Shown here piece by piece: positions 1 to 64,000 of a stretch of DNA of 64,000 bases. How positions within the stretch are numbered: position 1 is the first letter of the stretch; the number at the start of each line of letters is the position of its first letter. A program made the translations under genes and the position numbers. The notes beneath the pieces are model-generated. The model saw only the letters and a program-made list of their open reading frames with translations. It had not been told where the DNA came from and made no database searches. Origin of the DNA: Lysobacter panacisoli (GTDB taxonomy: Bacteria > Pseudomonadota > Gammaproteobacteria > Xanthomonadales > Xanthomonadaceae); NCBI RefSeq assembly GCF_009765165.1, contig NZ_VLNU01000001.1:1913001-1977000 (forward strand), read 5' to 3'.

Positions 1-1
1 C

Positions 2-574
2 CTGTCGGGCAACCAGGCGCCGGCGCTGCTCGCGCTGTCGATCCTGGTGGTGTTCCTGTGCCTGGCGGCGTTGTACGAGAGCTGGTCGGTGCCGGTCGCG
101 GTGCTGCTGGTGGTGCCGCTGGGTGCGCTCGGTGCGGTGCTGTTCTCGCTGCTGCGCGACCTGCCCAACGACATCTACTTCAAGATCGGCCTCATCACCG
201 TGATTGGCCTGGCGGCCAAGAACGCGATCCTGATCGTGGAGTTCGCCATCGAGCAGCGCCAGCACGGCAAGACGCTGCGCGCTGCGACGATCGAAGCGGC
301 GCACCTGCGTTTCCGCCCGATCCTGATGACCTCGTTCGCTTTCATCATGGGCGTGTTCCCGCTGGCCATTTCCAGCGGTGCGGGCGCCAACGCGCGTCAC
401 GCCATCGGCACGGGCGTGATCGGCGGCATGGTCTTCGCGACGTTCCTCGGCCTGCTGCTGATCCCGCTGTTCTACGTCGCGGTGCGTCGCCTGCTTGGCG
501 ACAAGCTCGACGAGAAGCCGGTCATCATCCGAGACGATGAGGACGAGGAACCCGCACCGCGACCGGCGACCTGA
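2..574 (+). CDS. RND efflux transporter, C-terminal fragment (AcrB/MexB type)
   Basis: This is the last 190 codons of an inner-membrane proton-driven drug efflux pump of the hydrophobe/amphiphile (HAE-1) RND family; the gene begins left of the window. The visible part opens with the family signature [17 protein letters not shown] and continues with [13 protein letters not shown], then [11 protein letters not shown] and [17 protein letters not shown], which cover the last transmembrane helices of the AcrB fold. It ends in an acidic cytoplasmic tail ([10 protein letters not shown]). A strong hairpin terminator follows 26 bases after the stop, so it is the last gene of its transcript, presumably after a membrane-fusion partner. 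Substrate cannot be told from this fragment. Confidence 0.95.
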
Positions 575-600
575 TCGCCATCGCGTCGGCAGGAAAAAGG

Positions 601-626
601 AAAAGCCCGCCGAAAGGCGGGCTTTT
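601..626 (+). terminator. Rho-independent terminator after the RND gene
   Basis: An 11-base-pair stem (AAAAGCCCGCC / GGCGGGCTTTT) with a GAAA tetraloop lies 26 bases after the efflux gene stop. The A/T ends flank the GC stem on both sides, so it may also stop transcripts arriving from the minus-strand J-domain operon on the right. Confidence 0.85.
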
Positions 627-650
627 CGTTGGTGCGGTGTGCGCGACGAG

Positions 651-992
651 TCAGCGCGGACGCAACCACTCCAGGTCGCGCAATGCGGCGTCGTAGGCCA
701 GTTCCAGTTCTTGCGTGCGCGCACGAGCGAGCGCCTGGACGTCGGGCGGCAGGTGCGCGACGCGGTCGGGAAGATACTCGTCCAGTCGGGCGCGGTAGGC
801 GGCCTCGATCGTCGTGCGATCCGCATCGCGCGCGACGCCGAGCACCTGGTGCCACATCGCCGGCGGTTCGCCGGGCATCGGCGGCGGTTGCACGACCGGG
901 CGCGCGTCGCGAAGGTTCGGCCACATCACCGCGACCAGCCAGTAGCCGAGCGCGCCGCCGCCGATGATGACGGTCCATTCGGTCAGGGTCAT
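651..992 (-). CDS. Membrane-anchored J-domain-like protein with altered HPD motif
   Basis: A 113-residue protein. Residues 5-24 form one membrane segment (TVIIGGGALGYWLVAVMW), then a proline-rich linker, then a J-domain-like fold from about residue 47 (WHQVLGVARDADRTTIEAAY). J-domains stimulate Hsp70 ATPase through an invariant His-Pro-Asp; here the position reads Tyr-Leu-Pro-Asp (73-76), so the His is replaced by Leu. The helix IV-like end (ELELAYDAALRDLEWL) is kept. It is the last gene of a three-gene unit: its ATG overlaps the stop of the upstream gene by 4 bases. It could be a degenerate J-protein that no longer activates DnaK, or a pure scaffold. Confidence 0.75.
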   Translation of the reverse strand: MTLTEWTVIIGGGALGYWLVAVMWPNLRDARPVVQPPPMPGEPPAMWHQVLGVARDADRTTIEAAYRARLDEYLPDRVAHLPPDVQALARARTQELELAYDAALRDLEWLRPR

Positions 993-1696
993 GCCAGTTC
1001 CTCGATTCGTTCGCGTGCGCGCAGCAGCGCGGCGTCATCGCCGCGGAACGCCATCGCGTAGGAGAGCCGTTCGCGCATTGCGTCGCCGGTGCGGCGCGCC
1101 TCGTCGCGATCGAGCCAATGTGCGATCGTGGCGACCGCATCGCCGTGCAGGCCGTGGCGCAGGGAGAGGCGCCGCACGACGTTGATCGCGTGCGGTGGAC
1201 AACACAGCAGTTCGAAGCCCATCGAAAGCGCTTGCCGCGAATCCAGCCCGTACACGCGGCGATGACGCCACACCTGCAACGCGACCCATGCCGTCGTCGC
1301 GTACACGAGCACCAGCAGCGCCAGCAGCGCGAGCGGATGCGCGTACGCCCACAGCAACAGCGGAAGGCCTACGAGCAGTAGCACCCAAAGGACGCGACAA
1401 CCGCCATTCACCGCGCCGAGCGACACGATGAAATGACGCGTGCCCGGACGCTGCGCAGTACCGTCGCAGTCATCTTCGGAAAGCCAGCTGCAACGGAACA
1501 GCGGTCCGGCCGGGCGCAGCGGATCGGGCAGGAACACGCGCCGTCCGCGGAACTCGACCGGCCCGCCGGCCGATGCGCGCCAACGCGGGCCGGCCCGCGT
1601 CAGCGCGATCTCGTCGTAATGCAGCAGCAACGCGGAGTCCTGCAGGTACAGCGCGTATACGCCGAGCACCAGCAGCAGCTCCATCGGCAGGTTCAT
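989..1696 (-). CDS. Unknown membrane protein, middle gene of the DUF2167 unit
   Basis: A 235-residue protein that I do not recognise. It starts with a short hydrophobic segment (residues 4-17) and holds two adjacent membrane helices around residues 100-145 (VLWVLLLVGLPLLLWAY and LALLALLVLVYATTAWVAL). The part before the helices contains 'RHFIVSLGAVNGGCRVLW'; the C-terminal 90 residues are soluble and rich in Arg and Glu. I chose the ATG at 1696 because it overlaps the stop of the DUF2167 gene (ATGA) and its own stop overlaps the next ATG the same way, so the three genes are translationally coupled. It may act together with the J-domain-like protein. Confidence 0.75.
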   Translation of the reverse strand: MNLPMELLLVLGVYALYLQDSALLLHYDEIALTRAGPRWRASAGGPVEFRGRRVFLPDPLRPAGPLFRCSWLSEDDCDGTAQRPGTRHFIVSLGAVNGGCRVLWVLLLVGLPLLLWAYAHPLALLALLVLVYATTAWVALQVWRHRRVYGLDSRQALSMGFELLCCPPHAINVVRRLSLRHGLHGDAVATIAHWLDRDEARRTGDAMRERLSYAMAFRGDDAALLRARERIEELA

Positions 1697-2559
1697 TCCG
1701 ACGATTCGTCCTTGCCGCCGAACAGCTTGCGGATCGCCGCGCCGATGCCGACCAGGCCAATCAGCACCAGCTTCCACGCCTTCGCCAGGAACACCGCGAT
1801 CGCCGCGAAGAAGCCCTTCTTCGACGCCACTGCCGCCGCGCCACCGGTGATCAGCGCCGCCAGACCGTACTCGGCGACGTGGTCGCCCGCCTTGTACTCG
1901 GCGTACTTCTCGCCGCTGTTGAACGCGTAGCCGGGCACGAGTTCCTTGAACTCCGAAACCGCACCGTCCAGGCCTTCCGGATCGGCGACGAGGATCACTT
2001 CCATCACGCCGCGACGGCCGAGCAGACGCGTGTTGTAGTTCACGACCTTGTGGTGGTTCTGCTCGCCCTCGGCGAGGATCGCCCATTCGAGCAGGTTGAG
2101 CTGGTTGTCGTACTGCGGCTTGAAGCCCCAGCCCTCGATGCGCAGCGTTTCCCAGCCGCGCTTGCGGCGTTCCTCGTTCGACTGCTCGGCGCCTTCGCGG
2201 ACCGAGGCGAGGATCTCGTTGGCGTCGAGGGACTCGTTGTCCTTGACGTAACCGACCTCGTCGAAGCTGAAGAAGGCGAACCAGTTCATCGCCTCCGGCG
2301 CGAGCGTGTACTCGTCCGCATCGCCCGACGGGTTCTGCATCAGCTCATTGAGCTTGCGCGTGCCTGCGGCGCCGAGGAACTGATAGCCCTCCGGTACGTC
2401 GATCGTCGCGCGATCGCCGATCCGGCCCTTGGTCGGCCCGACCTGCCACGGCAACTGTGTCACGGCGTCGTCGCCGTCTTCTTCCTGTGCCGCCACGGGC
2501 AATGCGGTCGCCAGCGCCAAGACGAACGCGACCATCAGGAACCACCAACGCTTTCCCAT
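1693..2559 (-). CDS. DUF2167 family membrane-anchored protein
   Basis: A 288-residue protein of the DUF2167 family, whose role is unknown. The start at 2559 is preceded by AGGGGAAGAG at good spacing and opens a clean signal peptide (MGKRWWFLMVAFVLALATAL, cleavage after PVAAQ). Family features include GPTKGRIGDRATIDVPEGY near residue 45, the region AMNWFAFFSFDEVGYVKDN, and two C-terminal hydrophobic stretches (LAALITGGAAAV; VLIGLVGIGAAI) followed by a charged tail. It therefore looks like a periplasmic domain anchored at its C-terminus in the inner membrane. It heads the three-gene minus-strand unit. An in-frame start 60 bases upstream exists but lacks a ribosome site. Confidence 0.85.
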   Translation of the reverse strand: MGKRWWFLMVAFVLALATALPVAAQEEDGDDAVTQLPWQVGPTKGRIGDRATIDVPEGYQFLGAAGTRKLNELMQNPSGDADEYTLAPEAMNWFAFFSFDEVGYVKDNESLDANEILASVREGAEQSNEERRKRGWETLRIEGWGFKPQYDNQLNLLEWAILAEGEQNHHKVVNYNTRLLGRRGVMEVILVADPEGLDGAVSEFKELVPGYAFNSGEKYAEYKAGDHVAEYGLAALITGGAAAVASKKGFFAAIAVFLAKAWKLVLIGLVGIGAAIRKLFGGKDESSE

Positions 2560-2887
2560 GCTCTTCCCCTGATTGTGATGAAGCTTCCCCTGGAGTTTCG
2601 AACGATCCCCATCGTCCACCCGCGCGCCTGTCGTTGGACGGGGCGGGCAGCGGAAGCCTAGGTGCGGCGGGGTCGCCGTGCAACCGAGCGTTGGGGAATT
2701 CCAGGACGAGGGGTATTGGAAGCCGGCATAGTCCGACGCGGCAATGCGGATATTTCCGAGCGCGTTGCGTCACGGCCGCACAAAAGAAAAAACCCGACAG
2801 CTTTCGCTGCCGGGCTTTCCAGACCGCCGGGAGGGGTGGCGGAGAGAGTCGGAAAGTAAAAGGAGAGAGAAGAGGTTGCTTGCGCGG
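2560..2887. other. Intergenic stretch, no gene seen
   Basis: This 328-base gap lies between the start of the DUF2167 unit and the end of the phasin gene, both on the minus strand. It holds the phasin terminator (2785-2819) and, in the lower part, the presumed promoter and leader of the DUF2167 operon. No convincing promoter boxes or coding frame were found. Confidence 0.5.
2785..2819 (-). terminator. Rho-independent terminator of the phasin gene
   Basis: Read on the minus strand, a 9-base-pair stem (CCCGGCAGC / GCTGTCGGG, one G-T pair) with a GAAA loop is followed by a run of T. It sits about 70 bases after the phasin stop. Confidence 0.85.
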
Positions 2888-3289
2888 TTACTTGGCGGCC
2901 TTCGGGGCGGCGGCGCTGACGGTCTTCGCGACGTCGGCCTGCACGCCGCGTGCAGCGGCTTCGAACTGCGACTTAGCCAGCTCGGTGATCGCGCCCTGGG
3001 TCTTCAGGGAGCGGCCGAAGACTTCCTGGCCGGTGGCGACGCCGCGCTCGAAGTTCTCGCGCGCAACCTGCGCGCCCTTCGGCCAAAGCGTCTTGAGGGA
3101 GTCGAAATCGCGCGCTTCGGCGGCTTCGCCAAGGAAGGCGAAGGTCGCGTTGACGCGGTCCTCGATCGCCGACAGCTGCAGGCCGAAGACGGCCTCGGCG
3201 TTGTCGAGGGCCAGGCGGTTGACCTGCGCGGCCGTCTCCGCGAACTGGCGCGTCGCGGCGGCGAACTGTTCGTTGAACGGCTGGTACAT
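2888..3289 (-). CDS. Phasin family protein
   Basis: A 133-residue amphipathic all-helical protein. Phasins coat polyhydroxyalkanoate granules; in organisms lacking such granules related proteins have other or unknown roles. The N-terminus MYQPFNEQFAAATRQFAETA and the internal LALDNAEAVFGLQLSAIEDR match the phasin pattern of Phe-rich helix followed by a long helix with regular Ala/Leu. The tail is Ala/Lys-rich (VSAAAPKAAK), as is common in the family. No polymer synthase gene is visible in the window, so the link with storage granules is not shown. It is a single-gene unit with its own terminator. Confidence 0.88.
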   Translation of the reverse strand: MYQPFNEQFAAATRQFAETAAQVNRLALDNAEAVFGLQLSAIEDRVNATFAFLGEAAEARDFDSLKTLWPKGAQVARENFERGVATGQEVFGRSLKTQGAITELAKSQFEAAARGVQADVAKTVSAAAPKAAK

Positions 3290-3475
3290 GTGCGGTCTCC
3301 TGGATCAATCCGCGGGAAGGGTCGGATTGTGCGGTGCAGCATAACCCGGTCTTTGTTGCAATGCAACATGGCCGGCGGGCGGGTTCAGGCCGCGTTGGGC
3401 CCTCACACGCGGGGTGGCAGAATCGGCCGGCCGGCGCTCGGCATGGACACCATCGCCCAGAAGGATGACCAGACG

Positions 3476-5773
3476 ATGATCGCCTCTCCCCCAGGCCGTA
3501 CTGGTGTCCGCTGTCCGCGAGGCCTGCTGGCCACGCTGGTGCTGGCCGCCATCCTTTCCGTCCTCTGCCCGGCCCGCGCGGCGCAGACGCCTGCCACGGT
3601 TCCGCCAGCGGTCGCCCCGGCGGCGCCGGAGGGTGAACCCTGCGTCGGCCTCGTGCTCGGCGGCGGCGGCGCGCGCGGTTCGGCGCACATCGGCGTGCTC
3701 AAGGTGCTCGAGCGCGAACGCATCCCCGTCTGCCGCGTTGCCGGCACCAGCATGGGCGCGATCGTCGGCGGCCTGTACTCGGCCGGCTATACGCCCGCCG
3801 AGATGGAAGACCTGATCCGCACCATCGACTGGGCCGACATGTTCGTCGACGATCCGCCGCGCGCGGGCCAGCCGATGCGGCGCAAGGACGCCGATTTCCG
3901 ATACCTGCTCGACCTCGAGATCGGCTACGCGAACGGCCGCGTCGTGTTGCCGGTGGGCATCGTGCAGGGCCAGAAGCTGCTGATGCTGCTGCGCCGCCTC
4001 ACCGTGTCGACCTGGGACGTGCACGACTTCGACCAGTTGCCGATCCCGTTCCGCGCTGTCGCGGCCGACATCATCACCGGCGACAAGGTGGTGTGGGACG
4101 AAGGCGACCTCGCGTTGGCCATCCGTTCGAGCATGTCGGTGCCGGGCGCGTTCGCACCCGTGCGCGTGGACGATCACCTGCTGGTCGATGGCGGCATGGC
4201 CGACAACGTGCCGGTCGATGTCGTGCGCGACATGGGCGCGCACCGGATGATCGTGGTGGACGTGGGCTCGCCGCTGCACAAGGAAGCGTCGCTGACCAAT
4301 CCGGTCGTGATCATGGACCAGATGATCACGGCGCTGATGACCGAGAAGACGCGTGCGCAGCTCGCCACGCTCGGTGACGGCGACGTGCTGATCACGCCGG
4401 AACTGGGCGACATCACCGCGGCGGAGTTCAACCGTGGCGCCGAGGCCATCGAGATCGGCGAACGTGCCGCCGAGGCGGCGTTGCCGAAACTGCGCGCGCT
4501 GTCGGTCGACGAAGCCACCTACGCTGCCTATCGCGCGCGCCAGCAACGGCGCGAGTTCGATCCGAAGCTGGTGTCGTTCCTCGAAGTGCTGCACGGGCGT
4601 TCGCCGTCGGCGACGCGCCAGGTCGAGCGCGCGGTCGCGGACAATCTCGACAAGCCGTATGAGTCGGAGCGCGTCGAGAAGACCATCGGCACCGCCTACG
4701 GAGACGGACGCTTCCAGCAGATCGATTACCGCCTGGTCGAACGCGACGGCGAGTACGGGCTGCAGATCCTCCCGGCCGAGAAGCCGTGGTCGGCGTTCGG
4801 CAAGCTGGGCTTCCAGCTGGACGACAACTTCAACGGCCGCAACAGCTACATGGTCTCGGCGGAACTGACCTTCAACGACGTGAACCGCCTTGGCGCGGAA
4901 TGGCGCAACGTGCTGCGGCTGGGCCGCATCACCGGATTGCGCTCGGAGTTCTACCAGCCGTTCGGCGAAAGCGGCGCGTTCTACCTGCAACCGTCGCTGG
5001 AGTTGCGCAACGAATCGCTGCCGCTGTGGAACGACGGCAACCAGCTCGCGGAATTCCGCATCAATCGGCGCAGCGTCGCGTTGCAGGCCGGATTCACGCC
5101 CCAGCCGGAATGGCGGATCAGTGCCGAACTGGTGCGCGGGCGCGATCGCGGCGATCTGCTGATCGGCAATCCCAGCGACTTCAGTGGCGATGAAGAGGAA
5201 TACGCGGGCGTCATCTACAACGCGACCTGGGACACGCTGGACAGCATCAACTTCCCCACCAAGGGCGTGCGCCTCAGCGCAGACCTGGAAACCTACTACG
5301 ACGCCCTCGGCGCGAATGTCGAAGGCGATGTCGCGCGCGTCACCGGCGACTGGGCGCAGGCGTGGGGTCGCTACCACCTGCTGCTGGGCGCGCGCCTGAC
5401 CAGCGCGCTGGAAGACGACGACTTCTTCCAGACGCAGGGCTTCCTCGGCGGATTCCTCAATCTTTCCGGCTTCGACGAGCGCGCGCTGTTCGGCAACCAG
5501 ACCGCGCTCGCGCGTGCGGTGATGTACCGCCGCACCGGCAACACCAGTCGTCTGTTCTCGCTACCGATGTACGTCGGCGCCAGCCTGGAAACCGGCAACG
5601 CGTGGCGGAGCAAGGACGACGTCGACGCCGACGACCTGATCCTCGCCGGCAGCCTGTTCATCGGATTCAGCACACCGCTGGGCCCGATGTTCCTGGCCTA
5701 TGGCGGCAACGACGAAGGCGAGAGCTCGTGGTACCTCACGTTCGGATCGCTACTGCGGCCCGAGGTGAAGTGA
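3476..5773 (+). CDS. Patatin-like phospholipase with outer-membrane barrel (type Vd autotransporter, PlpD-like)
   Basis: A 765-residue secreted lipase. After a signal peptide (residues 1-36, ending CPARAA) comes a patatin domain with oxyanion loop LGGGGARGSAH (61-71), nucleophile motif GTSMG (Ser92) and the catalytic-dyad Asp in DGG (Asp238). After residue 375 a POTRA-like segment leads to a C-terminal 16-strand-type surface-antigen barrel ending in an alternating hydrophobic strand with terminal motifs like WYLTFGSLLRP. This order and length fit Pseudomonas PlpD, in which the barrel carries the lipase to the cell surface. The ATG at 3476 is preferred because AAGGAT lies upstream and the signal peptide fits; an ATG at 3443 is possible. 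Confidence 0.93.
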   Translation: MIASPPGRTGVRCPRGLLATLVLAAILSVLCPARAAQTPATVPPAVAPAAPEGEPCVGLVLGGGGARGSAHIGVLKVLERERIPVCRVAGTSMGAIVGGLYSAGYTPAEMEDLIRTIDWADMFVDDPPRAGQPMRRKDADFRYLLDLEIGYANGRVVLPVGIVQGQKLLMLLRRLTVSTWDVHDFDQLPIPFRAVAADIITGDKVVWDEGDLALAIRSSMSVPGAFAPVRVDDHLLVDGGMADNVPVDVVRDMGAHRMIVVDVGSPLHKEASLTNPVVIMDQMITALMTEKTRAQLATLGDGDVLITPELGDITAAEFNRGAEAIEIGERAAEAALPKLRALSVDEATYAAYRARQQRREFDPKLVSFLEVLHGRSPSATRQVERAVADNLDKPYESERVEKTIGTAYGDGRFQQIDYRLVERDGEYGLQILPAEKPWSAFGKLGFQLDDNFNGRNSYMVSAELTFNDVNRLGAEWRNVLRLGRITGLRSEFYQPFGESGAFYLQPSLELRNESLPLWNDGNQLAEFRINRRSVALQAGFTPQPEWRISAELVRGRDRGDLLIGNPSDFSGDEEEYAGVIYNATWDTLDSINFPTKGVRLSADLETYYDALGANVEGDVARVTGDWAQAWGRYHLLLGARLTSALEDDDFFQTQGFLGGFLNLSGFDERALFGNQTALARAVMYRRTGNTSRLFSLPMYVGASLETGNAWRSKDDVDADDLILAGSLFIGFSTPLGPMFLAYGGNDEGESSWYLTFGSLLRPEVK

Positions 5774-5797
5774 ACGGAGTGGGCGGTCCGGATCCGC

Positions 5798-6151
5798 TTA
5801 CGCGCGGTAGTGGCACCCGGACGTGCAGGTCTCGTGCACGACCACTTCCGACAGCAGCGGCAACGCGGGCTTGAGGCGATCCCAGATCCACACCGCAAGG
5901 CGCTCGCTGGTGGGGTTCTCGAGGCCTTCGATGTCGTTGAGATAGTGGTGGTCGAGCCGGTCGTACAGCGGCTGGAACGCCGCCTTGAGGTCGGCGAAAT
6001 CCATCACCCAGCCCAGCTGCGGGTCCAGCTCGCCCTCGACGTGGATCTCGATGCGGAAGCTGTGGCCGTGCAGGCGCGCGCACTTGTGCCCCGGCGGCAC
6101 GTTGGGGAGCCGGTGCGCGGCTTCCAGGGTGAATGCCTTGAAGATCTTCAT
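5798..6151 (-). CDS. queD: 6-carboxy-5,6,7,8-tetrahydropterin synthase
   Basis: A 117-residue T-fold enzyme that turns dihydroneopterin triphosphate into 6-carboxytetrahydropterin, the second step of queuosine/preQ0 synthesis. The zinc ligands are visible as AAHRL (His13) and LHGHSF (His28, His30), with catalytic Cys24 in [11 protein letters not shown]. The stretch VMDFADLK and the later DHHYLND and ENPTSE are also typical. It is convergent with the patatin gene (24 bases apart) and stands alone, with no queC or queE next to it. I saw no preQ1 riboswitch in its short upstream region. Confidence 0.95.
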
Positions 6152-6240
6152 GCGCGCAGTTTACCCCGTCGCGGCCCGGTGCCTGCGACGCGGGGGGCGC
6201 GGGCGGCATCCAGAAGGAAGAACCCTCCGGAGTCCTGTCC

Positions 6241-7194
6241 ATGCCGAACACCCTCCGCCGTGCCGCCGCGCTCCTGATCGGCGCCGTCCTCGCCGCCGCC
6301 GTCCATGCGGCCGATACCGGCCCTCGCGGGCATGTCGATGCCGTCGCGGACGCCATCGCCGACCACTACTTCGATGCCGCGCGCGGCCAGCGCATCGCCG
6401 ACGACCTGCGCCGCGACGCCGATGCCGGCCGCTTCGACGCGCTGCAGGATCCCGTCGCGCTCGCCGACGATCTCACCGCGCGACTGCGTCCGCTCGATCG
6501 CCACTTCCGCGTGCGCTGGTCCGCGGACGGCGATGCGCCGATTGCGGGTGCGCCGGGTCCGCGTCGCCCGATGGAGCCGTCGACGTCGGGCGGGATCGTC
6601 AAGGTCGAGGTGCTGCCGGGCAACATCGGCTACCTGCAGCTGGACCAGTTCGCGCATTTCGACTTCGACGATGCGCAGGCGCCCGCGCGCAAGGCGATCG
6701 ATGCGGCCTTGGCCCAGCTCTCCGCCACCGATTCCATGATCGTCGACGTGCGCAACAACCGTGGCGGCTCGCCGCACATGGTCGGTTACCTGGTGAGCGC
6801 GTTCGTCGCTGCGAGCGCCGATCCGTACAACCGCTTCCACACGCGCACGCGCACCTTCAGCGAAGCGCCGGCCAAGCGTTACGCGCATCCGCGCACCGAC
6901 GTGCCGTTGTACGTACTCATCAACGCGAAGACCGGATCTGCGGCGGAGTCGTTCGCCTACACGCTCAAGAGCGCCGGACGCGCCACCGTGATCGGCCAGC
7001 CGAGTGCGGGCGCGGCGAATCCCGGCGGCATCATCGACATCGGCGACGGCTTCAGCGTGTTCGTCTCCAATGGCACGCCGATCAATCCGAACACCGGCGG
7101 AAACTGGGAAGCGACCGGCGTCGCGCCCGATGTCGCGGTCGCGCCGGAAACCGCGCTCGACGTCGCGCTGCTTCGCGCACGCAAGAACGGATGA
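6241..7194 (+). CDS. Periplasmic S41 family peptidase (IRBP/tricorn-core type)
   Basis: A 317-residue exported serine protease. A signal peptide (about residues 1-23, ending AVHA) precedes a helical N-terminal domain resembling the three-helix unit found in interphotoreceptor retinoid-binding-like S41 proteins (HVDAVADAIADHYFD). The peptidase core starts with GGIVKVEVLPGNIGYLQLDQF and has MIVDVRNNRGGSPHM, with the nucleophile in KTGSAAESFAY (Ser233) and VIGQPSAGAANPGG after it. No PDZ domain is present, unlike CtpA. Substrate unknown. It is a single-gene unit, divergent from queD. Confidence 0.92.
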   Translation: MPNTLRRAAALLIGAVLAAAVHAADTGPRGHVDAVADAIADHYFDAARGQRIADDLRRDADAGRFDALQDPVALADDLTARLRPLDRHFRVRWSADGDAPIAGAPGPRRPMEPSTSGGIVKVEVLPGNIGYLQLDQFAHFDFDDAQAPARKAIDAALAQLSATDSMIVDVRNNRGGSPHMVGYLVSAFVAASADPYNRFHTRTRTFSEAPAKRYAHPRTDVPLYVLINAKTGSAAESFAYTLKSAGRATVIGQPSAGAANPGGIIDIGDGFSVFVSNGTPINPNTGGNWEATGVAPDVAVAPETALDVALLRARKNG

Positions 7195-7315
7195 CCTGCA
7201 CGTGCGCTGCGCATCGGTGAACGCGACCTGTGCGAAAACAGGCCGATAGCGCCCCTTTCACGCGGCGATACGAAACGCGTCGGGAGACTGGGGCCACCTC
7301 GGGAAGGAGAACACC

Positions 7316-7669
7316 ATGAGCAAACGTGCGAATGCGAACTGGCTGGTCGCCCTGATGGGCATGGCAGTACTGGTTGCGTCGGTGCCGATGACCGTGTCCG
7401 CGCAGACGGCGGTCGAAGCGGAAGAAGAAGGCTCCGCGCAACCCGTCAACGACACCTGGATCACCACCAAGGTGAAGGCCGACCTGATGGCCACCTCCGA
7501 CGTGCCGGGTACCACCATCGACGTCGATACGGTCAACGGTTCGGTGAAGCTGTCGGGCACCGTCGCCAGCAAGAGCGAGGCCGACAAGGCCGTCGCCGTG
7601 GCCAAGAAGATCAAGGGCGTGAAGGCGGTCGACGCCAGCGCCCTCACCGTTGCCAAGAGCGGCAAGTAA
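7316..7669 (+). CDS. Exported BON-domain protein (OsmY-like)
   Basis: A 117-residue periplasmic protein. A signal peptide (residues 1-34, ending TVSAQ) is followed by an acidic stretch and one BON domain (about 46-112) with the conserved pattern NDTWITTKVKADLMA, then TIDVDTVNGSVKLSGTV and AVAVAKKIKGVKAVD. BON domains bind membranes or phospholipid and are common in osmotic-stress proteins; OsmY has two copies, this has one. AAGGAG lies just before the start. A GC-rich hairpin follows the stop. Confidence 0.92.
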   Translation: MSKRANANWLVALMGMAVLVASVPMTVSAQTAVEAEEEGSAQPVNDTWITTKVKADLMATSDVPGTTIDVDTVNGSVKLSGTVASKSEADKAVAVAKKIKGVKAVDASALTVAKSGK

Positions 7670-7690
7670 CCAGCAACACCGCTCTGGCCC

Positions 7691-7719
7691 AGGCGCCCGG
7701 GAACACCACCCGGGCGCCT
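7691..7719 (+). terminator. Hairpin after the BON gene, possible terminator
   Basis: An 11-base-pair perfect stem (AGGCGCCCGGG / CCCGGGCGCCT) with a 7-base loop begins 21 bases after the BON stop. There is no T run, so it may act as an mRNA 3' stabiliser rather than as an intrinsic terminator. Confidence 0.5.
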
Positions 7720-7775
7720 GCGTATTCGCGACGAGAACGTCGGATGCGACGCAGCATTTCACTCATCGCGCGTGA

Positions 7776-8547
<772 letters not shown>

Positions 8548-8550
8548 AGT

Positions 8551-9762
8551 TCAGCGCCAGGCGCTGCCGACCTGGATGTACAGCGTCTCGTCTTCGGGAC
8601 CCCAGGCGTAGTCGGCGCCCACGTACAGGCGCAGCATGCGCGCGATCAGGTAGCGCACGCCGGCGCCTTTCGCGACCTGGCTTTGCGCCTCACCGAAGTC
8701 GTTGCGCTCGCCCCAGGTGCGGCCCGCACCGAGGAAGCCGATCAGGGCCCAGCGCGGTGTCATGTTCCAGCGCAATTCGGTTTCCATCGTGGCCGCGCGC
8801 GTGTCGACGTAGCGCGCCGACCCGATGCCGCGCAGGTCGATGAAGGGCAGGCGGTAGAACGGGATGTCGCCGTTGGCCCAGCGCGCGTCCACGCGTCCGC
8901 CGAGCACGAACCGGTCGTCGGCAAGCGGAAGATAGGCGTAGACATGGCTGCGATAGCTCTGGAAATCCACATCGCTGCCGATCGCACCGTCGTAGAAGTT
9001 GCCTTCGATCATGCCCAGCCAGCCGCTGTTGGGCGTGAACGAGTTGTCGCGCTGGTCGTACTGCAGCGACAGGCCCAGTCCCGAAGTGCGCTCCGACAAC
9101 TCCTCGTCGCTGAAGAGTTCGCGATCGGAGTCGACGTCGAAGCCGAGATCCAGGTCCATGTACGTCCACGACAGTCCCAGGAACAGGTCCTGGTCGCCGA
9201 GCCGTCGCGCCATCTTCTGAAACGACACCACGCCATCGGCGTTGTAGCCGATCGCCACCGGTTCGATGAGTTCGCCGGGTGTGTAGAAGTCGAGGTTGAA
9301 CGAGGACTTGGCGATGCCGCCGGTATAGCGCCACAGGTCGTCCTTGAAGTGCAGCATCGCGCCGCCACCGTACGCGTAGCTGCCGTTCTCGGTCTTCAGC
9401 GCCATCGCACCGAAGATGTTGGGTGCGATCTGCTGCTCGCGTCCGTCGGCGGTCTTGCGGGAGATCGCCGCGCCCGCGGGGCGATGGAAGAACACCGCCG
9501 CGAGTCCGCCGCCGTAGCCTACGGCCGGATCGCTGATGATGATCGGCACGGGCAGGAAGCCCTTGTGGTCGAGCAGCCAGCGCGACATGTCGAGGTCGCC
9601 GTCCTTCGCGTCGTGCAGGAGGTCGCCCTTGTTCGCAGTGTCGTTCGTCTCCTGCACCGTTGAGGATCCGGTTGCGTCCTGCGCGGAGGCATCAAGGGCG
9701 AACATGCCGGACAGGCATGCCGCGCACAGCATGCCGGCGACGGTCAGCCTGCGGCGCCGCAC
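8551..9762 (-). CDS. BamA/TamA-family outer-membrane barrel protein
   Basis: A protein of about 403 residues that ends in a surface-antigen (Omp85-type) barrel. It has a signal peptide (LTVAGMLCAACLSGMFALDA), then a short periplasmic part and repeated amphipathic strands; typical pieces are SLQYDQRDNSFTPNSGWLG (the D15 signature with D-R-D and P..G), LPFIDLRGI with the RGI/RGF-like turn, and a C-terminal strand ending IQVGSAWR. No POTRA domains are obvious, so it is a short barrel-only member. I chose the GTG at 9762, 7 bases after the upstream stop; an upstream in-frame start would overlap the previous gene by 74 bases. It is the last gene of the six-gene operon. Confidence 0.85.
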   Translation of the reverse strand: MRRRRLTVAGMLCAACLSGMFALDASAQDATGSSTVQETNDTANKGDLLHDAKDGDLDMSRWLLDHKGFLPVPIIISDPAVGYGGGLAAVFFHRPAGAAISRKTADGREQQIAPNIFGAMALKTENGSYAYGGGAMLHFKDDLWRYTGGIAKSSFNLDFYTPGELIEPVAIGYNADGVVSFQKMARRLGDQDLFLGLSWTYMDLDLGFDVDSDRELFSDEELSERTSGLGLSLQYDQRDNSFTPNSGWLGMIEGNFYDGAIGSDVDFQSYRSHVYAYLPLADDRFVLGGRVDARWANGDIPFYRLPFIDLRGIGSARYVDTRAATMETELRWNMTPRWALIGFLGAGRTWGERNDFGEAQSQVAKGAGVRYLIARMLRLYVGADYAWGPEDETLYIQVGSAWR

Positions 9763-9769
9763 GGTGAGC

Positions 9770-10591
9770 TCACTTCGGCGGAACCAGGAACGTGACGACG
9801 AAGCGGAGGCCCCAGTCCGGCCCACCCGTGGGCGCATCGGCATAACCGCGCACGCCGCCTGCGAAGCTCATCATCTGGCTGCCCACGCGCGTGACCTTCG
9901 AGTACGTCACGTTGATCGGCACCGTCCATTGCTGGTTCTCCCAGTCGTAGGTCGACTCGGCGTTGAAGGTGAGCGTGCGTCCGCCGGGCAGGTGCTTGGC
10001 GAAGAAGGGCTGCAGGAAGGTGTTGCTGATGTCCGGATCGTTGCTGGAACCCGCCACCGACCAGATGTGGTTGGCGAGCACGCCGATCGTCCATCCGTGG
10101 GTTTCGGTCAGCACCAGCACGCTGGGGCCGGCGCCCCATTGATCGGGCCCGAGCAGGTCGTCGCTCGCGGTGGGCAGCAGGAACACCGGGCCCACGCCCC
10201 ACGTGATGCCGCCCTTGGTGGGCTGCTTGGGCGAGAAGAAGAACGTCGGGTTGATATCGCCCAGTCCGAACTGGCTTCCTGATTTGCCCGCGATGTCGTC
10301 CTGGTAGATGACGGGAACGATGATGCGCGAGATCAGGTTCCAGTCTTCCGATATAGATGCGGGGATCACCGGCTGTATGTTCAACGTGTGGCGCGTGCCG
10401 TCCTCGCTCCCGTAGCCGAAGTCGGCGTTGTACTGCAGCGGGATGCTGATCAGCGACGCGACGGGGTTGGAGAGCTTCTTCGCCAGTTCGTCGGCGCTGT
10501 CCTGGGCCGATGCGGGGCCTGTCGTGATCGCAAGTCCGATCAGCGCTACGAGGGTCAGCCCGGCGCGGGCCTGCTTCACGGATGGATTCAT
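9770..10591 (-). CDS. Outer-membrane barrel protein, transporter-like (unknown)
   Basis: A 273-residue exported protein with a signal peptide (residues 1-29, ending GPASAQ). The mature part has alternating beta strands and short periplasmic turns (FGLGDINPTFFFSP, ITWGVGPVFLLPT, WGAGPSVLVL, WTIGVLANHIWS), with a final strand WGLRFVVTFLVPPK ending near the stop as barrel proteins do. Such proteins are often labelled 'transporter' or 'neuromedin U' in databases, labels that carry no tested function. It lies 19 bases after the SphA-like gene and 7 bases before the Omp85-type gene, so it is in the same transcript. Confidence 0.8.
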   Translation of the reverse strand: MNPSVKQARAGLTLVALIGLAITTGPASAQDSADELAKKLSNPVASLISIPLQYNADFGYGSEDGTRHTLNIQPVIPASISEDWNLISRIIVPVIYQDDIAGKSGSQFGLGDINPTFFFSPKQPTKGGITWGVGPVFLLPTASDDLLGPDQWGAGPSVLVLTETHGWTIGVLANHIWSVAGSSNDPDISNTFLQPFFAKHLPGGRTLTFNAESTYDWENQQWTVPINVTYSKVTRVGSQMMSFAGGVRGYADAPTGGPDWGLRFVVTFLVPPK

Positions 10592-10610
10592 GCCATTCCC
10601 CGGCAGCGGA

Positions 10611-11561
10611 TCAGAACGTGACCGTAGCGGTGACCATCAACGGATCGCCTTCGATGCGGCGCTTCACGTCGAATTCCGCCATCCAGCGTGCGGCGAACTC
10701 GACGCTGCCGCCGTCCCACTTCCTGCTGTAGGTGACGATCGGGCCGAGCGCGAGCGCGTGGCCCTTGAAGCCGTCGAGGCGATCGGCGGTGGGACCTTCA
10801 TCCTTCTCCAGCTGCTGGATCCAGCCACCCGCGCCGCCGACGCCCCAGCCGCTCGGGAAACGCTTGATCAGCAACGTGTCGAGACGGAACACCGCGCCGT
10901 TCTGGTAATCGGTGGCGTCGTTCTCGGTGTAGAAATCCACGGCGGCGAGCGTGCTGAATTCCAGCGTGCCCTTCTGCATCAACTGGGTGTAGCCGATGGT
11001 CGGCGAGTAGGTCCAGGTGTTGAGGCTGAGGTTGGCCAGGCTGTTGGGGTCGTAGCTGCCCCAGTCGCTGTAGATGTACAGCGCCAGCGTCATGTGGCGC
11101 GTCTGGTCGAAGTGGTAGCCGGCGATGATCGGCGCGAAGAACGGATCGAACAGGTCCCAGTCGGCCTTGTCGGTGCGCGTGCCCGTGAGGTTGCCGATCG
11201 AGACGTTGGCGTCCACTTCGACCTGCGCGACGGGCAGGGTGAACATCGAGGCGAAGTTCCAGTGGCCCGGACCGGTGTCCCACACGTACACACCGGCGAA
11301 CGACACGAGGTCGAAGGTCGCGTCCAGGCCGAGCGTGACCTGGTTGCCGATCGGCACCTGCCGTTCGGCGCCGATGTCGCCGGAGTAGTGCACGTAACCG
11401 ACCAGCAGATTGAAGCCGGGTTCGGGAGGCACGACACCGGCGAACTGAGTGATGTTGGTGCCGGTGATGGTGCGTCCCAGCGCACCTTCGGTCGCCAGTG
11501 CGGGCGCGAGCGGCAATGCCGCGAGGACAAGCGTGCTGGCGAGGAGCGTGCGTTGTTTCAT
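10611..11561 (-). CDS. SphA-like outer-membrane protein (phenol-degradation MetA family)
   Basis: A 316-residue exported beta-barrel. A signal peptide (residues 1-23, ending APALA) is followed by strands typical of the 'MetA-pathway of phenol degradation' family: PPEPGFNLLVGYVHYSGDIG, WDTGPGHWNFASMF, WDLFDPFFAPIIAGYHF and WTYSPTIGYTQLMQKGTLEF. Members are thought to be channels for hydrophobic molecules; Pseudomonas SphA is a sphingosine-induced relative. The final residues (PLMVTATVTF) end on an aromatic as outer-membrane proteins do. No aromatic-degradation genes are nearby, so the cargo here is unknown. Third from the end of the six-gene operon. Confidence 0.85.
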   Translation of the reverse strand: MKQRTLLASTLVLAALPLAPALATEGALGRTITGTNITQFAGVVPPEPGFNLLVGYVHYSGDIGAERQVPIGNQVTLGLDATFDLVSFAGVYVWDTGPGHWNFASMFTLPVAQVEVDANVSIGNLTGTRTDKADWDLFDPFFAPIIAGYHFDQTRHMTLALYIYSDWGSYDPNSLANLSLNTWTYSPTIGYTQLMQKGTLEFSTLAAVDFYTENDATDYQNGAVFRLDTLLIKRFPSGWGVGGAGGWIQQLEKDEGPTADRLDGFKGHALALGPIVTYSRKWDGGSVEFAARWMAEFDVKRRIEGDPLMVTATVTF

Positions 11562-11614
11562 CAGCGGTTCTCCGCGATCGAGTGTGTTCGTCCTGCGTTG
11601 CCGTCTTCGCGCGA

Positions 11615-14215
11615 TCAGCGCCGGCGGCCGCCGCCGCCACGGAAGCCGCCGCCCATGCTCGGACGGAAGCCGCCTGCGGGTCGGCTGTATCCGCCAGCAG
11701 GTCTGCTGTAGCCACCGGCAGGTCGCTGGGGACGGTTCGTGTTCATGGAGCGCTGGAAGCCGCCGTCGATACGCTCGTTGCCGCGCTCGCGCGCGAAGCG
11801 TTCATTCTCCAGTCCCGGCGGCGGATTGTCGCGACGCGCGCCTTGTCCTTCGGGACGATCCACCTTGGTCCAACCACCGTCGTCGTCGTGGCGATACACG
11901 TTGCCATCGCGACCGGCGTAGACGTTGTCGTTGACCTCGACCACGCCGCCCTTGTGGAAGGTTCCGGTGTCGGCGTTGTAGTGGAAGCCGCCCGCGCCGC
12001 GCGCATCGACGCGCCTGCCTTCGCTGTCGAACGCGCCCGCACCCGCCGCGCCTCCCTGGCCGGCGACCGCGCCACCCGCGCTTTGGGTCACGCGGCCGGT
12101 ATTGGTGTTGATCGTGGTGCGCTGCCCGCCCGCGGCGGCCTGTCCGGTGTACGGATTGACCGCGACGCCACCGCCGCCGGCGACGACGCGTCCGGTCTGC
12201 GGGTTGTAGCGGATGCCCTGCGCACCGGCGCGCGTGGTGCCGGTGTAGACGTTGGTGTTGACGCCGGCGCGTCCGATGCCGCGACCACCGGTGGCCTCGT
12301 TGTAGAAGCCGCCGCGTGCGGCGCGTCCGACATTGCCTGTCCACGGATTCGCCCACGCGGCCGCGGTGCCACGCACGGCGGCGTTGCCCCAGCTGCCATA
12401 GACATTCCACGCCGCGGCGCCGCCGCCCCACCAGCCCCACGGATACGCCGGGCCGTACCACGGCCCCCACCACGGGTTGTACGGACCGTACCAGCCGCCG
12501 TACCAGCCCCAGCCCCAGCCGAAGGTCCATCCGACCCACGCGTTCCAGCCGAAGTACACGCCCATGCCGTAGGTCGCCGGGCAGCCGTACCAGTACGCGC
12601 CGACCCACGGATCGCAGACGTAGCCGGTGCCGTAGACCACGACGTCGTCGCTCACCACCGTGCCGTAGTAGCCGGGTGTGTAGCCGACGTACACGTCGTC
12701 GCCGCTCTGTCCGTACACGCGAACATATGTCACGTAGTGCAGCGGCGAACTGGTCGGGATCGCATAGATCTCCGCGGGCACGCTGGTCGCGACCGTCCAC
12801 GGACCGGTCGGCGAAGTCGACGTGAACCAGATGCCCTTGTCGACTGCGTAGTAGCTGTCCATCGCGACGCGGATCACCGGCACCGCGGTGTTGTGCGCGT
12901 ATTGCAGCTGCGTGCCGCCGATCGGCTGCCATTGCGGCGCGCCGTCGTACTGCACGGTCAGCTTCGCCTGTCCCTTGTTGACGGTGGCGGTCTGCGGAAT
13001 GTCGTTGGCGATCAGCGATTCCTTCGATTCCGGCGTCCCCGGGATCGACGCGAGCACGCCGCTCTTGGGGCTGTCGGGCGGGATCTTCGCGAACTCCGCC
13101 GGCAGCTTCGACGGCGATACGTAGGTCCACGGACCTTTCGCACCCGGCGCGGTGAACCAGCGTCCCGACACCAGCACGTACCACGCATTCCCGCTCGCGC
13201 CATCGACGAACACGTCCGCCCCGGTGTTGTCGATGTAGCTGAGCTTCGTGCCCGGCACGTCGACGAACTGCGGTTCGCCCTGCACGGAGATGAGCTCGGC
13301 CGGTCCCGTGCGCACGTAGATATCCGGCACGCGGCCGGCAGCGAAATCCTGCTTGAGCGCATCGGGCGCCTGGTCGAGCGCATCGACCTGCTTGCTCGCC
13401 ACCGCCTCGTCCTTCGCCTTCACCAGCGAGGCGTCGACATTCGCGACCGGCGACCACGGGCCGTTGACGGTCGGCGCACTGGCCCAGTGGCCCGCAACGA
13501 CGGTGTAGAACGTCGCGCCCTTCTGCAACAGCAGCGAACGCGAGTTGATCACGCGCTGCACGCCGGACGATCCGGTCGGCTTCAGGATGGGCTTGCCATC
13601 GACCAGCATCAGCACGGCCGGCGTGGTGCTGAAGATGATGTCAGGCGGATCGTTGCGCACCGGCAGCGAGTCGGGCTTCTTCGCGTCGACGTTGGCGATC
13701 GCCATCGCCGATTCGAGCTGGTCGAGCGAGATCGTCAGCGTCGATCGCTGCTTGAGCTGTTCGCGCGCCAGTTCGAGGTACTGCGTCTGCTTGGCCGTCG
13801 CGGTGGGGAAGCTGGCACTCGGCAGCTGTATGTCGCTCAGCACCACGGCGCGCGCGCCCTTGTCCACCTGCGTGCGCGCCTGGAACGACACCACGCCGTA
13901 ATCGGTGGTGTCCTGCGCCTTGCCATCGGGACCGGTGTGCGTGCCGGTCTTTACCGACATCGCGAAGCGGCCCTTGAGCTGGTTGCCTTCCCAGCTGTCG
14001 AACTGCGGCTGGTGCACGCTGAACTGCGTGCCGCGCAGGGTGAAGTCGCGCGGGAACGGACGTGCGTCGATGTTCTTTCCGCTGTCGTCGGCTGCCGCCG
14101 CGGATTGCATCGACAGCGTCGCGTTCGTTGCGGCGCCGGACGTTCCCGGAACGAAGGGCGCGCCGAGGAGCGCGAGGGAGAGTGCAGTGACGGCCAGCGT
14201 CGCGAACGTGCGCAT
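11615..14215 (-). CDS. Large secreted repeat protein (carbohydrate-binding V/XII-like), Trp/Tyr/Gly-rich
   Basis: An 866-residue exported protein. After a signal peptide (about 1-28) comes a 160-residue domain, then three repeats at about 199-257, 305-366 and 417-475, each ending in G-x-W-(F/A)-x6-8-G-P-W (GHWASAPTVNGPW, GRWFTAPGAKGPW, GIWFTSTSPTGPW). This resembles short carbohydrate-binding modules of families V/XII, though binding is untested. Residues 505-615 are extremely rich in Trp, Tyr and Gly (WGWGWYGGWYGPYNPWWG). A Gly/Asn/Thr-rich tail carries a GNVYRHDDDGGWTKVDR unit and ends in PAGGYSR repeats and GGGGRRR. The Arg-rich end argues against a barrel anchor. It lies in the middle of the six-gene operon. 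Confidence 0.8.
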   Translation of the reverse strand: MRTFATLAVTALSLALLGAPFVPGTSGAATNATLSMQSAAAADDSGKNIDARPFPRDFTLRGTQFSVHQPQFDSWEGNQLKGRFAMSVKTGTHTGPDGKAQDTTDYGVVSFQARTQVDKGARAVVLSDIQLPSASFPTATAKQTQYLELAREQLKQRSTLTISLDQLESAMAIANVDAKKPDSLPVRNDPPDIIFSTTPAVLMLVDGKPILKPTGSSGVQRVINSRSLLLQKGATFYTVVAGHWASAPTVNGPWSPVANVDASLVKAKDEAVASKQVDALDQAPDALKQDFAAGRVPDIYVRTGPAELISVQGEPQFVDVPGTKLSYIDNTGADVFVDGASGNAWYVLVSGRWFTAPGAKGPWTYVSPSKLPAEFAKIPPDSPKSGVLASIPGTPESKESLIANDIPQTATVNKGQAKLTVQYDGAPQWQPIGGTQLQYAHNTAVPVIRVAMDSYYAVDKGIWFTSTSPTGPWTVATSVPAEIYAIPTSSPLHYVTYVRVYGQSGDDVYVGYTPGYYGTVVSDDVVVYGTGYVCDPWVGAYWYGCPATYGMGVYFGWNAWVGWTFGWGWGWYGGWYGPYNPWWGPWYGPAYPWGWWGGGAAAWNVYGSWGNAAVRGTAAAWANPWTGNVGRAARGGFYNEATGGRGIGRAGVNTNVYTGTTRAGAQGIRYNPQTGRVVAGGGGVAVNPYTGQAAAGGQRTTINTNTGRVTQSAGGAVAGQGGAAGAGAFDSEGRRVDARGAGGFHYNADTGTFHKGGVVEVNDNVYAGRDGNVYRHDDDGGWTKVDRPEGQGARRDNPPPGLENERFARERGNERIDGGFQRSMNTNRPQRPAGGYSRPAGGYSRPAGGFRPSMGGGFRGGGGRRR
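11667..11728 (-). repeat. Tandem coding repeat PAGGYSR
   Basis: Near the 3' end of the large repeat gene, an approximately 24-base unit occurs three times in tandem, coding RPAGGYS, RPAGGYS and RPAGGF. The copies are nearly identical in DNA, so length variation by slippage between strains is plausible. Confidence 0.75.
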
Positions 14216-14245
14216 GGAAGCCTCTTCGGCGAAAGGAGCGGGATG

Positions 14246-14800
14246 TCAGTTCGGCGGATTCACCACGACGTACTGCACGTTCGTGCCTGCGTATTGCGGC
14301 TGGTACCAGGTGCTGCCGCATTGCTGGTAGGCGACGCCGTTGACGACGGTGGTCACGCAGCTGGGCGGCACCGAGTAGACGATCGAGCCGATCACGGCGG
14401 ACGTGATCGCGGCCGTGGCGGTGACTGCGGCCGCTGTCGCGACGGGATGGTCGTACCAGCCGTCGTGCCAGTCGTTGTCCACGTCGATGTCTATATCGTT
14501 GTGGATGTTGACGTCGCGATTGATGTTGGTGTTCCGGTTGACGTTGGTGTTGCGGTTCACGTTCCGGTTGGACGCGGCGCTGCGGTCGATGTTGCCGCCC
14601 CGGTTCGCGGCGGCAGCGTGGGCGCCGCCACCGGAACGCGCCGCGGCATGTCCGCCGCCGCCGGCGTGGTTGACGCTGGTGCGCGCGCCGCCGCGCGCGC
14701 GCGGCCCGGCGTCGGTATCGAAGGTGACGGCCAGCAGCGCGGTGGTGCCAGCGGAAAGGCACAGCAGGGCGACGATCGTTGCGGGACGAAGCGCGTTCAT
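14246..14800 (-). CDS. Exported protein with alternating Asn/Asp repeat
   Basis: A 184-residue protein of unknown function. It has an N-terminal signal or anchor (ATIVALLCLSAGTTALLAV), a Gly/Ala/His-rich linker, then about 33 residues (near 80-112) in which almost every second residue is Asn or Asp, alternating with Val, Ile, Thr or Arg (NVNRNTNVNRNTNINRDVNI). A hydrophobic helix follows (AAITSAVIGSIVYSV), and the end has two Cys (PPSCVTTVVNGVAYQQCG) and an aromatic strand with YVVVNPPN. The ATG at 14800 overlaps the stop of the DUF2092 gene by 4 bases, which fixes the start and couples the two genes. Confidence 0.75.
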   Translation of the reverse strand: MNALRPATIVALLCLSAGTTALLAVTFDTDAGPRARGGARTSVNHAGGGGHAAARSGGGAHAAAANRGGNIDRSAASNRNVNRNTNVNRNTNINRDVNIHNDIDIDVDNDWHDGWYDHPVATAAAVTATAAITSAVIGSIVYSVPPSCVTTVVNGVAYQQCGSTWYQPQYAGTNVQYVVVNPPN

Positions 14801-15594
14801 GGCGAAGCCTCCTGTGCAGCGGCGACATCCACTTCGACCAGCTTGATGCGTTGCGCGTCCTTTGGTGGCATGAACGTGAAGGCGGCGTCCTTCAGCGCGG
14901 CGCTGGTGTTCCAGGTGAGCGTGCTGGCGTACTGCGGGTGCGCGGGATCGTCGGTGGTCGTGATCACCAGGCGGCGCGGCAGCGGCTTCTCGCCGGCCTC
15001 GATCCACACCTGCCAGTCCACGCCTTCCTGGCGGAATGCGTACTGCTCGGTGACGCTGCCTCCGATGCGTGCGGGTCCGACGAACACCGCCGACGTCAAT
15101 GCCGAGGACGGCGCACGATCGGTGCCCCACAGGAACAGGTCTGCCAGCGGCAATTCGATGCCGTACTTGTCGTCGATCGCAGCAAGCAGCGCGCTGATGG
15201 TGGGCGGGGCGTCGGTGCTCGCGTAGAGCTTGTTCTTCGGACCGTAGACGGTGAGCGTCTTGCCGTCGTAGAAGATCTCGCGCTGCTTGCGATCGGTCTT
15301 CATCTCGAGATGCAGGCCGTTGGGCGCGCGCACCTTGTAGTCGATCGTTCCCGGGAACTCCAGCTTCTGCCCGTCTTCCGTCACCACGTCGATGGTGGAA
15401 TCGCCATGCACGGTGAAATTCTTCAGTGTGCGCAGGTAGCGTCCCATCTTCTCCAGCGCGGCGACTGCTTCGGGCTGCACCGTGGCCGCTGCTGTCGCTG
15501 CGGCTGCCGACGGTGGCGATGAGGTCTGGTCGGACGCCGCGGCCGTCGCCGACAGCGACAAGCTCAAGGCCAAGCACAACACGGAATGACGCAT
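14797..15594 (-). CDS. DUF2092 family periplasmic protein
   Basis: A 265-residue exported protein, first gene of the six-gene operon. A signal peptide (residues 1-20) is followed by an Ala/Ser-rich linker and the DUF2092 domain (about 40-258): LEKMGRYLRTLKNFTVHGDSTIDVV, then KVRAPNGLHLEMKTDRKQRE, FYDGKTLTVYGP, and DLFLWGT. The pattern of a long amphipathic half-barrel is reminiscent of LolA/LolB-type lipoprotein carriers, and the family is often compared with them; a lipid-binding role is therefore a reasonable guess, not shown. AGGAGG lies 6 bases before the ATG. Confidence 0.88.
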   Translation of the reverse strand: MRHSVLCLALSLSLSATAAASDQTSSPPSAAAATAAATVQPEAVAALEKMGRYLRTLKNFTVHGDSTIDVVTEDGQKLEFPGTIDYKVRAPNGLHLEMKTDRKQREIFYDGKTLTVYGPKNKLYASTDAPPTISALLAAIDDKYGIELPLADLFLWGTDRAPSSALTSAVFVGPARIGGSVTEQYAFRQEGVDWQVWIEAGEKPLPRRLVITTTDDPAHPQYASTLTWNTSAALKDAAFTFMPPKDAQRIKLVEVDVAAAQEASP

Positions 15595-16025
15595 CTCGCA
15601 CCTCCTCGATGACCCGGTGTCTGCCGGGTGCGGAATCCGCGCGTCGTCCGCGCGGCGCTGGCGGTCAACGTTCGAAGCGGGGCGTCACGGTGATGACGTC
15701 CGTGGATGCGGCGATGCCGCGTCCGGTGCGATGGGCGGGGGAATGCGTGCGAGTCGATCTCTTCCCACGGTCCTGCTCCCTGCTGGCGGCACCTGACGTG
15801 TGCGATGCGGGTGCATCCGCTGCTTGCAGCGGTCCTCCGATTGCATGACGTCGGCACGCATCCACGGTGCCGGATTCATCGCCGATACATCCTGCGCGGA
15901 AGCCGTGAAAGAGCCGTGATGGGTGTTCAGGAAGACGCCGTTCCCGCGAAACGGCAGTGAAACGGAAACGCCGATCGTTCATGACCGGGCGAATCGCCAC
16001 GCGACACCGGTATTAGGACGCGAAA
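15595..16025. other. Gene-free leader and promoter region of the six-gene operon
   Basis: This 431-base stretch between the tRNA terminator and the DUF2092 start has no convincing gene on either strand. A small perfect inverted repeat (ACCCGG, 6-base loop, CCGGGT) sits at 15612-15629, immediately upstream of the DUF2092 ribosome site, and could be a leader hairpin. The long leader suggests room for regulation of the operon. I could not place promoter boxes. Confidence 0.4.
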
Positions 16026-16053
16026 CAAAAAACCCCGCGCATGGCGGGGTTTT
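16026..16053 (-). terminator. Terminator after tRNA-Met
   Basis: A 10-base-pair stem (AAAACCCCGC / GCGGGGTTTT) with a 5-base loop lies about 35 bases after the tRNA 3' end. On the minus strand it is followed by a T run, as expected for an intrinsic terminator. Confidence 0.85.
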
Positions 16054-16088
16054 CCTGCGAACCGGCGGCGCCGTTCGCGATGTCCGAA

Positions 16089-16165
16089 TGGTGGCTATGG
16101 GTGGACTCGAACCACCGACCCCAGCATTATGAGTGCTGTGCTCTAACCGGCTGAGCTACATAGCC
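16089..16165 (-). tRNA. tRNA-Met (elongator, anticodon CAT)
   Basis: A 77-base cloverleaf on the minus strand: acceptor GGCTATG/CATAGCC, D-arm GCTC/GAGC with AGCCGGTTA loop, anticodon arm CAGCA-CTCATAA-TGCTG, variable loop GGGTC, T-arm GGTGG-TTCGAGT-CCACC, discriminator A and an encoded CCA. It closely resembles the enterobacterial elongator metT gene. The first pair is G-C, which excludes initiator tRNA. A CAT anticodon could also mark the lysidine-modified tRNA-Ile, but the anticodon stem and acceptor fit Met better. Confidence 0.93.
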
Positions 16166-16284
16166 ACGCGGAGAACCGCGAATTATTCATGCCGAAGGGG
16201 TGGTCGTCAATCGTCCGCCGCCGGCTTGTCCTTGCGACCGGGGGCGTGGCAGAGTCGGGGACAGTGAATTCAGGAGTCCGCATC

Positions 16285-16860
16285 GTGATCGATCCGGACG
16301 GCTACCGGCCCAATGTCGGCATCGTTCTGATGCACCCCGACGGTCGCGTTTTCTGGGCGCGACGCGTCCATCGCGACGGCTGGCAATTCCCGCAGGGCGG
16401 GATGAACAGCGACGAGACGCCGCTGGAGGCCATGTACCGCGAGTTGCGCGAGGAAACCGGCCTGCTCCCGGAGCATGTCGAAGTGCTCGGCGCGACCCCC
16501 GGCTGGCTGCGCTACCGCCTGCCGCAGCGTGCGATCCGCCGCAACGACCGGCTCGTCTGCATCGGCCAGAAGCAGGTGTGGTTCCTGCTGCGCCTGACCG
16601 GGCAGGAGTCCGACCTGCGCCTGGACCTGACCGACAAGCCGGAATTCGACAACTGGCGCTGGGTGGATTTCTGGTACCCGGTCGAGCACGTGGTGATGTT
16701 CAAGCGCGGGGTCTACGCCCGGGCGCTGCTCCACCTGGCGCCGGCCGCGCGCCAGGTTGCCGGCCCGCAGGCCGTGCCGACGCCGTCCCCGGAGTTTCAG
16801 GGCCAGGACCGTCAGGGCCGCAATCGCCGGCCCATCGCGGGGCGGGCCGGCTCGCGCTGA
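16285..16860 (+). CDS. rppH: RNA pyrophosphohydrolase
   Basis: A 191-residue Nudix hydrolase that removes pyrophosphate from 5'-triphosphate mRNA ends and so opens the RNase E decay route. The GTG start at 16285 has AGGAG 8 bases upstream and gives the family N-terminus (M/V)[15 protein letters not shown]. The Nudix box is GG-x5-E-x5-Y-REL-x-EETG (residues 38-60, [20 protein letters not shown]). The later stretch KQVWFLLRL and [15 protein letters not shown] is diagnostic of RppH. The last 30 residues are a basic, Gln/Arg-rich tail. An in-frame upstream extension would run into the tRNA flank and has no ribosome site. Confidence 0.96.
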
Positions 16861-16878
16861 GAGTCGGCTCCCGTTAAT

Positions 16879-16893
16879 TGACAATCATTCTCA
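16879..16893 (+). promoter_or_regulatory. Fur box upstream of bfd
   Basis: The 15 bases TGACAATCATTCTCA fit the 7-1-7 inverted Fur repeat (TGA-x-AAT-x-ATT-x-TCA) with every symmetric core base kept; the wider 19-base window at 16874-16892 matches 13 of 19 positions of the classical iron box. It lies about 55 bases before the bfd start, in the only intergenic space between rppH and bfd, so iron-dependent control of bfd is likely. Confidence 0.8.
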
Positions 16894-16948
16894 TTCATGG
16901 CGAAATGACTCCGCAGCCGATCCGGCTGCCCAGTCCGATGACGCCAAC

Positions 16949-17152
16949 GTGTACGTCTGCATCTGCAACGGGGTTACCGATCACGACATCCGCCAGGCCG
17001 CCGACGCGGGCTGCAGCAGCGTGACGGAACTGACCATGCGGACCGGCGCCGGCGCCAACTGCGGCAGCTGCCTCGACATGGCCGCCTCGCTGCTCGACGC
17101 CGCCCATTCCGTGCGCGAGCTGCCGTTCCCGGTGATGCAACAGGCTGCCTGA
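16949..17152 (+). CDS. bfd: Bacterioferritin-associated ferredoxin
   Basis: A 67-residue [2Fe-2S] protein that reduces bacterioferritin and releases its iron when iron is scarce. The four cluster Cys are C4 and C6 (VYVCICNGVTD) and C38 and C41 (NCGSC), as in Escherichia coli Bfd. I chose the GTG at 16949 because the family begins with (M/V)YVCICNG; the frame is open upstream but without family similarity. A Fur box precedes it and bfr follows 113 bases later on the same strand. Confidence 0.93.
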   Translation: MYVCICNGVTDHDIRQAADAGCSSVTELTMRTGAGANCGSCLDMAASLLDAAHSVRELPFPVMQQAA

Positions 17153-17265
17153 GCGGCCTTCCCAATCGTCACTGATTCGCGTCCGCGGATGCACTCGATT
17201 CGCGTTCCGTCAAGCTTTGCCTGAACGGGCTAGAGTGTGTGCCTTGCAGGCATTGGAACACCGCC

Positions 17266-17736
17266 ATGAAGGGCGACGCGAAAGTCATCGAATTCCTCAA
17301 CAAGGCGCTCTACAACGAGCTGACCGCGATCAACCAGTACTTCCTGCACGCCAAGATGCTGAAGAACTGGGGCCTGAAGGAACTCGCCGAGCACGAGTAC
17401 CACGAGTCGATCGACGAGATGAAGCACGCCGACAAACTGTCGGAGCGCATCCTGTTCCTCGACGGACTGCCGAACTTCCAGGCGCTGGGCAAGCTGCGCA
17501 TCGGCGAAAACCCGCGCGAGCTGCTGACCTGCGACCTCGCGCTGGAGATGGAAGGCCTTCCGCTGCTGCGCGAGGCCATCAAGTACTGCGAATCCGTCGG
17601 CGACTACGTCAGCCGCAAGCTGTTCGCGGACATCCTCGATTCCGAGGAGGAACACATCGACTGGATCGAGACGCAGCTGTCGCTGATCGAACGCGTCGGC
17701 GAGCAGAACTACCTGCTGACCAAGATCGAAGACTGA
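17266..17736 (+). CDS. bfr: Bacterioferritin (haem-containing ferritin)
   Basis: A 156-residue four-helix iron-storage protein that forms a 24-subunit shell. Every ferroxidase ligand is in its standard place: Glu18, Glu51, His54, Glu94, Glu127 and His130; Met52, the haem axial ligand, is present too. Its length is within the normal range (158 in E. coli). The ATG at 17266 gives the usual [13 protein letters not shown] start. It stands directly after bfd, its redox partner, and is closed by a strong terminator. Confidence 0.97.
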
Positions 17737-17759
17737 GCCGCCTTCGCGGTTCGAACACG

Positions 17760-17787
17760 AACGCCGCCGGACTCCGGCGGCGTTTTC
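17760..17787 (+). terminator. Terminator after bfr
   Basis: An 11-base-pair stem (AACGCCGCCGG / CCGGCGGCGTT) with a loop of about 4 bases is followed by TTCGTTT. It begins 24 bases after the bfr stop and faces the convergent DUF4126 gene. Confidence 0.8.
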
Positions 17788-17796
17788 GTTTGCAGG

Positions 17797-18375
17797 TCAG
17801 ACGACCGGTCGCGGGGCGCGACGGAACAGCATTCGCCACACCCACCACAGCAGCAGCGCCAGCGTCAGGCTGATCAGCACGACGATGGACAGTGCGATCC
17901 ACGGATGCGCGAACACCAGCGCCAGCCCGCCGACGGTAGCGACGTCTTCGGTGATGGAGGCGGTCCAGTTGCTGACCGGCTCGGGCGAGGTGTTGAGCAG
18001 GGCGCGCGATCCGGACTTGAGCAGGTGACTGGTCAGGGCCACGCCCGCGCCCGCGGCGAGCGCGCCGGCGCCGAGCTGCCCGTCAGACGACAGTGTCGCC
18101 GCTGCCAGGAACGCACCGGCGGGGATTCGCAGCAGGGTGTGCAGCAGGTCCCAGCCGGAATCGACGCCCGGGATCTTATCCGCGAAAAATTCAGCCGCCG
18201 CGAGCACGCCCGAGACGCCCAGCACCCACGGCGAGGCGGTAACCTCCAGCGCCTGCGGCAGGTCCAACCAGCCGAAGAAACCGGCCAGGCCGACGCCGAA
18301 CACCGTGAGGTAGACGCGGATGCCAGCCAGCCAGGCCAGCACTACGCCAATTGCGAACAGGTGCGCATCCGTCAT
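17797..18375 (-). CDS. DUF4126 family membrane protein
   Basis: A 192-residue integral membrane protein with about five helices. Family features are the N-terminal helix AIGVVLAWLAGIRVYLTVFG, then GWLDLPQALEVTASPWVLGV, the EFFADKIPGVDSGWDLLHT loop with conserved acidic and aromatic residues, and a C-terminal pair ending RMLFRRAP. The function is not known. The family is widespread in bacteria and related in sequence pattern to the bifunctional DUF4126 modules seen beside glycosyltransferases. It is a single gene, convergent with bfr and divergent from the first DUF6776-like gene. Confidence 0.88.
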   Translation of the reverse strand: MTDAHLFAIGVVLAWLAGIRVYLTVFGVGLAGFFGWLDLPQALEVTASPWVLGVSGVLAAAEFFADKIPGVDSGWDLLHTLLRIPAGAFLAAATLSSDGQLGAGALAAGAGVALTSHLLKSGSRALLNTSPEPVSNWTASITEDVATVGGLALVFAHPWIALSIVVLISLTLALLLWWVWRMLFRRAPRPVV

Positions 18376-18455
18376 GCCGATGCCCCGCTAGACTGTCGGT
18401 CGAGTATAGGGGTAGGGGAAGCCGGCGCGCGCAGGCCCGTCGGATACAAAAACGC

Positions 18456-19187
18456 ATGAACAAGCCGCGCAAGGCGCCTCCGCCGCGCTTCACGATCGTC
18501 CAGCAGCGACCGGACCGCCGGCCGCTGGTCGCGACCGTGCTCGCCGTGGCGTGGGCGGTTTCGCTGGTGGGCGCCTGGCTCGGCTCGGAGCGACACGCCG
18601 CCCCGGCACTGCCGACCGTGCGGGCCGAGCTCGACTCGGCCAATGCGGAACTCCAGCGCTGGCGTTCGCAGGCCGAATCGCTGGCCCAGCGCGAAGCGAC
18701 GCTGTCGCGCTCGGATCAGGTGAGTCGCGCGGCCAACAAGGAAATCCAGAGCGTGCTGGCCGAGCGGGAGGAGGAGATCTCCGACCTGCGCGCCAACATC
18801 GCGTTCTACGAGCGCCTGGTCGGCGCCACCGGGCAGCCAAAGGGCCTGGGCGTGCATTCGGCGCGCTTCGCCGCCGAAGCCGGCGGCACCTGGCGCTACC
18901 AGATCGTGCTGACCCAGAGCCTCAACAAGGGCGCGATCAGCAGTGGCCGCCTGCGCTTCACCGTGGAAGGCGTGCGCGACGGCAAGCTGGCGAGCATCGG
19001 CTGGGACGAACTCCACCAGCGCCACGGCGTGCCGCCGCAGGATTACTCGTTCCGCTATTTCCAGCAGCTCGACGGCAGCGTGATGCTGCCGGCGGATTTC
19101 ACCCCGCAGCGCGTGCGCGTTTCGCTCGACGGCGGTGGCGTGGCGGTGGAACAGACGCTGGGCTGGGAAAGCGGCGTCACCACCTGA
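18456..19187 (+). CDS. DUF6776-like coiled-coil membrane protein, copy 1
   Basis: A 243-residue bitopic protein: basic N-terminus, one helix (LVATVLAVAWAVSLVGAWLG), a coiled coil (about 55-120, with LAEREEEISDLRANIAFYERLVG) and a beta-rich C-terminal domain in the periplasm (YQIVLTQSLNKGAISSGRL, DYSFRYFQQLDGSVMLP). A paralogue of nearly the same design lies at 19724, on the other side of the bactofilin gene. The topology resembles adaptor proteins that link cytoskeletal or wall-active complexes across the membrane. Function unknown. ATG at 18456 is the first after the promoter region. Confidence 0.85.
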   Translation: MNKPRKAPPPRFTIVQQRPDRRPLVATVLAVAWAVSLVGAWLGSERHAAPALPTVRAELDSANAELQRWRSQAESLAQREATLSRSDQVSRAANKEIQSVLAEREEEISDLRANIAFYERLVGATGQPKGLGVHSARFAAEAGGTWRYQIVLTQSLNKGAISSGRLRFTVEGVRDGKLASIGWDELHQRHGVPPQDYSFRYFQQLDGSVMLPADFTPQRVRVSLDGGGVAVEQTLGWESGVTT

Positions 19188-19254
19188 TTCGCCTTCGTCC
19201 CCCGATCCATCCACCCTGCCGGCCCCCGCCGGTGCAAGAAGCGGAAGTACCCCG

Positions 19255-19671
19255 ATGTTCAAGAACAAACCGACCCCCCACCACGACGGCCAGGTCGACA
19301 CCCTCGTCGGCCACCAGGTGGTCATCCGCGGCGACCTGTATTTCAGCGGCGGCCTGTACATCGAGGGTCGGATCGTCGGCAAGGTGATCGCCGAGGAGGG
19401 CCAGCGCGCCACGATCACGCTGGCCGAGAACGGCAGCATCGAAGGCGAAGTCCGCGCGCCGATCGTGATCATCAACGGCCGCCTGGACGGCGATGTCTAC
19501 GCCAGCGAGCGCGTCGAGCTGGCCGCCAAGGCTCGCGTGCAGGGCAACGTGCACTACCAGGTCGTCGAGATGCTGGCCGGCTCGGTCCTGACGGGTCGCC
19601 TGATCCACGCCGAAGCGCAGGCCCACGCGCTGTCTGAAGCGCATCTGGACGCCAGCCCCGTTCTGGGCTGA
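19255..19671 (+). CDS. Bactofilin (polymer-forming cytoskeletal protein)
   Basis: A 138-residue protein whose centre is a right-handed beta-helix bactofilin domain: DTLVGHQVVIRGDLYFSGGL, then YIEGRIVGKVI, ITLAENGSIEGEVRAP, VIINGRLDGDVYASERVELA and ARVQGNVHYQVVEM. Bactofilins polymerise without nucleotide and organise cell-shape and wall enzymes; short polar tails at both ends are typical. It sits between two genes for paralogous membrane proteins, with 67 and 52 base gaps on the same strand, so the three probably work as a unit. No M23 peptidase gene, the more usual bactofilin neighbour, is next to it. Confidence 0.94.
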   Translation: MFKNKPTPHHDGQVDTLVGHQVVIRGDLYFSGGLYIEGRIVGKVIAEEGQRATITLAENGSIEGEVRAPIVIINGRLDGDVYASERVELAAKARVQGNVHYQVVEMLAGSVLTGRLIHAEAQAHALSEAHLDASPVLG

Positions 19672-19723
19672 CCGTCACACCCGCTCGCGGTAGGCTGGGC
19701 GCCGGCATTCACCGGCGTCCGGC

Positions 19724-20500
19724 ATGAACACCCCCGCTCCGCCTCCGACCTCGCAGGACGAATCCACCCAGGCCGAGCCGGCGACGCCGCTCGGACAGCG
19801 CCTGGCCGCGCGGCGCGGGCCGATCCTCGCCGGCGTGGTCGCCGTGGCGGTGGCGTTCGGGCTGTGGGGCGTGTGGCGGGTGGTCTCGCCCGATCCCGGC
19901 GACCCGCGCGCGCAGCTCGAAGACAGCCGTCGTGACTCACGCGGCCAGCAGCGCGAGATCGAGCACCTCCAGCAGCGCGTGGCGACGCTGGGCCGCTCCG
20001 ACCAGATCAGCCGTGACGCCAACCGCGACCTGCAGAGCACGCTGGCCGAGCGCGACGAGGAAATCGCCGGCCTGCGCGCCGACGTCGCCTTCTACGAGCG
20101 CCTCGTCGGCAGCACCGCGCAACGGCGCGGCCTCAGCGTGCACGCGCTCCGGCTGCAGCCGCTGAACAACACGGCCTGGCACTTCACCGGCACGCTCACC
20201 CAGAACCTCAACCGCGGCGCGGTCAGCACCGGCCAGCTGACGATGACCCTGGAAGGCACCCGCAACGGCAAGCTCGAGAAGCTCGCCTGGGCCGACCTGC
20301 GCCAGCAGCCCAGCGCCCCCGGCGTGGGCTATTCGTTCAAGTACTTCCAGCAGGTCGAAGGCGACATCTTCCTGCCCGAGGGCTTCACGCCCGTGCGCGT
20401 CGCCGTGCGCCTGGTCCCACGCTCGGGCGCGGCGATCGAGCAGTCCTTCAGCTGGGCCGACGCCACCCGCGACGTCGCCCCGGCCACCGCTACGCCGTAG
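19724..20500 (+). CDS. DUF6776-like coiled-coil membrane protein, copy 2
   Basis: A 258-residue paralogue of the protein at 18456. A 30-residue polar N-terminus precedes one helix (ILAGVVAVAVAFGLWGVW), a coiled coil with the shared core LAERDEEIAGLRADVAFYERLVG, and the periplasmic domain (TGTLTQNLNRGAVSTGQL, YSFKYFQQVEGDIFLPEGF). Conservation is strongest at the end of the coiled coil and in the YF(Q)Q strand. The two copies have diverged enough to suggest separate partners or a heteromeric pair around the bactofilin. The erpA gene follows 72 bases later. Confidence 0.85.
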   Translation: MNTPAPPPTSQDESTQAEPATPLGQRLAARRGPILAGVVAVAVAFGLWGVWRVVSPDPGDPRAQLEDSRRDSRGQQREIEHLQQRVATLGRSDQISRDANRDLQSTLAERDEEIAGLRADVAFYERLVGSTAQRRGLSVHALRLQPLNNTAWHFTGTLTQNLNRGAVSTGQLTMTLEGTRNGKLEKLAWADLRQQPSAPGVGYSFKYFQQVEGDIFLPEGFTPVRVAVRLVPRSGAAIEQSFSWADATRDVAPATATP

Positions 20501-20572
20501 CGCAGCCCCCGCAGGACACAGCGGCGCACGAAGCAGCTTGAACCCAACCGCTTCGCCCCCCATCCTTTTCGC

Positions 20573-20950
20573 ATGGAATCGCTCACTCCCTCCGCCGCGG
20601 CGCCGGATTATCAGTCGCTCGAACGTCCCCTCCAGTTCTCCTCCGCGGCCGCGACCAAGGTCCGCGAGCTGATCGCGGAAGAGGGCAACGACGCGCTCAA
20701 GCTGCGCGTCTACATCCAGGGCGGCGGCTGCTCGGGCTTCCAGTACGGGTTCGAATTCGACGAACAGCAGGGCGAGGACGACCTCGCCGTGCAGACCGAC
20801 GGCGTCACCCTGCTGGTCGATCCGCTGAGCCTGCAGTACCTGATGGGCGCCGAGGTCGATTACACCGAGAGCCTGCATGGCGCGCAGTTCGTGATCCGCA
20901 ATCCGAACGCGAAGACCACCTGCGGCTGCGGTTCGTCCTTCGCGGTGTGA
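20573..20950 (+). CDS. erpA: Iron-sulfur cluster insertion protein ErpA
   Basis: A 125-residue A-type carrier that delivers [4Fe-4S] or [2Fe-2S] clusters to target apoproteins, essential in many gammaproteobacteria for isoprenoid synthesis enzymes. The three cluster Cys are Cys53 ([11 protein letters not shown]), Cys117 and Cys119 (CGCGSSF), and the family end SSF(A/S)V is intact. The first 20 residues are a variable extension. The stop is overlapped by the GTG of nudC, so the two are translationally coupled. Confidence 0.95.
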
Positions 20951-21894
20951 GCGAGGTCGCGGCTCCCTTCGCCTTCGTCGAAGCCGGCGCGGACGGCGCC
21001 TGCCGGGGCGCGCTCGATCGCGCCGACCGCCTGCGCGACGATGCGGATGCCCTCAAGGCGCTGTGGTCGCAATCGCGCGTGATCCTGCTCGACGAGAACG
21101 GCCTCGCCAGCGCCGATGACGACGGCAACCTGCGCGCGCCATACGGTCGCGAGATCAGCGATGGTCCGGGTGGCGTCGGCGCGGCGGTGTTCCTCGGACT
21201 GGATCCACACGGCACGGCGTGGTTCGCACTCGATGCCCGGCTCACCGCCTTCACTGCGCCGCGTCGCGTCGACCTGCGCAGCGCCGCCGCGCTGTGGTCT
21301 GCGTTCGACGCCAGCGTGTTCGCCCAAGCGCGCGCGCTGCAGCACTGGCGCAGCCGCCATCGCTTCTGCGGCGTGTGCGGCGGCGAAGTCGCGCTCACGC
21401 GTGCGGGCTGGCAGGGCACGTGCGCGCAATGCGGCGTCGAACACTACCCGCGCACCGATCCCGCGGTCATCGTGGCTGTCAGCGACGGATCGCGCCTGCT
21501 GCTCGGGCGCCAGAGCGCGTGGCCGGCGCGTCGCTACTCGGTCATCGCCGGGTTCGTCGAACCGGGCGAATCGCTGGAGCAGACCGTCGCGCGCGAAGTG
21601 CTGGAGGAAACCGGCGTTCGCGTGCATCGCTGCCGCTACCTCGCGTCGCAGCCGTGGCCGTTCCCGGGTGCGCTGATGCTCGGCTTCGCCGCGGATGCCG
21701 ACGCGGACGAACCGCAGGTCGGCGATGAACTCGAGGACGCGCGCTGGTTCACCGTCGACGACGTGCGCGCCGCACGCATGCGCGGCGAATGGGGCAGCGC
21801 GCACGACGACGGCGAAGGTCCCGTGTTGTCGCCGTCCATCTCGATCTCGCGCTGGCTGATCGAGCAGTGGCTCGCGGCGCAGCCCGCGCCGTGA
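20947..21894 (+). CDS. nudC: NAD(+) diphosphatase / RNA decapping Nudix enzyme
   Basis: A 315-residue NudC-type hydrolase that cuts NADH/NAD and removes NAD caps from RNA 5' ends. A zinc ribbon (Cys141, 144, 159, 162; [22 protein letters not shown]) precedes the Nudix box [20 protein letters not shown] (202-221) and the NADH-type signature SQPWPFP (234-240). The GTG start at 20947 overlaps the erpA stop (GTGA-type). It is longer than E. coli NudC (257 residues) because of an extended N-terminal domain, common in this order. Two RNA 5'-end Nudix enzymes, RppH and NudC, thus lie within 5 kb. Confidence 0.94.
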
Positions 21895-22062
21895 AGCCGG
21901 GCGGGCGCTTGCCTGCCTCACCATCGCGAACTCTGCCCGACGTCCAGCGATGCCCGTGACCGGCTGCCCGTCATGAGCGCCACGCCGCCTGCGATGGCCG
22001 GTCCGGCACGCGTGCCGCGCTAGAATCCAGGAAGACCAACGCTAGCCGGGGCCTTCCGCGCA

Positions 22063-23004
22063 ATGTCCGCCACCCTGATCGCCGTCGTCGTCGCGCTCGT
22101 GCTCGGACACATGGCCCAGTCGCTGGCGGTGTCGTTGCGGCACTACGGCTGGTATCGCGATTGGCTGCGTTGGCTCGACACGCGTTTTCCCGAAGGCGGC
22201 TTCTGGCGCGGACGCTGGGGCCTGCTGATCGCCCTGGTGCCGCCGCTGCTCGCGGTCGGCCTGTTCCAGCTTGCATTGCACGACACGCTGTTCGGCCTGG
22301 CGAGCCTGGTGTTCGGCGTCGCCGTGCTGTTCTATGCGTGGGGTCCGCGCGACCTCGACCTCGACGTCGATGCCGTCGCCGATGCGCCCGATGCCGCGTC
22401 GCGTCGCACAGCCGCTTCGCGCCTTTGGCCCGAGGGCGCGATGCCGGCGACGCTAGACGGTGGCAGCCTGATCGAAGCCGTCTTCCGCAATGCGCAGCAC
22501 CGCTGGTTCGGCGTGCTGCTCTGGTTCCTGCTGCTCGGCCCGGTGGGCGCGCTGCTGTATCGGCTGACGGCGCTGGCGGCGGAAGGTGAGGCCGGTTCGA
22601 TCCTGCCGCACGAAACGCGCGAAGGCGCGCGAACGCTGATGGCGTGGCTCGACTGGCCGGTCGCGCAGCTGATGACGCTGGCGCTGGCGCTGGTCGGCAA
22701 CTTCGACACCGTGCTCGGTGCGTGGCGCGAAGCCGGCGGCGCGTCGTTCGATCCACGCCGTCGGTTCCTCGGCACGGTCGCGCGCGCGAGCGTGAAGTGC
22801 GAACTGGCCGACGAAGCCGCGGACTACGTCGAAGCCGGTGGCGGGATCGACGCGGGCGAAGGCGGGCTGGTCGCGCCACCACCGGTGCCGCAGTTCACCG
22901 GCGAAGTGCCGGAACTGCGCGATGCCATGAGCCTGGTCTGGCGCAGCCTGCTGGTGTGGCTGGCGGTGCTGGCGCTGTTCGTGATCGCCGGCTGGGTCGC
23001 CTGA
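22063..23004 (+). CDS. ampE: AmpE-like regulatory membrane protein (CobD/CbiB fold)
   Basis: A 313-residue polytopic membrane protein with about four to five helices. It fits the AmpE family by its N-terminal LGHMAQSLAVSLRHYGWYRDWL, the central RNAQHRWFGVLLWFLLLGPVGALLYRL and the PVAQLMTLALALVGNFD stretch with the acidic residue used by the CobD fold. In enterobacteria ampE is paired with ampD and tunes beta-lactamase induction; here no ampD is adjacent, so only the family call is firm. It is convergent with the DUF2752 gene: the coding regions abut at 23004/23005. Confidence 0.85.
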   Translation: MSATLIAVVVALVLGHMAQSLAVSLRHYGWYRDWLRWLDTRFPEGGFWRGRWGLLIALVPPLLAVGLFQLALHDTLFGLASLVFGVAVLFYAWGPRDLDLDVDAVADAPDAASRRTAASRLWPEGAMPATLDGGSLIEAVFRNAQHRWFGVLLWFLLLGPVGALLYRLTALAAEGEAGSILPHETREGARTLMAWLDWPVAQLMTLALALVGNFDTVLGAWREAGGASFDPRRRFLGTVARASVKCELADEAADYVEAGGGIDAGEGGLVAPPPVPQFTGEVPELRDAMSLVWRSLLVWLAVLALFVIAGWVA

Positions 23005-23457
23005 TCAGCCCGGCGCCATCCACGCGAACGCCGGCCACGGCAGGTTGCGCAGCACGCCGAATGCCAGCAGCACGACGATCCACCACACGCCATCGTGCAG
23101 GCGGCGATTGATCGCCGCAGGCAACAGCGTGCGTTGCGTGCCCCACTGCCACAGCACCAGCGCGAGCGCCGGCAGCGCGAACAACAGCAGCGGATTCATC
23201 GACCACGCGCGCGCGATGTCGCCGTGCACGAACGCGTGCAGCGCACGTGTGATCCCGCAGCCCGGGCAATACAGCCCGGTAGCGAGATGGAACAGGCAGG
23301 GCGGGAAGAGGCTCGACGCCGAATCCGGATCGAAGCGGTGCAGCACCCACGCGCCGGCGGTCCCCACCGCCAGCACGCCCGACAGCACCAGCGCACGCGA
23401 TGCAGGCGCGTTGCGCGCCTGCATCGTCGAAGCCGTCTGCGGCCCGGTGGTGCTCAC
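23005..23457 (-). CDS. DUF2752 membrane protein
   Basis: A 150-residue protein with the DUF2752 signature PPCLFHLATGLYCPGCGITR (three Cys between two helices) followed by ALHAFVHGD and a helix LLFALPALALVLWQW. The Cys cluster at the membrane face suggests metal or disulfide chemistry, but no function is established. The GTG at 23457 overlaps the stop of the upstream CD225 gene (GTGA), which is why I prefer it to the later ATG at 23424. DUF2752 and CD225-type proteins are frequent neighbours in bacterial genomes. Confidence 0.85.
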   Translation of the reverse strand: MSTTGPQTASTMQARNAPASRALVLSGVLAVGTAGAWVLHRFDPDSASSLFPPCLFHLATGLYCPGCGITRALHAFVHGDIARAWSMNPLLLFALPALALVLWQWGTQRTLLPAAINRRLHDGVWWIVVLLAFGVLRNLPWPAFAWMAPG

Positions 23458-23804
23458 TGCTGCAGGCGCTGCGCCTGTTCCAGCTGTTCCAGCATCATCT
23501 GGTACTGCGCCATGCCGCCGCTGCTGAAGAAGTAGATCGTCCACAGCAGGCCGGCGATGCACAGGCCGGTGGAGATCCAGCACCACAGCTTGGCGTTGCT
23601 GGAGGCGCGGAGCGCGCCGGATTCGTCGCCGCGGTCCAGCTTGCTGTTGACCTGCGCGGCGAACACGATCGCCACGATGCCCGGAATGGTGCCGACGACA
23701 CAGCAGAAGAACAGCGACGCGATGGTGATGAGGATCGCCCAGACCAGGTAGGTCGGGATCGATCGGGGTGGCGACTGCGACGGCAACGGCGGCGGTACGT
23801 TCAT
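23454..23804 (-). CDS. CD225/dispanin family protein
   Basis: A 116-residue protein with the two-helix dispanin (CD225) fold. A Pro-rich N-terminus (MNVPPPLPSQSPPRSIPTYL) leads into an in-membrane helix, then CCVVGTIPGIVAIVFAAQVN with the family's double Cys and conserved small residues, the loop SKLDRGDESGALRASSNAKL, and a second helix (WCWISTGLCIAGLLWTIYFF). The animal relatives, IFITMs, change membrane stiffness; bacterial members are uncharacterised. AGGGGAACGCC precedes the start. It is coupled to DUF2752 downstream. Confidence 0.88.
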   Translation of the reverse strand: MNVPPPLPSQSPPRSIPTYLVWAILITIASLFFCCVVGTIPGIVAIVFAAQVNSKLDRGDESGALRASSNAKLWCWISTGLCIAGLLWTIYFFSSGGMAQYQMMLEQLEQAQRLQQ

Positions 23805-23880
23805 GGCGTTCCCCTGGAGAATGGTCCGGCCGCCGGGTCCGGCGGCTCGCCTTGATGCTAGCAGCGGTCCGTGGCGGACG

Positions 23881-25785
23881 TCAGGGTGCGTCGCCGCGCA
23901 GGTGTCGCACGCGGACCTCGAGCACCTGCGCATCGACCTGCGGATCGAGGACCGGCGTGTCGGCGATCACTTCCACCGGCGCACGGAAACGCCGCGGTAC
24001 GCGCATGCGCGCCATCCGGCCGTCGCGCCGGCTCCACATGCTGCTCCACATGTTGCGCAACGCCATCGGCACCACCGGCACCGGTCGACCGGCCTCGCGC
24101 GCGCGTTCGAGGATGCGCTCCACGCCCGACTTGAACGGCGCGATCTCGCCGTCCTTGGTCAGTGCGCCCTCGGGGAAGATGCCGACCAGCTCGCCTTCGG
24201 CCAACGCGGCGTCGATCTCGTCGAACGCGCGCTGCATCAGCGCCGGGTCTTCCTTGGCGCCGGCGATCGGGATGGCCTTGGCGGTGCGGAAGATCCAGCT
24301 CATCACCGGGATGTTGAAGATCTTGTAGTACATGACGAAGCGCACCGGGCGCGGAATGCTCGCCGCCAGCACCAGCGCATCCATGTAGCTCACGTGGTTG
24401 CACACGATCAGCGCTGCACCTTCGTCCGGCACGTGCTTCTCGATGCCGTGCAGGCGCAGCCGGTACAGCGTGCGCACCAGCAGCCAGCTCAGGAAGCGCA
24501 TCAGGAATTCGGGCACGATCGTGAAGATGTAGATCGCGACCACGGCGTTCGCGATCGCCAGTGCCAGGAACAGCTGCGGGATCGACCAGCCAAGGAAACG
24601 CTGCAGCACGATGCCCAGCGCCGCCGCGAGCACGATGAAGGCGGCGTTCTGGATGTTCATGCCGGCGATCACGCGCGACAGCTCGCCCTTGGGCGTGCGG
24701 CTCTGGATCAGCGCGAACAGCGGCACCACGAAGAAGCCCGCGAACAGGCCGATCGCGGTCAGGTCCATGACGATGCGCCAGCTGCCCGGAAGCTGCAGGA
24801 AGGCCGCGATCGTCGACACCTGCGCCGGCGCCGCACCGCTGCGCGCGAAGTACAGGTCGATCATGAACGCACTGATGCCGAACGCGCCCAGCGGCACCAG
24901 TCCGATCTCGACCGTGCGCGCCGACAGCTTCTCGCACAGGATCGAACCCACGCCCGTACCGACGGAGAACAGTGCGAGCGCGAAGATGTACAGGCGGCCA
25001 TCGGGGTTGCCGAGGTTCGCATCCGCATAGCCCGGCAGGTTCGAGGTCAGCACCGTGCCGACGAACCAGAACCACGACACGCCCAGCACCGAATTGCGTA
25101 CCGCCAGCTGGCGCCGCGTGAGGCGCCAGATCGCCAGCGATTCGGGAATCGGATTCCAGTTGATGCGCAGGTCCGGCGCGCCCGCGTCCACGCGCGGGAT
25201 CGCGCGGCTGACCAGGTTACCCAGCACCGCCAGCGCGATCACCGCGATCGCCGCGACCACCGGCCCGGCGGTGCCGGCGACGGCGAAGATCAGGCCGCCG
25301 AAGATCATGCCGACCAGGATCGACAGGGACGTGCCCATCTCGACCAGACCGTTGCCGCCGGTGAGCTCCTCCGGCTTCAGCACGGACGGCAGGATCGAAT
25401 ACTTCACCGGCCCGAACAGCGTCGACTGCACGCCGGTGGCGAACAGTGCGATGAGCAGCACGACCATGTTCTGGGTGAGGAAGCCCACCGCCGCCAGCGA
25501 CATGATGGCGATTTCCATCGTCGTGGTGATGCGGATCAGCCGCGACTTCTCCAGCTTCTCCGCGATCTGTCCCGCCGTCGCCGAGAACAGGAAGTAGGGC
25601 AGGATGAAGATCGCCGGCGCGAGGTTGGTGTACAGCGTGCGGTCCTGCGGATCGACGGCCATGTACGCCAGCAGGCCGATGATCGCCTGCCGGAACACGT
25701 TGTCGTTGAACGCGCCCAGCGACTGCACGAAGAAATACGGCAGGAAGCGCCGCTGCCGCAGCAGATCGAATTGACTGTACGCCAT
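23881..25785 (-). CDS. MFS transporter fused to 1-acylglycerol-3-phosphate acyltransferase domain
   Basis: A 634-residue fusion. Residues 1-430 are a twelve-helix major facilitator domain of the LplT type (lysophospholipid flippase), beginning QRRFLPYFFVQSLGAFNDNV. Residues 440-634 are a PlsC domain with motif I NHVSYMD (His464, Asp469) and motif III FPEGALTKDGE (537-547). In some bacteria the fusion also carries an acyl-ACP synthetase domain (LplT-Aas); that third part is absent here. The likely role is re-import and re-acylation of lysophospholipid at the inner membrane. It is a single gene, and a pair of inverted repeats lies upstream. Confidence 0.9.
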   Translation of the reverse strand: MAYSQFDLLRQRRFLPYFFVQSLGAFNDNVFRQAIIGLLAYMAVDPQDRTLYTNLAPAIFILPYFLFSATAGQIAEKLEKSRLIRITTTMEIAIMSLAAVGFLTQNMVVLLIALFATGVQSTLFGPVKYSILPSVLKPEELTGGNGLVEMGTSLSILVGMIFGGLIFAVAGTAGPVVAAIAVIALAVLGNLVSRAIPRVDAGAPDLRINWNPIPESLAIWRLTRRQLAVRNSVLGVSWFWFVGTVLTSNLPGYADANLGNPDGRLYIFALALFSVGTGVGSILCEKLSARTVEIGLVPLGAFGISAFMIDLYFARSGAAPAQVSTIAAFLQLPGSWRIVMDLTAIGLFAGFFVVPLFALIQSRTPKGELSRVIAGMNIQNAAFIVLAAALGIVLQRFLGWSIPQLFLALAIANAVVAIYIFTIVPEFLMRFLSWLLVRTLYRLRLHGIEKHVPDEGAALIVCNHVSYMDALVLAASIPRPVRFVMYYKIFNIPVMSWIFRTAKAIPIAGAKEDPALMQRAFDEIDAALAEGELVGIFPEGALTKDGEIAPFKSGVERILERAREAGRPVPVVPMALRNMWSSMWSRRDGRMARMRVPRRFRAPVEVIADTPVLDPQVDAQVLEVRVRHLRGDAP

Positions 25786-25848
25786 GCGCCCGCATCGTCC
25801 CGTTCGGATCGGGCGAGCCTAGCAAACGGTCGTGGAAAGAAAAGCCGC

Positions 25849-25926
25849 ACCCTCTCCCTGGCCGCTGCGCGGCCTGTCCCTCTCAGCCCTGCACTCCCTG
25901 CGGTCGCCGCAAGGGGAGAGGGAGAA
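25849..25926 (+). repeat. Dispersed repeat, copy A
   Basis: A roughly 78-base element opening with CCCTCTCCCTGGCCGC, then a short GC palindrome (GCCGCTGCGCGGC), a core CTCTCAGCCCTGCACTCCCT, and ending GCAAGGGGAGAGGG. Its ends are short inverted repeats (CCCTCTCC / GGAGAGGG). A near-identical copy is at 32436 and an inverted partial copy follows at 25955. Confidence 0.8.
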
Positions 25927-25954
25927 GCCGGTGTGCCCGATCGCTTTGGCTTTT

Positions 25955-26020
25955 CCTTCTCCCCTTGCGGCGACCGCAGGGAGTGCAGAGCTGAGAAGGT
26001 GCCCGAAGGGCGGAAGAGGG
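25955..26020 (-). repeat. Dispersed repeat, copy B (inverted)
   Basis: Reverse-oriented copy. Its core (CCCCTTGCGGCGACCGCAGG, then GAGTGCAGAGCTGAGAAGG) pairs with copy A over about 40 bases with few mismatches, so A and B together could fold into a long stem-loop with a spacer of about 30 bases. The outer GC palindrome of copy A is only weakly kept here. Confidence 0.75.
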
Positions 26021-26089
26021 GCGCGTCTTGCGCGCCATGAAATAATCCCGCCCCCGCCGGCCCATCCTTCGCCGGGGCCAAGGAAACGC

Positions 26090-26875
26090 ATGGAGTTCGG
26101 TGGTGATGTGATCGCGCTGCTCATGGGGGTGGCGTTCGTGGCGGGCCTCATCGATGCACTTGCCGGCGGTGGCGGCCTGCTGACCATCCCCGCGCTGATG
26201 GCCGCCGGCATTCCGCCGGTCAACGCCATCGCGACCAACAAACTGCAGAGCAGCTTCGGCACCGCCAGTGCCGTGGTCGCATTCGCACGCGCGGGGCGCA
26301 TCGATTTCCGCCGCTTCCGCTGGCCCGCGCTCGGTGCCTTCGTCGGGTCCGTGTTCGGTGCGTGGACGTTGCAGCGCCTCGATCCGGCGTTCCTGTCGGG
26401 CCTGATCCCCGTGCTGCTCATCCTGATGGCGGTCTATTTCCTGCTCGCCCCGCGCGCGAGCGAGGAAGACCGCCACAGCCGTCTGGGCACGACCGCGCTG
26501 CTGCTCATCGTGTCCGCGATCGGTTTCTACGACGGCTTCTTCGGCCCCGGCACCGGCTCGTTCCTCGCCACCGCGCTGGTCGCGTTGTTCGGCATGGGCC
26601 TGGTGTCGGCGACCGCGCACACCAAGCTGCTCAACCTCGCCAGCAACGTCGCCGCGCTGCTCGCGCTGATCGTCGGCGGCAAGGTCCTGTGGACCCTGGG
26701 CCTGCTGATGGCGTTGTCGAGCGTGCTCGGCGGCCAGATCGGCGCGCACCTGGCGATGCGCGTGGGTGGCAAGGTGATCCGCCCGTTGCTGGTCGTGATG
26801 TCGCTGCTGCTCACAGCCAAACTGCTGTCCGATCCGGCCAACCCGGTGACGGCGTTCGTGCTGCGGATGTTTTGA
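26090..26875 (+). CDS. TSUP family permease (TauE/SafE type)
   Basis: A 261-residue integral membrane protein with about eight helices. The family's duplicated motif is visible: VAGLIDALAGGGGLLTIPAL near the N-terminus and GFYDGFFGPGTGSFLATALV in the second half, each with Asp and a Gly-rich turn. TSUP proteins export or import small anions such as sulfite or sulfoacetate; the substrate cannot be told here. AAGGA lies 5 bases before the ATG at 26090. It is a single gene. Confidence 0.93.
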   Translation: MEFGGDVIALLMGVAFVAGLIDALAGGGGLLTIPALMAAGIPPVNAIATNKLQSSFGTASAVVAFARAGRIDFRRFRWPALGAFVGSVFGAWTLQRLDPAFLSGLIPVLLILMAVYFLLAPRASEEDRHSRLGTTALLLIVSAIGFYDGFFGPGTGSFLATALVALFGMGLVSATAHTKLLNLASNVAALLALIVGGKVLWTLGLLMALSSVLGGQIGAHLAMRVGGKVIRPLLVVMSLLLTAKLLSDPANPVTAFVLRMF

Positions 26876-26891
26876 TTCCGCGCCCGCGGAA

Positions 26892-27074
26892 TCAGCTGGG
26901 TGTCAGGCCATCTGCTTCATCGTCCGTGAGGTCCTCGATCGCCGGAATCCCGTCGGCGTCCTCTTCCACCAGCGACATGATGGGCTGCAGCAGCGCCTGC
27001 ACGCGGTTGATGGCCTCTTCCAGTTCTGCCCACTGTGCGTCGGTCACGCGTTCCGTCCCCGTGTTCTGATTCAT
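26892..27074 (-). CDS. Small acidic protein, unknown
   Basis: A 60-residue, strongly acidic protein with one predicted amphipathic helix (AQWAELEEAINRVQALLQPI) and an Asp/Glu-rich tail. No domain recognised, no membrane segment. AGGCGAGGAGACG before the ATG gives a good ribosome site, and the helix pattern argues for a real gene. It stands alone, convergent with the TSUP gene. Confidence 0.55.
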   Translation of the reverse strand: MNQNTGTERVTDAQWAELEEAINRVQALLQPIMSLVEEDADGIPAIEDLTDDEADGLTPS

Positions 27075-27382
27075 CGAACTCGTCTCCTCGCCTCTGATCC
27101 GTGATGCCGGCGAGCCGGCGGCGCAAGAAAACTAGGCAGTTCGCGCTGCCACGGCAGGCGAACGTTTCTCACGGCCACGGCGCGGCATGCTCCGGCCGCC
27201 CGACCGTTCCTTCACTGGCTCCCCTGAAGCCAGACGCGCTTTTACACCAGATCGTGAAAATTTGGCGCGAAGACCTTCTTACAACGGATCGGGCGGATGC
27301 GCATGAATACGCAGCGGACGGGTCGCTTGGCCGAAGCAGGAGCCTGTTAAGTCGGATCGACCCACGGTGTGGGTGGCATCGA
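27075..27382. other. Gap of about 310 bases, no gene recognised
   Basis: The stretch between the small acidic gene and the XAC0095-like gene has no coding frame with a ribosome site. It contains a noticeably AT-richer segment near 27235-27295. A small inverted repeat (CCCAC-GGT-GTGGG) near 27361-27373 lies directly downstream of the XAC0095-like stop and might end its transcript, but lacks a T run. Confidence 0.4.
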
Positions 27383-27619
27383 TCACTGCCGCTCGATCCG
27401 CTCCAGCGCCTCGTCCAGCGCGCCGGCGAGCCGGTCGAAGCACTGTGCCAATGCGTCGGTGGTGACGACGATCCGGTCGCGGTCGTCGTCGTTGCGGGGT
27501 TCGGCGAGTTCGCTGAGCAGGCGCAGGTGGTCGCGGGTGTTGGTGAGGGCGAGGTACGCGTCGAGCGGCAGCACGTAGCTGGGCATCGGAGCGGTGGTGT
27601 TGCGGGGTCCGTTTCGCAT
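27383..27619 (-). CDS. XAC0095-like small protein
   Basis: A 78-residue protein with the pattern of the xanthomonad XAC0095-like family: an N-terminal polar segment, then YVLPLDAYLALTNTRDHLRL, LSELAEPRNDDDRD and a C-terminal helix (LAQCFDRLAGALDEALERI). No enzymatic motif or membrane segment; function unknown. GGAGATTCCG precedes the ATG. The assignment to this family rests on recall of its short conserved core and is moderate. Confidence 0.65.
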   Translation of the reverse strand: MRNGPRNTTAPMPSYVLPLDAYLALTNTRDHLRLLSELAEPRNDDDRDRIVVTTDALAQCFDRLAGALDEALERIERQ

Positions 27620-27733
27620 CGGAATCTCCAGGCAGTCCAGCCGGCTCGCGTCGACGCGAGGTGTCGGGAGGCTCGAATGCCGTGAACATCGGCTGGGCGT
27701 ATTCCCCTTGCGGGTCTTGTATTAGCCGCCCTC

Positions 27734-27834
27734 CCGACGCAAAGCGCTGCGTCGGATGTGCCCAGATAGGGCACAAAAAAAGCCACCGTGTTGCGGAGGC
27801 GGCTTCCGCTGTTCAAGGAGATTCGAGTCTCCTT
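27734..27834. other. Cluster of four consecutive inverted repeats
   Basis: Within about 100 bases, four hairpins follow one another: CCGACGCA/TGCGTCGG (27734-27755), TGTGCCC/GGGCACA (27757-27775), AAGCCACC/GGCGGCTT (27780-27805, one mismatch) and AAGGAGA/TCTCCTT (27815-27834). The third, with its T run, is the terminator of the minus-strand gene at 27889. The purpose of the others is unknown. Confidence 0.6.
27776..27806 (-). terminator. Terminator of the unknown membrane gene at 27889
   Basis: On the minus strand an 8-base-pair stem (AAGCCGCC / GGTGGCTT, one mismatch) ends in a run of seven T. It lies about 83 bases after the stop of the gene at 27889-28590. Confidence 0.75.
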
Positions 27835-27888
27835 GCCCGCGAGTCTGCGCACGCGTTGCACATGCAGCAACGCGAAGTTGTCGCAACT

Positions 27889-28590
27889 TCAACCGTGCGT
27901 GGCGATCGTTAGGATCAGCGTTCGTGTCCTCGATCGCCGGAACGTCTTTCGCAACAACACCAGCCCCGCGATGCCCAGCACCACGGCATACACCGGCCAG
28001 AGCCAGAACCACACCAGCCAGTCGTAACCTTCGGCGACCCGCTTGAAACCCAGCGGCGGTTCGGCCTGGAGGATGACGTTCTCGCCCGCAATCGCAGACC
28101 CGGTCTCGATGACGGTGACCTTCAGCGTCGAACGGCCCACGGGAATCGATCGAGGCGAAAGCACGGGCGGCCACGCGAAACGGTGATCGTCGCCATCGTC
28201 GATGAAGCGCACCGCGTTGCGCGAAATGCTGTCGCGGCTGTAGCCGCCTGCGGGAAGCACTTCGTAGACACTCGTGCCTCCCGGCTCCTCGACGCGCAAC
28301 AGGATGCGTTCGCCCGGGTTCGCGAATCGCAATTCGTTGTTCGTCTTGCGTGCGGAGAAGTCGCCGAGTTCAGGACGCTGCGCCGCCCGCGTCGGTCGAG
28401 CGAAGTCCAAAGAAAGGCGGACACGATCGCGCACAGGGCGATCCAGCAGCAGCGTGGCGCTGGCGCCGGGCGTCAGGCGCAATGGTGCTTCGACCGATCG
28501 CGACGCGATGTGCTGCGCGATCGCGCCAAAGGCCACGACCGCGGCGAGCACCGCAAGGATCGCCCACGAAATCCGCATCCATCGAGTCAA
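27889..28590 (-). CDS. Unknown bitopic membrane protein with extracytoplasmic beta domain
   Basis: A 233-residue protein not recognised as a family member. It has an N-terminal membrane helix (ISWAILAVLAAVVAFGAIA), a beta-rich extracytoplasmic region (LRLTPGASATLLLDRPVRD; VEEPGGTSVYEVLPAGGYSR), and a C-terminal helix (LVWFWLWPVYAVVLGIAGLV) with a short Arg-rich tail. I chose the TTG at 28590 because GGAGG lies 5 bases upstream; an ATG at 28578 is possible but too far from that site. It follows the VOC gene by 32 bases on the same strand and may share its transcript. Confidence 0.7.
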   Translation of the reverse strand: MTRWMRISWAILAVLAAVVAFGAIAQHIASRSVEAPLRLTPGASATLLLDRPVRDRVRLSLDFARPTRAAQRPELGDFSARKTNNELRFANPGERILLRVEEPGGTSVYEVLPAGGYSRDSISRNAVRFIDDGDDHRFAWPPVLSPRSIPVGRSTLKVTVIETGSAIAGENVILQAEPPLGFKRVAEGYDWLVWFWLWPVYAVVLGIAGLVLLRKTFRRSRTRTLILTIATHG

Positions 28591-28622
28591 TGTCGCCTCC
28601 TTGCGTCGTCCATTCGAGTCCC

Positions 28623-28994
28623 CTAGATCTGCGCGAGCATCAGCACGTAGCCGTCGGGATCCTCGAGCCGGCATTCGCCACCGGGCATGTAGAAGGGGTA
28701 CTTGATGTCGCCGGGACGATGGCCAAGCTCCATCAGCGTGGCGCGTGTCTGCTTGATGTCGTCGTAGTACAGGTAGAACAGCACGGCCTGTTGCGAGGCA
28801 TCGACCGGGTCCGATGCCTGGCCGACCATCAAGTCGGCGTTCTCGCTGGCGAGCCACGCCCATACCGGCGCGTTGCCGCCTTCCGGCACCACGGTGTTGG
28901 CGGCGCGGAAGCCGAGGTCCGCATAGAAGCGGATGCTGCGTTCGACATCGGCCACATGGGCGAAGGCCACGAGTCGTCGGGTACGGGCGGGCAT
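28623..28994 (-). CDS. VOC (glyoxalase/bleomycin-resistance fold) family protein
   Basis: A 123-residue single-domain vicinal-oxygen-chelate protein. The two beta-alpha-beta units are clear: LVAFAHVADVERSIRFYADL, with WAWLASENADLMVG ending the first half, and AVLFYLYYDDIKQTRATLME, then GECRLEDPDGYVLML ending the second. Metal positions look partly filled (His14 and the Glu in CRLEDPDGY). The PDGY motif is the hallmark of the superfamily. Substrate unknown. GGAG lies before the ATG. Confidence 0.88.
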   Translation of the reverse strand: MPARTRRLVAFAHVADVERSIRFYADLGFRAANTVVPEGGNAPVWAWLASENADLMVGQASDPVDASQQAVLFYLYYDDIKQTRATLMELGHRPGDIKYPFYMPGGECRLEDPDGYVLMLAQI

Positions 28995-29211
28995 GGAGAC
29001 TCCTGTCGATCCACGTGCGTCCGGGGAGTATGCGCTAGCCGCAGCCGACGCTGGCGCCACCGTCCCCGTCGGCCTCCAGACAGGTCTTCCTTGCACGTGA
29101 CCTGGCGCGCCCGTGCCTCTAGTATCGCCACAGGGGTACTTCAGGATGAGGGCACGCGATGCGGCTTCGCCGGCGCGTGGGAAGGCCATCGCTTACAGGG
29201 AGGTCGTCACG

Positions 29212-29706
29212 ATGTCGTCGTTGCAGGCTGCGATTACGGTTGCGTTGGGGCTCGTCGTCATCGCCGGGCCGATGCTGTGGTGGGCGTTCTATCGCGACGG
29301 TTACGACGGTGCGGCGTCCGCGCAGCTGACCGAGGATCCGGTGTTGCGCATGTCGGTGCAGGAGGTCGACCGCGTCGAGGCCGAGCTACAGCTGACGCTG
29401 CCCGCCGCCTACGCGGATTTTCTGCGCACGCGCGGCGACTATCCGGACAACACCACCGTGCTGGACACCGCTGATCTCATCATTGGATGCACCACCGAAT
29501 ACCGGCACGGCATCTACGGCGCGCCGCCGTGGCCCTGGCACCTGGTGTGCATCGGCGACGAAGCCGACGCGTGCCCGTACGCGCTCGACTGCCTGAGCGG
29601 CGAGATCGTGCAGACGCACAAGGGCGACGCGACCGCACGGCCGATCGCGCGCTTCGCGGACTTCACCGCATTCCTCGAAGCCAAGGGCGCCGGGGTCGGG
29701 GCGTGA
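29212..29706 (+). CDS. Membrane-anchored SMI1/KNR4 (SUKH) domain protein
   Basis: A 164-residue protein with one N-terminal helix (ITVALGLVVIAGPMLWWAFY) followed by a SUKH domain: MSVQEVDRVEAELQLTLPAAYADFL with the 'lP..y..fL' pattern, NGT-like turn replaced by TTVLDTADLI, then WPWHLVCIGDEADACPYALD and an ending FADFTAFLE. SUKH proteins are common immunity proteins against contact-dependent or polymorphic toxins; no toxin gene lies next to this one. GGGAGG precedes the ATG at 29212. Confidence 0.78.
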   Translation: MSSLQAAITVALGLVVIAGPMLWWAFYRDGYDGAASAQLTEDPVLRMSVQEVDRVEAELQLTLPAAYADFLRTRGDYPDNTTVLDTADLIIGCTTEYRHGIYGAPPWPWHLVCIGDEADACPYALDCLSGEIVQTHKGDATARPIARFADFTAFLEAKGAGVGA

Positions 29707-29736
29707 CGCGCTTCGGGTTTCGCCGGGGATCGCGCC

Positions 29737-30849
29737 TCACTCCACCACGATGACCACCTTCCCGCGTGCGCGGCCGCTTTCGACGTAGCGGATCGCGGCG
29801 GGAACCTCGCCCAGCGGATAGCGCCGGTCGATCACCGGCGTCACCTTGCCCGATTGCATGAGTCCGGCCAGCACGTCCAGGTCCTTCTGGTTCAAGTCGG
29901 CCATGAACAGGCCCATGTCCTGCGAAACGAACGGCGAGACGAACAGCGCTTTCAGCGGTCCGGCGAAGGGACCGATCCAGTTGCCCGCGTCGGGGCCGCC
30001 GCCGCCGATCAGCACGTAACGGCCGTCGGGCTGCATGACGCGCCGGTTGTCGGACAGGTCGCGGTTGGTCACGTTGTCGAGGATCACGTCGTAGCGTGCG
30101 TCGCCGCTCGTGTAGTCTTCGCGCTTGTAATCGATCACGTGATCCGCGCCGAGCGAACGAACCATCGCAACGTTGCGCGTGCTGCATACGCCGGTTACCT
30201 CCGCGCCCATCGCCTTGGCGATCTGCACGGCGAACGTGCCCACGCCACCCGACGCACCGTTGATCAGCACCTTCTGCCCGGATTGCAGCTTTCCGGCGTC
30301 GCGCAATCCCTGCAGCGCGGTGATCGCGGCGACGCCGATCGACGCGGCCTGCTCGAACGACAGGTTCGCCGGCTTGTGCGCCACCGCCTTGTCCTCGTGC
30401 ACGGTCACGTACTGCGCGAAGGCACCGGTGCGCCCGCCGAATACTTCGTCGCCGGGTTTGAACTTCGTGACGCCGCGGCCCACCGCTTCGACCGTGCCCG
30501 CGAAATCCACGCCCAGCCGCGCGCCTTTCGGCTTGCGCAGGCCGTTGCCCATGCGCATCACGTAAGGCGTGCCGCGCATGTAGTGCCAGTCCAGCGGATT
30601 GACCGCGGCGGCCCGCACCCTCACCAGAACGTCGTGTTCGCCTGGCACCGGCTTTTCGATGTCCTCCAGCGCCAGCACGTCGGCCTGCCCGTACTCGCAG
30701 TACGTGATCGCCTTCATCGGATGCGCCGGCGCCGATGCGCGCCGTTCGGCGCAGTCGTTGTCGGAACGGACGTAGGCGATGGCGAAGGCGACGAGCAGGG
30801 CGACCGGGACCGCCACCGCGGTCCATCCGACGATGCGCTTGAGCTTCAT
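29737..30849 (-). CDS. Zinc-independent MDR-family NADP oxidoreductase with N-terminal membrane anchor
   Basis: A 370-residue quinone-oxidoreductase-like member of the medium-chain dehydrogenase family. The first 30 residues form a membrane anchor or uncleaved signal (MKLKRIVGWTAVAVPVALLV), unusual for this soluble family. From residue 45 the catalytic domain starts (MKAITYCEYGQADVLALEDI) with AAAVNPLDWHYMRG and GVDFAGTVEAVG; the cofactor fold has VLINGASGGVGTFAVQIAKA. No zinc-binding Cys cluster. A start at the internal Met45 would give a normal cytosolic enzyme, but the upstream frame is in phase with a good hydrophobic run, so I kept it. Confidence 0.85.
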   Translation of the reverse strand: MKLKRIVGWTAVAVPVALLVAFAIAYVRSDNDCAERRASAPAHPMKAITYCEYGQADVLALEDIEKPVPGEHDVLVRVRAAAVNPLDWHYMRGTPYVMRMGNGLRKPKGARLGVDFAGTVEAVGRGVTKFKPGDEVFGGRTGAFAQYVTVHEDKAVAHKPANLSFEQAASIGVAAITALQGLRDAGKLQSGQKVLINGASGGVGTFAVQIAKAMGAEVTGVCSTRNVAMVRSLGADHVIDYKREDYTSGDARYDVILDNVTNRDLSDNRRVMQPDGRYVLIGGGGPDAGNWIGPFAGPLKALFVSPFVSQDMGLFMADLNQKDLDVLAGLMQSGKVTPVIDRRYPLGEVPAAIRYVESGRARGKVVIVVE

Positions 30850-30929
30850 GGTTCCCCGCCTATGAACCGGGCCTGCGCCATTGCGGCAGGCGGGGTGTTA
30901 GGTCGGCGTCAAGAAGGCCGGGGCCGTCG

Positions 30930-31358
30930 TCATGGCGGGGTGGTGCCGCACGTCAACGGAAGCTTCGGCGTGCCTGCCAGCACGAATGGTTCGTTGCACG
31001 GCTGGATGTCGAAATGCGGTTCGAACGCGGACTGTCCGAAGCGGTTGCTTGAGTAGAAGACGATGAAGCGCTCTGCTGCATTGTTCCTCACGGCCACGTG
31101 CCAGACAGCAGCATCGGTTGGACGCGCCTGCATGGCCATCCAGAATGAGCGACCTTCGCGCTCGGCGCGCTGCACACAGTCCCACCCGTCGCCGTGATCC
31201 ATTCCGTGCCGAATCACTCCGCATTGCTCCGCCTGCGGGCCAGCGAGCCGAAGCATGCGGGTTTCGATGGCCGTCTCGTTCTCATCGCGTCGGGAGCAAG
31301 CCGAAAGGGCCATGCAGGGCAACAGGCATGCGATGGTGAGCGCCGTCATCCGTTCCAT
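30930..31358 (-). CDS. Putative lipoprotein, unknown
   Basis: A 142-residue protein with a lipoprotein signal peptide (TALTIACLLPCMALSAC, lipobox LSAC). The mature part has four Cys besides the lipid one (for example EQCGVIRHG, GWDCVQR, QPCNEPF, LTCG), consistent with two disulfides. No known domain. It starts 3 bases after the stop of the upstream membrane-anchored gene, so the two form a unit of unknown function. Confidence 0.7.
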   Translation of the reverse strand: MERMTALTIACLLPCMALSACSRRDENETAIETRMLRLAGPQAEQCGVIRHGMDHGDGWDCVQRAEREGRSFWMAMQARPTDAAVWHVAVRNNAAERFIVFYSSNRFGQSAFEPHFDIQPCNEPFVLAGTPKLPLTCGTTPP

Positions 31359-31361
31359 TCG

Positions 31362-32024
31362 TTACCACCGTCCTTTGCGTTCGAGAACATCGCCTTCGGA
31401 TACCGTCCAGTTCGCGCCCTCGCGCAGGAAGCTGGCGACGAAGAATCGGCTGCTCCCGTCGCAGAACCTCAGCTGCACCATCGCCATGCCCCGTTGACTC
31501 GCCTCGTCCACAGCGGCGCGACTGATCCGGATCAGTATCGGTCGATCGGGAGGTGTCGCGTTATCGCAGGCACGCTCGAACGCGCCCTGTTCGGCGTTTG
31601 CCAGCGTGGGCACGGCAGGCATTCGCGGGTCCGGGTTGTACGTCCTCGCCAGCGCGATGCGATCCAGCTGCAACTGGAGTTCGATCGGAACAGCGGCGTA
31701 GGACCGATCGACCAATGCTCCCTCGCGTCCGGCCGAAATAAATTCGTAACGGTCGCAGGGCTCGGGCTTGTCGAGCGAGCACAGCGCAGCGCTCTTCGTG
31801 TCGAAGTACAGCGTGCTCACCCGGTCGGTGCGCTGGCGTTCGTGTTCCAGATAGGTGCGGATGATGTCCCATTGCGTCGAGTCGTCCGCCGCGACGATGG
31901 AGCGTTGTCGCTTCCACTGATCGAGCCGGTGCGCCAGTACCGGCCACGCGACGGCGGTCGCGCCTACCACCAGCATCGCGATCGTTGCGGAAACGACAGG
32001 CGCCGTGCGGATATGGGCCATCAT
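31362..32024 (-). CDS. Unknown membrane-anchored periplasmic protein
   Basis: A 220-residue protein with a single N-terminal helix (TAPVVSATIAMLVVGATAVAW) and a soluble domain containing CSLDKPEPCDRYEF and, near the end, MAMVQLRFCDGSSRFFVASF with GANWTVSEGDVLERKGRW. No family recognised. AGGGGACA precedes two adjacent ATG codons at 32024 and 32021; either could be used. It is the first gene of a two-gene unit with the lipoprotein at 30930. Confidence 0.68.
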   Translation of the reverse strand: MMAHIRTAPVVSATIAMLVVGATAVAWPVLAHRLDQWKRQRSIVAADDSTQWDIIRTYLEHERQRTDRVSTLYFDTKSAALCSLDKPEPCDRYEFISAGREGALVDRSYAAVPIELQLQLDRIALARTYNPDPRMPAVPTLANAEQGAFERACDNATPPDRPILIRISRAAVDEASQRGMAMVQLRFCDGSSRFFVASFLREGANWTVSEGDVLERKGRW

Positions 32025-32161
32025 TGTCCCCTGGAAACGCGATTCGCGCGTGCGGCTTGACGCCGCCTTCACTCTATCTTGAACCGACGCCTCCGGGTTT
32101 CACAAGCGAGCCAGCTTCGCCTGCGTACCCTGCGATCCAGGCCCGACACGAGGAGCTCGCC

Positions 32162-32434
32162 ATGACTGCGGATACCAAGTCGCCGCTGGAGCATGTCAAC
32201 GACACGGTGCTGCAGCTCAAGGAGATGCGGCATTACTCGAAGAACAACGTGGAGCTGCTGACGACGCAGTGGCTGATGTTCGACGGCGAGCTGTCGAAGC
32301 TGAAGCAGGCCGGGACGATCGAGGACCTGATGACGCGGCAGTCGCAGTTCTACGACGCGCTGGAAGGCGCGATCACGACGCTGGAGGAAGTGGCGGTGTC
32401 GTTGCAGCCGCCGCCGGAGGAGGGAGCGGGCTGA
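32162..32434 (+). CDS. Small helical protein, unknown
   Basis: A 90-residue, all-helical soluble protein: LEHVNDTVLQLKEMRHYSKN, VELLTTQWLMFDGELSKLKQ and a C-terminal helix, then a Pro/Glu tail. No recognised family; the amphipathic pattern is similar to small phasin-like or scaffold proteins, which is only an impression. GAGGAG precedes the ATG at 32162. A dispersed repeat copy starts directly after its stop. Confidence 0.6.
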   Translation: MTADTKSPLEHVNDTVLQLKEMRHYSKNNVELLTTQWLMFDGELSKLKQAGTIEDLMTRQSQFYDALEGAITTLEEVAVSLQPPPEEGAG

Positions 32435-32435
32435 C

Positions 32436-32515
32436 TCCCCTCTCCCTGGCCGCCTGCGGCGGCCTGTCCCTCTCAGCTCTGCACTCCCTTCGGTCGCCAC
32501 AAGGGGAGAGGGAGG
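32436..32515 (+). repeat. Dispersed repeat, copy C
   Basis: An 80-base element nearly identical to copy A at 25849: CCCCTCTCCCTGGCCGCC, a GC palindrome (GCCTGCGGCGGC), core CTCTCAGCTCTGCACTCCCT and end CACAAGGGGAGAGGGAGG. It sits between the convergent ends of the small helical gene and purD, and begins 2 bases after the former's stop. Confidence 0.8.
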
Positions 32516-32522
32516 ACGCGGT

Positions 32523-33821
32523 TCAGGCCGGTTCGGCGGAGCGCTCGCGCTCGATCGCGCGCCAGCCGATGTCGTGGCGGTGGAACTCGCCGTGCCACGA
32601 AATGCCAGCGACCGCTTCGTACGCCTTGTGCTGCGCATCGGCGACGCTGTCGCCCAGTGCGCACACGCACAACACGCGACCGCCGGCGGTGACGACGTGT
32701 TCGCCTTCGACCTGTGTGCCGGCGTGGAAGACCTTCACGTCGTCGACTTCCGGCGCGTCCCAGCTGCCGATGACATCGCCGGTACGCGGCGTGCCGGGGT
32801 AGCCTTCGGCGGCCATCACCACGCCCAGCGACGGGCGCGGATCCCACTGCGCCTTCGCTGTGTGCAGGCGTTCGTCGATGGCGGCCTCGACCAGGTCGAG
32901 CAGGTCCGAGCGCAGGCGCAGCATCACCGGCTGCGTTTCCGGATCGCCGAAACGCACGTTGTATTCGATGACCTTCGGCGCGCCGCTCTTGTCGATCATC
33001 AGGCCGGCGTAGAGGAAACCGGTGAAGGGAATGCCGTCGCTCGCCATGCCGCGCACGGTGGGTTCGACGACTTCGCGCATGATCCGTGCGTGCACTTCCG
33101 GCGTGACCACCGGCGCGGGCGAATACGCGCCCATGCCGCCGGTGTTGGGGCCGGTGTCGCGGTCGCCGACGCGCTTGTGGTCCTGGCTGGTCGCCATCGG
33201 CAGCGCGGTCTTGCCGTCGACCATCGAAATGAAGCTGGCTTCCTCGCCCTCGAGGAACTCCTCGATCACCACGCGCGCGCCCGCCGCGCCGAACGCGTAG
33301 TCGGACAGCATGTCGGTGATGGCGGCTTCGGCTTCGGCCAGCGTCATCGCCACGATCACGCCCTTGCCGGCGGCCAGGCCATCGGCCTTGATGACGATGG
33401 GCGCGCCCTTGTCCTGCACGTATTCGAGCGCGGCCTCGGCCTCGGTGAACACCGCGTAGTGCGCGGTCGGAATGCCGTGGCGGGCGAGAAAGTTCTTGGC
33501 GTACGCCTTGCTGCCTTCGAGCTGTGCGGCGTCCTTCGTGGGCCCGAAGATGCGGTGGCCTACCGCGCGGAAGCGGTCGACGACGCCGTTGACCAGCGGG
33601 CCTTCGGGACCGACGACGGTGACGCTCACGCCCTCGCGTTCGACCAGAGCGAGCAGGGCGTCGATATCGGAAGCGGGCACGTCCACGTTGCGGCACTTGG
33701 GCTCGGTCGCGGTACCGGCGTTGCCCGGCGCGACCAGCACCTCGCTGATGCGCGGCGACTGCGCGAGCTTCCAGGCCAGGGCATGTTCGCGACCGCCGGA
33801 ACCGATGACGAGGATTTTCAT
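32523..33821 (-). CDS. purD: Phosphoribosylamine-glycine ligase
   Basis: A 432-residue ATP-grasp enzyme that joins glycine to phosphoribosylamine, the second step of purine synthesis. The N-terminal fold starts MKILVIGSGGREHALAWKL; the ATP-grasp core has VIKADGLAAGKGVIVA and EEFLEGEEASF; the active-site stretch is DRDTGPNTGGMGAYSPAP, followed by VIEYNVRFGDPETQPVM. All are standard. Length matches the family. The start at 33821 matches the universal MKI/MKVLV(I/V)G N-terminus. purH is on the same strand 780 bases upstream, with a GNAT gene between. Confidence 0.97.
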   Translation of the reverse strand: MKILVIGSGGREHALAWKLAQSPRISEVLVAPGNAGTATEPKCRNVDVPASDIDALLALVEREGVSVTVVGPEGPLVNGVVDRFRAVGHRIFGPTKDAAQLEGSKAYAKNFLARHGIPTAHYAVFTEAEAALEYVQDKGAPIVIKADGLAAGKGVIVAMTLAEAEAAITDMLSDYAFGAAGARVVIEEFLEGEEASFISMVDGKTALPMATSQDHKRVGDRDTGPNTGGMGAYSPAPVVTPEVHARIMREVVEPTVRGMASDGIPFTGFLYAGLMIDKSGAPKVIEYNVRFGDPETQPVMLRLRSDLLDLVEAAIDERLHTAKAQWDPRPSLGVVMAAEGYPGTPRTGDVIGSWDAPEVDDVKVFHAGTQVEGEHVVTAGGRVLCVCALGDSVADAQHKAYEAVAGISWHGEFHRHDIGWRAIERERSAEPA

Positions 33822-33965
33822 GCGCGCGCTCCTGCGGGGGATCCAAGACGGGGCCACGATTTTACGGGGCCTTGCGCGCCCCCGCGACCCGACAGGCGTG
33901 CGGGTCCTGTTCTGATCACAACGCCGTCGCGGCCGGTCATCGGCCTGAATGCGTCGCGTCCGGCG

Positions 33966-34466
33966 TCATTCCGCCGCCGAAAACGCGGCGTGGTAGCGCA
34001 CTTCGCCCTGGGGAACGGTGTCGTTGAAGGCCAGCGCCTGGAAGTACTGCGCCGGCACGTCGCCGTAACGCAGGCGAGGGTCGGCGCGGAACCCGAAGCG
34101 GCCGTAGTAGTCGGGTTCCCCCAGGACCACGCAGCCCGCGGCGCCGCGTTCGGCCAGTTCCGCCAGACCCGCGCGGATCAGCGCGCCACCGACGCCGTGG
34201 CGCTGGTCCTGCGGCATCACCGCGACCGGGCCCAATCCGTACCAGTGCGGTGTGCCGTCGCCGATGTCGACCGGCGAGAACACCACCACGCCGGCGATGC
34301 GCCCGTCGATGTCCGCCACCAGCGAGAGCTTCAAGTCGCCGCTTTCGCGCAGCGCATCGACGAAGTCCACCTCGATGCGGCCCGCGCCCGGCACGTCGGT
34401 GAAGGCAGCGCGCAGCAGTGCGCGGATTGCGTCGTGATCGTCCTGGGTTTCGGTGCGGATCCACAT
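33966..34466 (-). CDS. GNAT family N-acetyltransferase (YhbS-like)
   Basis: A 166-residue acetyl-CoA-dependent acetyltransferase. The fold shows as MWIRTETQDDHDAIRALLRA, then LVADIDGRIAGVVVFSPV, YGLGPVAVMPQDQRHGVGGA (the Q/R-x-x-G-x-G/A acetyl-CoA loop) and CVVLGEPDYYGRFGF, the last being typical of the YhbS subgroup. Substrate unknown. It is placed between purH and purD on the same strand but has intergenic gaps on both sides, including a symmetrical hairpin at 34545. Confidence 0.88.
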   Translation of the reverse strand: MWIRTETQDDHDAIRALLRAAFTDVPGAGRIEVDFVDALRESGDLKLSLVADIDGRIAGVVVFSPVDIGDGTPHWYGLGPVAVMPQDQRHGVGGALIRAGLAELAERGAAGCVVLGEPDYYGRFGFRADPRLRYGDVPAQYFQALAFNDTVPQGEVRYHAAFSAAE

Positions 34467-34544
34467 GGCATGCCTCCTTCGGCGAAGTCTGCCGCGGGTG
34501 CGGTTACGGCGCGGTCAGCGCCCGGAATCCGATATCCGGAAACG

Positions 34545-34570
34545 ATCATCCCCGCCGGGGCGGGGATGAT
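34545..34570. terminator. Perfect 12-base-pair palindromic hairpin after purH
   Basis: A perfect inverted repeat (ATCATCCCCGCC, then GGCGGGGATGAT, with 2 bases between) lies between the purH stop and the GNAT start. It has no T run on either strand, so it may be a 3' stabiliser or a REP-like element rather than a true terminator. Confidence 0.45.
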
Positions 34571-34601
34571 CGCAACGCATCAGGGCTTCGCGAAGACCTG
34601 A

Positions 34602-36185
34602 TCAATGGCGGAAATGGCGCACGCCGGTGAAGACCATCGCCAGGCCGTGCTCGTCCGCGGCGGCGATGACTTCGTTGTCGCGCATCGAACCGCCCGGCTG
34701 GATCACCGCCTTGATGCCCGCTTCCGCGGCGGCGTCGATGCCGTCGCGGAACGGGAAGAACGCGTCGCTGGCCATCACCGAACCCGGCACGACCAGACCC
34801 GCGTCGGTCGCCTTGATGCCGGCGATGCGCGCCGAATACACGCGGCTCATCTGGCCAGCGCCGACGCCGATGGTGCGATGGTCCTTCGCGTAGACGATCG
34901 CGTTGGACTTCACGAACTTCGCCACGCGCCACGCGAACAGCAGGTCGTTCATCTGTTGCGGTGTCGGCGCGAGCTTGGTCACGACCTTCAGCTCATCGCG
35001 CGTGACTTCGCGGATGTCGCTGGTCTGCATCAGCAGGCCCGAGCCGACGCGCTTCACGTCGAAGTTGTTGCGGCCTTCGCCGTGCGGGATGCGCAGCACG
35101 CGCACGTTGGCCTTCTTCTTCGCGTAGTCGAGCGCACCGTCCTCGTAGTCCGGTGCGATCAGCACTTCGACGAACTGGCGGTCGAGGATGGCCTTGGCCG
35201 TCGCCGCATCGAGCTTCGTGTTGAAGGCGAGGATGCCGCCGAACGCGGAGGTCGGGTCGGTCGCGTAGGCGAGTTCGTACGCATCGCCGCAGGCCACGCC
35301 CTCGGCGACGCCGCAGGGGTTGGCGTGCTTGACGATCACGCACGCCGGACGCTCGAACTGGCGCACGCATTCCCACGCGGCGTCGGCATCGGCGAGGTTG
35401 TTGTAGCTCAACTCCTTGCCCTGCAGCTGGGTGAAGGTCGCCAGCGTGCCCGGCACCGGCCACAGGTCGCGGTAGAACGCGCCCTGCTGGTGCGGGTTCT
35501 CGCCGTAGCGCAGGTCCATCACCTTCACGAAGTTGCTGTTCTGCTGCGCCGGGAACAGCGCGCGCGATCCGTCGTCCTGCAGCGAGGACAGGTAGTCGCT
35601 GATGCACGCGTCGTACTGCGCCACGCGGTTGAACGCGGCCACCGACAGCGCGAAGCGCGTGCGTGCCGACAAGGCTCCGTCGTTGTTCGCCAGTTCCTCG
35701 ACGATGCCCGCGTACTGCGCCGCATCGGTGGCGACGGCGACGCGCGCAAAGTTTTTCGCCGCCGAACGCAGCATCGCCGGGCCGCCGATGTCGATGTTCT
35801 CGACGATCTCGTCGAGCGTGCTGTCCGGATTCGCCGAGACCTTCTCGAACGGATACAGGTTGAGCACCAGCAGGTCGATCGGCGCGATGCCGTGCTGCGC
35901 CATCACCGCGTCGTCGGTGCCGGCGCGGCCGAGCAGGCCGCCGTGCACGATCGGATGCAGCGTCTTGACGCGGCCGTCCATCATTTCGGGGAAGCCGGTG
36001 ACGTCGCTGACGTCCTTGACCGGCAGGCCGGCATCGCGGATCGCCTTGGCGGTACCGCCGGTGGACAGCAGCTCCACGCCGTGGCCGTGCAGCGCACGGG
36101 CCAGGTCGAGCAGGCCGGTCTTGTCGGAAACGGAAAGCAGCGCGCGGCGGAGTTTCACCGGCGAGGCGGCAGGATCGAGGTTCAT
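34602..36185 (-). CDS. purH: Bifunctional AICAR transformylase / IMP cyclohydrolase
   Basis: A 527-residue enzyme for the last two steps of IMP synthesis. Residues 1-205 are the cyclohydrolase ([46 protein letters not shown]); the rest is the formyltransferase, with [31 protein letters not shown] (catalytic Lys-His) and [20 protein letters not shown], ending [12 protein letters not shown]. The length fits E. coli PurH (529). The ATG at 36185 was chosen because it matches the usual short N-terminus; an in-frame upstream extension has no ribosome site. Confidence 0.97.
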
Positions 36186-36279
36186 TGGGGGGCTTGGGAA
36201 GCGGAAAGCCCCGGAATTATACGCCGCGTGCCGGACCGGCCGACCCGGCGCAGGACCTGCGTCCTGCGCCAAGTGGTCG

Positions 36280-37107
36280 TCAGGGCTTGGCCGTGCTGGC
36301 GGCCTTGACCGTGGTGCTCGGGAAGTAGAACTCGATCTCGTCGCGCACGGCGAGCATCGCCGGGTCGTGTGCGAGCTTGGTGGCGACTTCCCTGGCGGTG
36401 GACTGGACCCATTCCATGCCGCCCTTGCCCAGCCCCTCCGTACCGTCGGAACCGGCGGTCCAGATGTTCTGCGCGCGCGTGGCGGTGCGTTCGAAGGTGT
36501 AGCTGGTGACGACCTTGCCGTTCAACAGCACTTCGTAGCGGACGACCAGGCGATCGTTGGTGACCACCGGCAGGATGCCCAGCGTGCCGCCGGACAACAT
36601 CGCACTGAGCAACCCGGCGGCCGTGCCAGCGGCGGTCGGCCGCACGGTGTGCGTCACCACCAGCACCAGCGGGCTGCCGGCCAGTTCCTTGTCGAGCGCG
36701 ACGAACGCCGGATCGGACTTGAGCGCGGTGAGCACTTCGTCCTGGGCGACGGACGCGAGGAACTTCATCGGCGGCAACACCACCACGGCGGTGGGCGATG
36801 CGCCGCTGGCGATCACCGGTACCTGCACCGGCGGTGGCGGTATCGTGGCATTGGCGGCGGGAGCGGCTGGCTTCGCCGGCGTGCTGCCGTTCGCGACCAC
36901 GGGGATCGGCGGCGAGACAACAGTCGTGGCGACGGGCGCGACCGGCGTTTGCGCGACGGCGACCGGTGCCGCGGGAGCGGCAACCACGGGCTTGGCCGGC
37001 GATATGCCGTTGGGAACCGGCGCCAGCGGCGCGGCGACCTTCGATTGCCCGGCCGTCGCGGACAGCGGAAGTGCGAGCAGGAGAACGAGCATCGGCTTGC
37101 GGATCAT
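36280..37107 (-). CDS. Exported proline/alanine-rich protein, partner of the upstream protease
   Basis: A 275-residue exported protein. A signal peptide ([20 protein letters not shown]) precedes a 90-residue low-complexity Pro/Ala/Val linker ([20 protein letters not shown]) and a folded C-terminal domain (about 115-265: [36 protein letters not shown]). The domain looks like the conserved part of small envelope lipoproteins (strand-rich with an amphipathic helix), and the protease upstream has a similar-looking N-terminal region. GAGGAG precedes the ATG, and the gene starts 11 bases after the protease stop, so they are co-transcribed. Function unknown. Confidence 0.75.
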
Positions 37108-37118
37108 GGCGCGCCTCC

Positions 37119-38321
37119 TCACTGGTAGCAGTTGAGCTGGACGGTGTTGGTCAGCGCGGCCTGGTTGGCGGCCTGCATGCTGCCCGCGCCCTGCGCCCGG
37201 ATCACGTCGAAGGGCACCTTCTCGCGTTGCAGGAACTTCGCCACGTACGTCGCGTCGAGCGCGAAATTCACGTTCTGCGGGATCTGCCCGAGCTGGGCCA
37301 GCGCGACCGCGTTGAGCGTGCTCACCGCCATGCCCAGCAGTTCGCCGTTGTCGGAGACGATCGGGCCGCCGCTGTTGCCGGGCTGGATCGGCGCGGAGAA
37401 CTGGAACATGCCCAGCGAACCGCGTAGCCCCTTGCTCGCGCTGATGTTGCCGCGGGTGACGTTGGGCGAGTCGCCGAGCAACCCCTGCAGCGGGAAACCG
37501 ACGCTGGTGACCGATTCGCCGAGCACGATCTCGTTGCCCTGGCGCAATGCGATGGCGGTGCCGCGCGGCTTGCCGGAGTCGAGCACGGCGATGTCGAGCA
37601 GGTCGCTGGCCGCACGCGAGGTGACCGCGAAGGTGGTGCCGTCCTGGTGCGCTTCCAGCAGCGTGCAATCGCGCGACACGTGGGCCGCGGTCAGCAGCTG
37701 GCCGGTCTTGTTGACGAAGAACGCGGTGCCGGTGCGCAGCGGCTTTTCGCGGTCGACGTAGGGCGTGAGGTCGATCTTCGCCGTCGAGGCGTTCGCCGGG
37801 AACTGCGTGGCGTCGGGCTTCAGCCGCGTCTGGATGGCGTACATGATCTGCTGCACGGCCAGGCCCGAGGCGGTGGCGGCGCCCGCGTTGAGATTGCTGC
37901 CGCGGATCGTCTGATCGATGCTGCCGAACAGCAGCTGCTTGCCGTCGAGGCCGTGGACCGAGTACTTCACCGTAAGCACCGGCTTGCCGGTTTCGCGCGA
38001 CCACTTCGGCGCCATGTCGACCAGCAGTGCGTACGGTGCGTCGGTCGCACCCGGCACCAGCTGCATGGCCGGGAAGTACTTCTTGCCCACTTCGTCGAGT
38101 GCGTCGGCGAATGCCTTGCCCGGCTCGATCCACATGTTGCTGATCGGCACGTAGGTGCGCGCGGTCAGCGACGACGGCGGCACGTAGACGGCGATCGGCG
38201 TCGGATTGGACACCACTGGAATGGTCTTGCTCGTCGCGGCGTGGGCCGCGGGCAGGATCATGGACGCGAACAGCACCAGCGCCGGCGCGATGCGCGCAGG
38301 CAAGGACACGACGACTCGCAT
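37119..38321 (-). CDS. Secreted trypsin-like serine protease with novel N-terminal domain
   Basis: A 400-residue exported protein. Signal peptide 1-28 (ending PAAHA), then an unassigned 160-residue domain (with YALLVDMAPKWSRETGKPV and TVKYSVHGLDGKQLLFGSID), then a chymotrypsin-fold domain with a full triad: His214 (LLTAAHVSRDC), Asp243 (LLDIAVLD) and Ser317 (IQPGNSGGPIV). There is no PDZ domain, so it is not a standard DegP/DegS. The end has one Cys (QLNCYQ). I chose the ATG at 38321 because a clean signal peptide follows. It heads a two-gene unit. Confidence 0.85.
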   Translation of the reverse strand: MRVVVSLPARIAPALVLFASMILPAAHAATSKTIPVVSNPTPIAVYVPPSSLTARTYVPISNMWIEPGKAFADALDEVGKKYFPAMQLVPGATDAPYALLVDMAPKWSRETGKPVLTVKYSVHGLDGKQLLFGSIDQTIRGSNLNAGAATASGLAVQQIMYAIQTRLKPDATQFPANASTAKIDLTPYVDREKPLRTGTAFFVNKTGQLLTAAHVSRDCTLLEAHQDGTTFAVTSRAASDLLDIAVLDSGKPRGTAIALRQGNEIVLGESVTSVGFPLQGLLGDSPNVTRGNISASKGLRGSLGMFQFSAPIQPGNSGGPIVSDNGELLGMAVSTLNAVALAQLGQIPQNVNFALDATYVAKFLQREKVPFDVIRAQGAGSMQAANQAALTNTVQLNCYQ

Positions 38322-38471
38322 TGGACAGCTTCCCCCGGCTGCGCCGCGTCCACCGGCACGACGCCCGGTACGCGGCAATGGTCTCGTTAGAACCGGCTCC
38401 CCAGCCGGTCGAACGGAGTCTAGCGGATTACGGCTCGGGGGTTACAAGGGCCGGAACGAAGCCGGAAGGGC

Positions 38472-38744
38472 TCAGTCCAGCCCGTACTCGCGCAGCTTCT
38501 TGCGCAGCGTGGCGCGGTGGATGCCGAGCATCGCCGCGGCGCGGCTCTGGTTGCCGTCGCAGTGCTGCAGCACTTCCACGAACAGCGGGATTTCCAGCTC
38601 GCGCAGTGCGATTTCGTAGAGGTTTTCGGTGCCGCAGCCGTCCAGGTCGCCGAGGAAACGGCGGATCGACGTGGCGACGTGGTCGCGCAACGGCACGCGG
38701 GGCGCGGTGCGTGCGGCGTCGGTGCGGTCGATGGCGGCGTTCAA
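38472..38744 (-). CDS. fis: Fis family DNA-binding protein
   Basis: A 90-residue nucleoid protein. The C-terminal helix-turn-helix is standard ([20 protein letters not shown], then LREYGLD), preceded by the dimerisation helices (LREHV-like [36 protein letters not shown]). Fis bends DNA, shapes the nucleoid and activates rRNA promoters; in xanthomonads it also affects virulence genes. It lies in the usual prmA, DUF3426, fis order, without dusB between. Its length is within the family range. Confidence 0.93.
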
Positions 38745-38840
38745 CGGATTCCCCAGTGTGGCGTTCGTCGTCCGGTCCTGGCCGACGGGAAGCGGAGTCT
38801 AGCGCGCGTCTGTCGCAGGCGACAATGTGATGGCCGTCGC

Positions 38841-39710
38841 TTAGCGGAAGTCGAAACTGAAGGCGACGATACGCGGCGCCGGCTCGACCACATCGAACGC
38901 GACCGTCGTGCTCTGGCCGGGCAGCAATGCGTCGCCGGCACGGTGCGACTGACGGTATTCGTCAGGGGTGAACGCGCGCTGGCCGACCGGGCGGCCGTCG
39001 ACGTCGGAGAGGCTCAGCACCAGTACGGGCCAGGGCTGCGGCCACTGCGCGTCGTTGCGGAAGCTCGCCTCGACGGCGAGCACGCCACTGTCGCCGGCCT
39101 TCGGCCGCACGCCGCGCTGGAGCATGGTGAACGCGGTGGGTTCGTGCCACGGGGGCAGTTCGCACTGGAGCACGCCGCACAGACTGGCGACGAGCGGTCG
39201 CCAGCGCGGATCGGCGGCGAGGTCGTTTCGTTGCGCCAGTAACAATTGCAGTGCGAGCAACAATGCGAGGCCGGCGACGATGGCGTAGCCGCGCCACGAC
39301 GTGCGCGCGGGCGATGCGGCCACGGCATGTCGCGCGAAGCTCGGCGCGCCCTTGCGTCGCGGTCGCGCACGCCGGCGTGCGCGCGCCGGCGCTGCGGTCG
39401 CGGTCACCGCGGCGATGGCTTCCTCGTAACTCGGCGCGGGTGCCGGATCCGCATCAACGTCGGCATCCGCATCGACGGCGTCGCTCGCCGCGACGTCATC
39501 GCTGGCCGGTTCCACGGACGCCGCATCCGCATCGGATTCCTCGATGGGGGGCGCTGTGTTCTCCGCGGTGTCGGCGATCGCTTCCGAATCGGCGCCGTCC
39601 TCGACCGGCGACTGCACGAGCCCGTCGCAGCGCGGACAACGCTGCGGCGGACCGTCCTCGCGGACGATCAGTGCGACCAGGAAACCGCAGTGCGGGCAGG
39701 GAACGAACAT
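38841..39710 (-). CDS. Zinc-ribbon membrane protein with DUF3426 domain
   Basis: A 289-residue protein. A four-Cys zinc ribbon starts it (CPHCG, then CPRCDGLV, the MJ0042 type), followed by a 90-residue acidic low-complexity linker, a Lys/Arg-rich patch, one membrane helix (YAIVAGLALLLALQLLLAQR) and a periplasmic DUF3426 domain (about 175-289: WRPLVASLCGVLQCELPPW, VEASFRNDAQWPQPWPVL). Function unknown; its place between prmA and fis is conserved in many gammaproteobacteria. I used the ATG at 39710; a TTG four codons upstream is possible. Confidence 0.88.
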   Translation of the reverse strand: MFVPCPHCGFLVALIVREDGPPQRCPRCDGLVQSPVEDGADSEAIADTAENTAPPIEESDADAASVEPASDDVAASDAVDADADVDADPAPAPSYEEAIAAVTATAAPARARRRARPRRKGAPSFARHAVAASPARTSWRGYAIVAGLALLLALQLLLAQRNDLAADPRWRPLVASLCGVLQCELPPWHEPTAFTMLQRGVRPKAGDSGVLAVEASFRNDAQWPQPWPVLVLSLSDVDGRPVGQRAFTPDEYRQSHRAGDALLPGQSTTVAFDVVEPAPRIVAFSFDFR

Positions 39711-39743
39711 GCCCTTATTCAAGCATGCCGCCCATGCGGCATG

Positions 39744-40664
39744 TCAGTGGCGGCGCACGCCTGTGACGCGCATCCAGTCCTCGAGGCGCTCGGCGCGGAG
39801 CGACTCGAAGTCCTTAGCGTAGCGTTCGATCACTTCGTCCTCCTGGCCGTGGAGGATGCCCGACATCGCGATGCGGCCGCCCGGCGCGACGCGCGCGGCC
39901 AGCGTGTCGGCCAGCGCCACCAGCGCGGAGGCGAGGATGTTGGCGACCACGACCGGGTAGGTGTCGGCCGGTTCGTCCTGCGGCAGGTACACGGCCAGAC
40001 GATCGGCCACGCCGTTGCGTTCGGCGTTGTCGGCGGTGGCGGTGATCGCCTGCGGATCGTTGTCCACGCCGATGGCCTGCATCGCGCCGAGCTTCAGCGC
40101 AGCCAGCGCGAGGATGCCCGAGCCGCAGCCGAAATCGAGCACGCGCGCGTCGCGCAGCGCGCCTTCGTCGGCGAGCGTGTCGAGCCATTGCAGGCACAGC
40201 GCGGTGGTCGGATGCGTGCCCGAACCGAAAGCCAGGCCCGGATCGAGCCGTACCACGGCCGCATCGGCGGCGTCGGCGCCGGCCGGCAGCTCATGATTCC
40301 ACGGCACGATCCAGGTGCGCCGGCCGAACTGCAGCGGCTCGTACTGGTCCATCCACGCGCGCTCCCAGTCCTGATCGGCGACTTCGCGGAAGCTCGCACG
40401 CGACCAGTCCAGACCCTCGTCGGCGGCGTCGAGTGCGTACAGCAGCAGTTCCTGTGGCGTGCCCGCCGCGAACAGGGCGGTCAGGACCAGCTCGTTCCAC
40501 AGCGGCTGCTCGCCGACGCCGGGCTCGAAGATGGCCTGTTCGTCGGGCGCGTCGGCATGCGCGTCGGCGAGCGTGACCGCCAGTGCGCCGACGCTCTCCA
40601 GCGCGCGTTCGTAGCGGGGCTGCTGCACTTCGGTGCAGGGCAGGGAAAGTTCGAGGAACGGCAT
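39744..40664 (-). CDS. prmA: Ribosomal protein L11 methyltransferase
   Basis: A 306-residue SAM-dependent enzyme that trimethylates several lysines of ribosomal protein L11. An N-terminal L11-binding domain ([20 protein letters not shown]) leads into the catalytic domain with [20 protein letters not shown], the SAM motif [20 protein letters not shown] and [16 protein letters not shown], all diagnostic of PrmA. The length (E. coli 293) is normal. The ATG at 40664 is preferred to a GTG 9 bases upstream. Confidence 0.95.
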
Positions 40665-40833
40665 GGTGGGCACGGACGTGGGGCGGCGTGGGCGGTCATG
40701 GTGGGCCGTGGCGCCGGCGCCGTAAAGCCGGGTCTTCGCCGGCCGTCATGGCAGTGCGCGCATTCAGGCTGTTTGCCCCGGATGGGCGACCCGATTGCCC
40801 TAGAATGGCCGCCACGTTTGGATTCGCGAGCCG

Positions 40834-41829
40834 ATGGCCAACACCCTGCAAACCGGGTTGAGAGGACGTTCGCCCCACTGGGGTGGAACGCGCCTGCTCG
40901 CGTGGTCGGCGATGGTGGTGCTCGGCATCGCTGCGTTGGCCGCGCTTGCGCTTTACCGCGATGGTGGGTTCGTGCATCCGGGCGCGGTCAGTATCGCGAC
41001 CGTGGTCGATGCCGAACTCGACACGCGCGCCGGTGCGACCGACGACCGCGTGCGCCCGAACGACATCGGCGTCGCCGACGCGGCGACGGTTGCGCCGACG
41101 TCCGTGCGGGCGCGCTTCGATGCCAGCGACGATCTGTACGCCTACGTGCAATCGCTGGAAGCGGCGGTGCGCGAGAACGACGCCGACGCGATCTGGATGG
41201 TCAGCCGCGTGTACGACTACTGCTCGTCGTTCGCGATGGCGCCGGCCGCGTACGACCGCGATACGCGCGCGATCGGCGAGATGAACATGCGCGGTTCGCC
41301 GGCGATGGTGGCCGCGCGCCAGCGCGTGGGCCAGCGTTGCTCGCGTTTCGTGCCGCAGGACGAGATCACGCCACGGCTGGTGTTCCTCAAGCGCATGGAA
41401 GCCGCGCAGGCCGGCAGCCTCGCGGCGGAAGCTTCGCTCTTGGCCTCGGGCGCGCCGCTGCAGGAAACCGCGGAATACAAGCGCGACCTCGTGCAGCGCG
41501 TGCAGCGTTCGGGCGACGCGGAAGCGTATTCGGCGCTGTCGCCGGGCATGGGCATCGCCGCCAGCGGCCAGCCCGCGCTCGCCGACCAGGTCGCCGGTAC
41601 GCAGTTCGCCGAGCTCGCATGGCAACTCGCCGCGTGCCGGCTGGGCCTGGACTGCGGTCCGAACGGCGCACTCATGACCTCGTATTGCGCGAACGGCGGT
41701 ATCTGTTCGCGCGATCCGCAACAGGATTTCGAGCGGTTCGTCTTCGACGCCGCCGTACCGCGCCAGGGCGCGGAAGTGATCAACGAAATGATCGACTCGC
41801 TCATGCGCGAGAAGAGGACAAAGCAATGA
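40834..41829 (+). CDS. Unknown membrane-anchored protein, first of a coupled pair
   Basis: A 331-residue protein with one N-terminal helix (LLAWSAMVVLGIAALAALAL) and a large alpha-helical periplasmic domain. Features are DLYAYVQSLEAAVRENDADA, WMVSRVYDYCSSFAMAP and a C-terminal part with four Cys (ACRLGLDCGPN, SYCANGGICSRD), likely paired in two disulfides. I do not recognise the family. It is read opposite to the surrounding housekeeping genes (prmA, accC) and its stop overlaps the start of the next gene by 4 bases. Confidence 0.75.
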   Translation: MANTLQTGLRGRSPHWGGTRLLAWSAMVVLGIAALAALALYRDGGFVHPGAVSIATVVDAELDTRAGATDDRVRPNDIGVADAATVAPTSVRARFDASDDLYAYVQSLEAAVRENDADAIWMVSRVYDYCSSFAMAPAAYDRDTRAIGEMNMRGSPAMVAARQRVGQRCSRFVPQDEITPRLVFLKRMEAAQAGSLAAEASLLASGAPLQETAEYKRDLVQRVQRSGDAEAYSALSPGMGIAASGQPALADQVAGTQFAELAWQLAACRLGLDCGPNGALMTSYCANGGICSRDPQQDFERFVFDAAVPRQGAEVINEMIDSLMREKRTKQ

Positions 41830-42236
41830 AGAAGCTAGGATGGGCCGACAAGGTCGCGCGGTATTTCTGGGTGCTGCTGTTCGCCACCTATTCGGTCGCC
41901 GCGGCGGGCGTGATGATCGACGTGCTCGGCGACGAGTACAAGGATCTGTCGCAGGTCGCGGTGACCACCGTGCATTCGTCGGAGGATGTGCGCATGTCCG
42001 GTGCGGCGCAGGTCGCGGCGGTGTATCGCGCCAGCAGCGGCGCGCCGTTCTCGACGCTGCCGCCGGGCAGCACGTTCAAGGTGGTCTGGCCCGACGGCTC
42101 CAGCGAGTACGTCATGGTGGTCAGTCCGGCCTCGACGTCCGGCGTGCATCCGATCCCGCACACGCAGCGCGTACCGTCGGCTCCGGGCAAGACCGGCACG
42201 GCCGGCGACGCAGCGGCCGAAGCGCAGCTCCAGTAA
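41826..42236 (+). CDS. Unknown small membrane protein, second of a coupled pair
   Basis: A 136-residue protein with an N-terminal helix (YFWVLLFATYSVAAAGVMI) and a soluble part rich in small residues (VYRASSGAPFSTLPPGSTFK, VVWPDGSSEYVMVVSPASTS), ending in a Gly/Ala/Gln tail. No family recognised. The ATG at 41826 overlaps the preceding stop (ATGA), which fixes the start and couples it to the gene at 40834. Confidence 0.75.
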   Translation: MKKLGWADKVARYFWVLLFATYSVAAAGVMIDVLGDEYKDLSQVAVTTVHSSEDVRMSGAAQVAAVYRASSGAPFSTLPPGSTFKVVWPDGSSEYVMVVSPASTSGVHPIPHTQRVPSAPGKTGTAGDAAAEAQLQ

Positions 42237-42261
42237 CGACGAACGCGTCGAAAACCCGGGC

Positions 42262-43065
42262 TCAGCGGCCCGGGCGTTCGGAACGGTGGTGCATCGCCTC
42301 GATCGGAGGCACGAAGTCCACCGGCACCTTCACCATCTGTCCCGCCGGCTCGCGTTCCGAACGGATCCGCCAGCGCCATGCGGTGGTGATCGCGGACTGG
42401 TCCAGCAGCGGCCAGCCGGAGGATTCGGCAAGGCGCACCGCGCGCACTTCGCCGCACGGATTCACCAGCAGCCGCAATTCCACGCGACCGCCTTCGCCGT
42501 TGCGCGCCATCGAATCCGGATACGGCGGTGCCGCCATCTCCTTCGGGGCAGGCGTGCAGGTTTCCTGTTCGATGAGCTTGCGCCACGCGCCGTAGCTCAC
42601 CGTTTCGGTGTCGGTCGGCGGCTCCGGCGGCATCATCGCCGCGGTGTCGTCGCGCAGCTTGCGGCACGCGGCCTGCGCGGGATCGCAGTACACGCGCGCG
42701 ACGATGCGGTAGTTGATCGTGTCGGAGCGGTCGATGATCTGCACCGCGCTTTCCGGCCAGTGTCCGTTCTGCGGCGGCAGGAACGTCCATTGCCCCGCCG
42801 TCTCGCCGTTGTCGATCGCGAAGCGGGTCAGGTCCGGGCGGAACGCGAAGTACTCCGCGTCCGGCAATACCTTCAGTTCGCTTTCGTCCATCGTCCCGCT
42901 GTCGCGGTACCAGCCGAGCAGCTGGTCGCGATAGAGCTTCGAGACGAAGGCCGGCGACACGCCGGCCATTTCGACCTGCAGCCAGTTCTGCGGCCGCGGC
43001 TTGGCGCCGATGGCCTGCGACGAGGCCAGTCCGAGCACGAGGGCAAGGGCGAGGCGCGAATTCAT
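42262..43065 (-). CDS. Exported protein with C-terminal TonB-like domain
   Basis: A 267-residue secreted protein. After a signal peptide (residues 1-20, ending AIGA) comes a 140-residue unassigned region with two Cys pairs (VYCDPAQAACRKL; EQETCTPAPKEM), then a TonB C-terminal-like domain (about 178-260: PPYPDSMARNGEGGRVELRL, NPCGEVRAVRLAESSGWPLL, WRWRIRSERE). There is no N-terminal membrane anchor as in true TonB, so it cannot couple to ExbB/ExbD directly; such free domains are common in Lysobacter-type genomes. It starts 46 bases after accC on the same strand. Confidence 0.8.
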   Translation of the reverse strand: MNSRLALALVLGLASSQAIGAKPRPQNWLQVEMAGVSPAFVSKLYRDQLLGWYRDSGTMDESELKVLPDAEYFAFRPDLTRFAIDNGETAGQWTFLPPQNGHWPESAVQIIDRSDTINYRIVARVYCDPAQAACRKLRDDTAAMMPPEPPTDTETVSYGAWRKLIEQETCTPAPKEMAAPPYPDSMARNGEGGRVELRLLVNPCGEVRAVRLAESSGWPLLDQSAITTAWRWRIRSEREPAGQMVKVPVDFVPPIEAMHHRSERPGR

Positions 43066-43111
43066 GGAAGCTCCGGGTGGAAAGCCGCGGCGACGCCGCG
43101 GCCCGTGGCGG

Positions 43112-44479
<1,368 letters not shown>

Positions 44480-44502
44480 GGGATCGTTCCGTTAAAGGTT
44501 TT

Positions 44503-44544
44503 GGGGGCTGTGCCCCCGGCCAGCGGGCTCGCATGCCCGCTGGC
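44503..44544 (-). other. Two stable hairpins between accB and accC
   Basis: In the 103-base accB-accC gap, a 6-base stem (GGGGGC-TGT-GCCCCC, 44503-44517) is followed by a perfect 10-base-pair stem (GCCAGCGGGC / GCCCGCTGGC, 6-base loop, 44519-44544). Neither is followed by a T run on the minus strand. They may stabilise the accB message or reduce read-through into accC. Confidence 0.6.
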
Positions 44545-44582
44545 GTTCGCGGGCTCGCGGCTGGCGCCGCTCGAAATCCCGC

Positions 44583-45053
44583 TCACCCGATCACGAACAG
44601 CGGCTGGTCGAACTCGATCGGCTGGCCGCTCTCGACCATCACCTTGAGCACCGTGCCGGCGACGTCGGCTTCGATCGGGTTGAACATCTTCATCGCCTCG
44701 ATGATGCCCAGCGTGTCGCCGGCCTTGACCGCCTGGCCGACGCTGACGAACGCCGGCTTGTCCGGCGAGGGCGAGGCGTAGAACGTACCGACCATCGGCG
44801 CACGCACGATATGGCCCGGCGGCAGGTCGGCGACGGGCTTGGGCGTGCCGCCGCTGGCGGCCTCGGTCGGGCCGTGCATCGGCATCACGGGCGCGGCAAC
44901 CGGTGCGGCGTGCATCACCGGGGCCGCGGCCACGGCGATGCCCTTCGGCGTACGGGCCAGGCGGACCGACTCCTCGCCTTCCTTGATCTCGATCTCGGCG
45001 AGATTGGATTCTTCGAGCAGGTCGATCAGCTTCTTGATTTTGCGCAGGTCCAT
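44583..45053 (-). CDS. accB: Biotin carboxyl carrier protein of acetyl-CoA carboxylase
   Basis: A 156-residue carrier. The N-terminus [20 protein letters not shown] is the usual dimerisation segment, then an Ala/Pro-rich linker, then the biotinyl domain (about 80-156) with the target EAMKM: Lys122 carries the biotin. [19 protein letters not shown] is also typical. It stands between aroQ (50 bases upstream) and accC. Confidence 0.97.
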
Positions 45054-45103
45054 GGTGGGCCTCTAGGTCATGCGCCCGCTCAGCGCGGGCAGGTCGGTTG
45101 GAA

Positions 45104-45550
45104 TCAGGGCGACGCGGCCAGCCGGGCCAGGGCCGCGTCGAGGGCGTAGCGGTAACTGTCCGCGCCGAAGCCGCACACCACGCCCACGGCCAGATCGCTG
45201 AAGTAGCTGGTGTGGCGGAAGGGTTCGCGGCGGTGCGGGTTGGACAGGTGGACTTCGATGAAGGGCAGGGCCACCGCCGCCAGCGCGTCGCGCACGGCGA
45301 CGCTGGTGTGGGTGAAGGCGGCCGGATTGATCAGGACGAAGGCGGTCCCGTCCTCGCGCGCGGCCTGGATCCGGTCGACGAGGACGTGCTCGGCGTTGGA
45401 CTGCAGGCTTTCGAACGCATGGCCGGCAGACTCGGCGCGGGCGCGCAGGTCGGCGTCGATGTCGGCGAGCGTCGTGCGGCCGTAGACCTCCGGCTCGCGT
45501 GTGCCGAGCAGGTTGAGGTTGGGGCCATGCAGGACCAGCAGCTTCGCCAT
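45104..45550 (-). CDS. aroQ: 3-dehydroquinate dehydratase, type II
   Basis: A 148-residue enzyme for the third step of the shikimate pathway. Type II hallmarks: [20 protein letters not shown] with the catalytic Tyr23 and nearby Arg18, [36 protein letters not shown] and [18 protein letters not shown]. It is first in the aroQ-accB-accC order known from many gammaproteobacteria. Confidence 0.97.
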
Positions 45551-45680
45551 CGCGGACCGGGAATTCCCATCGAACGGGTCTGAAGGGCGGCAGTGTGCGC
45601 CATGCCCGTCGGGGTGTCCAGACGTTCGGTGCCGTATCGGCGAAGTTCGCGGAATTTAATCAGTTGTTTGAGTGGTCGCT

Positions 45681-46277
45681 CTAATCTGCGACCCAGTTGT
45701 CGATTTCGCCGTGCTGGAACGGCCCGATCTTCTGCCTGATCAGCCGTCCGTCGGCGGACACCAGCACGGTGTAGGGCAGTACCCCTTTCGGATTGCCCAG
45801 TTGTACGCCCGCGTCGCGCGGTCCGGCCTGGTCGAGCAGGATCGGGTAGCGCACCGGAATCCGCTTGAGGAAGTCCTGGACGGCGGCCGCATCATCCAGC
45901 GCGATGCCGACCACTTGCGTGCCGTTCGCACCCTGCGCGGCGGCGAAGCGGTCGAGCTCGGGCATCTCTTCGATGCACGGCCCGCACCAGCTGGCCCACA
46001 GGTTGATCAGCAGCGGCCGCCCGGCGTAGGCGGCGGGCAGGGCCACGTTGCGACCGTCGAGCGACGGAAGCTGCAGCGCCGGGATGACCTCGCCGCGCCG
46101 AGCCACGGCCAGGTCGGCGGGAGGCTTCGGCGCCGTGGCTTCCATCGCCGACTGCAGCGCGCGCTGGCCGACCTCGGTCCGCAGCAACGGGCCGGGGCCG
46201 TTGAGCCACAGGCCCGCGCCGGCGCCAAGCACGCCGGCCACGGCGGCGACCAGCAGGATCTTGCCGGTCGAACCCAT
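45681..46277 (-). CDS. TlpA-family periplasmic thioredoxin-like disulfide reductase
   Basis: A 198-residue membrane-anchored thiol protein. An N-terminal helix (ILLVAAVAGVLGAGAGLWL) is followed by a TlpA/ResA-type thioredoxin domain with LINLWASWCGPCIEEMPELD (active-site CGPC, preceded by Trp), VVGIALDDAAAV and the cis-Pro in GVLPYTVLV. Its ATG shares one base with the dsbD stop (TGATG), so it is translationally coupled. It is probably reduced by the DsbD upstream and serves cytochrome c maturation or envelope protein repair; the target is not known. Confidence 0.9.
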   Translation of the reverse strand: MGSTGKILLVAAVAGVLGAGAGLWLNGPGPLLRTEVGQRALQSAMEATAPKPPADLAVARRGEVIPALQLPSLDGRNVALPAAYAGRPLLINLWASWCGPCIEEMPELDRFAAAQGANGTQVVGIALDDAAAVQDFLKRIPVRYPILLDQAGPRDAGVQLGNPKGVLPYTVLVSADGRLIRQKIGPFQHGEIDNWVAD

Positions 46278-48691
46278 CAGCGCGCGGCCCGGTTCGCGCG
46301 TTCGACGAACTTGTCGGCGTCTTCGAAGCCGAACAGCCGCAGCTCGCGGCGTTCCGCACCGTCGGCGTAGTACAGCGTGGCCGGCGGGCCGATGATGCCC
46401 AGCCGCTTCATCAGCGCCTGGTCGGTGTCGTCGTTGGCGGTCACGTCGGCCTTGAGCAGGACGAAACCGGACAGCGCGCGGTGCACGGCAGGTTCGGGGA
46501 AGGTGTACTTCTCCATTTCCTTGCAGGACACGCACCAGTCGGCATAGAAGTCGAGCATCACCGGCTTGCCGGCCGCCTTGGCCGCGGCGACCTCACGGTC
46601 GAGATCCTCCAGCGACTTGATCTTGCGGAACGGCAGCTCGGCTTCGCGCACGCCGCCACTGCGCAGGCCGGCGAGCGGCTGCAGCGGATCATGGCTGCCG
46701 GCCATCGCGCCGACCAGTTGCGCCGCGCCGAACAGACCCAGCACCAGCGCGGCGGTCCAGCCGACCACGCGCGCACCGGCGCCGTGCGCGGCCCGGATCG
46801 CGACCGCTATCGCGGCCGCAGCGGCGAGCAGCACCACGCCCCACAACGCCAGCGTGGCGGCCGCCGGCAGGATGCGCGACAGCATCCAGATCGCCAGGCC
46901 GAGGAAGATGAAGCCGAACACGCGCTGCACCGCGACCATCCACGGTCCGCTGGTCGGCAGGCCCTTGCCCGCGGCCACACCGAATGCGAGCAGCGGCACG
47001 CCCATGCCCATCGCGAGCAGGAACAACGCCGCACCGCCGAACGCCGGATCCTGGGTCTGGCCGATGTAGAGCACCGCCGCCGCCAGCGGCGGCGCCACGC
47101 AGGGGCCGACGATCAGTGCCGACAGCGCGCCCATGATCGCCACGCCGACCCACGAGCCGCCACGCTGGCGGTCGGTCATCGAACCCAGGCGGTTGCGCAG
47201 GGCGGTCGGCAGCTGCAGCTCGTACAGGCCGAAACTCGACAGCGCGAGCGCGATGAAGATGAGCGCGAAGACCACGATCACCCACGGCGTCTGGAACGCG
47301 ACCTGCAGGTTCGCGCCGACCAGGCCGGCGATCACGCCGGCGACGGTGAACACCAGCGCATTGGCCAGCACGTACACGAACGACAGCGAGAACGCGCGGC
47401 GCGCGCCCAGGCCCGGGCCGTGGCCGGCGATCAGGCCGGACAGGATCGGGATCATCGGCAATACGCAGGGCGTGAACGACAGCAGCAGGCCGAAGCCGAA
47501 GAAGCTCGCCAGCGCCCACCAGCGGTTCGGGCCGGACAACGCCTTGGCGAGACGGCTGTCTTCGGCCAGGTTGGCTTCGTCAGCGGTGGTCGCGGACGGC
47601 GCCGTTGTTGCAGCGGTCGCGGGGATCGCCTCGCTACCTGCGGTCGCTGGGGCTGCGCTGGCGACGGCGGTCGCGTCTTCAGTCGGAGCCGTCGAGGTCG
47701 CGGTCGTCGCAGGCGCCGCATCGAGCGCCTTGACCACGCCGGCAGGAAGCGCGACATCGACTTCGCGCGTCATCGGCGGATAGCAGATGCCGTCGGTCTG
47801 GCAGCCCTGGAAGCGTGCGGTGAGATGCAGGCGCGTGGCGCCGGCCTCGCGGCGCGCGAGCGGCACCGGCACTTCGACCTGGTCGAAGAACACCACGACG
47901 TCGCCGAAATGTTCGTCGCGATGTGCCACGCCCCGCGGCCAGCGCGGCGCGCCCAGCGCGAAGCCGGCGCGCTTCGCCGCGTCGTCGAGCGTCAGCGTGG
48001 TCTTGTCGCGGTACAGGTAGTAGCCGCGCGCCGGCGTGAAGCGCAGCAGCAACGTATTGCCGTCGCCGGCGATCGCCTCGAAGCCGAACGCCTGTTCCGG
48101 CGGCAGCGGCAGCGCGTCCGTGGCACCGGTCTTTCCACCAAACAGTCCGCCACTGAGCGGTGCGCCGGAACGCGCGGCACCAAAGTTCACCACCGGCTGT
48201 TCGTCGGCGTTCGCGCCCGCCGATGCCGGCAGTGCGACGTTCACGCTGCGCGTCTGCGGCGGGTAGCAGATGCCCGCGTCGGCGCAGCCCTGGTATTTGA
48301 TCTTCAGCGTGACCTGTCGCGCCTTCGCCGTGCCGGGCAGCACCGCGGTGAGTGCCTGGCGGTAGGTCTCGACCTTGCCGAAGAACTCGTCTTCGTGCGC
48401 GTCGCCCTTGGGCAGCTGCAGCGGCTGTGCAGCGAAGCCGGCGTCGGCCTGCACGGCGATGCGATGGCGGTAGAGGTAGTAGCCGTCGGCGATGCGCCAG
48501 CGGATTTCGATGCGGTCCGGCGATGGTGCTTCGGCGCGCAGGGCGAAGGCTTCGTCGACCGGCAGCAGGTCGTCCGGGTCGATCGCCGCATGCGCCGGCA
48601 GGATGGTCAGCGCGGTCAGCGCGGCGGCGCCCAGGCGCAGGGCGAGGGAACGGAATTGTCCGCGAAGGCGGGAGCGGAATGCGTCAGTCAT
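46277..48691 (-). CDS. dsbD: Thiol:disulfide interchange protein DsbD with two N-terminal alpha domains
   Basis: An 804-residue inner-membrane electron conduit that moves reducing power from cytoplasmic thioredoxin to the periplasm. E. coli DsbD has 565 residues with one alpha domain. Here two alpha domains are visible: about 37-155 (Cys136 and Cys142 in YQGCADAGICYPP) and about 195-320 (Cys297 and Cys303 in FQGCQTDGICYPP). An Ala/Thr-rich linker follows, then the membrane beta domain (Cys409 in FTPCVLPMIPI, Cys531 in VGPCVAPPL) and the thioredoxin-like gamma domain (Cys720, Cys723 in DWCVSCKEM). Its start overlaps the cutA stop by 8 bases; tlpA follows. Confidence 0.95.
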   Translation of the reverse strand: MTDAFRSRLRGQFRSLALRLGAAALTALTILPAHAAIDPDDLLPVDEAFALRAEAPSPDRIEIRWRIADGYYLYRHRIAVQADAGFAAQPLQLPKGDAHEDEFFGKVETYRQALTAVLPGTAKARQVTLKIKYQGCADAGICYPPQTRSVNVALPASAGANADEQPVVNFGAARSGAPLSGGLFGGKTGATDALPLPPEQAFGFEAIAGDGNTLLLRFTPARGYYLYRDKTTLTLDDAAKRAGFALGAPRWPRGVAHRDEHFGDVVVFFDQVEVPVPLARREAGATRLHLTARFQGCQTDGICYPPMTREVDVALPAGVVKALDAAPATTATSTAPTEDATAVASAAPATAGSEAIPATAATTAPSATTADEANLAEDSRLAKALSGPNRWWALASFFGFGLLLSFTPCVLPMIPILSGLIAGHGPGLGARRAFSLSFVYVLANALVFTVAGVIAGLVGANLQVAFQTPWVIVVFALIFIALALSSFGLYELQLPTALRNRLGSMTDRQRGGSWVGVAIMGALSALIVGPCVAPPLAAAVLYIGQTQDPAFGGAALFLLAMGMGVPLLAFGVAAGKGLPTSGPWMVAVQRVFGFIFLGLAIWMLSRILPAAATLALWGVVLLAAAAAIAVAIRAAHGAGARVVGWTAALVLGLFGAAQLVGAMAGSHDPLQPLAGLRSGGVREAELPFRKIKSLEDLDREVAAAKAAGKPVMLDFYADWCVSCKEMEKYTFPEPAVHRALSGFVLLKADVTANDDTDQALMKRLGIIGPPATLYYADGAERRELRLFGFEDADKFVERANRAAR

Positions 48692-49025
48692 CGTCTCGGG
48701 TCTGTTCGGCCACCCAGTCCAGGTAGGCGGCCAGGCCGCCCACCGCTTCGACCGCGATGGCCTCGGGCAGTTCATAGGGATGCAGAGCCTGCAGTCGCGC
48801 GATCAGCGCGTCCTGGCGGTCGGCGGTGGTCTTGATCAGCAGCAGGATTTCGTCGCCGCGCTCGACCGCGCCCTGCCAGCGGTACGTGGAGACGACGCCG
48901 GGAAGCATGTTGACGCACGCCGCCAGGCGCTCGCTGACAAGCGAGCGGGCGAGGGCATCGGCGGTCTGCGGATCGGGGCAGGTGCTGAGCACCAGCCGGA
49001 CCGGCGGGGCGGGAGACGCGGCCAT
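48684..49025 (-). CDS. cutA: Divalent-cation tolerance protein CutA1
   Basis: A 113-residue trimeric cytosolic protein. Signature parts are VLSTCPDPQTADALARSLVS, RLAACVNMLPGVVSTYRWQG, EILLLIKTTADRQDALIARL and HPYELPEAIAV. CutA1 is linked to copper tolerance in E. coli through the neighbouring cutA2 (dsbD) locus; its own molecular role is still debated. The gene overlaps dsbD by 8 bases, so cutA-dsbD-tlpA is one transcript. Confidence 0.94.
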   Translation of the reverse strand: MAASPAPPVRLVLSTCPDPQTADALARSLVSERLAACVNMLPGVVSTYRWQGAVERGDEILLLIKTTADRQDALIARLQALHPYELPEAIAVEAVGGLAAYLDWVAEQTRDDD

Positions 49026-49152
49026 GAGGGGCGCCAGTGTAGGGCACCGGCCTCGGGCATGGGCGTGGGAAGGTTGCGGCCGGCCGGTCACCCGGGCGTC
49101 GGGGCTTTGGCGTAGGCTGCCGGCGCCGGCCCCCACCGGCACGGGAGGTCCG

Positions 49153-49605
49153 ATGCCGTACCGCTCCATCGCCGTCCTCGCGCTGTGCGCGTTCGCCGTG
49201 CCGGCCGCCCTGGCCCAGCCGGGCGATGCGCACGGCATCCGCGTTCGCGCCGCCTGCTACCAGGCGACGCCCGCGCCGCGGCTGATCATCGACCTGAGCT
49301 GCGAGCACGCGATGGATTGCTGGCGCGATCCCGCCACGATCGGCGTCATCGACCTGGAGACCGGCAAGCGGGTGAGTTCCTCCGCCAACGACCTGGTCTA
49401 CGTCGATGCCAATGGCGCACTGCTGGTCGAGCCGCCGATGCAGGGCGTCATCCGCGCGGTCTGGACCGTGGGCCTGGGCGACGCGGTGCTGCCCAAGCGC
49501 GTCCAGCTGGTGCAGGGCGACGAAACCGCGACGTCCGCGTTCGAACCGGCTGCCGACTGCGCGGCCCTGCCGCCTGCTGCCGTCAGACGCCTGCTCGGAC
49601 GCTGA
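49153..49605 (+). CDS. Small exported protein, unknown
   Basis: A 150-residue protein with a signal peptide (MPYRSIAVLALCAFAVPAAL, cleavage near AQ). The mature part has an Ig-like beta pattern and three Cys (AACYQATPAP, LSCEHAMDCW), with a further Cys near the end (ADCAAL), compatible with two disulfides. No family recognised. GGGAGG precedes the ATG. Its stop lies 3 bases from the convergent XRE gene's stop. Confidence 0.72.
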   Translation: MPYRSIAVLALCAFAVPAALAQPGDAHGIRVRAACYQATPAPRLIIDLSCEHAMDCWRDPATIGVIDLETGKRVSSSANDLVYVDANGALLVEPPMQGVIRAVWTVGLGDAVLPKRVQLVQGDETATSAFEPAADCAALPPAAVRRLLGR

Positions 49606-49607
49606 AC

Positions 49608-50009
49608 CTATCGGCGCGCGGCGCCGGTGCGACCGCGCCCGGTGCGCACGTCGGCCAGTTGTTCGACCACTTCCACCAGCGGTGCCTTAGAGCGGGTCGG
49701 CGCCTCGCGGAAGGCGGCGATCAGGCGCAGCTCCAGTGGGTCCTCGATCAGGATCGCGTCAGCCGCGGCGACGGAGTCCATCGCCGTTTCGGCCGAGAGG
49801 TTCATGTTGCCGCGCCCCGTCGCCAGCCATTCGAACTGGACCCCGGTGACCAGTGCGATATCGCGCAGGTGGGACACGCTCGGGAACTTGCCGCGCGTGG
49901 CCTCCCAGTGCCCGACGGCACTGCGCTGGACGCCCACGGCCGTGCCGAGCGAGGCCTGGGAGAGGCCGGCATGGCGCCGGGCGAGACGAATGCGTTGCTG
50001 CGGGGTCAT
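49608..50009 (-). CDS. XRE family transcriptional regulator
   Basis: A 133-residue repressor-type protein. Residues 1-60 are a lambda-repressor-like helix-turn-helix (IRLARRHAGLSQASLGTAVG, VQRSAVGHWEATRGKFPSV) closing with QFEWLATGRG, as in phage CI/Cro-type regulators. The remainder is acidic, then basic (GRGRTGAARR), and lacks a LexA-like peptidase, so it is not a full CI. I chose the ATG at 50009, which fits the family start; an upstream extension would cover the palindromic operator at 50024. Probably autoregulated; its target genes are unknown. Confidence 0.85.
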   Translation of the reverse strand: MTPQQRIRLARRHAGLSQASLGTAVGVQRSAVGHWEATRGKFPSVSHLRDIALVTGVQFEWLATGRGNMNLSAETAMDSVAAADAILIEDPLELRLIAAFREAPTRSKAPLVEVVEQLADVRTGRGRTGAARR

Positions 50010-50023
50010 GGGCTGGCTACCTG

Positions 50024-50040
50024 TGCTCACCTGGTGAACA
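50024..50040. promoter_or_regulatory. Palindromic operator, probable XRE autoregulation site
   Basis: TGCTCACC-T-GGTGAACA is a 17-base inverted repeat with 7 of 8 arm positions paired, the shape of lambda-type operators. It sits 15 bases upstream of the XRE start codon, where a bound repressor would block its own gene. A second small inverted repeat (CGCTA-ACGG-TAGCG) is at 50060-50073. Confidence 0.6.
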
Positions 50041-50099
50041 AAATACACGCCATGCTGTGCGCTAACGGTAGCGTATGACAGGATCGGCATACATGAAAG

Positions 50100-50321
50100 C
50101 CAACACTCCTCACAGTTTTGCCTGCGCGGCGCTACCCAACGTCAGCAGGCGCGCTCTGGCCGCAGGGCACGCAAATGCCCAACATCCATTCCCGAGCTGA
50201 CAAGGATTGTTGGCCATGACAAGGCGTCAGGTTCGGGGACGGGTGCAGGGACGCGCCAAGCTCAGGACGGCCAACTCCGCACCAAAAGAGCGCGTTCCAC
50301 GGGGACGCGCTCTTTCTTTTT
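50100..50321 (+). ncRNA. Candidate structured small RNA between xre and groES
   Basis: This stretch has no plausible coding frame but ends in a strong plus-strand terminator with no gene upstream of it on that strand. It contains a GCCTGC/GCAGGC stem (50120-50150), a GGGCA/TGCCC hairpin (50165-50180) and the terminator. Five GGA trinucleotides occur in its last 110 bases, four as GGACG, which is the base pattern favoured by RsmA/CsrA-type binding. I could not identify a promoter or a known RNA family. Confidence 0.35.
50285..50321 (+). terminator. Intrinsic terminator upstream of the groES promoter
   Basis: An 11-base-pair stem (AAAGAGCGCGT / ACGCGCTCTTT) with a 9-base loop (TCCACGGGG) is followed by CTTTTT. 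It points in the plus direction although no plus-strand gene precedes it, which is the main reason to suspect a small RNA here. It also shields groESL from read-through. Confidence 0.8.
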
Positions 50322-50372
50322 GCGTTTTGCGTTCTCACATCGGGGTTCACGTCCTGCAATACGCAGTCGCCC

Positions 50373-50400
50373 CTTGAAAGGCGGACAGGCTCCCCCACAT
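50373..50400 (+). promoter_or_regulatory. Sigma-32-type heat-shock promoter of groESL
   Basis: CTTGAAA (50373-50379) and CCCCACAT (50393-50400) match the -35 (CTTGAAA) and -10 (CCCCATNT) boxes of RpoH promoters, with a 13-base spacer inside the accepted range. It lies about 130 bases upstream of groES. Confidence 0.78.
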
Positions 50401-50441
50401 CTCGCCCATCCCGGTTCGCCGGGTTTTCTTCGCCCCGGACG

Positions 50442-50468
50442 TTGGCACTCAGCCGGGGCGACTGCTAA
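50442..50468 (+). promoter_or_regulatory. CIRCE-like HrcA operator upstream of groES
   Basis: TTGGCACTC-N9-GACTGCTAA differs from the CIRCE consensus TTAGCACTC-N9-GAGTGCTAA at one base in each arm, with the exact 9-base spacer. It lies between the sigma-32-like promoter and groES, so HrcA repression on top of RpoH activation is likely. Confidence 0.82.
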
Positions 50469-50526
50469 AATTTCGATTCTTTCCCCTTTGTTTCAATCAC
50501 TTACGTCATCCCCGGAGATTGTCGCG

Positions 50527-52579
<2,053 letters not shown>

Positions 52580-52602
52580 GTCCACGCACCCTTCGCGACA
52601 CG

Positions 52603-52636
52603 AAGAACCCCGCAGCGATGCGGGGTTCTTTTTTTT
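52603..52636 (+). terminator. Terminator of groESL
   Basis: A 12-base-pair stem (AAGAACCCCGCA / TGCGGGGTTCTT) with a GCGA loop is followed by at least six further T. It starts 24 bases after the groEL stop. Confidence 0.95.
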
Positions 52637-52738
52637 GCGCGTCGCGTTCGTGCGCGCACGCCATTTCAGAATCGTCCGACAGCCGCATCGGTACCGCGCC
52701 GATAGCGTTCTCCGGTTCATTGGAATTGGAGAGTCGTC

Positions 52739-53521
52739 GTGGGTTCGTTCGTGCTTCGCCTCGCGCCGTGCGCGCGCCTGGCCTGTATGGCGCTCGTCCT
52801 CTGCACGGGCGCGTGCCAGCGCGAGAAGCCGCCGTCCGTCTCCACGCCGCAGACGGTGCCCGTCGCGGTCGACGATGCGCCGCGCGACGTGTTCGAGCGC
52901 AATGCGCAGTCGATCGTCGGCATCAGCTATCCGGCCGGGGCGCACCTTCCGGCGGGACTCGCGCGAGAACTGCAGGCGTACGCCACTACGCAGCGTGCGA
53001 CGCTCGACGGCGCGATCGCCAGGCGCAAGCCGAACGATGCCCCGTACGAATTGACGCTGGCCTTCTCGCAGCTGGTCGACAGTCCGCGGCTCATCGTGAT
53101 CGGCGCCGACAGCAGCCTGTACACCGGGGGTGCCTCCAGCCGGTTCACCCAGCACTGGTTCGTCTGGCAGCGCGATCGCGAGCGGCTGTTGCGGGCCGAT
53201 GAACTCATGCCCGGCACGGCCGGCTGGACCGCGGTGCAGGCGTTCCTGCGCGACCCGGCGGCCACCACACCGGAGGCGCCTCCGGGCGCCCCGGCCAGCG
53301 CCGGCCTGGCCGATCCCCGCCAACTGGTCCCCAGGGTGAACTCGCAGGGACAGGTCTTCGCCGTGGGCGTGCCGACCCAGCAACCGGGCAGCGCAGAGAC
53401 GGCGGTGGTGGACGTGCCGGCGGACGTGGTCCGACCCTTCATCGCCCCCGAGTTCGCCTCCTGGTTCGCCGCGACCCCCGATTTGGCGGGGTCGCGGAGC
53501 GCGACCGGGGTCACTTTTTAA
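52739..53521 (+). CDS. DUF3298/RsiV-like lipoprotein
   Basis: A 260-residue protein with a lipoprotein signal (CMALVLCTGAC, lipobox CTGAC). After a Pro-rich spacer the domain with FERNAQSIVGISYPAG, YELTLAFSQLVDSPRLIVIG, SSLYTGGASSRFTQHWFVWQ and VVDVPADVVRPFIAPEFASW follows the pattern of DUF4163/DUF3298 proteins, the fold of the lysozyme-binding anti-sigma factor RsiV. There is no cytoplasmic anti-sigma part, so it is not itself RsiV. The GTG start at 52739 has GGAGAG upstream. Confidence 0.82.
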   Translation: MGSFVLRLAPCARLACMALVLCTGACQREKPPSVSTPQTVPVAVDDAPRDVFERNAQSIVGISYPAGAHLPAGLARELQAYATTQRATLDGAIARRKPNDAPYELTLAFSQLVDSPRLIVIGADSSLYTGGASSRFTQHWFVWQRDRERLLRADELMPGTAGWTAVQAFLRDPAATTPEAPPGAPASAGLADPRQLVPRVNSQGQVFAVGVPTQQPGSAETAVVDVPADVVRPFIAPEFASWFAATPDLAGSRSATGVTF

Positions 53522-53907
53522 ACCCGACAGTTCTCTTTTGCATTGCAGCGTGCAAAGCCCCTAACGGTTCCTTCACGATCAGCGCGCATCCCGACGTGGG
53601 GGAGGGAGCAGGCCCGCAACCGGTTCGACCGGGGCGGGCTTTTTATTTGTCCAAAGCCCAGGCAGCCGTTGCTGTCGGTCGGCAGGATTCTTGCCAACAC
53701 CGCCGCATCCGAGCCGCATGCATCCTGCCTCGTCGTTGCGAGGGCCAGACAGGAGCGCGCGTTGCGTGTCCTCCGCACCCAGCCGGGCGTGAGTCGTGAA
53801 AGACGCGCGCGCCTTCGCACCAACGCCGCCGACACACTGATCACGCAGTGCGATGACACGCCTGTGCGCAGCGAACATCGTCGTGCGTGCATGCCAGAAT
53901 CGCGCGG
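53522..53907. other. 386-base gap before glnE
   Basis: No gene is visible between the DUF3298 stop and glnE. A strong plus-strand terminator occurs at 53612-53648. The next 250 bases must carry the glnE promoter, but no clear boxes were found. Confidence 0.5.
53612..53648 (+). terminator. Intrinsic terminator after the DUF3298 gene
   Basis: A stem GCCCGC / GCGGGC with an inner CCGG/CCGG pair and TTCGA loop is followed by TTTTTATTT. It is 90 bases after the stop, a longer 3' end than its neighbours have. Confidence 0.82.
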
Positions 53908-56733
53908 ATGAATCCCGATTCCCCCACGCATTCCAGCGCCATCGACGCCATCGCCGAGCGCGCGATGGCGCGCCTGCGCCTTTCGAGTCCGGACGCGATC
54001 GACGATCCGCAAACGCACGAGCGTCTGCGCCGCGTCGCCATCGCCAGCGACTTCGCGATCGACACGCTGGTGCGCCAACCCGAGCTGCTGCAGTCGCTGC
54101 TGCGCGACGATGGCGCGCATGCGTGGCCTGCGCCGACGCTATCGCCCGAACACCGCACCGACTGGCCGATGCAACTGCGCCGCTATCGCACGGCCGAATC
54201 CACGCGGCTGGTGTGGCGCGATGTACTCGGGCTGGACGAAGTCGACGACACGCTCGCCGGGAGCACGCGACTGGCCGAACGCTGCCTGCAGCTCGCACTC
54301 GAAGCACTGGAGGCGGAGTTCGCGCAGCGCCACGGCGTGGTGCGCGATCGCGAAGGCAACGTGCAGCGGCTGGTGGTGTTCGGCTTGGGCAAGCTCGGCG
54401 GTGGCGAACTGAATTTCAGCTCCGACGTCGACCTCGTCTACGCGTACGAACACGACGGCGAATCCGATGGCGCGCGCGCGCTCGACGCGGAACATTACTT
54501 CGCGCGCCTCGGTCAGCAGCTGGCGAAACTGCTCGACGAGCTCACCGTGGACGGCTTCTGCCATCGCGTCGACCTGCGCCTGCGCCCATATGGAAACGCC
54601 GGTCGCGTCGCGTGGTCGTTCACCGCGATGGAGCAGTACTTCCAGCGCGAGGGGCGCGACTGGGAACGTTACGCCTGGCAGAAGGCGCGACCCGTCGCCG
54701 GTGACATCGATGCGGGCGAACGTTTCCTCGAAAGCCTGCGGCCGTTCGTCTATCGGCGATACCTCGACTTCGGCGCGCTCGACGGCTTGCGTGGCATGAA
54801 GGCATCGATCAGCGCCGAAGTGGCACGCAAGGAGCTGGCCGACGACATCAAGCGCGGCCCCGGCGGCATCCGCGAGATCGAGTTCCTCGTGCAGGCGCTG
54901 CAGCTGATCTACGGCGGCCGCGAACCCGCGCTGCGCGACCGCCGCCTGTTACCGTCGCTGCAGGCGCTGGTCGAGGCGCGGCAGATGAGCGACGACGCCG
55001 GTTCGATGCTGGCGCACGCGTACCGTTTCCTGCGCCGCCTCGAGAACCGCCTGCAGATGCTGCGCGACGCGCAGACGCATGCGCTGCCCGACGCGGAAGG
55101 CGATCGCGCGCGCATCGCGATCGCGCTCGATCACGCCGACTGGGCATCGCTGCGCGAAGCGCTCGACGGGCAGCGTGCGCGCGTGACGGCCGAGTTCGAG
55201 GCCTTGCTCGCACCGCGACGCAAGCGCAATGCGCCCGATGCGATCACCGCGTACTGGCGCGCGCTGCCCGACGGCGGCGACAGCGCGGTGCTCGGCGACG
55301 CGGGATTCGTGGAAGCGGGCAACGCCGACGGCGTGCTGCGCGATTTCGCCCGCAGCCCCGGCGTGCGCGGCCTGTCCGACAGCACGCGTGCGCGACTGGA
55401 CCGCGTAATGCCGGCGCTGCTGCAGGGCGCGGCCGCATCGAGCGAGCCGATGCTCGCGTTGCGTCGCCTGCTCGCACTGCTGCACAACGTGCTGCGACGC
55501 AGCGCCTACCTCGCGCTGCTCGACGAACAGCCGGCCGCGCTGGCGCGACTGGTGGAAGTGGTCACGCGCAGCGCACTGCTGGCCGAACGACTCGCCGCCT
55601 ACCCATTGCTGCTGGACGAACTGCTCGATGCGCGCGTCGCCGGCCCGTTGCCGGGACGCGAGGCCCTGCACGCGGCCTGCATCGCCGTCGCGGAAGATGC
55701 CGACGACGATGCCGAAGCCGTGCTGCAGGCATTGAACGAAGTGCGCCAGGCGCTGAGTTTCCGCATGGCGATGGCGTTGCGCGACGGTCGCCAGTCCGCT
55801 AGCGACAGTGCGTGCCAGCTTGCGTGGCTCGCGGACGGCGTGGTCGCGCGCGTGTTGCGGCTGGCCGAGCATGAAGTCGCCACGGCGCACGGTCGCGTGC
55901 CCGGTGCGCGTTTCGCCGTGATCGGTTATGGCAGCCTCGGCGGCGAAGAGCTGGGTTTTGGTTCCGATCTCGACCTTGTGTTCCTGTACGACTCGCCCGG
56001 CGGCGAGCATGCGCATTCCGACGGTGCCCGTCCGCTGGAAGCCACGCGCTGGTTCGCGCGCGTGGCGCAGAAGGTCGTCGCGCTGCTGGGCGCGGTGACC
56101 GGCGCAGGCCGTCTGTACGACGTCGATGTGCGCCTGCGACCGGATGGCGCGAAAGGCCTGCTGGTTTCGAGCTTGTCGAGCTACCGCGACTACCAGCGCG
56201 AACGAGCATGGACCTGGGAACACCAGGCGCTCGTGCGTGCGCGCTTCATCGCCGGCGACGACTCGCTGGGTGCGGACTTCGAACAGGTTCGCGCGCAGAC
56301 GCTTTCCCGCGAGCGCGATGCCAAGACGGTGCGCGACGATGTCGTCGCGATGCGTCGACGCATGCGCGCCGAACTCGATCGCAGCGATGCCGGCAGCTTC
56401 GACCTGAAGCAGGGCCAGGGCGGCCTGGTCGACCTGGAATTCCTGTTGCAGTACGCGGTGCTCGCGCACTCGGCCGAGCATGCCGCGTGGCTCGCGCCGC
56501 GCAATACGCCGGCGCTGATATCGACGGTAGCGAGTGATGGCTGGCTCGATGCCGACGAAGTGCAGGCGTTGATCGGTGCGCACGCGGTGCTGCTCGACGC
56601 AGGGTTGGCGTGCACGCTCGACCGGCGTCCGCGCCGTTTGCCGATCGACGAACGCATCGCCTCCGCGCGCGAGTCGATCATCGCCGCGACGCATCGCCAC
56701 GGACTGGCATTCGACGACGTGCCCGCCGCCTGA
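53908..56733 (+). CDS. glnE: Bifunctional glutamine synthetase adenylyltransferase/deadenylase
   Basis: A 941-residue enzyme that adds and removes AMP on glutamine synthetase in response to nitrogen, governed by PII. Two nucleotidyltransferase halves are visible: the N-terminal deadenylase with [20 protein letters not shown] (near residue 170) and [15 protein letters not shown], and the C-terminal adenylylase with [20 protein letters not shown] (near 682) and [13 protein letters not shown]. The motif [20 protein letters not shown] lies in the first half; [16 protein letters not shown] in the second. The length matches (946 in E. coli). Confidence 0.97.
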
Positions 56734-56738
56734 CGGCG

Positions 56739-57716
56739 TCAGCCGTGCAGGCGCGCCTGCACTTCCGCGGCGACACGTGCGGTTTCGCGCAGCGGAGCGA
56801 CGTCGTACGGCTCCATGTCGACGCCGACTGTGCGCACGCGGCGTGAGCGCAGGAGTCGTTCGATGAAGCGGCGCGGGCGGCCGCCGACACGTTCGTGCCC
56901 GGCGACGAACACCGGCGCCAGTGTCGCCGCGGCTTCCGAGAGCATGTTCACCGAATCGGCGGTGCAGACGATGCGATCGGCCCACGCCAGCAGGCCTGCG
57001 TAGGGGTTCGCACCGTCGTCTTCGCCCGCCCATACGACGCCGGGCAACGCGCTGAATTGCTGGCGCAGTCGCGCGCGAACGTCGGCGGGCGTGCGTCGCG
57101 ATGCGGTGGCGAGCACGCTGCCGCTTTCATCGCGCACGACGCTGGCGATGCGATCCAGCAGCACCTCATAGGTGCCGGCATCGAAGCGCGTGTGCGCGCT
57201 GTCGCCGCCGATCAGCAGCGCGGTCCGCGGGCCGGGCAGGGCGGCGTAGCTCGCGAAATCGCGTCGCGCCGCCGCCAGCCACAGGTCGTCGATGGGATGC
57301 AGGCTGCCGAGCACCGGGATCACGTTGCGACCCTTCAGGCCATCGTGTTCGGGGGCGATCACCAGGTCCCAGTGCGCCGGATCGATGCGGGGATCCAGTA
57401 TCTGCACCGCGCGCGTGCCGCGTGAGCGCAGCAGGCGGCTGGCCAGCGCTGCCTGTCGGCCGCAGCCGATGGCCAGCCCGGGCGGAGTGTCCCAGGCCCG
57501 CGCGAAGCCGTCACCGAACGCATGCCGCGCGCCCGGCAGGATGCGCGGGGCCAGCCATCGCCACGGGGCCCGCGATTGCAGCGTCCAGCGCTCGAAGGCC
57601 CCGCCCAGTGCGGCCGCCAGCGCTTCGGCCTGGCGGACGTTGCCGGCGTTACCGTCGGTCAGGGTCCAGGTCGAGGCCGTGGCGGAGGGGCGAAAAAGGC
57701 CAGATTCGTCGCGCAT
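56739..57716 (-). CDS. ELM1/GtrOC1 family putative glycosyltransferase
   Basis: A 325-residue protein of the family called 'mitochondrial fission ELM1' in databases, whose bacterial members look like GT-B glycosyltransferases. Evidence: an N-terminal WTLTDGNAGNVRQAEALAAA, then DLVIAPEHDGLKGRNVIPVL, the loop SLHPIDDL, and the second half with ALLIGGDSAHTRFDAGTYEV, DRIVCTADSVNMLSEAAATL and APVFVAGHERVGGRPRRFIE. In several bacteria such genes sit near lipopolysaccharide genes, as here. The activity is untested. It is convergent with glnE. Confidence 0.85.
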   Translation of the reverse strand: MRDESGLFRPSATASTWTLTDGNAGNVRQAEALAAALGGAFERWTLQSRAPWRWLAPRILPGARHAFGDGFARAWDTPPGLAIGCGRQAALASRLLRSRGTRAVQILDPRIDPAHWDLVIAPEHDGLKGRNVIPVLGSLHPIDDLWLAAARRDFASYAALPGPRTALLIGGDSAHTRFDAGTYEVLLDRIASVVRDESGSVLATASRRTPADVRARLRQQFSALPGVVWAGEDDGANPYAGLLAWADRIVCTADSVNMLSEAAATLAPVFVAGHERVGGRPRRFIERLLRSRRVRTVGVDMEPYDVAPLRETARVAAEVQARLHG

Positions 57717-57832
57717 TCGTTGCACGTTTGTGATCAATCCGTTCCGGAACAGTCGGCTGTTGCGATCGTGCCAGACTCTACACTCTCGATCCTCGGCCGC
57801 GGCAGTCGTGCGGCCCTCCCTGGAGTTCACGA

Positions 57833-58450
57833 ATGTCGCAATCCGATTCCCGGCCCGCCGATGCCGCTCCGCTGTCCGACGCGGCGCTGGACCGGCTGTT
57901 CCGCACCGCCCGCACCCATAACGAACTGACGGGCGAGGTGAGCGACGACACCCTGCGCCAGCTGTACGAGCTGGCCAAGTGGGGACCGACCAGCGCCAAC
58001 ATGTCGCCGCTGCGGCTGGTGTTCGTGAAGTCGGCCGAAGCCAAGGCCAAGCTCGCCCCGGCACTCGACGAAGGCAACTACGCCAAGACGCTGGCCGCGC
58101 CGGTGACCGCCATCGTCGGCTTCGACATGGCGTTCTACGAGAAGCTGCCGTACCTGTTCCCGCACACCGATGCGCGCGGCTGGTTCGACACCAAGCCCGA
58201 GGACACCCTGCACACCATCGCCCTGCGCAACGGCAGCCTGCAGGGCGCCTACGTGCTGATGGCGGCGCGCGCGCTGGGCCTGGACTGCGGGCCGATGTCC
58301 GGCTTCAACAACGCCAAGGTCGATGCGGCGTTCTTCGCCGGCACGAAGATCAAGTCCAACTTCCTGATCAACCTTGGCCACGGCGATCCGGCCAAGCTCT
58401 TCCCGCGCTCGCCGCGGCTGTCGTTCGACGAAGCCGCGCAGATCCTGTAA
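57833..58450 (+). CDS. RutE/HadB-type nitroreductase family protein (malonic semialdehyde reductase)
   Basis: A 205-residue flavin-dependent reductase. Family features: [40 protein letters not shown] (the S-N flavin loop), [20 protein letters not shown] and [20 protein letters not shown]. RutE reduces malonic semialdehyde to 3-hydroxypropionate in the pyrimidine-degradation pathway; no other rut genes are here, so the substrate is open. It is followed by yceI in the same direction after 24 bases. Confidence 0.9.
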
Positions 58451-58474
58451 CCCCACACCTCACGGAGCACTCGC

Positions 58475-59056
58475 ATGTTCAAGCGCATCGCCCTCGTCGC
58501 GGCCCTGGCCGTGGCCAGCACCACCGCCTTCGCCGCCCCCGTCACCTACAAGATCGACGCGAACCACACCTCGGTCGTCGCCAGCTGGAGCCACTTCGGC
58601 TTCTCCAACCCGATCGCCAACTTCGGCCAGGTCGACGGCGCGATCACCTACGATCCGGCCAACGTGGGCAGCTCCAAGGTCGAAGTGACCCTGCCGCTGG
58701 CGGGTCTGGATTCGCACGTCGTGAAGTTCGACGAGCACCTGCGCAGCGCCGATTTCTTCGACGCCGAGAAGTTCCCGACCATCACCTTCAAGAGCACGAA
58801 GGTCGAGGCCGCCGGCGACAAGAAGCTGCGCGTGTTCGGCGACCTGACCATCAAGGGCATCACCCGGCAGGTCGTGCTCGACACCACGATCAACAAGGTC
58901 GGCGAGCAGCCGATGGCCAAGCGCGCCGCCGCCGGCTTCGACGCCACCACCACGATCAAGCGCAGCGACTTCGGCGTCGACAAGTACGCGCCGAACGTGA
59001 GCGACAACGTCACCATCCGCATCACCACCGAAGCCGTAGTGCCGAAGGCGGAATAA
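58475..59056 (+). CDS. YceI family periplasmic lipid-binding protein
   Basis: A 193-residue exported lipocalin-fold protein. Signal peptide 1-21 (ending TTAFA), then the YceI pattern: APVTYKIDANHTSVVASWSH, GAITYDPANVGSSKVEVTLP, FDEHLRSADFFDAEKFPTIT, LTIKGITRQVVLDTTI and TTTIKRSDFGVDKYAPNVSD. YceI proteins bind polyisoprenoid chains; the role may be quinone or lipid handling. CACGGAG lies before the ATG. Probably co-transcribed with the preceding reductase. Confidence 0.95.
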   Translation: MFKRIALVAALAVASTTAFAAPVTYKIDANHTSVVASWSHFGFSNPIANFGQVDGAITYDPANVGSSKVEVTLPLAGLDSHVVKFDEHLRSADFFDAEKFPTITFKSTKVEAAGDKKLRVFGDLTIKGITRQVVLDTTINKVGEQPMAKRAAAGFDATTTIKRSDFGVDKYAPNVSDNVTIRITTEAVVPKAE

Positions 59057-59116
59057 GCGGGCAAACCGCGACGGGAACGGGGACAATGCGCCCCGTTCCC
59101 GCTTCCGTGAGCGCGC

Positions 59117-59827
59117 ATGATCGTCCAACGCCCCGCCGCCGCACGCGGCCAGTCCAGCCATGACGGTCGCGACGGTCGGCTGACCTTCTCCTTCGGTGGT
59201 TACTACGACGCCGCCTGGATGGGCTTCGGTCCGCTGCGCGTGCTGAACGAGGTGCGGCTTGCGCCCGGTGCGGCCTTCGAGACGCAGCGGCGCGCCAACA
59301 TGGAGATCCTCGCCTACGTGGTCGACGGCGCGCTCGCGCATCGCGACAGCCTCGGCGACGACGTCGTCATCGGTACCGGCGGCCTGCACTGGCTGAGCGC
59401 CGGACATGGCGTCCAGCACGGCGAGGCCAACGCGTCCGCCTCCGAACCGGCACACGTGCTGCAGATGTGGATCCAGCCTTCGCGCCTGAATCACGAGCCC
59501 GCCCGGGCCGGTCGTGACGCGATCCCGGCCGACGCGCGCGGCTGGATGCTGCTGGCATCGCATGAAGGCCACGAAGGCAGCCTGGCGATCCGCCAGGACG
59601 CGTCGATCTCGCAGGCGCGTCTGGAGCGCGGCGCGGAAGTGCGTCGCGAGCTGGATCCCTCGCGTCTGTACTGGCTGCATCTGGCGCATGGCGAGGCGAC
59701 GGTGAACGGTTCGACCGTGCTCCGGGCCGGCGATGCGCTGGGCTTCCAGGACGAAGGCGGCGAGCTGGTCGTGCAGGGTGGCGGCGAAACGCCGGCCCTC
59801 GTGCTGCTGTTCGACCTTCCCGCCTGA
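59117..59827 (+). CDS. Pirin family protein with altered metal site
   Basis: A 236-residue bicupin. Core parts are FGGYYDAAWMGFGPLRVLNE, NMEILAYVVDGALAHRDSLG and GLHWLSAGHGVQHGEANAS. In typical pirins the first cupin has F-x2-H-P-H-R-x-M-E, in which both His bind iron; here the same positions read Gln57-Arg-Arg59 before ANME. The other two ligands, His101 and Glu103 in VQHGE, are kept. A normal metal site is therefore doubtful. The remainder, with its second cupin, is ordinary. It is a single gene 60 bases after yceI. Confidence 0.9.
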   Translation: MIVQRPAAARGQSSHDGRDGRLTFSFGGYYDAAWMGFGPLRVLNEVRLAPGAAFETQRRANMEILAYVVDGALAHRDSLGDDVVIGTGGLHWLSAGHGVQHGEANASASEPAHVLQMWIQPSRLNHEPARAGRDAIPADARGWMLLASHEGHEGSLAIRQDASISQARLERGAEVRRELDPSRLYWLHLAHGEATVNGSTVLRAGDALGFQDEGGELVVQGGGETPALVLLFDLPA

Positions 59828-59893
59828 CCACGACACGGGCAAGGCGCCGGGGCTGGTAAACTTGCGGCCCGCGTCGCCAACCGTGTTTTTGCC

Positions 59894-60094
59894 ATGACCG
59901 CAGCCAACGCCCATCCGACCCAGGCCAACGCCGAGCAGCGCTACGTCGTGCACCGCGCCGACCTGCCGCTGAGCTGCCCGCTGCCCTCGATGGCGCTGTG
60001 GAATTCGCATCCGCGCGTCTACCTGCCGATCGAAGCCGACGGCGGCGAAGTGCAGTGCCCGTACTGCGGGTCGCACTTCGTGCTCGAAGACTGA
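59894..60094 (+). CDS. Small zinc-finger protein (NDUFS6/CHCC type)
   Basis: A 66-residue protein. The zinc ligands are Cys28 (LSCPLP), His39 (WNSHPRVYLP), Cys55 and Cys58 (CPYCGSHF): the CHCC order of the mitochondrial complex I subunit NDUFS6 and its bacterial relatives. The bacterial role is unknown. It lies just before the glycosyltransferase gene. Confidence 0.9.
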   Translation: MTAANAHPTQANAEQRYVVHRADLPLSCPLPSMALWNSHPRVYLPIEADGGEVQCPYCGSHFVLED

Positions 60095-60149
60095 CGGCTC
60101 CCCAGCGACGACGCGTGCCGATCGCATGAGGCCGCCCGGGAGCAGCCCC

Positions 60150-61274
60150 ATGCCGCGACTGACCGTCGTCCAGCTGCTGCCGGCGCTGGAGTCCGGTGGC
60201 GTCGAACGTTCCACTCTCGAAATCGCACAGGCGCTGGTGTCGGCCGGACATCGTGCGATCGTCGTCTCGCGCGGCGGCCGCCTGGTGCCGAAGCTGCTCG
60301 CGCTGGGCGCAGAGCACGTCGCGCTTGACATCGGCCACAAGTCGCCGCTGACCTTCCGCCACGTCGTCGCGTTGCGCCGCCTGTTCGTGCGCGAGTGCGT
60401 GGACGTGGTGCATGCGCGCTCGCGCCTGCCGGCGTGGGTCGGCGAGTTCGCACTGAGCAGCGTGCCGCAGGCGCAGCGACCGCGCTGGGTCACCACCGTC
60501 CACGGACTCAACTCGCCGTCGCGCTACAGCGCGGTGATGACGCGTGGCGAACGCGTGATCTGCGTTTCCCGGACCGTGCGCGATTACGTGCTCGCGCACT
60601 ACTCCGATACGCCGCCGCAGCGGTTGCGCGTGATTCCGCGCGGCATCGATCCGATGGCCTTCCCGCGCGCGCCGCATCCGGATCGCGAAGCGCGCGCCGC
60701 GATCGCCGCCCTGCATCCGGCGCTCGCGGGCGACGGTCCACTGTTGTTGCTGCCGGGACGCGGCACGCGCCTGAAAGGCCACGCCGACGCGCTGGTGCTG
60801 CTCGCACGACTGCGCGCGGATGGGCTCGACGCGCGCCTGTGGTTGCCCGGTGCGCGCGAAGCGGGCCGCGAGGCCTACATCGCGGAGCTCGAACGCGAAG
60901 CCGCCACGTTCGGCATAGCCGGGTCGGTGGCGTTCACCGCGCCCACCGACGACATCGCGCGCGCCTACGCGGCCAGCGACCTGGTTTTGCAGCTGTCGCG
61001 CAAGCCCGAAGCCTTCGGCCGCACCGTGGTCGAAGCGTTGTCGGTCGGTCGGCCGGTGCTGGGCTGGAACCACGGCGGCGTCGGCGAGCTGCTGGCGCAA
61101 TGGCAACCTTCCGGTACGGTCGCACCGTTCGACATCGATGCATTGCATCGAACTTGCTACGAACTTCTTACGCATCCGCCGACGCCACCGGATAGGATTC
61201 CGGATTCGTTGCGCGCGATGCAGGAGGCCACGCTTGACGTCTACGCCGAGCTCGTCGATGAACCCCGCCGCTGA
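60150..61274 (+). CDS. GT4-type glycosyltransferase of lipopolysaccharide assembly
   Basis: A 374-residue GT-B enzyme. N-terminal domain: LTVVQLLPALESGGVERSTL, then VDVVHARSRLPAWVGEFALS; the C-terminal donor domain has LRVIPRGIDPMAFP, LLLPGRGTRLKGHADALVLL and SRKPEAFGRTVVEALSVGRP, whose E-x7-E sugar-nucleotide motif is the GT4 hallmark. The ATG at 60150 has GGGAGC upstream and is preferred to one 24 bases earlier. It overlaps the O-antigen ligase gene by 17 bases, pointing to a role in lipopolysaccharide or another surface glycan. Confidence 0.9.
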   Translation: MPRLTVVQLLPALESGGVERSTLEIAQALVSAGHRAIVVSRGGRLVPKLLALGAEHVALDIGHKSPLTFRHVVALRRLFVRECVDVVHARSRLPAWVGEFALSSVPQAQRPRWVTTVHGLNSPSRYSAVMTRGERVICVSRTVRDYVLAHYSDTPPQRLRVIPRGIDPMAFPRAPHPDREARAAIAALHPALAGDGPLLLLPGRGTRLKGHADALVLLARLRADGLDARLWLPGAREAGREAYIAELEREAATFGIAGSVAFTAPTDDIARAYAASDLVLQLSRKPEAFGRTVVEALSVGRPVLGWNHGGVGELLAQWQPSGTVAPFDIDALHRTCYELLTHPPTPPDRIPDSLRAMQEATLDVYAELVDEPRR

Positions 61275-62556
61275 AGGCGCGCCGCGCGCGCACGGCTGGC
61301 GCTGGGCGCCGGCGTGGGTGCTGACCTATGTCGCGTTGTGGCCCGCCCCGGGCTATGCCGAAGCGGTGCTCGTGCTCGGCGCGCTGGCGGCGATCGTGCG
61401 CCTGGCGCTGTCGCGTTTCCGTGGCGGCTCGCAGCTGCTGAGTCATCCGGCGTGGGCGCTCACCAGCGTACTGTTCTTCGCTTACTGGACGCCGGAGCTC
61501 GTATCGGCGATCGATGCGCTCGATCCCGCGCGCGCGCTGCGCGAAGCGGCGGTCGACCTGCGCTACCTGCCGTTCCTGTGGCTGGCCGCGGCGGCGGTGG
61601 CCGAACCGCGCGGACGGCGCACCACCTTCATCGGTCTGGCGGTGATCGTCACGGTCTGGACTGTCGATGCGCTGGCGCAGGCGGCGAGTGGCAGCAGTCC
61701 GCTGTTCTCCGCCATCGACGGCATCAAGCACGCGATCAGCGGCCACGGCATGTGCACGCCGGAGGAAGTCGCCAAGGTCGACCGCCTCAGTGGTGTGCTG
61801 GGTCCGTGCAACCTCAAGCTCGGTCCGGTACTGGCGAGCCTGTCGCCGTTCCTGCTGTTCGCCGGCGGCCGTCGTCTCGGGACCGTCGGCTGGCTGCTCT
61901 GCGCCGCGGCGCTCGGCGTGGTGCTGGTGCTGGCCGGTTCGCGTGCGTCGTGGATCACCTACGCGGTCGCGCTGTCGCTGTCGGGCTGGCGCCTGCTGGG
62001 ATGGAAGAAGCTGCTCGGCGTGTTCGTGCTCGGCGCGATCACCATCGGCCTGTTGTCCACCGCGGTGCCGCAGGTGCGCGAGCGCATCGCGCGTACCGCG
62101 CACGCGTTGACCGCGGATGTCGAGGGCGTCGACAGCGCGCTGTCGGGGCGTGCGCGCATCTGGGAAGCGGCGACGTGCATGGTCCGCGAGCATCCGTTCA
62201 ATGGCGTCGGCGCGCGCGGTTTCCGCGAAGCGTTCCCCGCGTGCGATCCGGCACCGGGCCAGCGTGCGGCGTGGGGCGGTGGTCCCGCACTGCACGCGCA
62301 CCAGATCGTCCTCGAAGTGCTGAGCGAAACCGGTGCGTTCGGTCTGCTGCTGTGGATGGCGGGCCTCGCGCTGGCATGGCGCGCATGGCACTTCGCCGAC
62401 GAAGCCGCGCGCGAACGCGCGCGTCCGGCGATGTGGGCGCTGGCGGCGACGCTGTTCCCGCTCAACACGCACCTGGCGTTCTATTCGACTTTCTGGGGCG
62501 GACTCACGTTGCTGCTCGCGGCGCTGTACGCCGGCAGCCTGCTCGCGCGCGAATAG
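61258..62556 (+). CDS. O-antigen ligase family membrane protein (WaaL-like)
   Basis: A 432-residue polytopic membrane protein with about ten helices. The large periplasmic loop contains RARIWEAATCMVREHPFNGV, then GARGFREAFPACDPAPGQ and LHAHQIVLEVLSETGAFGLL, the pattern around the catalytic His of WaaL, and upstream AGSRASWITYAVALSLSGWR supplies the conserved Arg. WaaL joins O-antigen to lipid A core at the periplasmic face. It starts inside the end of the glycosyltransferase gene. Substrate specificity is not readable. Confidence 0.88.
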   Translation: MNPAAEGAPRAHGWRWAPAWVLTYVALWPAPGYAEAVLVLGALAAIVRLALSRFRGGSQLLSHPAWALTSVLFFAYWTPELVSAIDALDPARALREAAVDLRYLPFLWLAAAAVAEPRGRRTTFIGLAVIVTVWTVDALAQAASGSSPLFSAIDGIKHAISGHGMCTPEEVAKVDRLSGVLGPCNLKLGPVLASLSPFLLFAGGRRLGTVGWLLCAAALGVVLVLAGSRASWITYAVALSLSGWRLLGWKKLLGVFVLGAITIGLLSTAVPQVRERIARTAHALTADVEGVDSALSGRARIWEAATCMVREHPFNGVGARGFREAFPACDPAPGQRAAWGGGPALHAHQIVLEVLSETGAFGLLLWMAGLALAWRAWHFADEAARERARPAMWALAATLFPLNTHLAFYSTFWGGLTLLLAALYAGSLLARE

Positions 62557-62571
62557 TCCGCGCGCGTCGCC

Positions 62572-63498
62572 TCACGCGTAAGGCGAGGCCAGTCCCGGCG
62601 GACGACGCTTGAAGCGGCGGTGGATCCACAGGTACTGCGTCGGCGCCTCGCGCACCATCGCCTCGATCGACGAGTTCACCCGCGCACTGTCGATGGCGAC
62701 GTCGGCCGACGGGAAATCGGCGAGCGGTTCGCCCACGCGCAGGATGTAATCGCCGCCTTCGCGACGATGGAAGAACGGCACCACGGCGCAGCCACTCAGT
62801 CGCGAGAACTGGTGCGTGGCGGTGATCGTCGCCGCCGGCACGCCGAAGAACGGCGCGAACACCGTGTCCTTGCCGCGCATGTCCTGGTCCGGCGCGTACC
62901 ACAGGAAGCCGCCCTGCTTGAGGTGGCGGATCGCCGGGCGCACTTCCTCGTTGGTGAACATCGCCGTCGCGTAGCGCAGGCGGCCGCGCTTGACCGCCCA
63001 TTCCATCACCGGGCTGCGATGGCGGCGGTACATGCCGGCCAGCGGCAGCTGTTCGCACATCAGCCGGCCACAGATCTCCAGGGTCATGAAGTGGCCCGAC
63101 ACCATCAGCACGCCGCGACCCTGCGCGCGGATCGCGTCGAGGCGTTCGAGTCCTTCGATGCGCACGGTCCGGCGCATCGGCGCGTCCGAGCCCCACCATG
63201 CGCGGGCGAATTCGAACAGGCCGATGCCGAAATCGTGGAAGCTCTCGCGCAACAGGCGCTCGCGCTCGGCCGGCGTCTTCTCCGGGAAGCACAGCGCCAG
63301 GTTGACCTGCGCCGCGCGGCGTCGCGTGCCGGCAACGCGCAGGGCGACCGCGCCGATCAGGCGTCCCAGCCCGCGCTGCACCGGCCACGGCAGGCGCGCA
63401 CCGGCGCACATGACGCCAAGCGCGAGCCACATCGGCCAGTGGGCGGGGCCGAGCGGTGGTGAGGCGGGAGAAGTGGGGGACTCGACGGCCTTGGACAT
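62572..63498 (-). CDS. LpxL/HtrB-type lipid A acyltransferase
   Basis: A 308-residue inner-membrane-associated acyltransferase that adds a secondary acyl chain to Kdo2-lipid A. The catalytic motif is HX4E (His136 to Glu141, GHFMTLEICGRL); other parts are VNLALCFPEKTPAERERLLR, YAPDQDMRGKDTVFAPFFGV and VVPFFHRREGGDYILRVGEP. The N-terminal helix (WPMWLALGVMCAGARLPWPV) anchors it. It is convergent with the ligase gene and divergent from waaA, so two lipid A genes share one 109-base promoter region. Confidence 0.92.
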   Translation of the reverse strand: MSKAVESPTSPASPPLGPAHWPMWLALGVMCAGARLPWPVQRGLGRLIGAVALRVAGTRRRAAQVNLALCFPEKTPAERERLLRESFHDFGIGLFEFARAWWGSDAPMRRTVRIEGLERLDAIRAQGRGVLMVSGHFMTLEICGRLMCEQLPLAGMYRRHRSPVMEWAVKRGRLRYATAMFTNEEVRPAIRHLKQGGFLWYAPDQDMRGKDTVFAPFFGVPAATITATHQFSRLSGCAVVPFFHRREGGDYILRVGEPLADFPSADVAIDSARVNSSIEAMVREAPTQYLWIHRRFKRRPPGLASPYA

Positions 63499-63607
63499 CC
63501 GGGAATTCTATGGCCTGCGCCGCGTCGCGCAGCAGGTTCCCACTGTGCGCGAGCAGGCGACGCGGAATCTTCGCCTGTCCGTCACGGCCTTCGTTATCCT
63601 AGTCGCG

Positions 63608-64000
63608 ATGCCGACGGACCCTATCGAGCGACTGTTGCGCGGCCTGTACTCGGTCGCCCTGTATCTGTTGGCTCCCATCACCGTGTACCACCTGATCTGG
63701 CGCGGCCTGCGCCAGCCGTCGTACTTCCTGCGCTGGCAGGAACGCTACGCGTTCTATGGCGACCGGCCGTCGATGCGGACGCTGTGGGTGCACGCGGTGT
63801 CGGTGGGCGAGGTCAATGCCGCGGTGCCGCTGGTCAACGCGCTGCGCCGCGCGCGACCGGACCTGCGCATCCTGGTCACCACGATCACGCCGACCGGCTC
63901 CGAGCGCGTGCAGGCCGCATGGGGCAACGCGGTCGAACACGTCTACCTGCCCTACGATCTGCCCGGCGCGGTCGGGCGGTTCCTCAGGCACTACCGTCCG
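63608..64000 (+). CDS. waaA: 3-deoxy-D-manno-octulosonic acid (Kdo) transferase, N-terminal part
   Basis: The first 131 codons of the gene; it continues beyond the window. WaaA adds Kdo to lipid IVA on the inner leaflet. Recognisable features: an N-terminal helix (LLRGLYSVALYLLAPITVYH), the short stretch LRWQERYAFYG, the signature LWVHAVSVGEVNAAVPLVNA with the catalytic Glu, and ILVTTITPTGSERVQAAWG, then VEHVYLPYDLPGAVGRFL. The family is unmistakable even from this part. It is divergent from the lpxL-like gene. Confidence 0.96.
   Translation, partial: MPTDPIERLLRGLYSVALYLLAPITVYHLIWRGLRQPSYFLRWQERYAFYGDRPSMRTLWVHAVSVGEVNAAVPLVNALRRARPDLRILVTTITPTGSERVQAAWGNAVEHVYLPYDLPGAVGRFLRHYRP

Follow-up and report, generated by a model that had tools for sequence, protein, structure and literature searches.

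Six ORFs were found tightly packed on the minus strand of the window (the whole 64 000-nt stretch of Lysobacter panacisoli DNA analysed here), in the order A-B-C-D-E-F, as established from the ORF list and from reading of the sequence. Their coordinates and gaps bear out the six close-set minus-strand genes described in an earlier note. Genes A and B overlap by 4 nt (ATGA), and gaps of 30, 53 and 19 nt separate B from C, C from D and D from E, respectively. The earlier note counted two overlapping pairs; the A/B overlap was read in the sequence, whereas the E/F overlap of 74 nt arises only if F starts at the ATG at 9843 and is probably a start-codon artefact. The alternative GTG at 9762 lies 7 nt past the stop of E, gives a product beginning VRRRRLTVAGMLCAACLSG that aligns with the ‘MRR...’ N-termini of the L034 and L035 orthologues, and is probably the true start of F. 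Purifying selection acts on all six (dN/dS 0.15–0.26 against the G008 orthologues), and their strand and order were unchanged in 11 congeners wherever the genes occurred. A search of 8400–16200 gave no match to a sigma-70-type promoter. The signal peptides of the six products were called by eye.

Gene A (14797..15594, minus strand, 265 aa) encodes a LolA-like DUF2092 protein (PF09865, E 6e-68). LolA chains were its best PDB matches; all seven matches of the A profile up to E 0.1 were of this kind, although weak (E 0.019–0.049), and the lolA NCBIfam model matched at E 0.031 with 13.7 bits against a cut-off of 112. PF09865 has been assigned in print to the LolA superfamily fold (PMC4520260), and this assignment together with the PDB matches upholds the suggestion that the DUF2092 protein is a possible lipid carrier. 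Unlike the LolA/LolB carriers, A is a patchy accessory gene (22 of 197 Xanthomonadaceae genomes) coupled to B. Gene B (14246..14800, minus strand), which shares the 4-nt overlap with A, encodes an exported Asn-rich protein of 184 aa with repeats of the N-x-N type. It had no Pfam match above cut-off; its C-terminus is weakly DUF6515-like (PF20125, E 0.0048, 17.2 bits, under the cut-off of 24.9), and in Gloeothece the gene following A is a PF20125 member (E 1.4e-15). The Asn-rich part is absent from some relatives (L059 and L063).

Gene C (11615..14215, minus strand) encodes an exported repeat protein of 866 aa and was present in 12/12 Lysobacter genomes. No Pfam or NCBIfam family matched it at E ≤ 1, and hence no Pfam carbohydrate-binding domain (CBM5/12) was found. 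An N-terminal beta domain (residues 54–178; 13682..14056, minus strand) was modelled by AlphaFold2 with ten-residue pLDDT means of 64–86, falling to 46 at the domain end, and is represented in 17 of the 18 rows of alignment A1. It is followed on the same strand by three repeats recognized by hhalign, namely repeat 1 (residues about 188–270; 13406..13654; probability 99.25 against repeat 2 and 98.7 against repeat 3), repeat 2 (residues 294–380; 13076..13336; pLDDT means 75–88) and repeat 3 (residues about 418–495; 12731..12964; probability 99.05 against repeat 2). The Trp/Gly/Tyr-rich region that comes next (residues 505–620; 12356..12703, minus strand) was modelled with low confidence and had the lowest pN/pS (0.10) of the five C segments compared. 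Some relatives of C, including plasmid records, bear the names ‘carbohydrate-binding family V/XII’ or ‘SH3 domain-containing protein’; C itself differs from proteins so named in its lack of a Pfam match, and only two of seven relatives scanned possess SH3_3, with LysM in one. A lipobox-like signal was seen in some relatives, which, like LysM or SH3_3 in others, points to an envelope location.

Gene D (10611..11561, minus strand, 316 aa; 12/12 Lysobacter genomes) encodes an outer-membrane channel of the COG4313/PF13557 type, matching PF13557 over residues 71–309 (E 7.9e-43, 148 bits, cut-off 22) and the solved COG4313 channel PDB 4rl8 in a single stretch of 85 profile positions. The name ‘SphA-like’ given to this barrel in the earlier note holds only as far as membership of the COG4313/PF13557 family, on the basis of the family match. 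The mature N-terminus predicted by eye, TEGALG after a cut behind ALA, would place Glu2 and Gly6 where PMC4493636 names plug residues of Pput2725; among 19 sequences Gly29 is invariant and Glu25 nearly so. D thus resembles the COG4313 channels (Pput2725, SphA and TcpY) in its PF13557 and 4rl8 matches and in the predicted Glu2/Gly6, but differs in that the PTG motif of the lateral gate proposed for these barrels is not intact (SDWGSYDP is aligned to the PTG of 4rl8; the family consensus there is P-x-G), and in sitting with the LolA-like A, the Asn-rich B and C and co-occurring with the set of formylglycine-generating enzyme (FGE) and sulfatase described below. Gene E (9770..10591, minus strand, 273 aa) encodes the second barrel; it had no Pfam match at E ≤ 1, and its relative in Paracoccus yeei carries the annotation ‘transporter’.

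Gene F (8551..9762, or to 9843 from the upstream ATG; minus strand; 403 aa from the GTG, 430 aa from the ATG) encodes an Omp85 barrel (PF01103, E 3.6e-11, 43.6 bits, cut-off 24, residues 219–415 of 430). NF047779 matched at E 1.2e-18, yet under the cut-off of that model. Unlike Omp85 secretion and assembly proteins of the BamA and TpsB type, F had no POTRA match in Pfam at E ≤ 1. An LRGI stretch sits at the place of the VRGF-type loop motif of Omp85 proteins. The closest known classes are the POTRA-less Omp85 barrels and the PlpD-type patatin-Omp85 proteins; F shares their barrel domain, and related loci have patatin-Omp85 fusions close to A, but F has neither a POTRA nor a patatin match.

Conservation was compared in 12 Lysobacter genomes, comprising the window genome and 11 congeners. 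C-D occupied the locus in all 12 and A-B in 10, and all six genes were found together in four, the window included. E was at the locus in 7/12, the other five having relatives of 56–64 % identity elsewhere in the genome. F was intact at the locus in 7/12; three genomes had no F match at all and two had remnants only. The six genes are therefore a genuine but variable putative operon. The earlier note had let its reading stand or fall with co-occurrence of the six in other genomes; they did not co-occur as a block, whereas sub-modules did, A-B and C-D within Lysobacter and D-A-B in other genera.

Neighbourhoods outside this genus were surveyed in 17-kb stretches around 14 non-Lysobacter A loci and compared with 20 control stretches. 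B was near A in 13/14 loci, FGE in nine, DUF4136 and DUF202 in seven each, D and DUF1622 in six each, patatin-Omp85 in five, and sulfatase and HAD in four each, against 0/20 controls in every case; a response regulator was near A in 8/14 loci against 2/20 controls. E, F and C were each near A in 2/14 (P 0.16), so that C was absent from 12 of these loci, and one of the remaining two was a fragment. None of the 15 tabulated non-Lysobacter C loci, several of which are cut by contig ends, had A, B or D nearby, and three had F. L050, tabulated among the A loci, unites A, B, C and D with a broken F, and at L056, one of five plasmid C loci, C adjoins a D relative. The order in Pseudoxanthomonas Root630 is DUF202, sulfatase, FGE, DUF1622, D, A, B, DUF4136, C, F (broken), HAD, a gene weakly matching E, a second sulfatase and finally DUF3313.

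In the window genome a DUF202-sulfatase-HAD-FGE-DUF1622 module lies at C1:3.198–3.203 Mb, about 1.27 Mb from the operon. Among three other Lysobacter genomes checked, G010 and G003 had all five module genes and G005 had four, lacking DUF1622. At each of the four Lysobacter loci (L115–L118) FGE has GSHLCAPNYC and one sulfatase has CTAGR, the paired active-site cysteines and the C-x-P/A-x-R signature of an FGE-activated sulfatase system. The module resembles FGE and type I sulfatase pairs in these motifs, and differs in being tied to the envelope set A, B, D and F; no description of such a tie was found in the titles and abstract openings of the papers listed in the searches.

Presence profiles over 197 Xanthomonadaceae genomes placed the sulfatase in 25, including 20/20 genomes with D, 20/22 with A, 12/14 with F and 14/16 with C. 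A control gene, which encodes the iron permease next to the operon and is found in 71/197 genomes, likewise co-occurred above chance, with the sulfatase in 19 of its 71 genomes (P 1.6e-5), and was itself in 18/22 A genomes (P 4e-6) and 16/20 D genomes (P 3e-5), so common descent or lifestyle accounts for part of the profile signal, and the P values overstate the association. In this sample A was present in 13/14 F genomes and C in 10/14; F therefore follows A better than C. By hand from positions, D lay ≤ 5.1 kb from a sulfatase match in 6/12 non-Lysobacter D genomes and F ≤ 5.6 kb from one in 5/9 non-Lysobacter F genomes; D was near a sulfatase match in 0/8 Lysobacter genomes sampled. Exceptions were G021, with C and F and without A, D or sulfatase, and two A genomes without sulfatase (G401 and G406). 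The operon is associated with the sulfatase set, C being the operon member with the weakest tie.

This association suggests a route for fatty, possibly sulfated, cell-surface molecules and not an export machine for C. Our preferred reading, which seems quite possible if not yet probable, is that the operon supplies the envelope part (outer membrane and periplasm) of a sulfatase-linked system, modular and inherited together, whose enzymatic half lies in Lysobacter at a second locus. The COG4313-type channels D and E would let an amphipathic molecule, perhaps a sulfate ester, across the outer membrane, the LolA-like A, co-made with its partner B, would shield it in the periplasm, and processing would fall to the HAD hydrolase and the FGE-activated sulfatase. 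C may be a beta-repeat protein, attached to the envelope or secreted, that acts as a scaffold or in binding, and F an accessory Omp85-type barrel inserting or flipping a lipid or protein partner. No signal peptide was seen by eye in the sulfatase or HAD of the window genome, so that an inner-membrane step is missing from the scheme. A narrower version, doubtful in its full detail, has D-type channels and A (with B) form an outer-to-inner-membrane route, with a logic like that of FadL or Lol carriers, which feeds sulfate-ester lipids or surfactants to the distant FGE-activated sulfatase, with C and F as lineage-specific accessories and the anchoring of C (free, lipidated, LysM or SH3) varying by lineage.

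The earlier note had offered both a dedicated export or display system for the large protein and a ‘hydrophobic-compound route’. The latter is favoured because D is COG4313-like (4rl8, E 0.0027) and the COG4313 structure paper proposes hydrophobic or amphipathic uptake (PMC4493636). Secretion or display of C by F, with D or E, could be argued from their membership of one putative operon in the window, their adjacency in G021 (L038) and their divergent arrangement at L041 and L044. It is nevertheless very improbable: F is missing or broken in five of the 12 Lysobacter genomes while C persists, which argues against F as an exporter dedicated to C, and the lack of a POTRA match, the closer tie of F to A, the lipobox-like, LysM or SH3 N-termini of C relatives, the presence of E at only seven Lysobacter loci and the 15 C loci without A, B or D all tell against it. 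Likewise very improbable is export of a functional amyloid or matrix, with D acting like FapF and the Asn-rich B as fibre or nucleator. The structure of FapF has been set beside that of the COG4313 channel Pput2725 (PMC6173800), and B, with its N-x-N-type repeats, shares a putative operon with D; however, fewer than 50 residues separate the predicted mature start of D (24) from its PF13557 match, leaving little room for a FapF-like periplasmic coiled-coil domain, the N-terminus predicted for the mature protein agrees with the short plug of Pput2725 (PMC4493636), and the B relatives at L059 and L063 lack the Asn-rich part.

Co-inheritance with a sulfatase would also fit use of sulfated polysaccharides, with C as a surface glycan binder, D, E and F as glycan-side pores and the sulfatase desulfating oligosaccharides. 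Two listed C relatives are annotated as carbohydrate-binding family V/XII and the aromatic-rich region is the most conserved segment of C, but C matched no Pfam family at E ≤ 1, neither glycoside hydrolases nor lyases occurred among 10 cluster proteins scanned, and PMC4493636 argues against hydrophilic substrates for COG4313 channels; we consider this quite improbable. Outer-membrane lipid homeostasis, in which A, F, patatin-Omp85, YSC84-type and DUF4136 proteins would respond to envelope stress by moving or repairing lipids or LPS of the cell itself, with the sulfatase either a convenience neighbour or active on a cell-made sulfolipid, is somewhat unlikely. The LolA-like sequence of A, the patatin-Omp85 genes and response regulators near A, the patatin and YSC84 gene beside A in Eleftheria and the patatin gene before C in Pseudoalteromonas speak for it. 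The occurrence of A in only 22 of the 197 Xanthomonadaceae is patchy for a core homeostasis role, the D family has been tied to uptake of external hydrophobic molecules (PMC4493636), and sulfatase with FGE is the tightest link.

DUF2092 proteins, their Asn-rich partners and the ‘carbohydrate-binding V/XII’ repeat proteins are spread over several proteobacterial groups, and no assigned role for them was found in the papers searched. Their co-location and co-inheritance with an FGE-sulfatase module give a testable hypothesis for the DUF2092, DUF6515-like, DUF202, DUF1622 and DUF4136 families together, and amphipathic sulfate esters are suggested as the place to seek substrates.

The operon comprised six ORFs on the minus strand (window 8551–15594), encoding A (a DUF2092 protein of 265 aa), B (184 aa and rich in Asn), C (866 aa, matching neither Pfam nor NCBIfam at E values up to 1), D (a PF13557 protein of 316 aa), E (a second barrel of 273 aa without a Pfam match) and F (an Omp85 barrel in which no POTRA was matched); signal peptides of the products were judged by eye only. 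The spacings A/B, B/C, C/D and D/E were −4, 30, 53 and 19 nt, A and B overlapping in the sequence ATGA. The start of F is most likely GTG 9762, 7 nt past E, as this corresponds to the ‘MRR’ starts in two orthologues; the E/F overlap described in the earlier note is therefore probably not real, whilst its six packed minus-strand genes and A/B overlap were borne out. All six genes were under purifying selection when compared with the orthologues of Lysobacter genome G008 (dN/dS 0.15–0.26). In an alignment of nine stretches upstream of A, little was shared apart from a ribosome-binding site in some of the rows, and a promoter search of window 8400–16200 found no sigma-70-like match; a conserved promoter ahead of A was rejected on these grounds. 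A tRNA-like sequence carrying a CAT anticodon was noted by eye on the minus strand (window 16089–16165), in the interval separating rppH from the operon. A repeat common to B and C, suggested by the look of a Y-x-x-x-G-x-W-Y pattern, was also rejected (profile comparison probability ≤4.9 %). Sequence searches of the PDB returned three matches for F, all unrelated (E values 0.21–0.41), and nothing for the protein E up to an E value of 10.

Conservation of the operon was variable among 12 Lysobacter genomes, including that of the window. C and D were found together at one locus in all 12, A and B were at the locus in 10 (the exceptions being G002 and G007, the latter possessing A only as a distant copy elsewhere in the genome), and E and an intact F were each at the locus in seven; all six genes were present there in only four (the window genome G000, G008, G001 and G003). 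No match to F was found in G004, G005 or G011, and only remnants in G007 and G009. The five genomes without E at the locus carried relatives elsewhere (56–64 % identity), one of which, in G005, adjoined DUF1622 and DUF202 genes. Presence and absence, judged against the tree of C, look like repeated loss of E, F and A-B, with C-D kept in 12/12. None of B to F was near the two second copies of A examined in Lysobacter (L084 and L085). By eye, a DUF2383-like gene and a response regulator lay upstream of the operon in L029 (G011), L035 (G002) and L036 (G007), with genes resembling heme oxygenase and bacteriophytochrome in G011 and G002 only; neither arrangement was seen in the window. In G001, a sulfatase-like gene (L114:14202-16403) and a second, partial F-like barrel (G001:C1:2112130-2112615, in stretch L114, G001:C1:2104000-2121000) were ~6 kb apart.

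The surroundings of A outside Lysobacter were compared between 14 Xanthomonadaceae loci and 20 control stretches of 17 kb each, the latter drawn from 11 of the same genomes; gene starts outside the window, set by a home-made gene caller, are approximate. The loci represented 13 of the 14 non-Lysobacter genomes with A (G409, with fragmented contigs, was left out) together with locus L050, found through C, at one place per genome, although L077 holds two copies of A; a contig end truncates L067. B was near A in 13/14 loci, followed by a formylglycine-generating enzyme (FGE; 9/14), DUF4136 and DUF202 (7/14 each), D and DUF1622 (6/14 each), patatin-Omp85 (5/14), and a sulfatase and a HAD hydrolase (4/14 each), all of which were found in 0/20 controls. 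A response regulator was near A in 8/14 loci, compared with 2/20 controls, and C, E and F in only 2/14 each (P 0.16). Patatin-Omp85 and F have a common barrel, so that matches may cross, and the two Lysobacter patatin matches, L026 and L031, probably represent F. D was immediately before A-B in L050, L072, L076 and L077, and the longest version of the locus, that of Pseudoxanthomonas Root630, had two sulfatases identified by Pfam and one more by eye, together with C and a broken F. On plasmids, A overlapped the next gene by four bases in 4/7 loci (Paracoccus, Thiodictyon, Sinorhizobium and Azospirillum), and the B profile matched the gene after A in the first three but not in Azospirillum; in Gloeothece this gene was a DUF6515 member. 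Also near A, in 6/14 loci, was a conserved 388–391 aa protein, membrane-like by eye (e.g. L050:371-1537, L072:14319-15494), with no Pfam or NCBIfam match, and in G491 genes resembling phage structural genes by eye lay upstream of A-B (L068:9754-16709).

In Lysobacter the sulfatase module formed a separate partner locus, ~1.27 Mb from the operon in the window genome. FGE gave a strong match in all 12 genomes (best E value per genome 4e-82 to 5e-87), and its surroundings were read in four: the order DUF202-sulfatase-HAD-FGE-DUF1622 was found in G000, G010 and G003, and DUF202, two sulfatases, HAD and FGE, without DUF1622, in G005. One sulfatase at each of these loci contained CTAGR and each FGE contained GSHLCAPNYC, which we take to agree with the sulfatase and FGE signatures.

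Co-inheritance was investigated in 197 Xanthomonadaceae genomes, using self-chosen match thresholds (sulfatase 1e-120, D 1e-60, F 1e-40, C and a control iron permease encoded beside the operon 1e-20, A 1e-10). A was carried by 22 genomes, D by 20, F by 14 (plus one remnant; the count is 14 rather than 15 with a G009 fragment dropped), C by at least 16 (best four candidates per genome scored) and the sulfatase by at least 25 (best seven scored). The sulfatase was present in 20/20 genomes with D, 20/22 with A, 12/14 with F and 14/16 with C; outside Lysobacter the corresponding figures were 12/12, 12/14, 7/9 and 6/8. All six genera with D were among the eight with the sulfatase, out of 54. Inspection by hand placed D ≤5.1 kb from a sulfatase match in 6/12 non-Lysobacter genomes with D, compared with 0/8 Lysobacter genomes, and F ≤5.6 kb from one in 5/9 non-Lysobacter genomes. 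The control permease, found in 71/197 genomes, also overlapped above chance with the sulfatase (19/71, P 1.6e-5), A (18/22) and D (16/20), indicating that ancestry or lifestyle inflates the simple P values; the sulfatase accompanied the control in 19/71 genomes, compared with 20/20 for D.

Protein C consisted of a beta domain at the N-terminus, three repeats related to one another at residues about 188–270, 294–380 and 418–495 (profile-profile probability 98.7–99.3), a Trp/Gly/Tyr-rich stretch, whose pN/pS (0.10) was the lowest among five segments compared, and a basic Gly/Arg tail. An AlphaFold2 model had a mean pLDDT of 53.7, with ten-residue means mostly of 64–92 in the N-domain and repeats and mostly below 50 beyond about residue 527 (below 50 throughout 527–769); a PDB sequence search gave a single match that was not meaningful (E value 0.3). 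Some relatives were annotated ‘carbohydrate-binding family V/XII’ or ‘SH3 domain-containing protein’, whilst C itself had no Pfam match. A lipobox-like signal was found in four copies (L037, L080, L081 and L082), none of which had A, B or D close by, and in 0/12 Lysobacter copies; a match in Pseudoalteromonas (L058) lies ahead of the hydrophobic stretch and was not counted. In the C tree these four formed one clade (93/92), separate from that of Lysobacter (96/95). Other loci without A, B and D (e.g. L039, L042, L045 and L051) had no lipobox, and standing alone is therefore not strictly linked to lipidation. One plasmid relative possessed LysM (L055) and two SH3_3 (L056 and L057). As its relatives differ in this way, C is probably located in the envelope, with a mode of anchoring that is not the same in all lineages. 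The L037 copy (G050:C1:1464349-1466916), 66 % identical to window C, is in a genome of another family that carries its own distant C besides, which suggests horizontal transfer. In a class-wide search, with the best three candidates per genome scored, a possible undercount, C was found in at least 3/276 genomes, including G000 and G021. A C-D neighbourhood outside Lysobacter was seen only in L050 and in L056, an Agrobacterium plasmid in which C was followed by a D relative, HAD and FGE genes (one of five plasmid C loci). An N-terminal C fragment (L073:14795-16734) adjoined a DUF1254/DUF1214 gene ~6 kb from A-B, and a DUF1254 gene also followed the A pair in Sinorhizobium (L063).

Two readings of the operon had been proposed in the earlier note, export or surface display of C and a route for hydrophobic compounds. 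The first was not supported, nothing seen pointing to F as the exporter of C, whilst the second is favoured, and the sulfatase link gives it a sharper form. The component families are known; no description of the association of the operon set with a sulfatase module was found among the titles and abstract openings listed by the literature searches. The BiofilmReg operon of Burkholderia was considered as the same system and rejected, since in the portion of its description consulted (PMC5192318) the likeness to the A loci was limited to a DUF4136 gene.

The channel family of D has been proposed to take up hydrophobic or amphipathic molecules (PMC4493636). Of the features named for such channels, D retains Glu2 and Gly6 in its predicted mature N-terminus but lacks an intact PTG motif. 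A weakly resembles LolA by sequence profile, in agreement with the published fold assignment of its family (PMC4520260), and A, together with B, would act as a periplasmic carrier of an amphipathic molecule. The sulfatase and HAD hydrolase of the window genome had no signal peptide by eye, and the model therefore lacks an inner-membrane step; as a guess, this could be supplied by the DUF202 and DUF1622 proteins, which resemble membrane proteins by eye. The channel family of D and the LolA-like A, taken together with the FGE-sulfatase pair and the HAD hydrolase, suggest from sequence that the system may handle amphipathic, possibly sulfate-ester, molecules.
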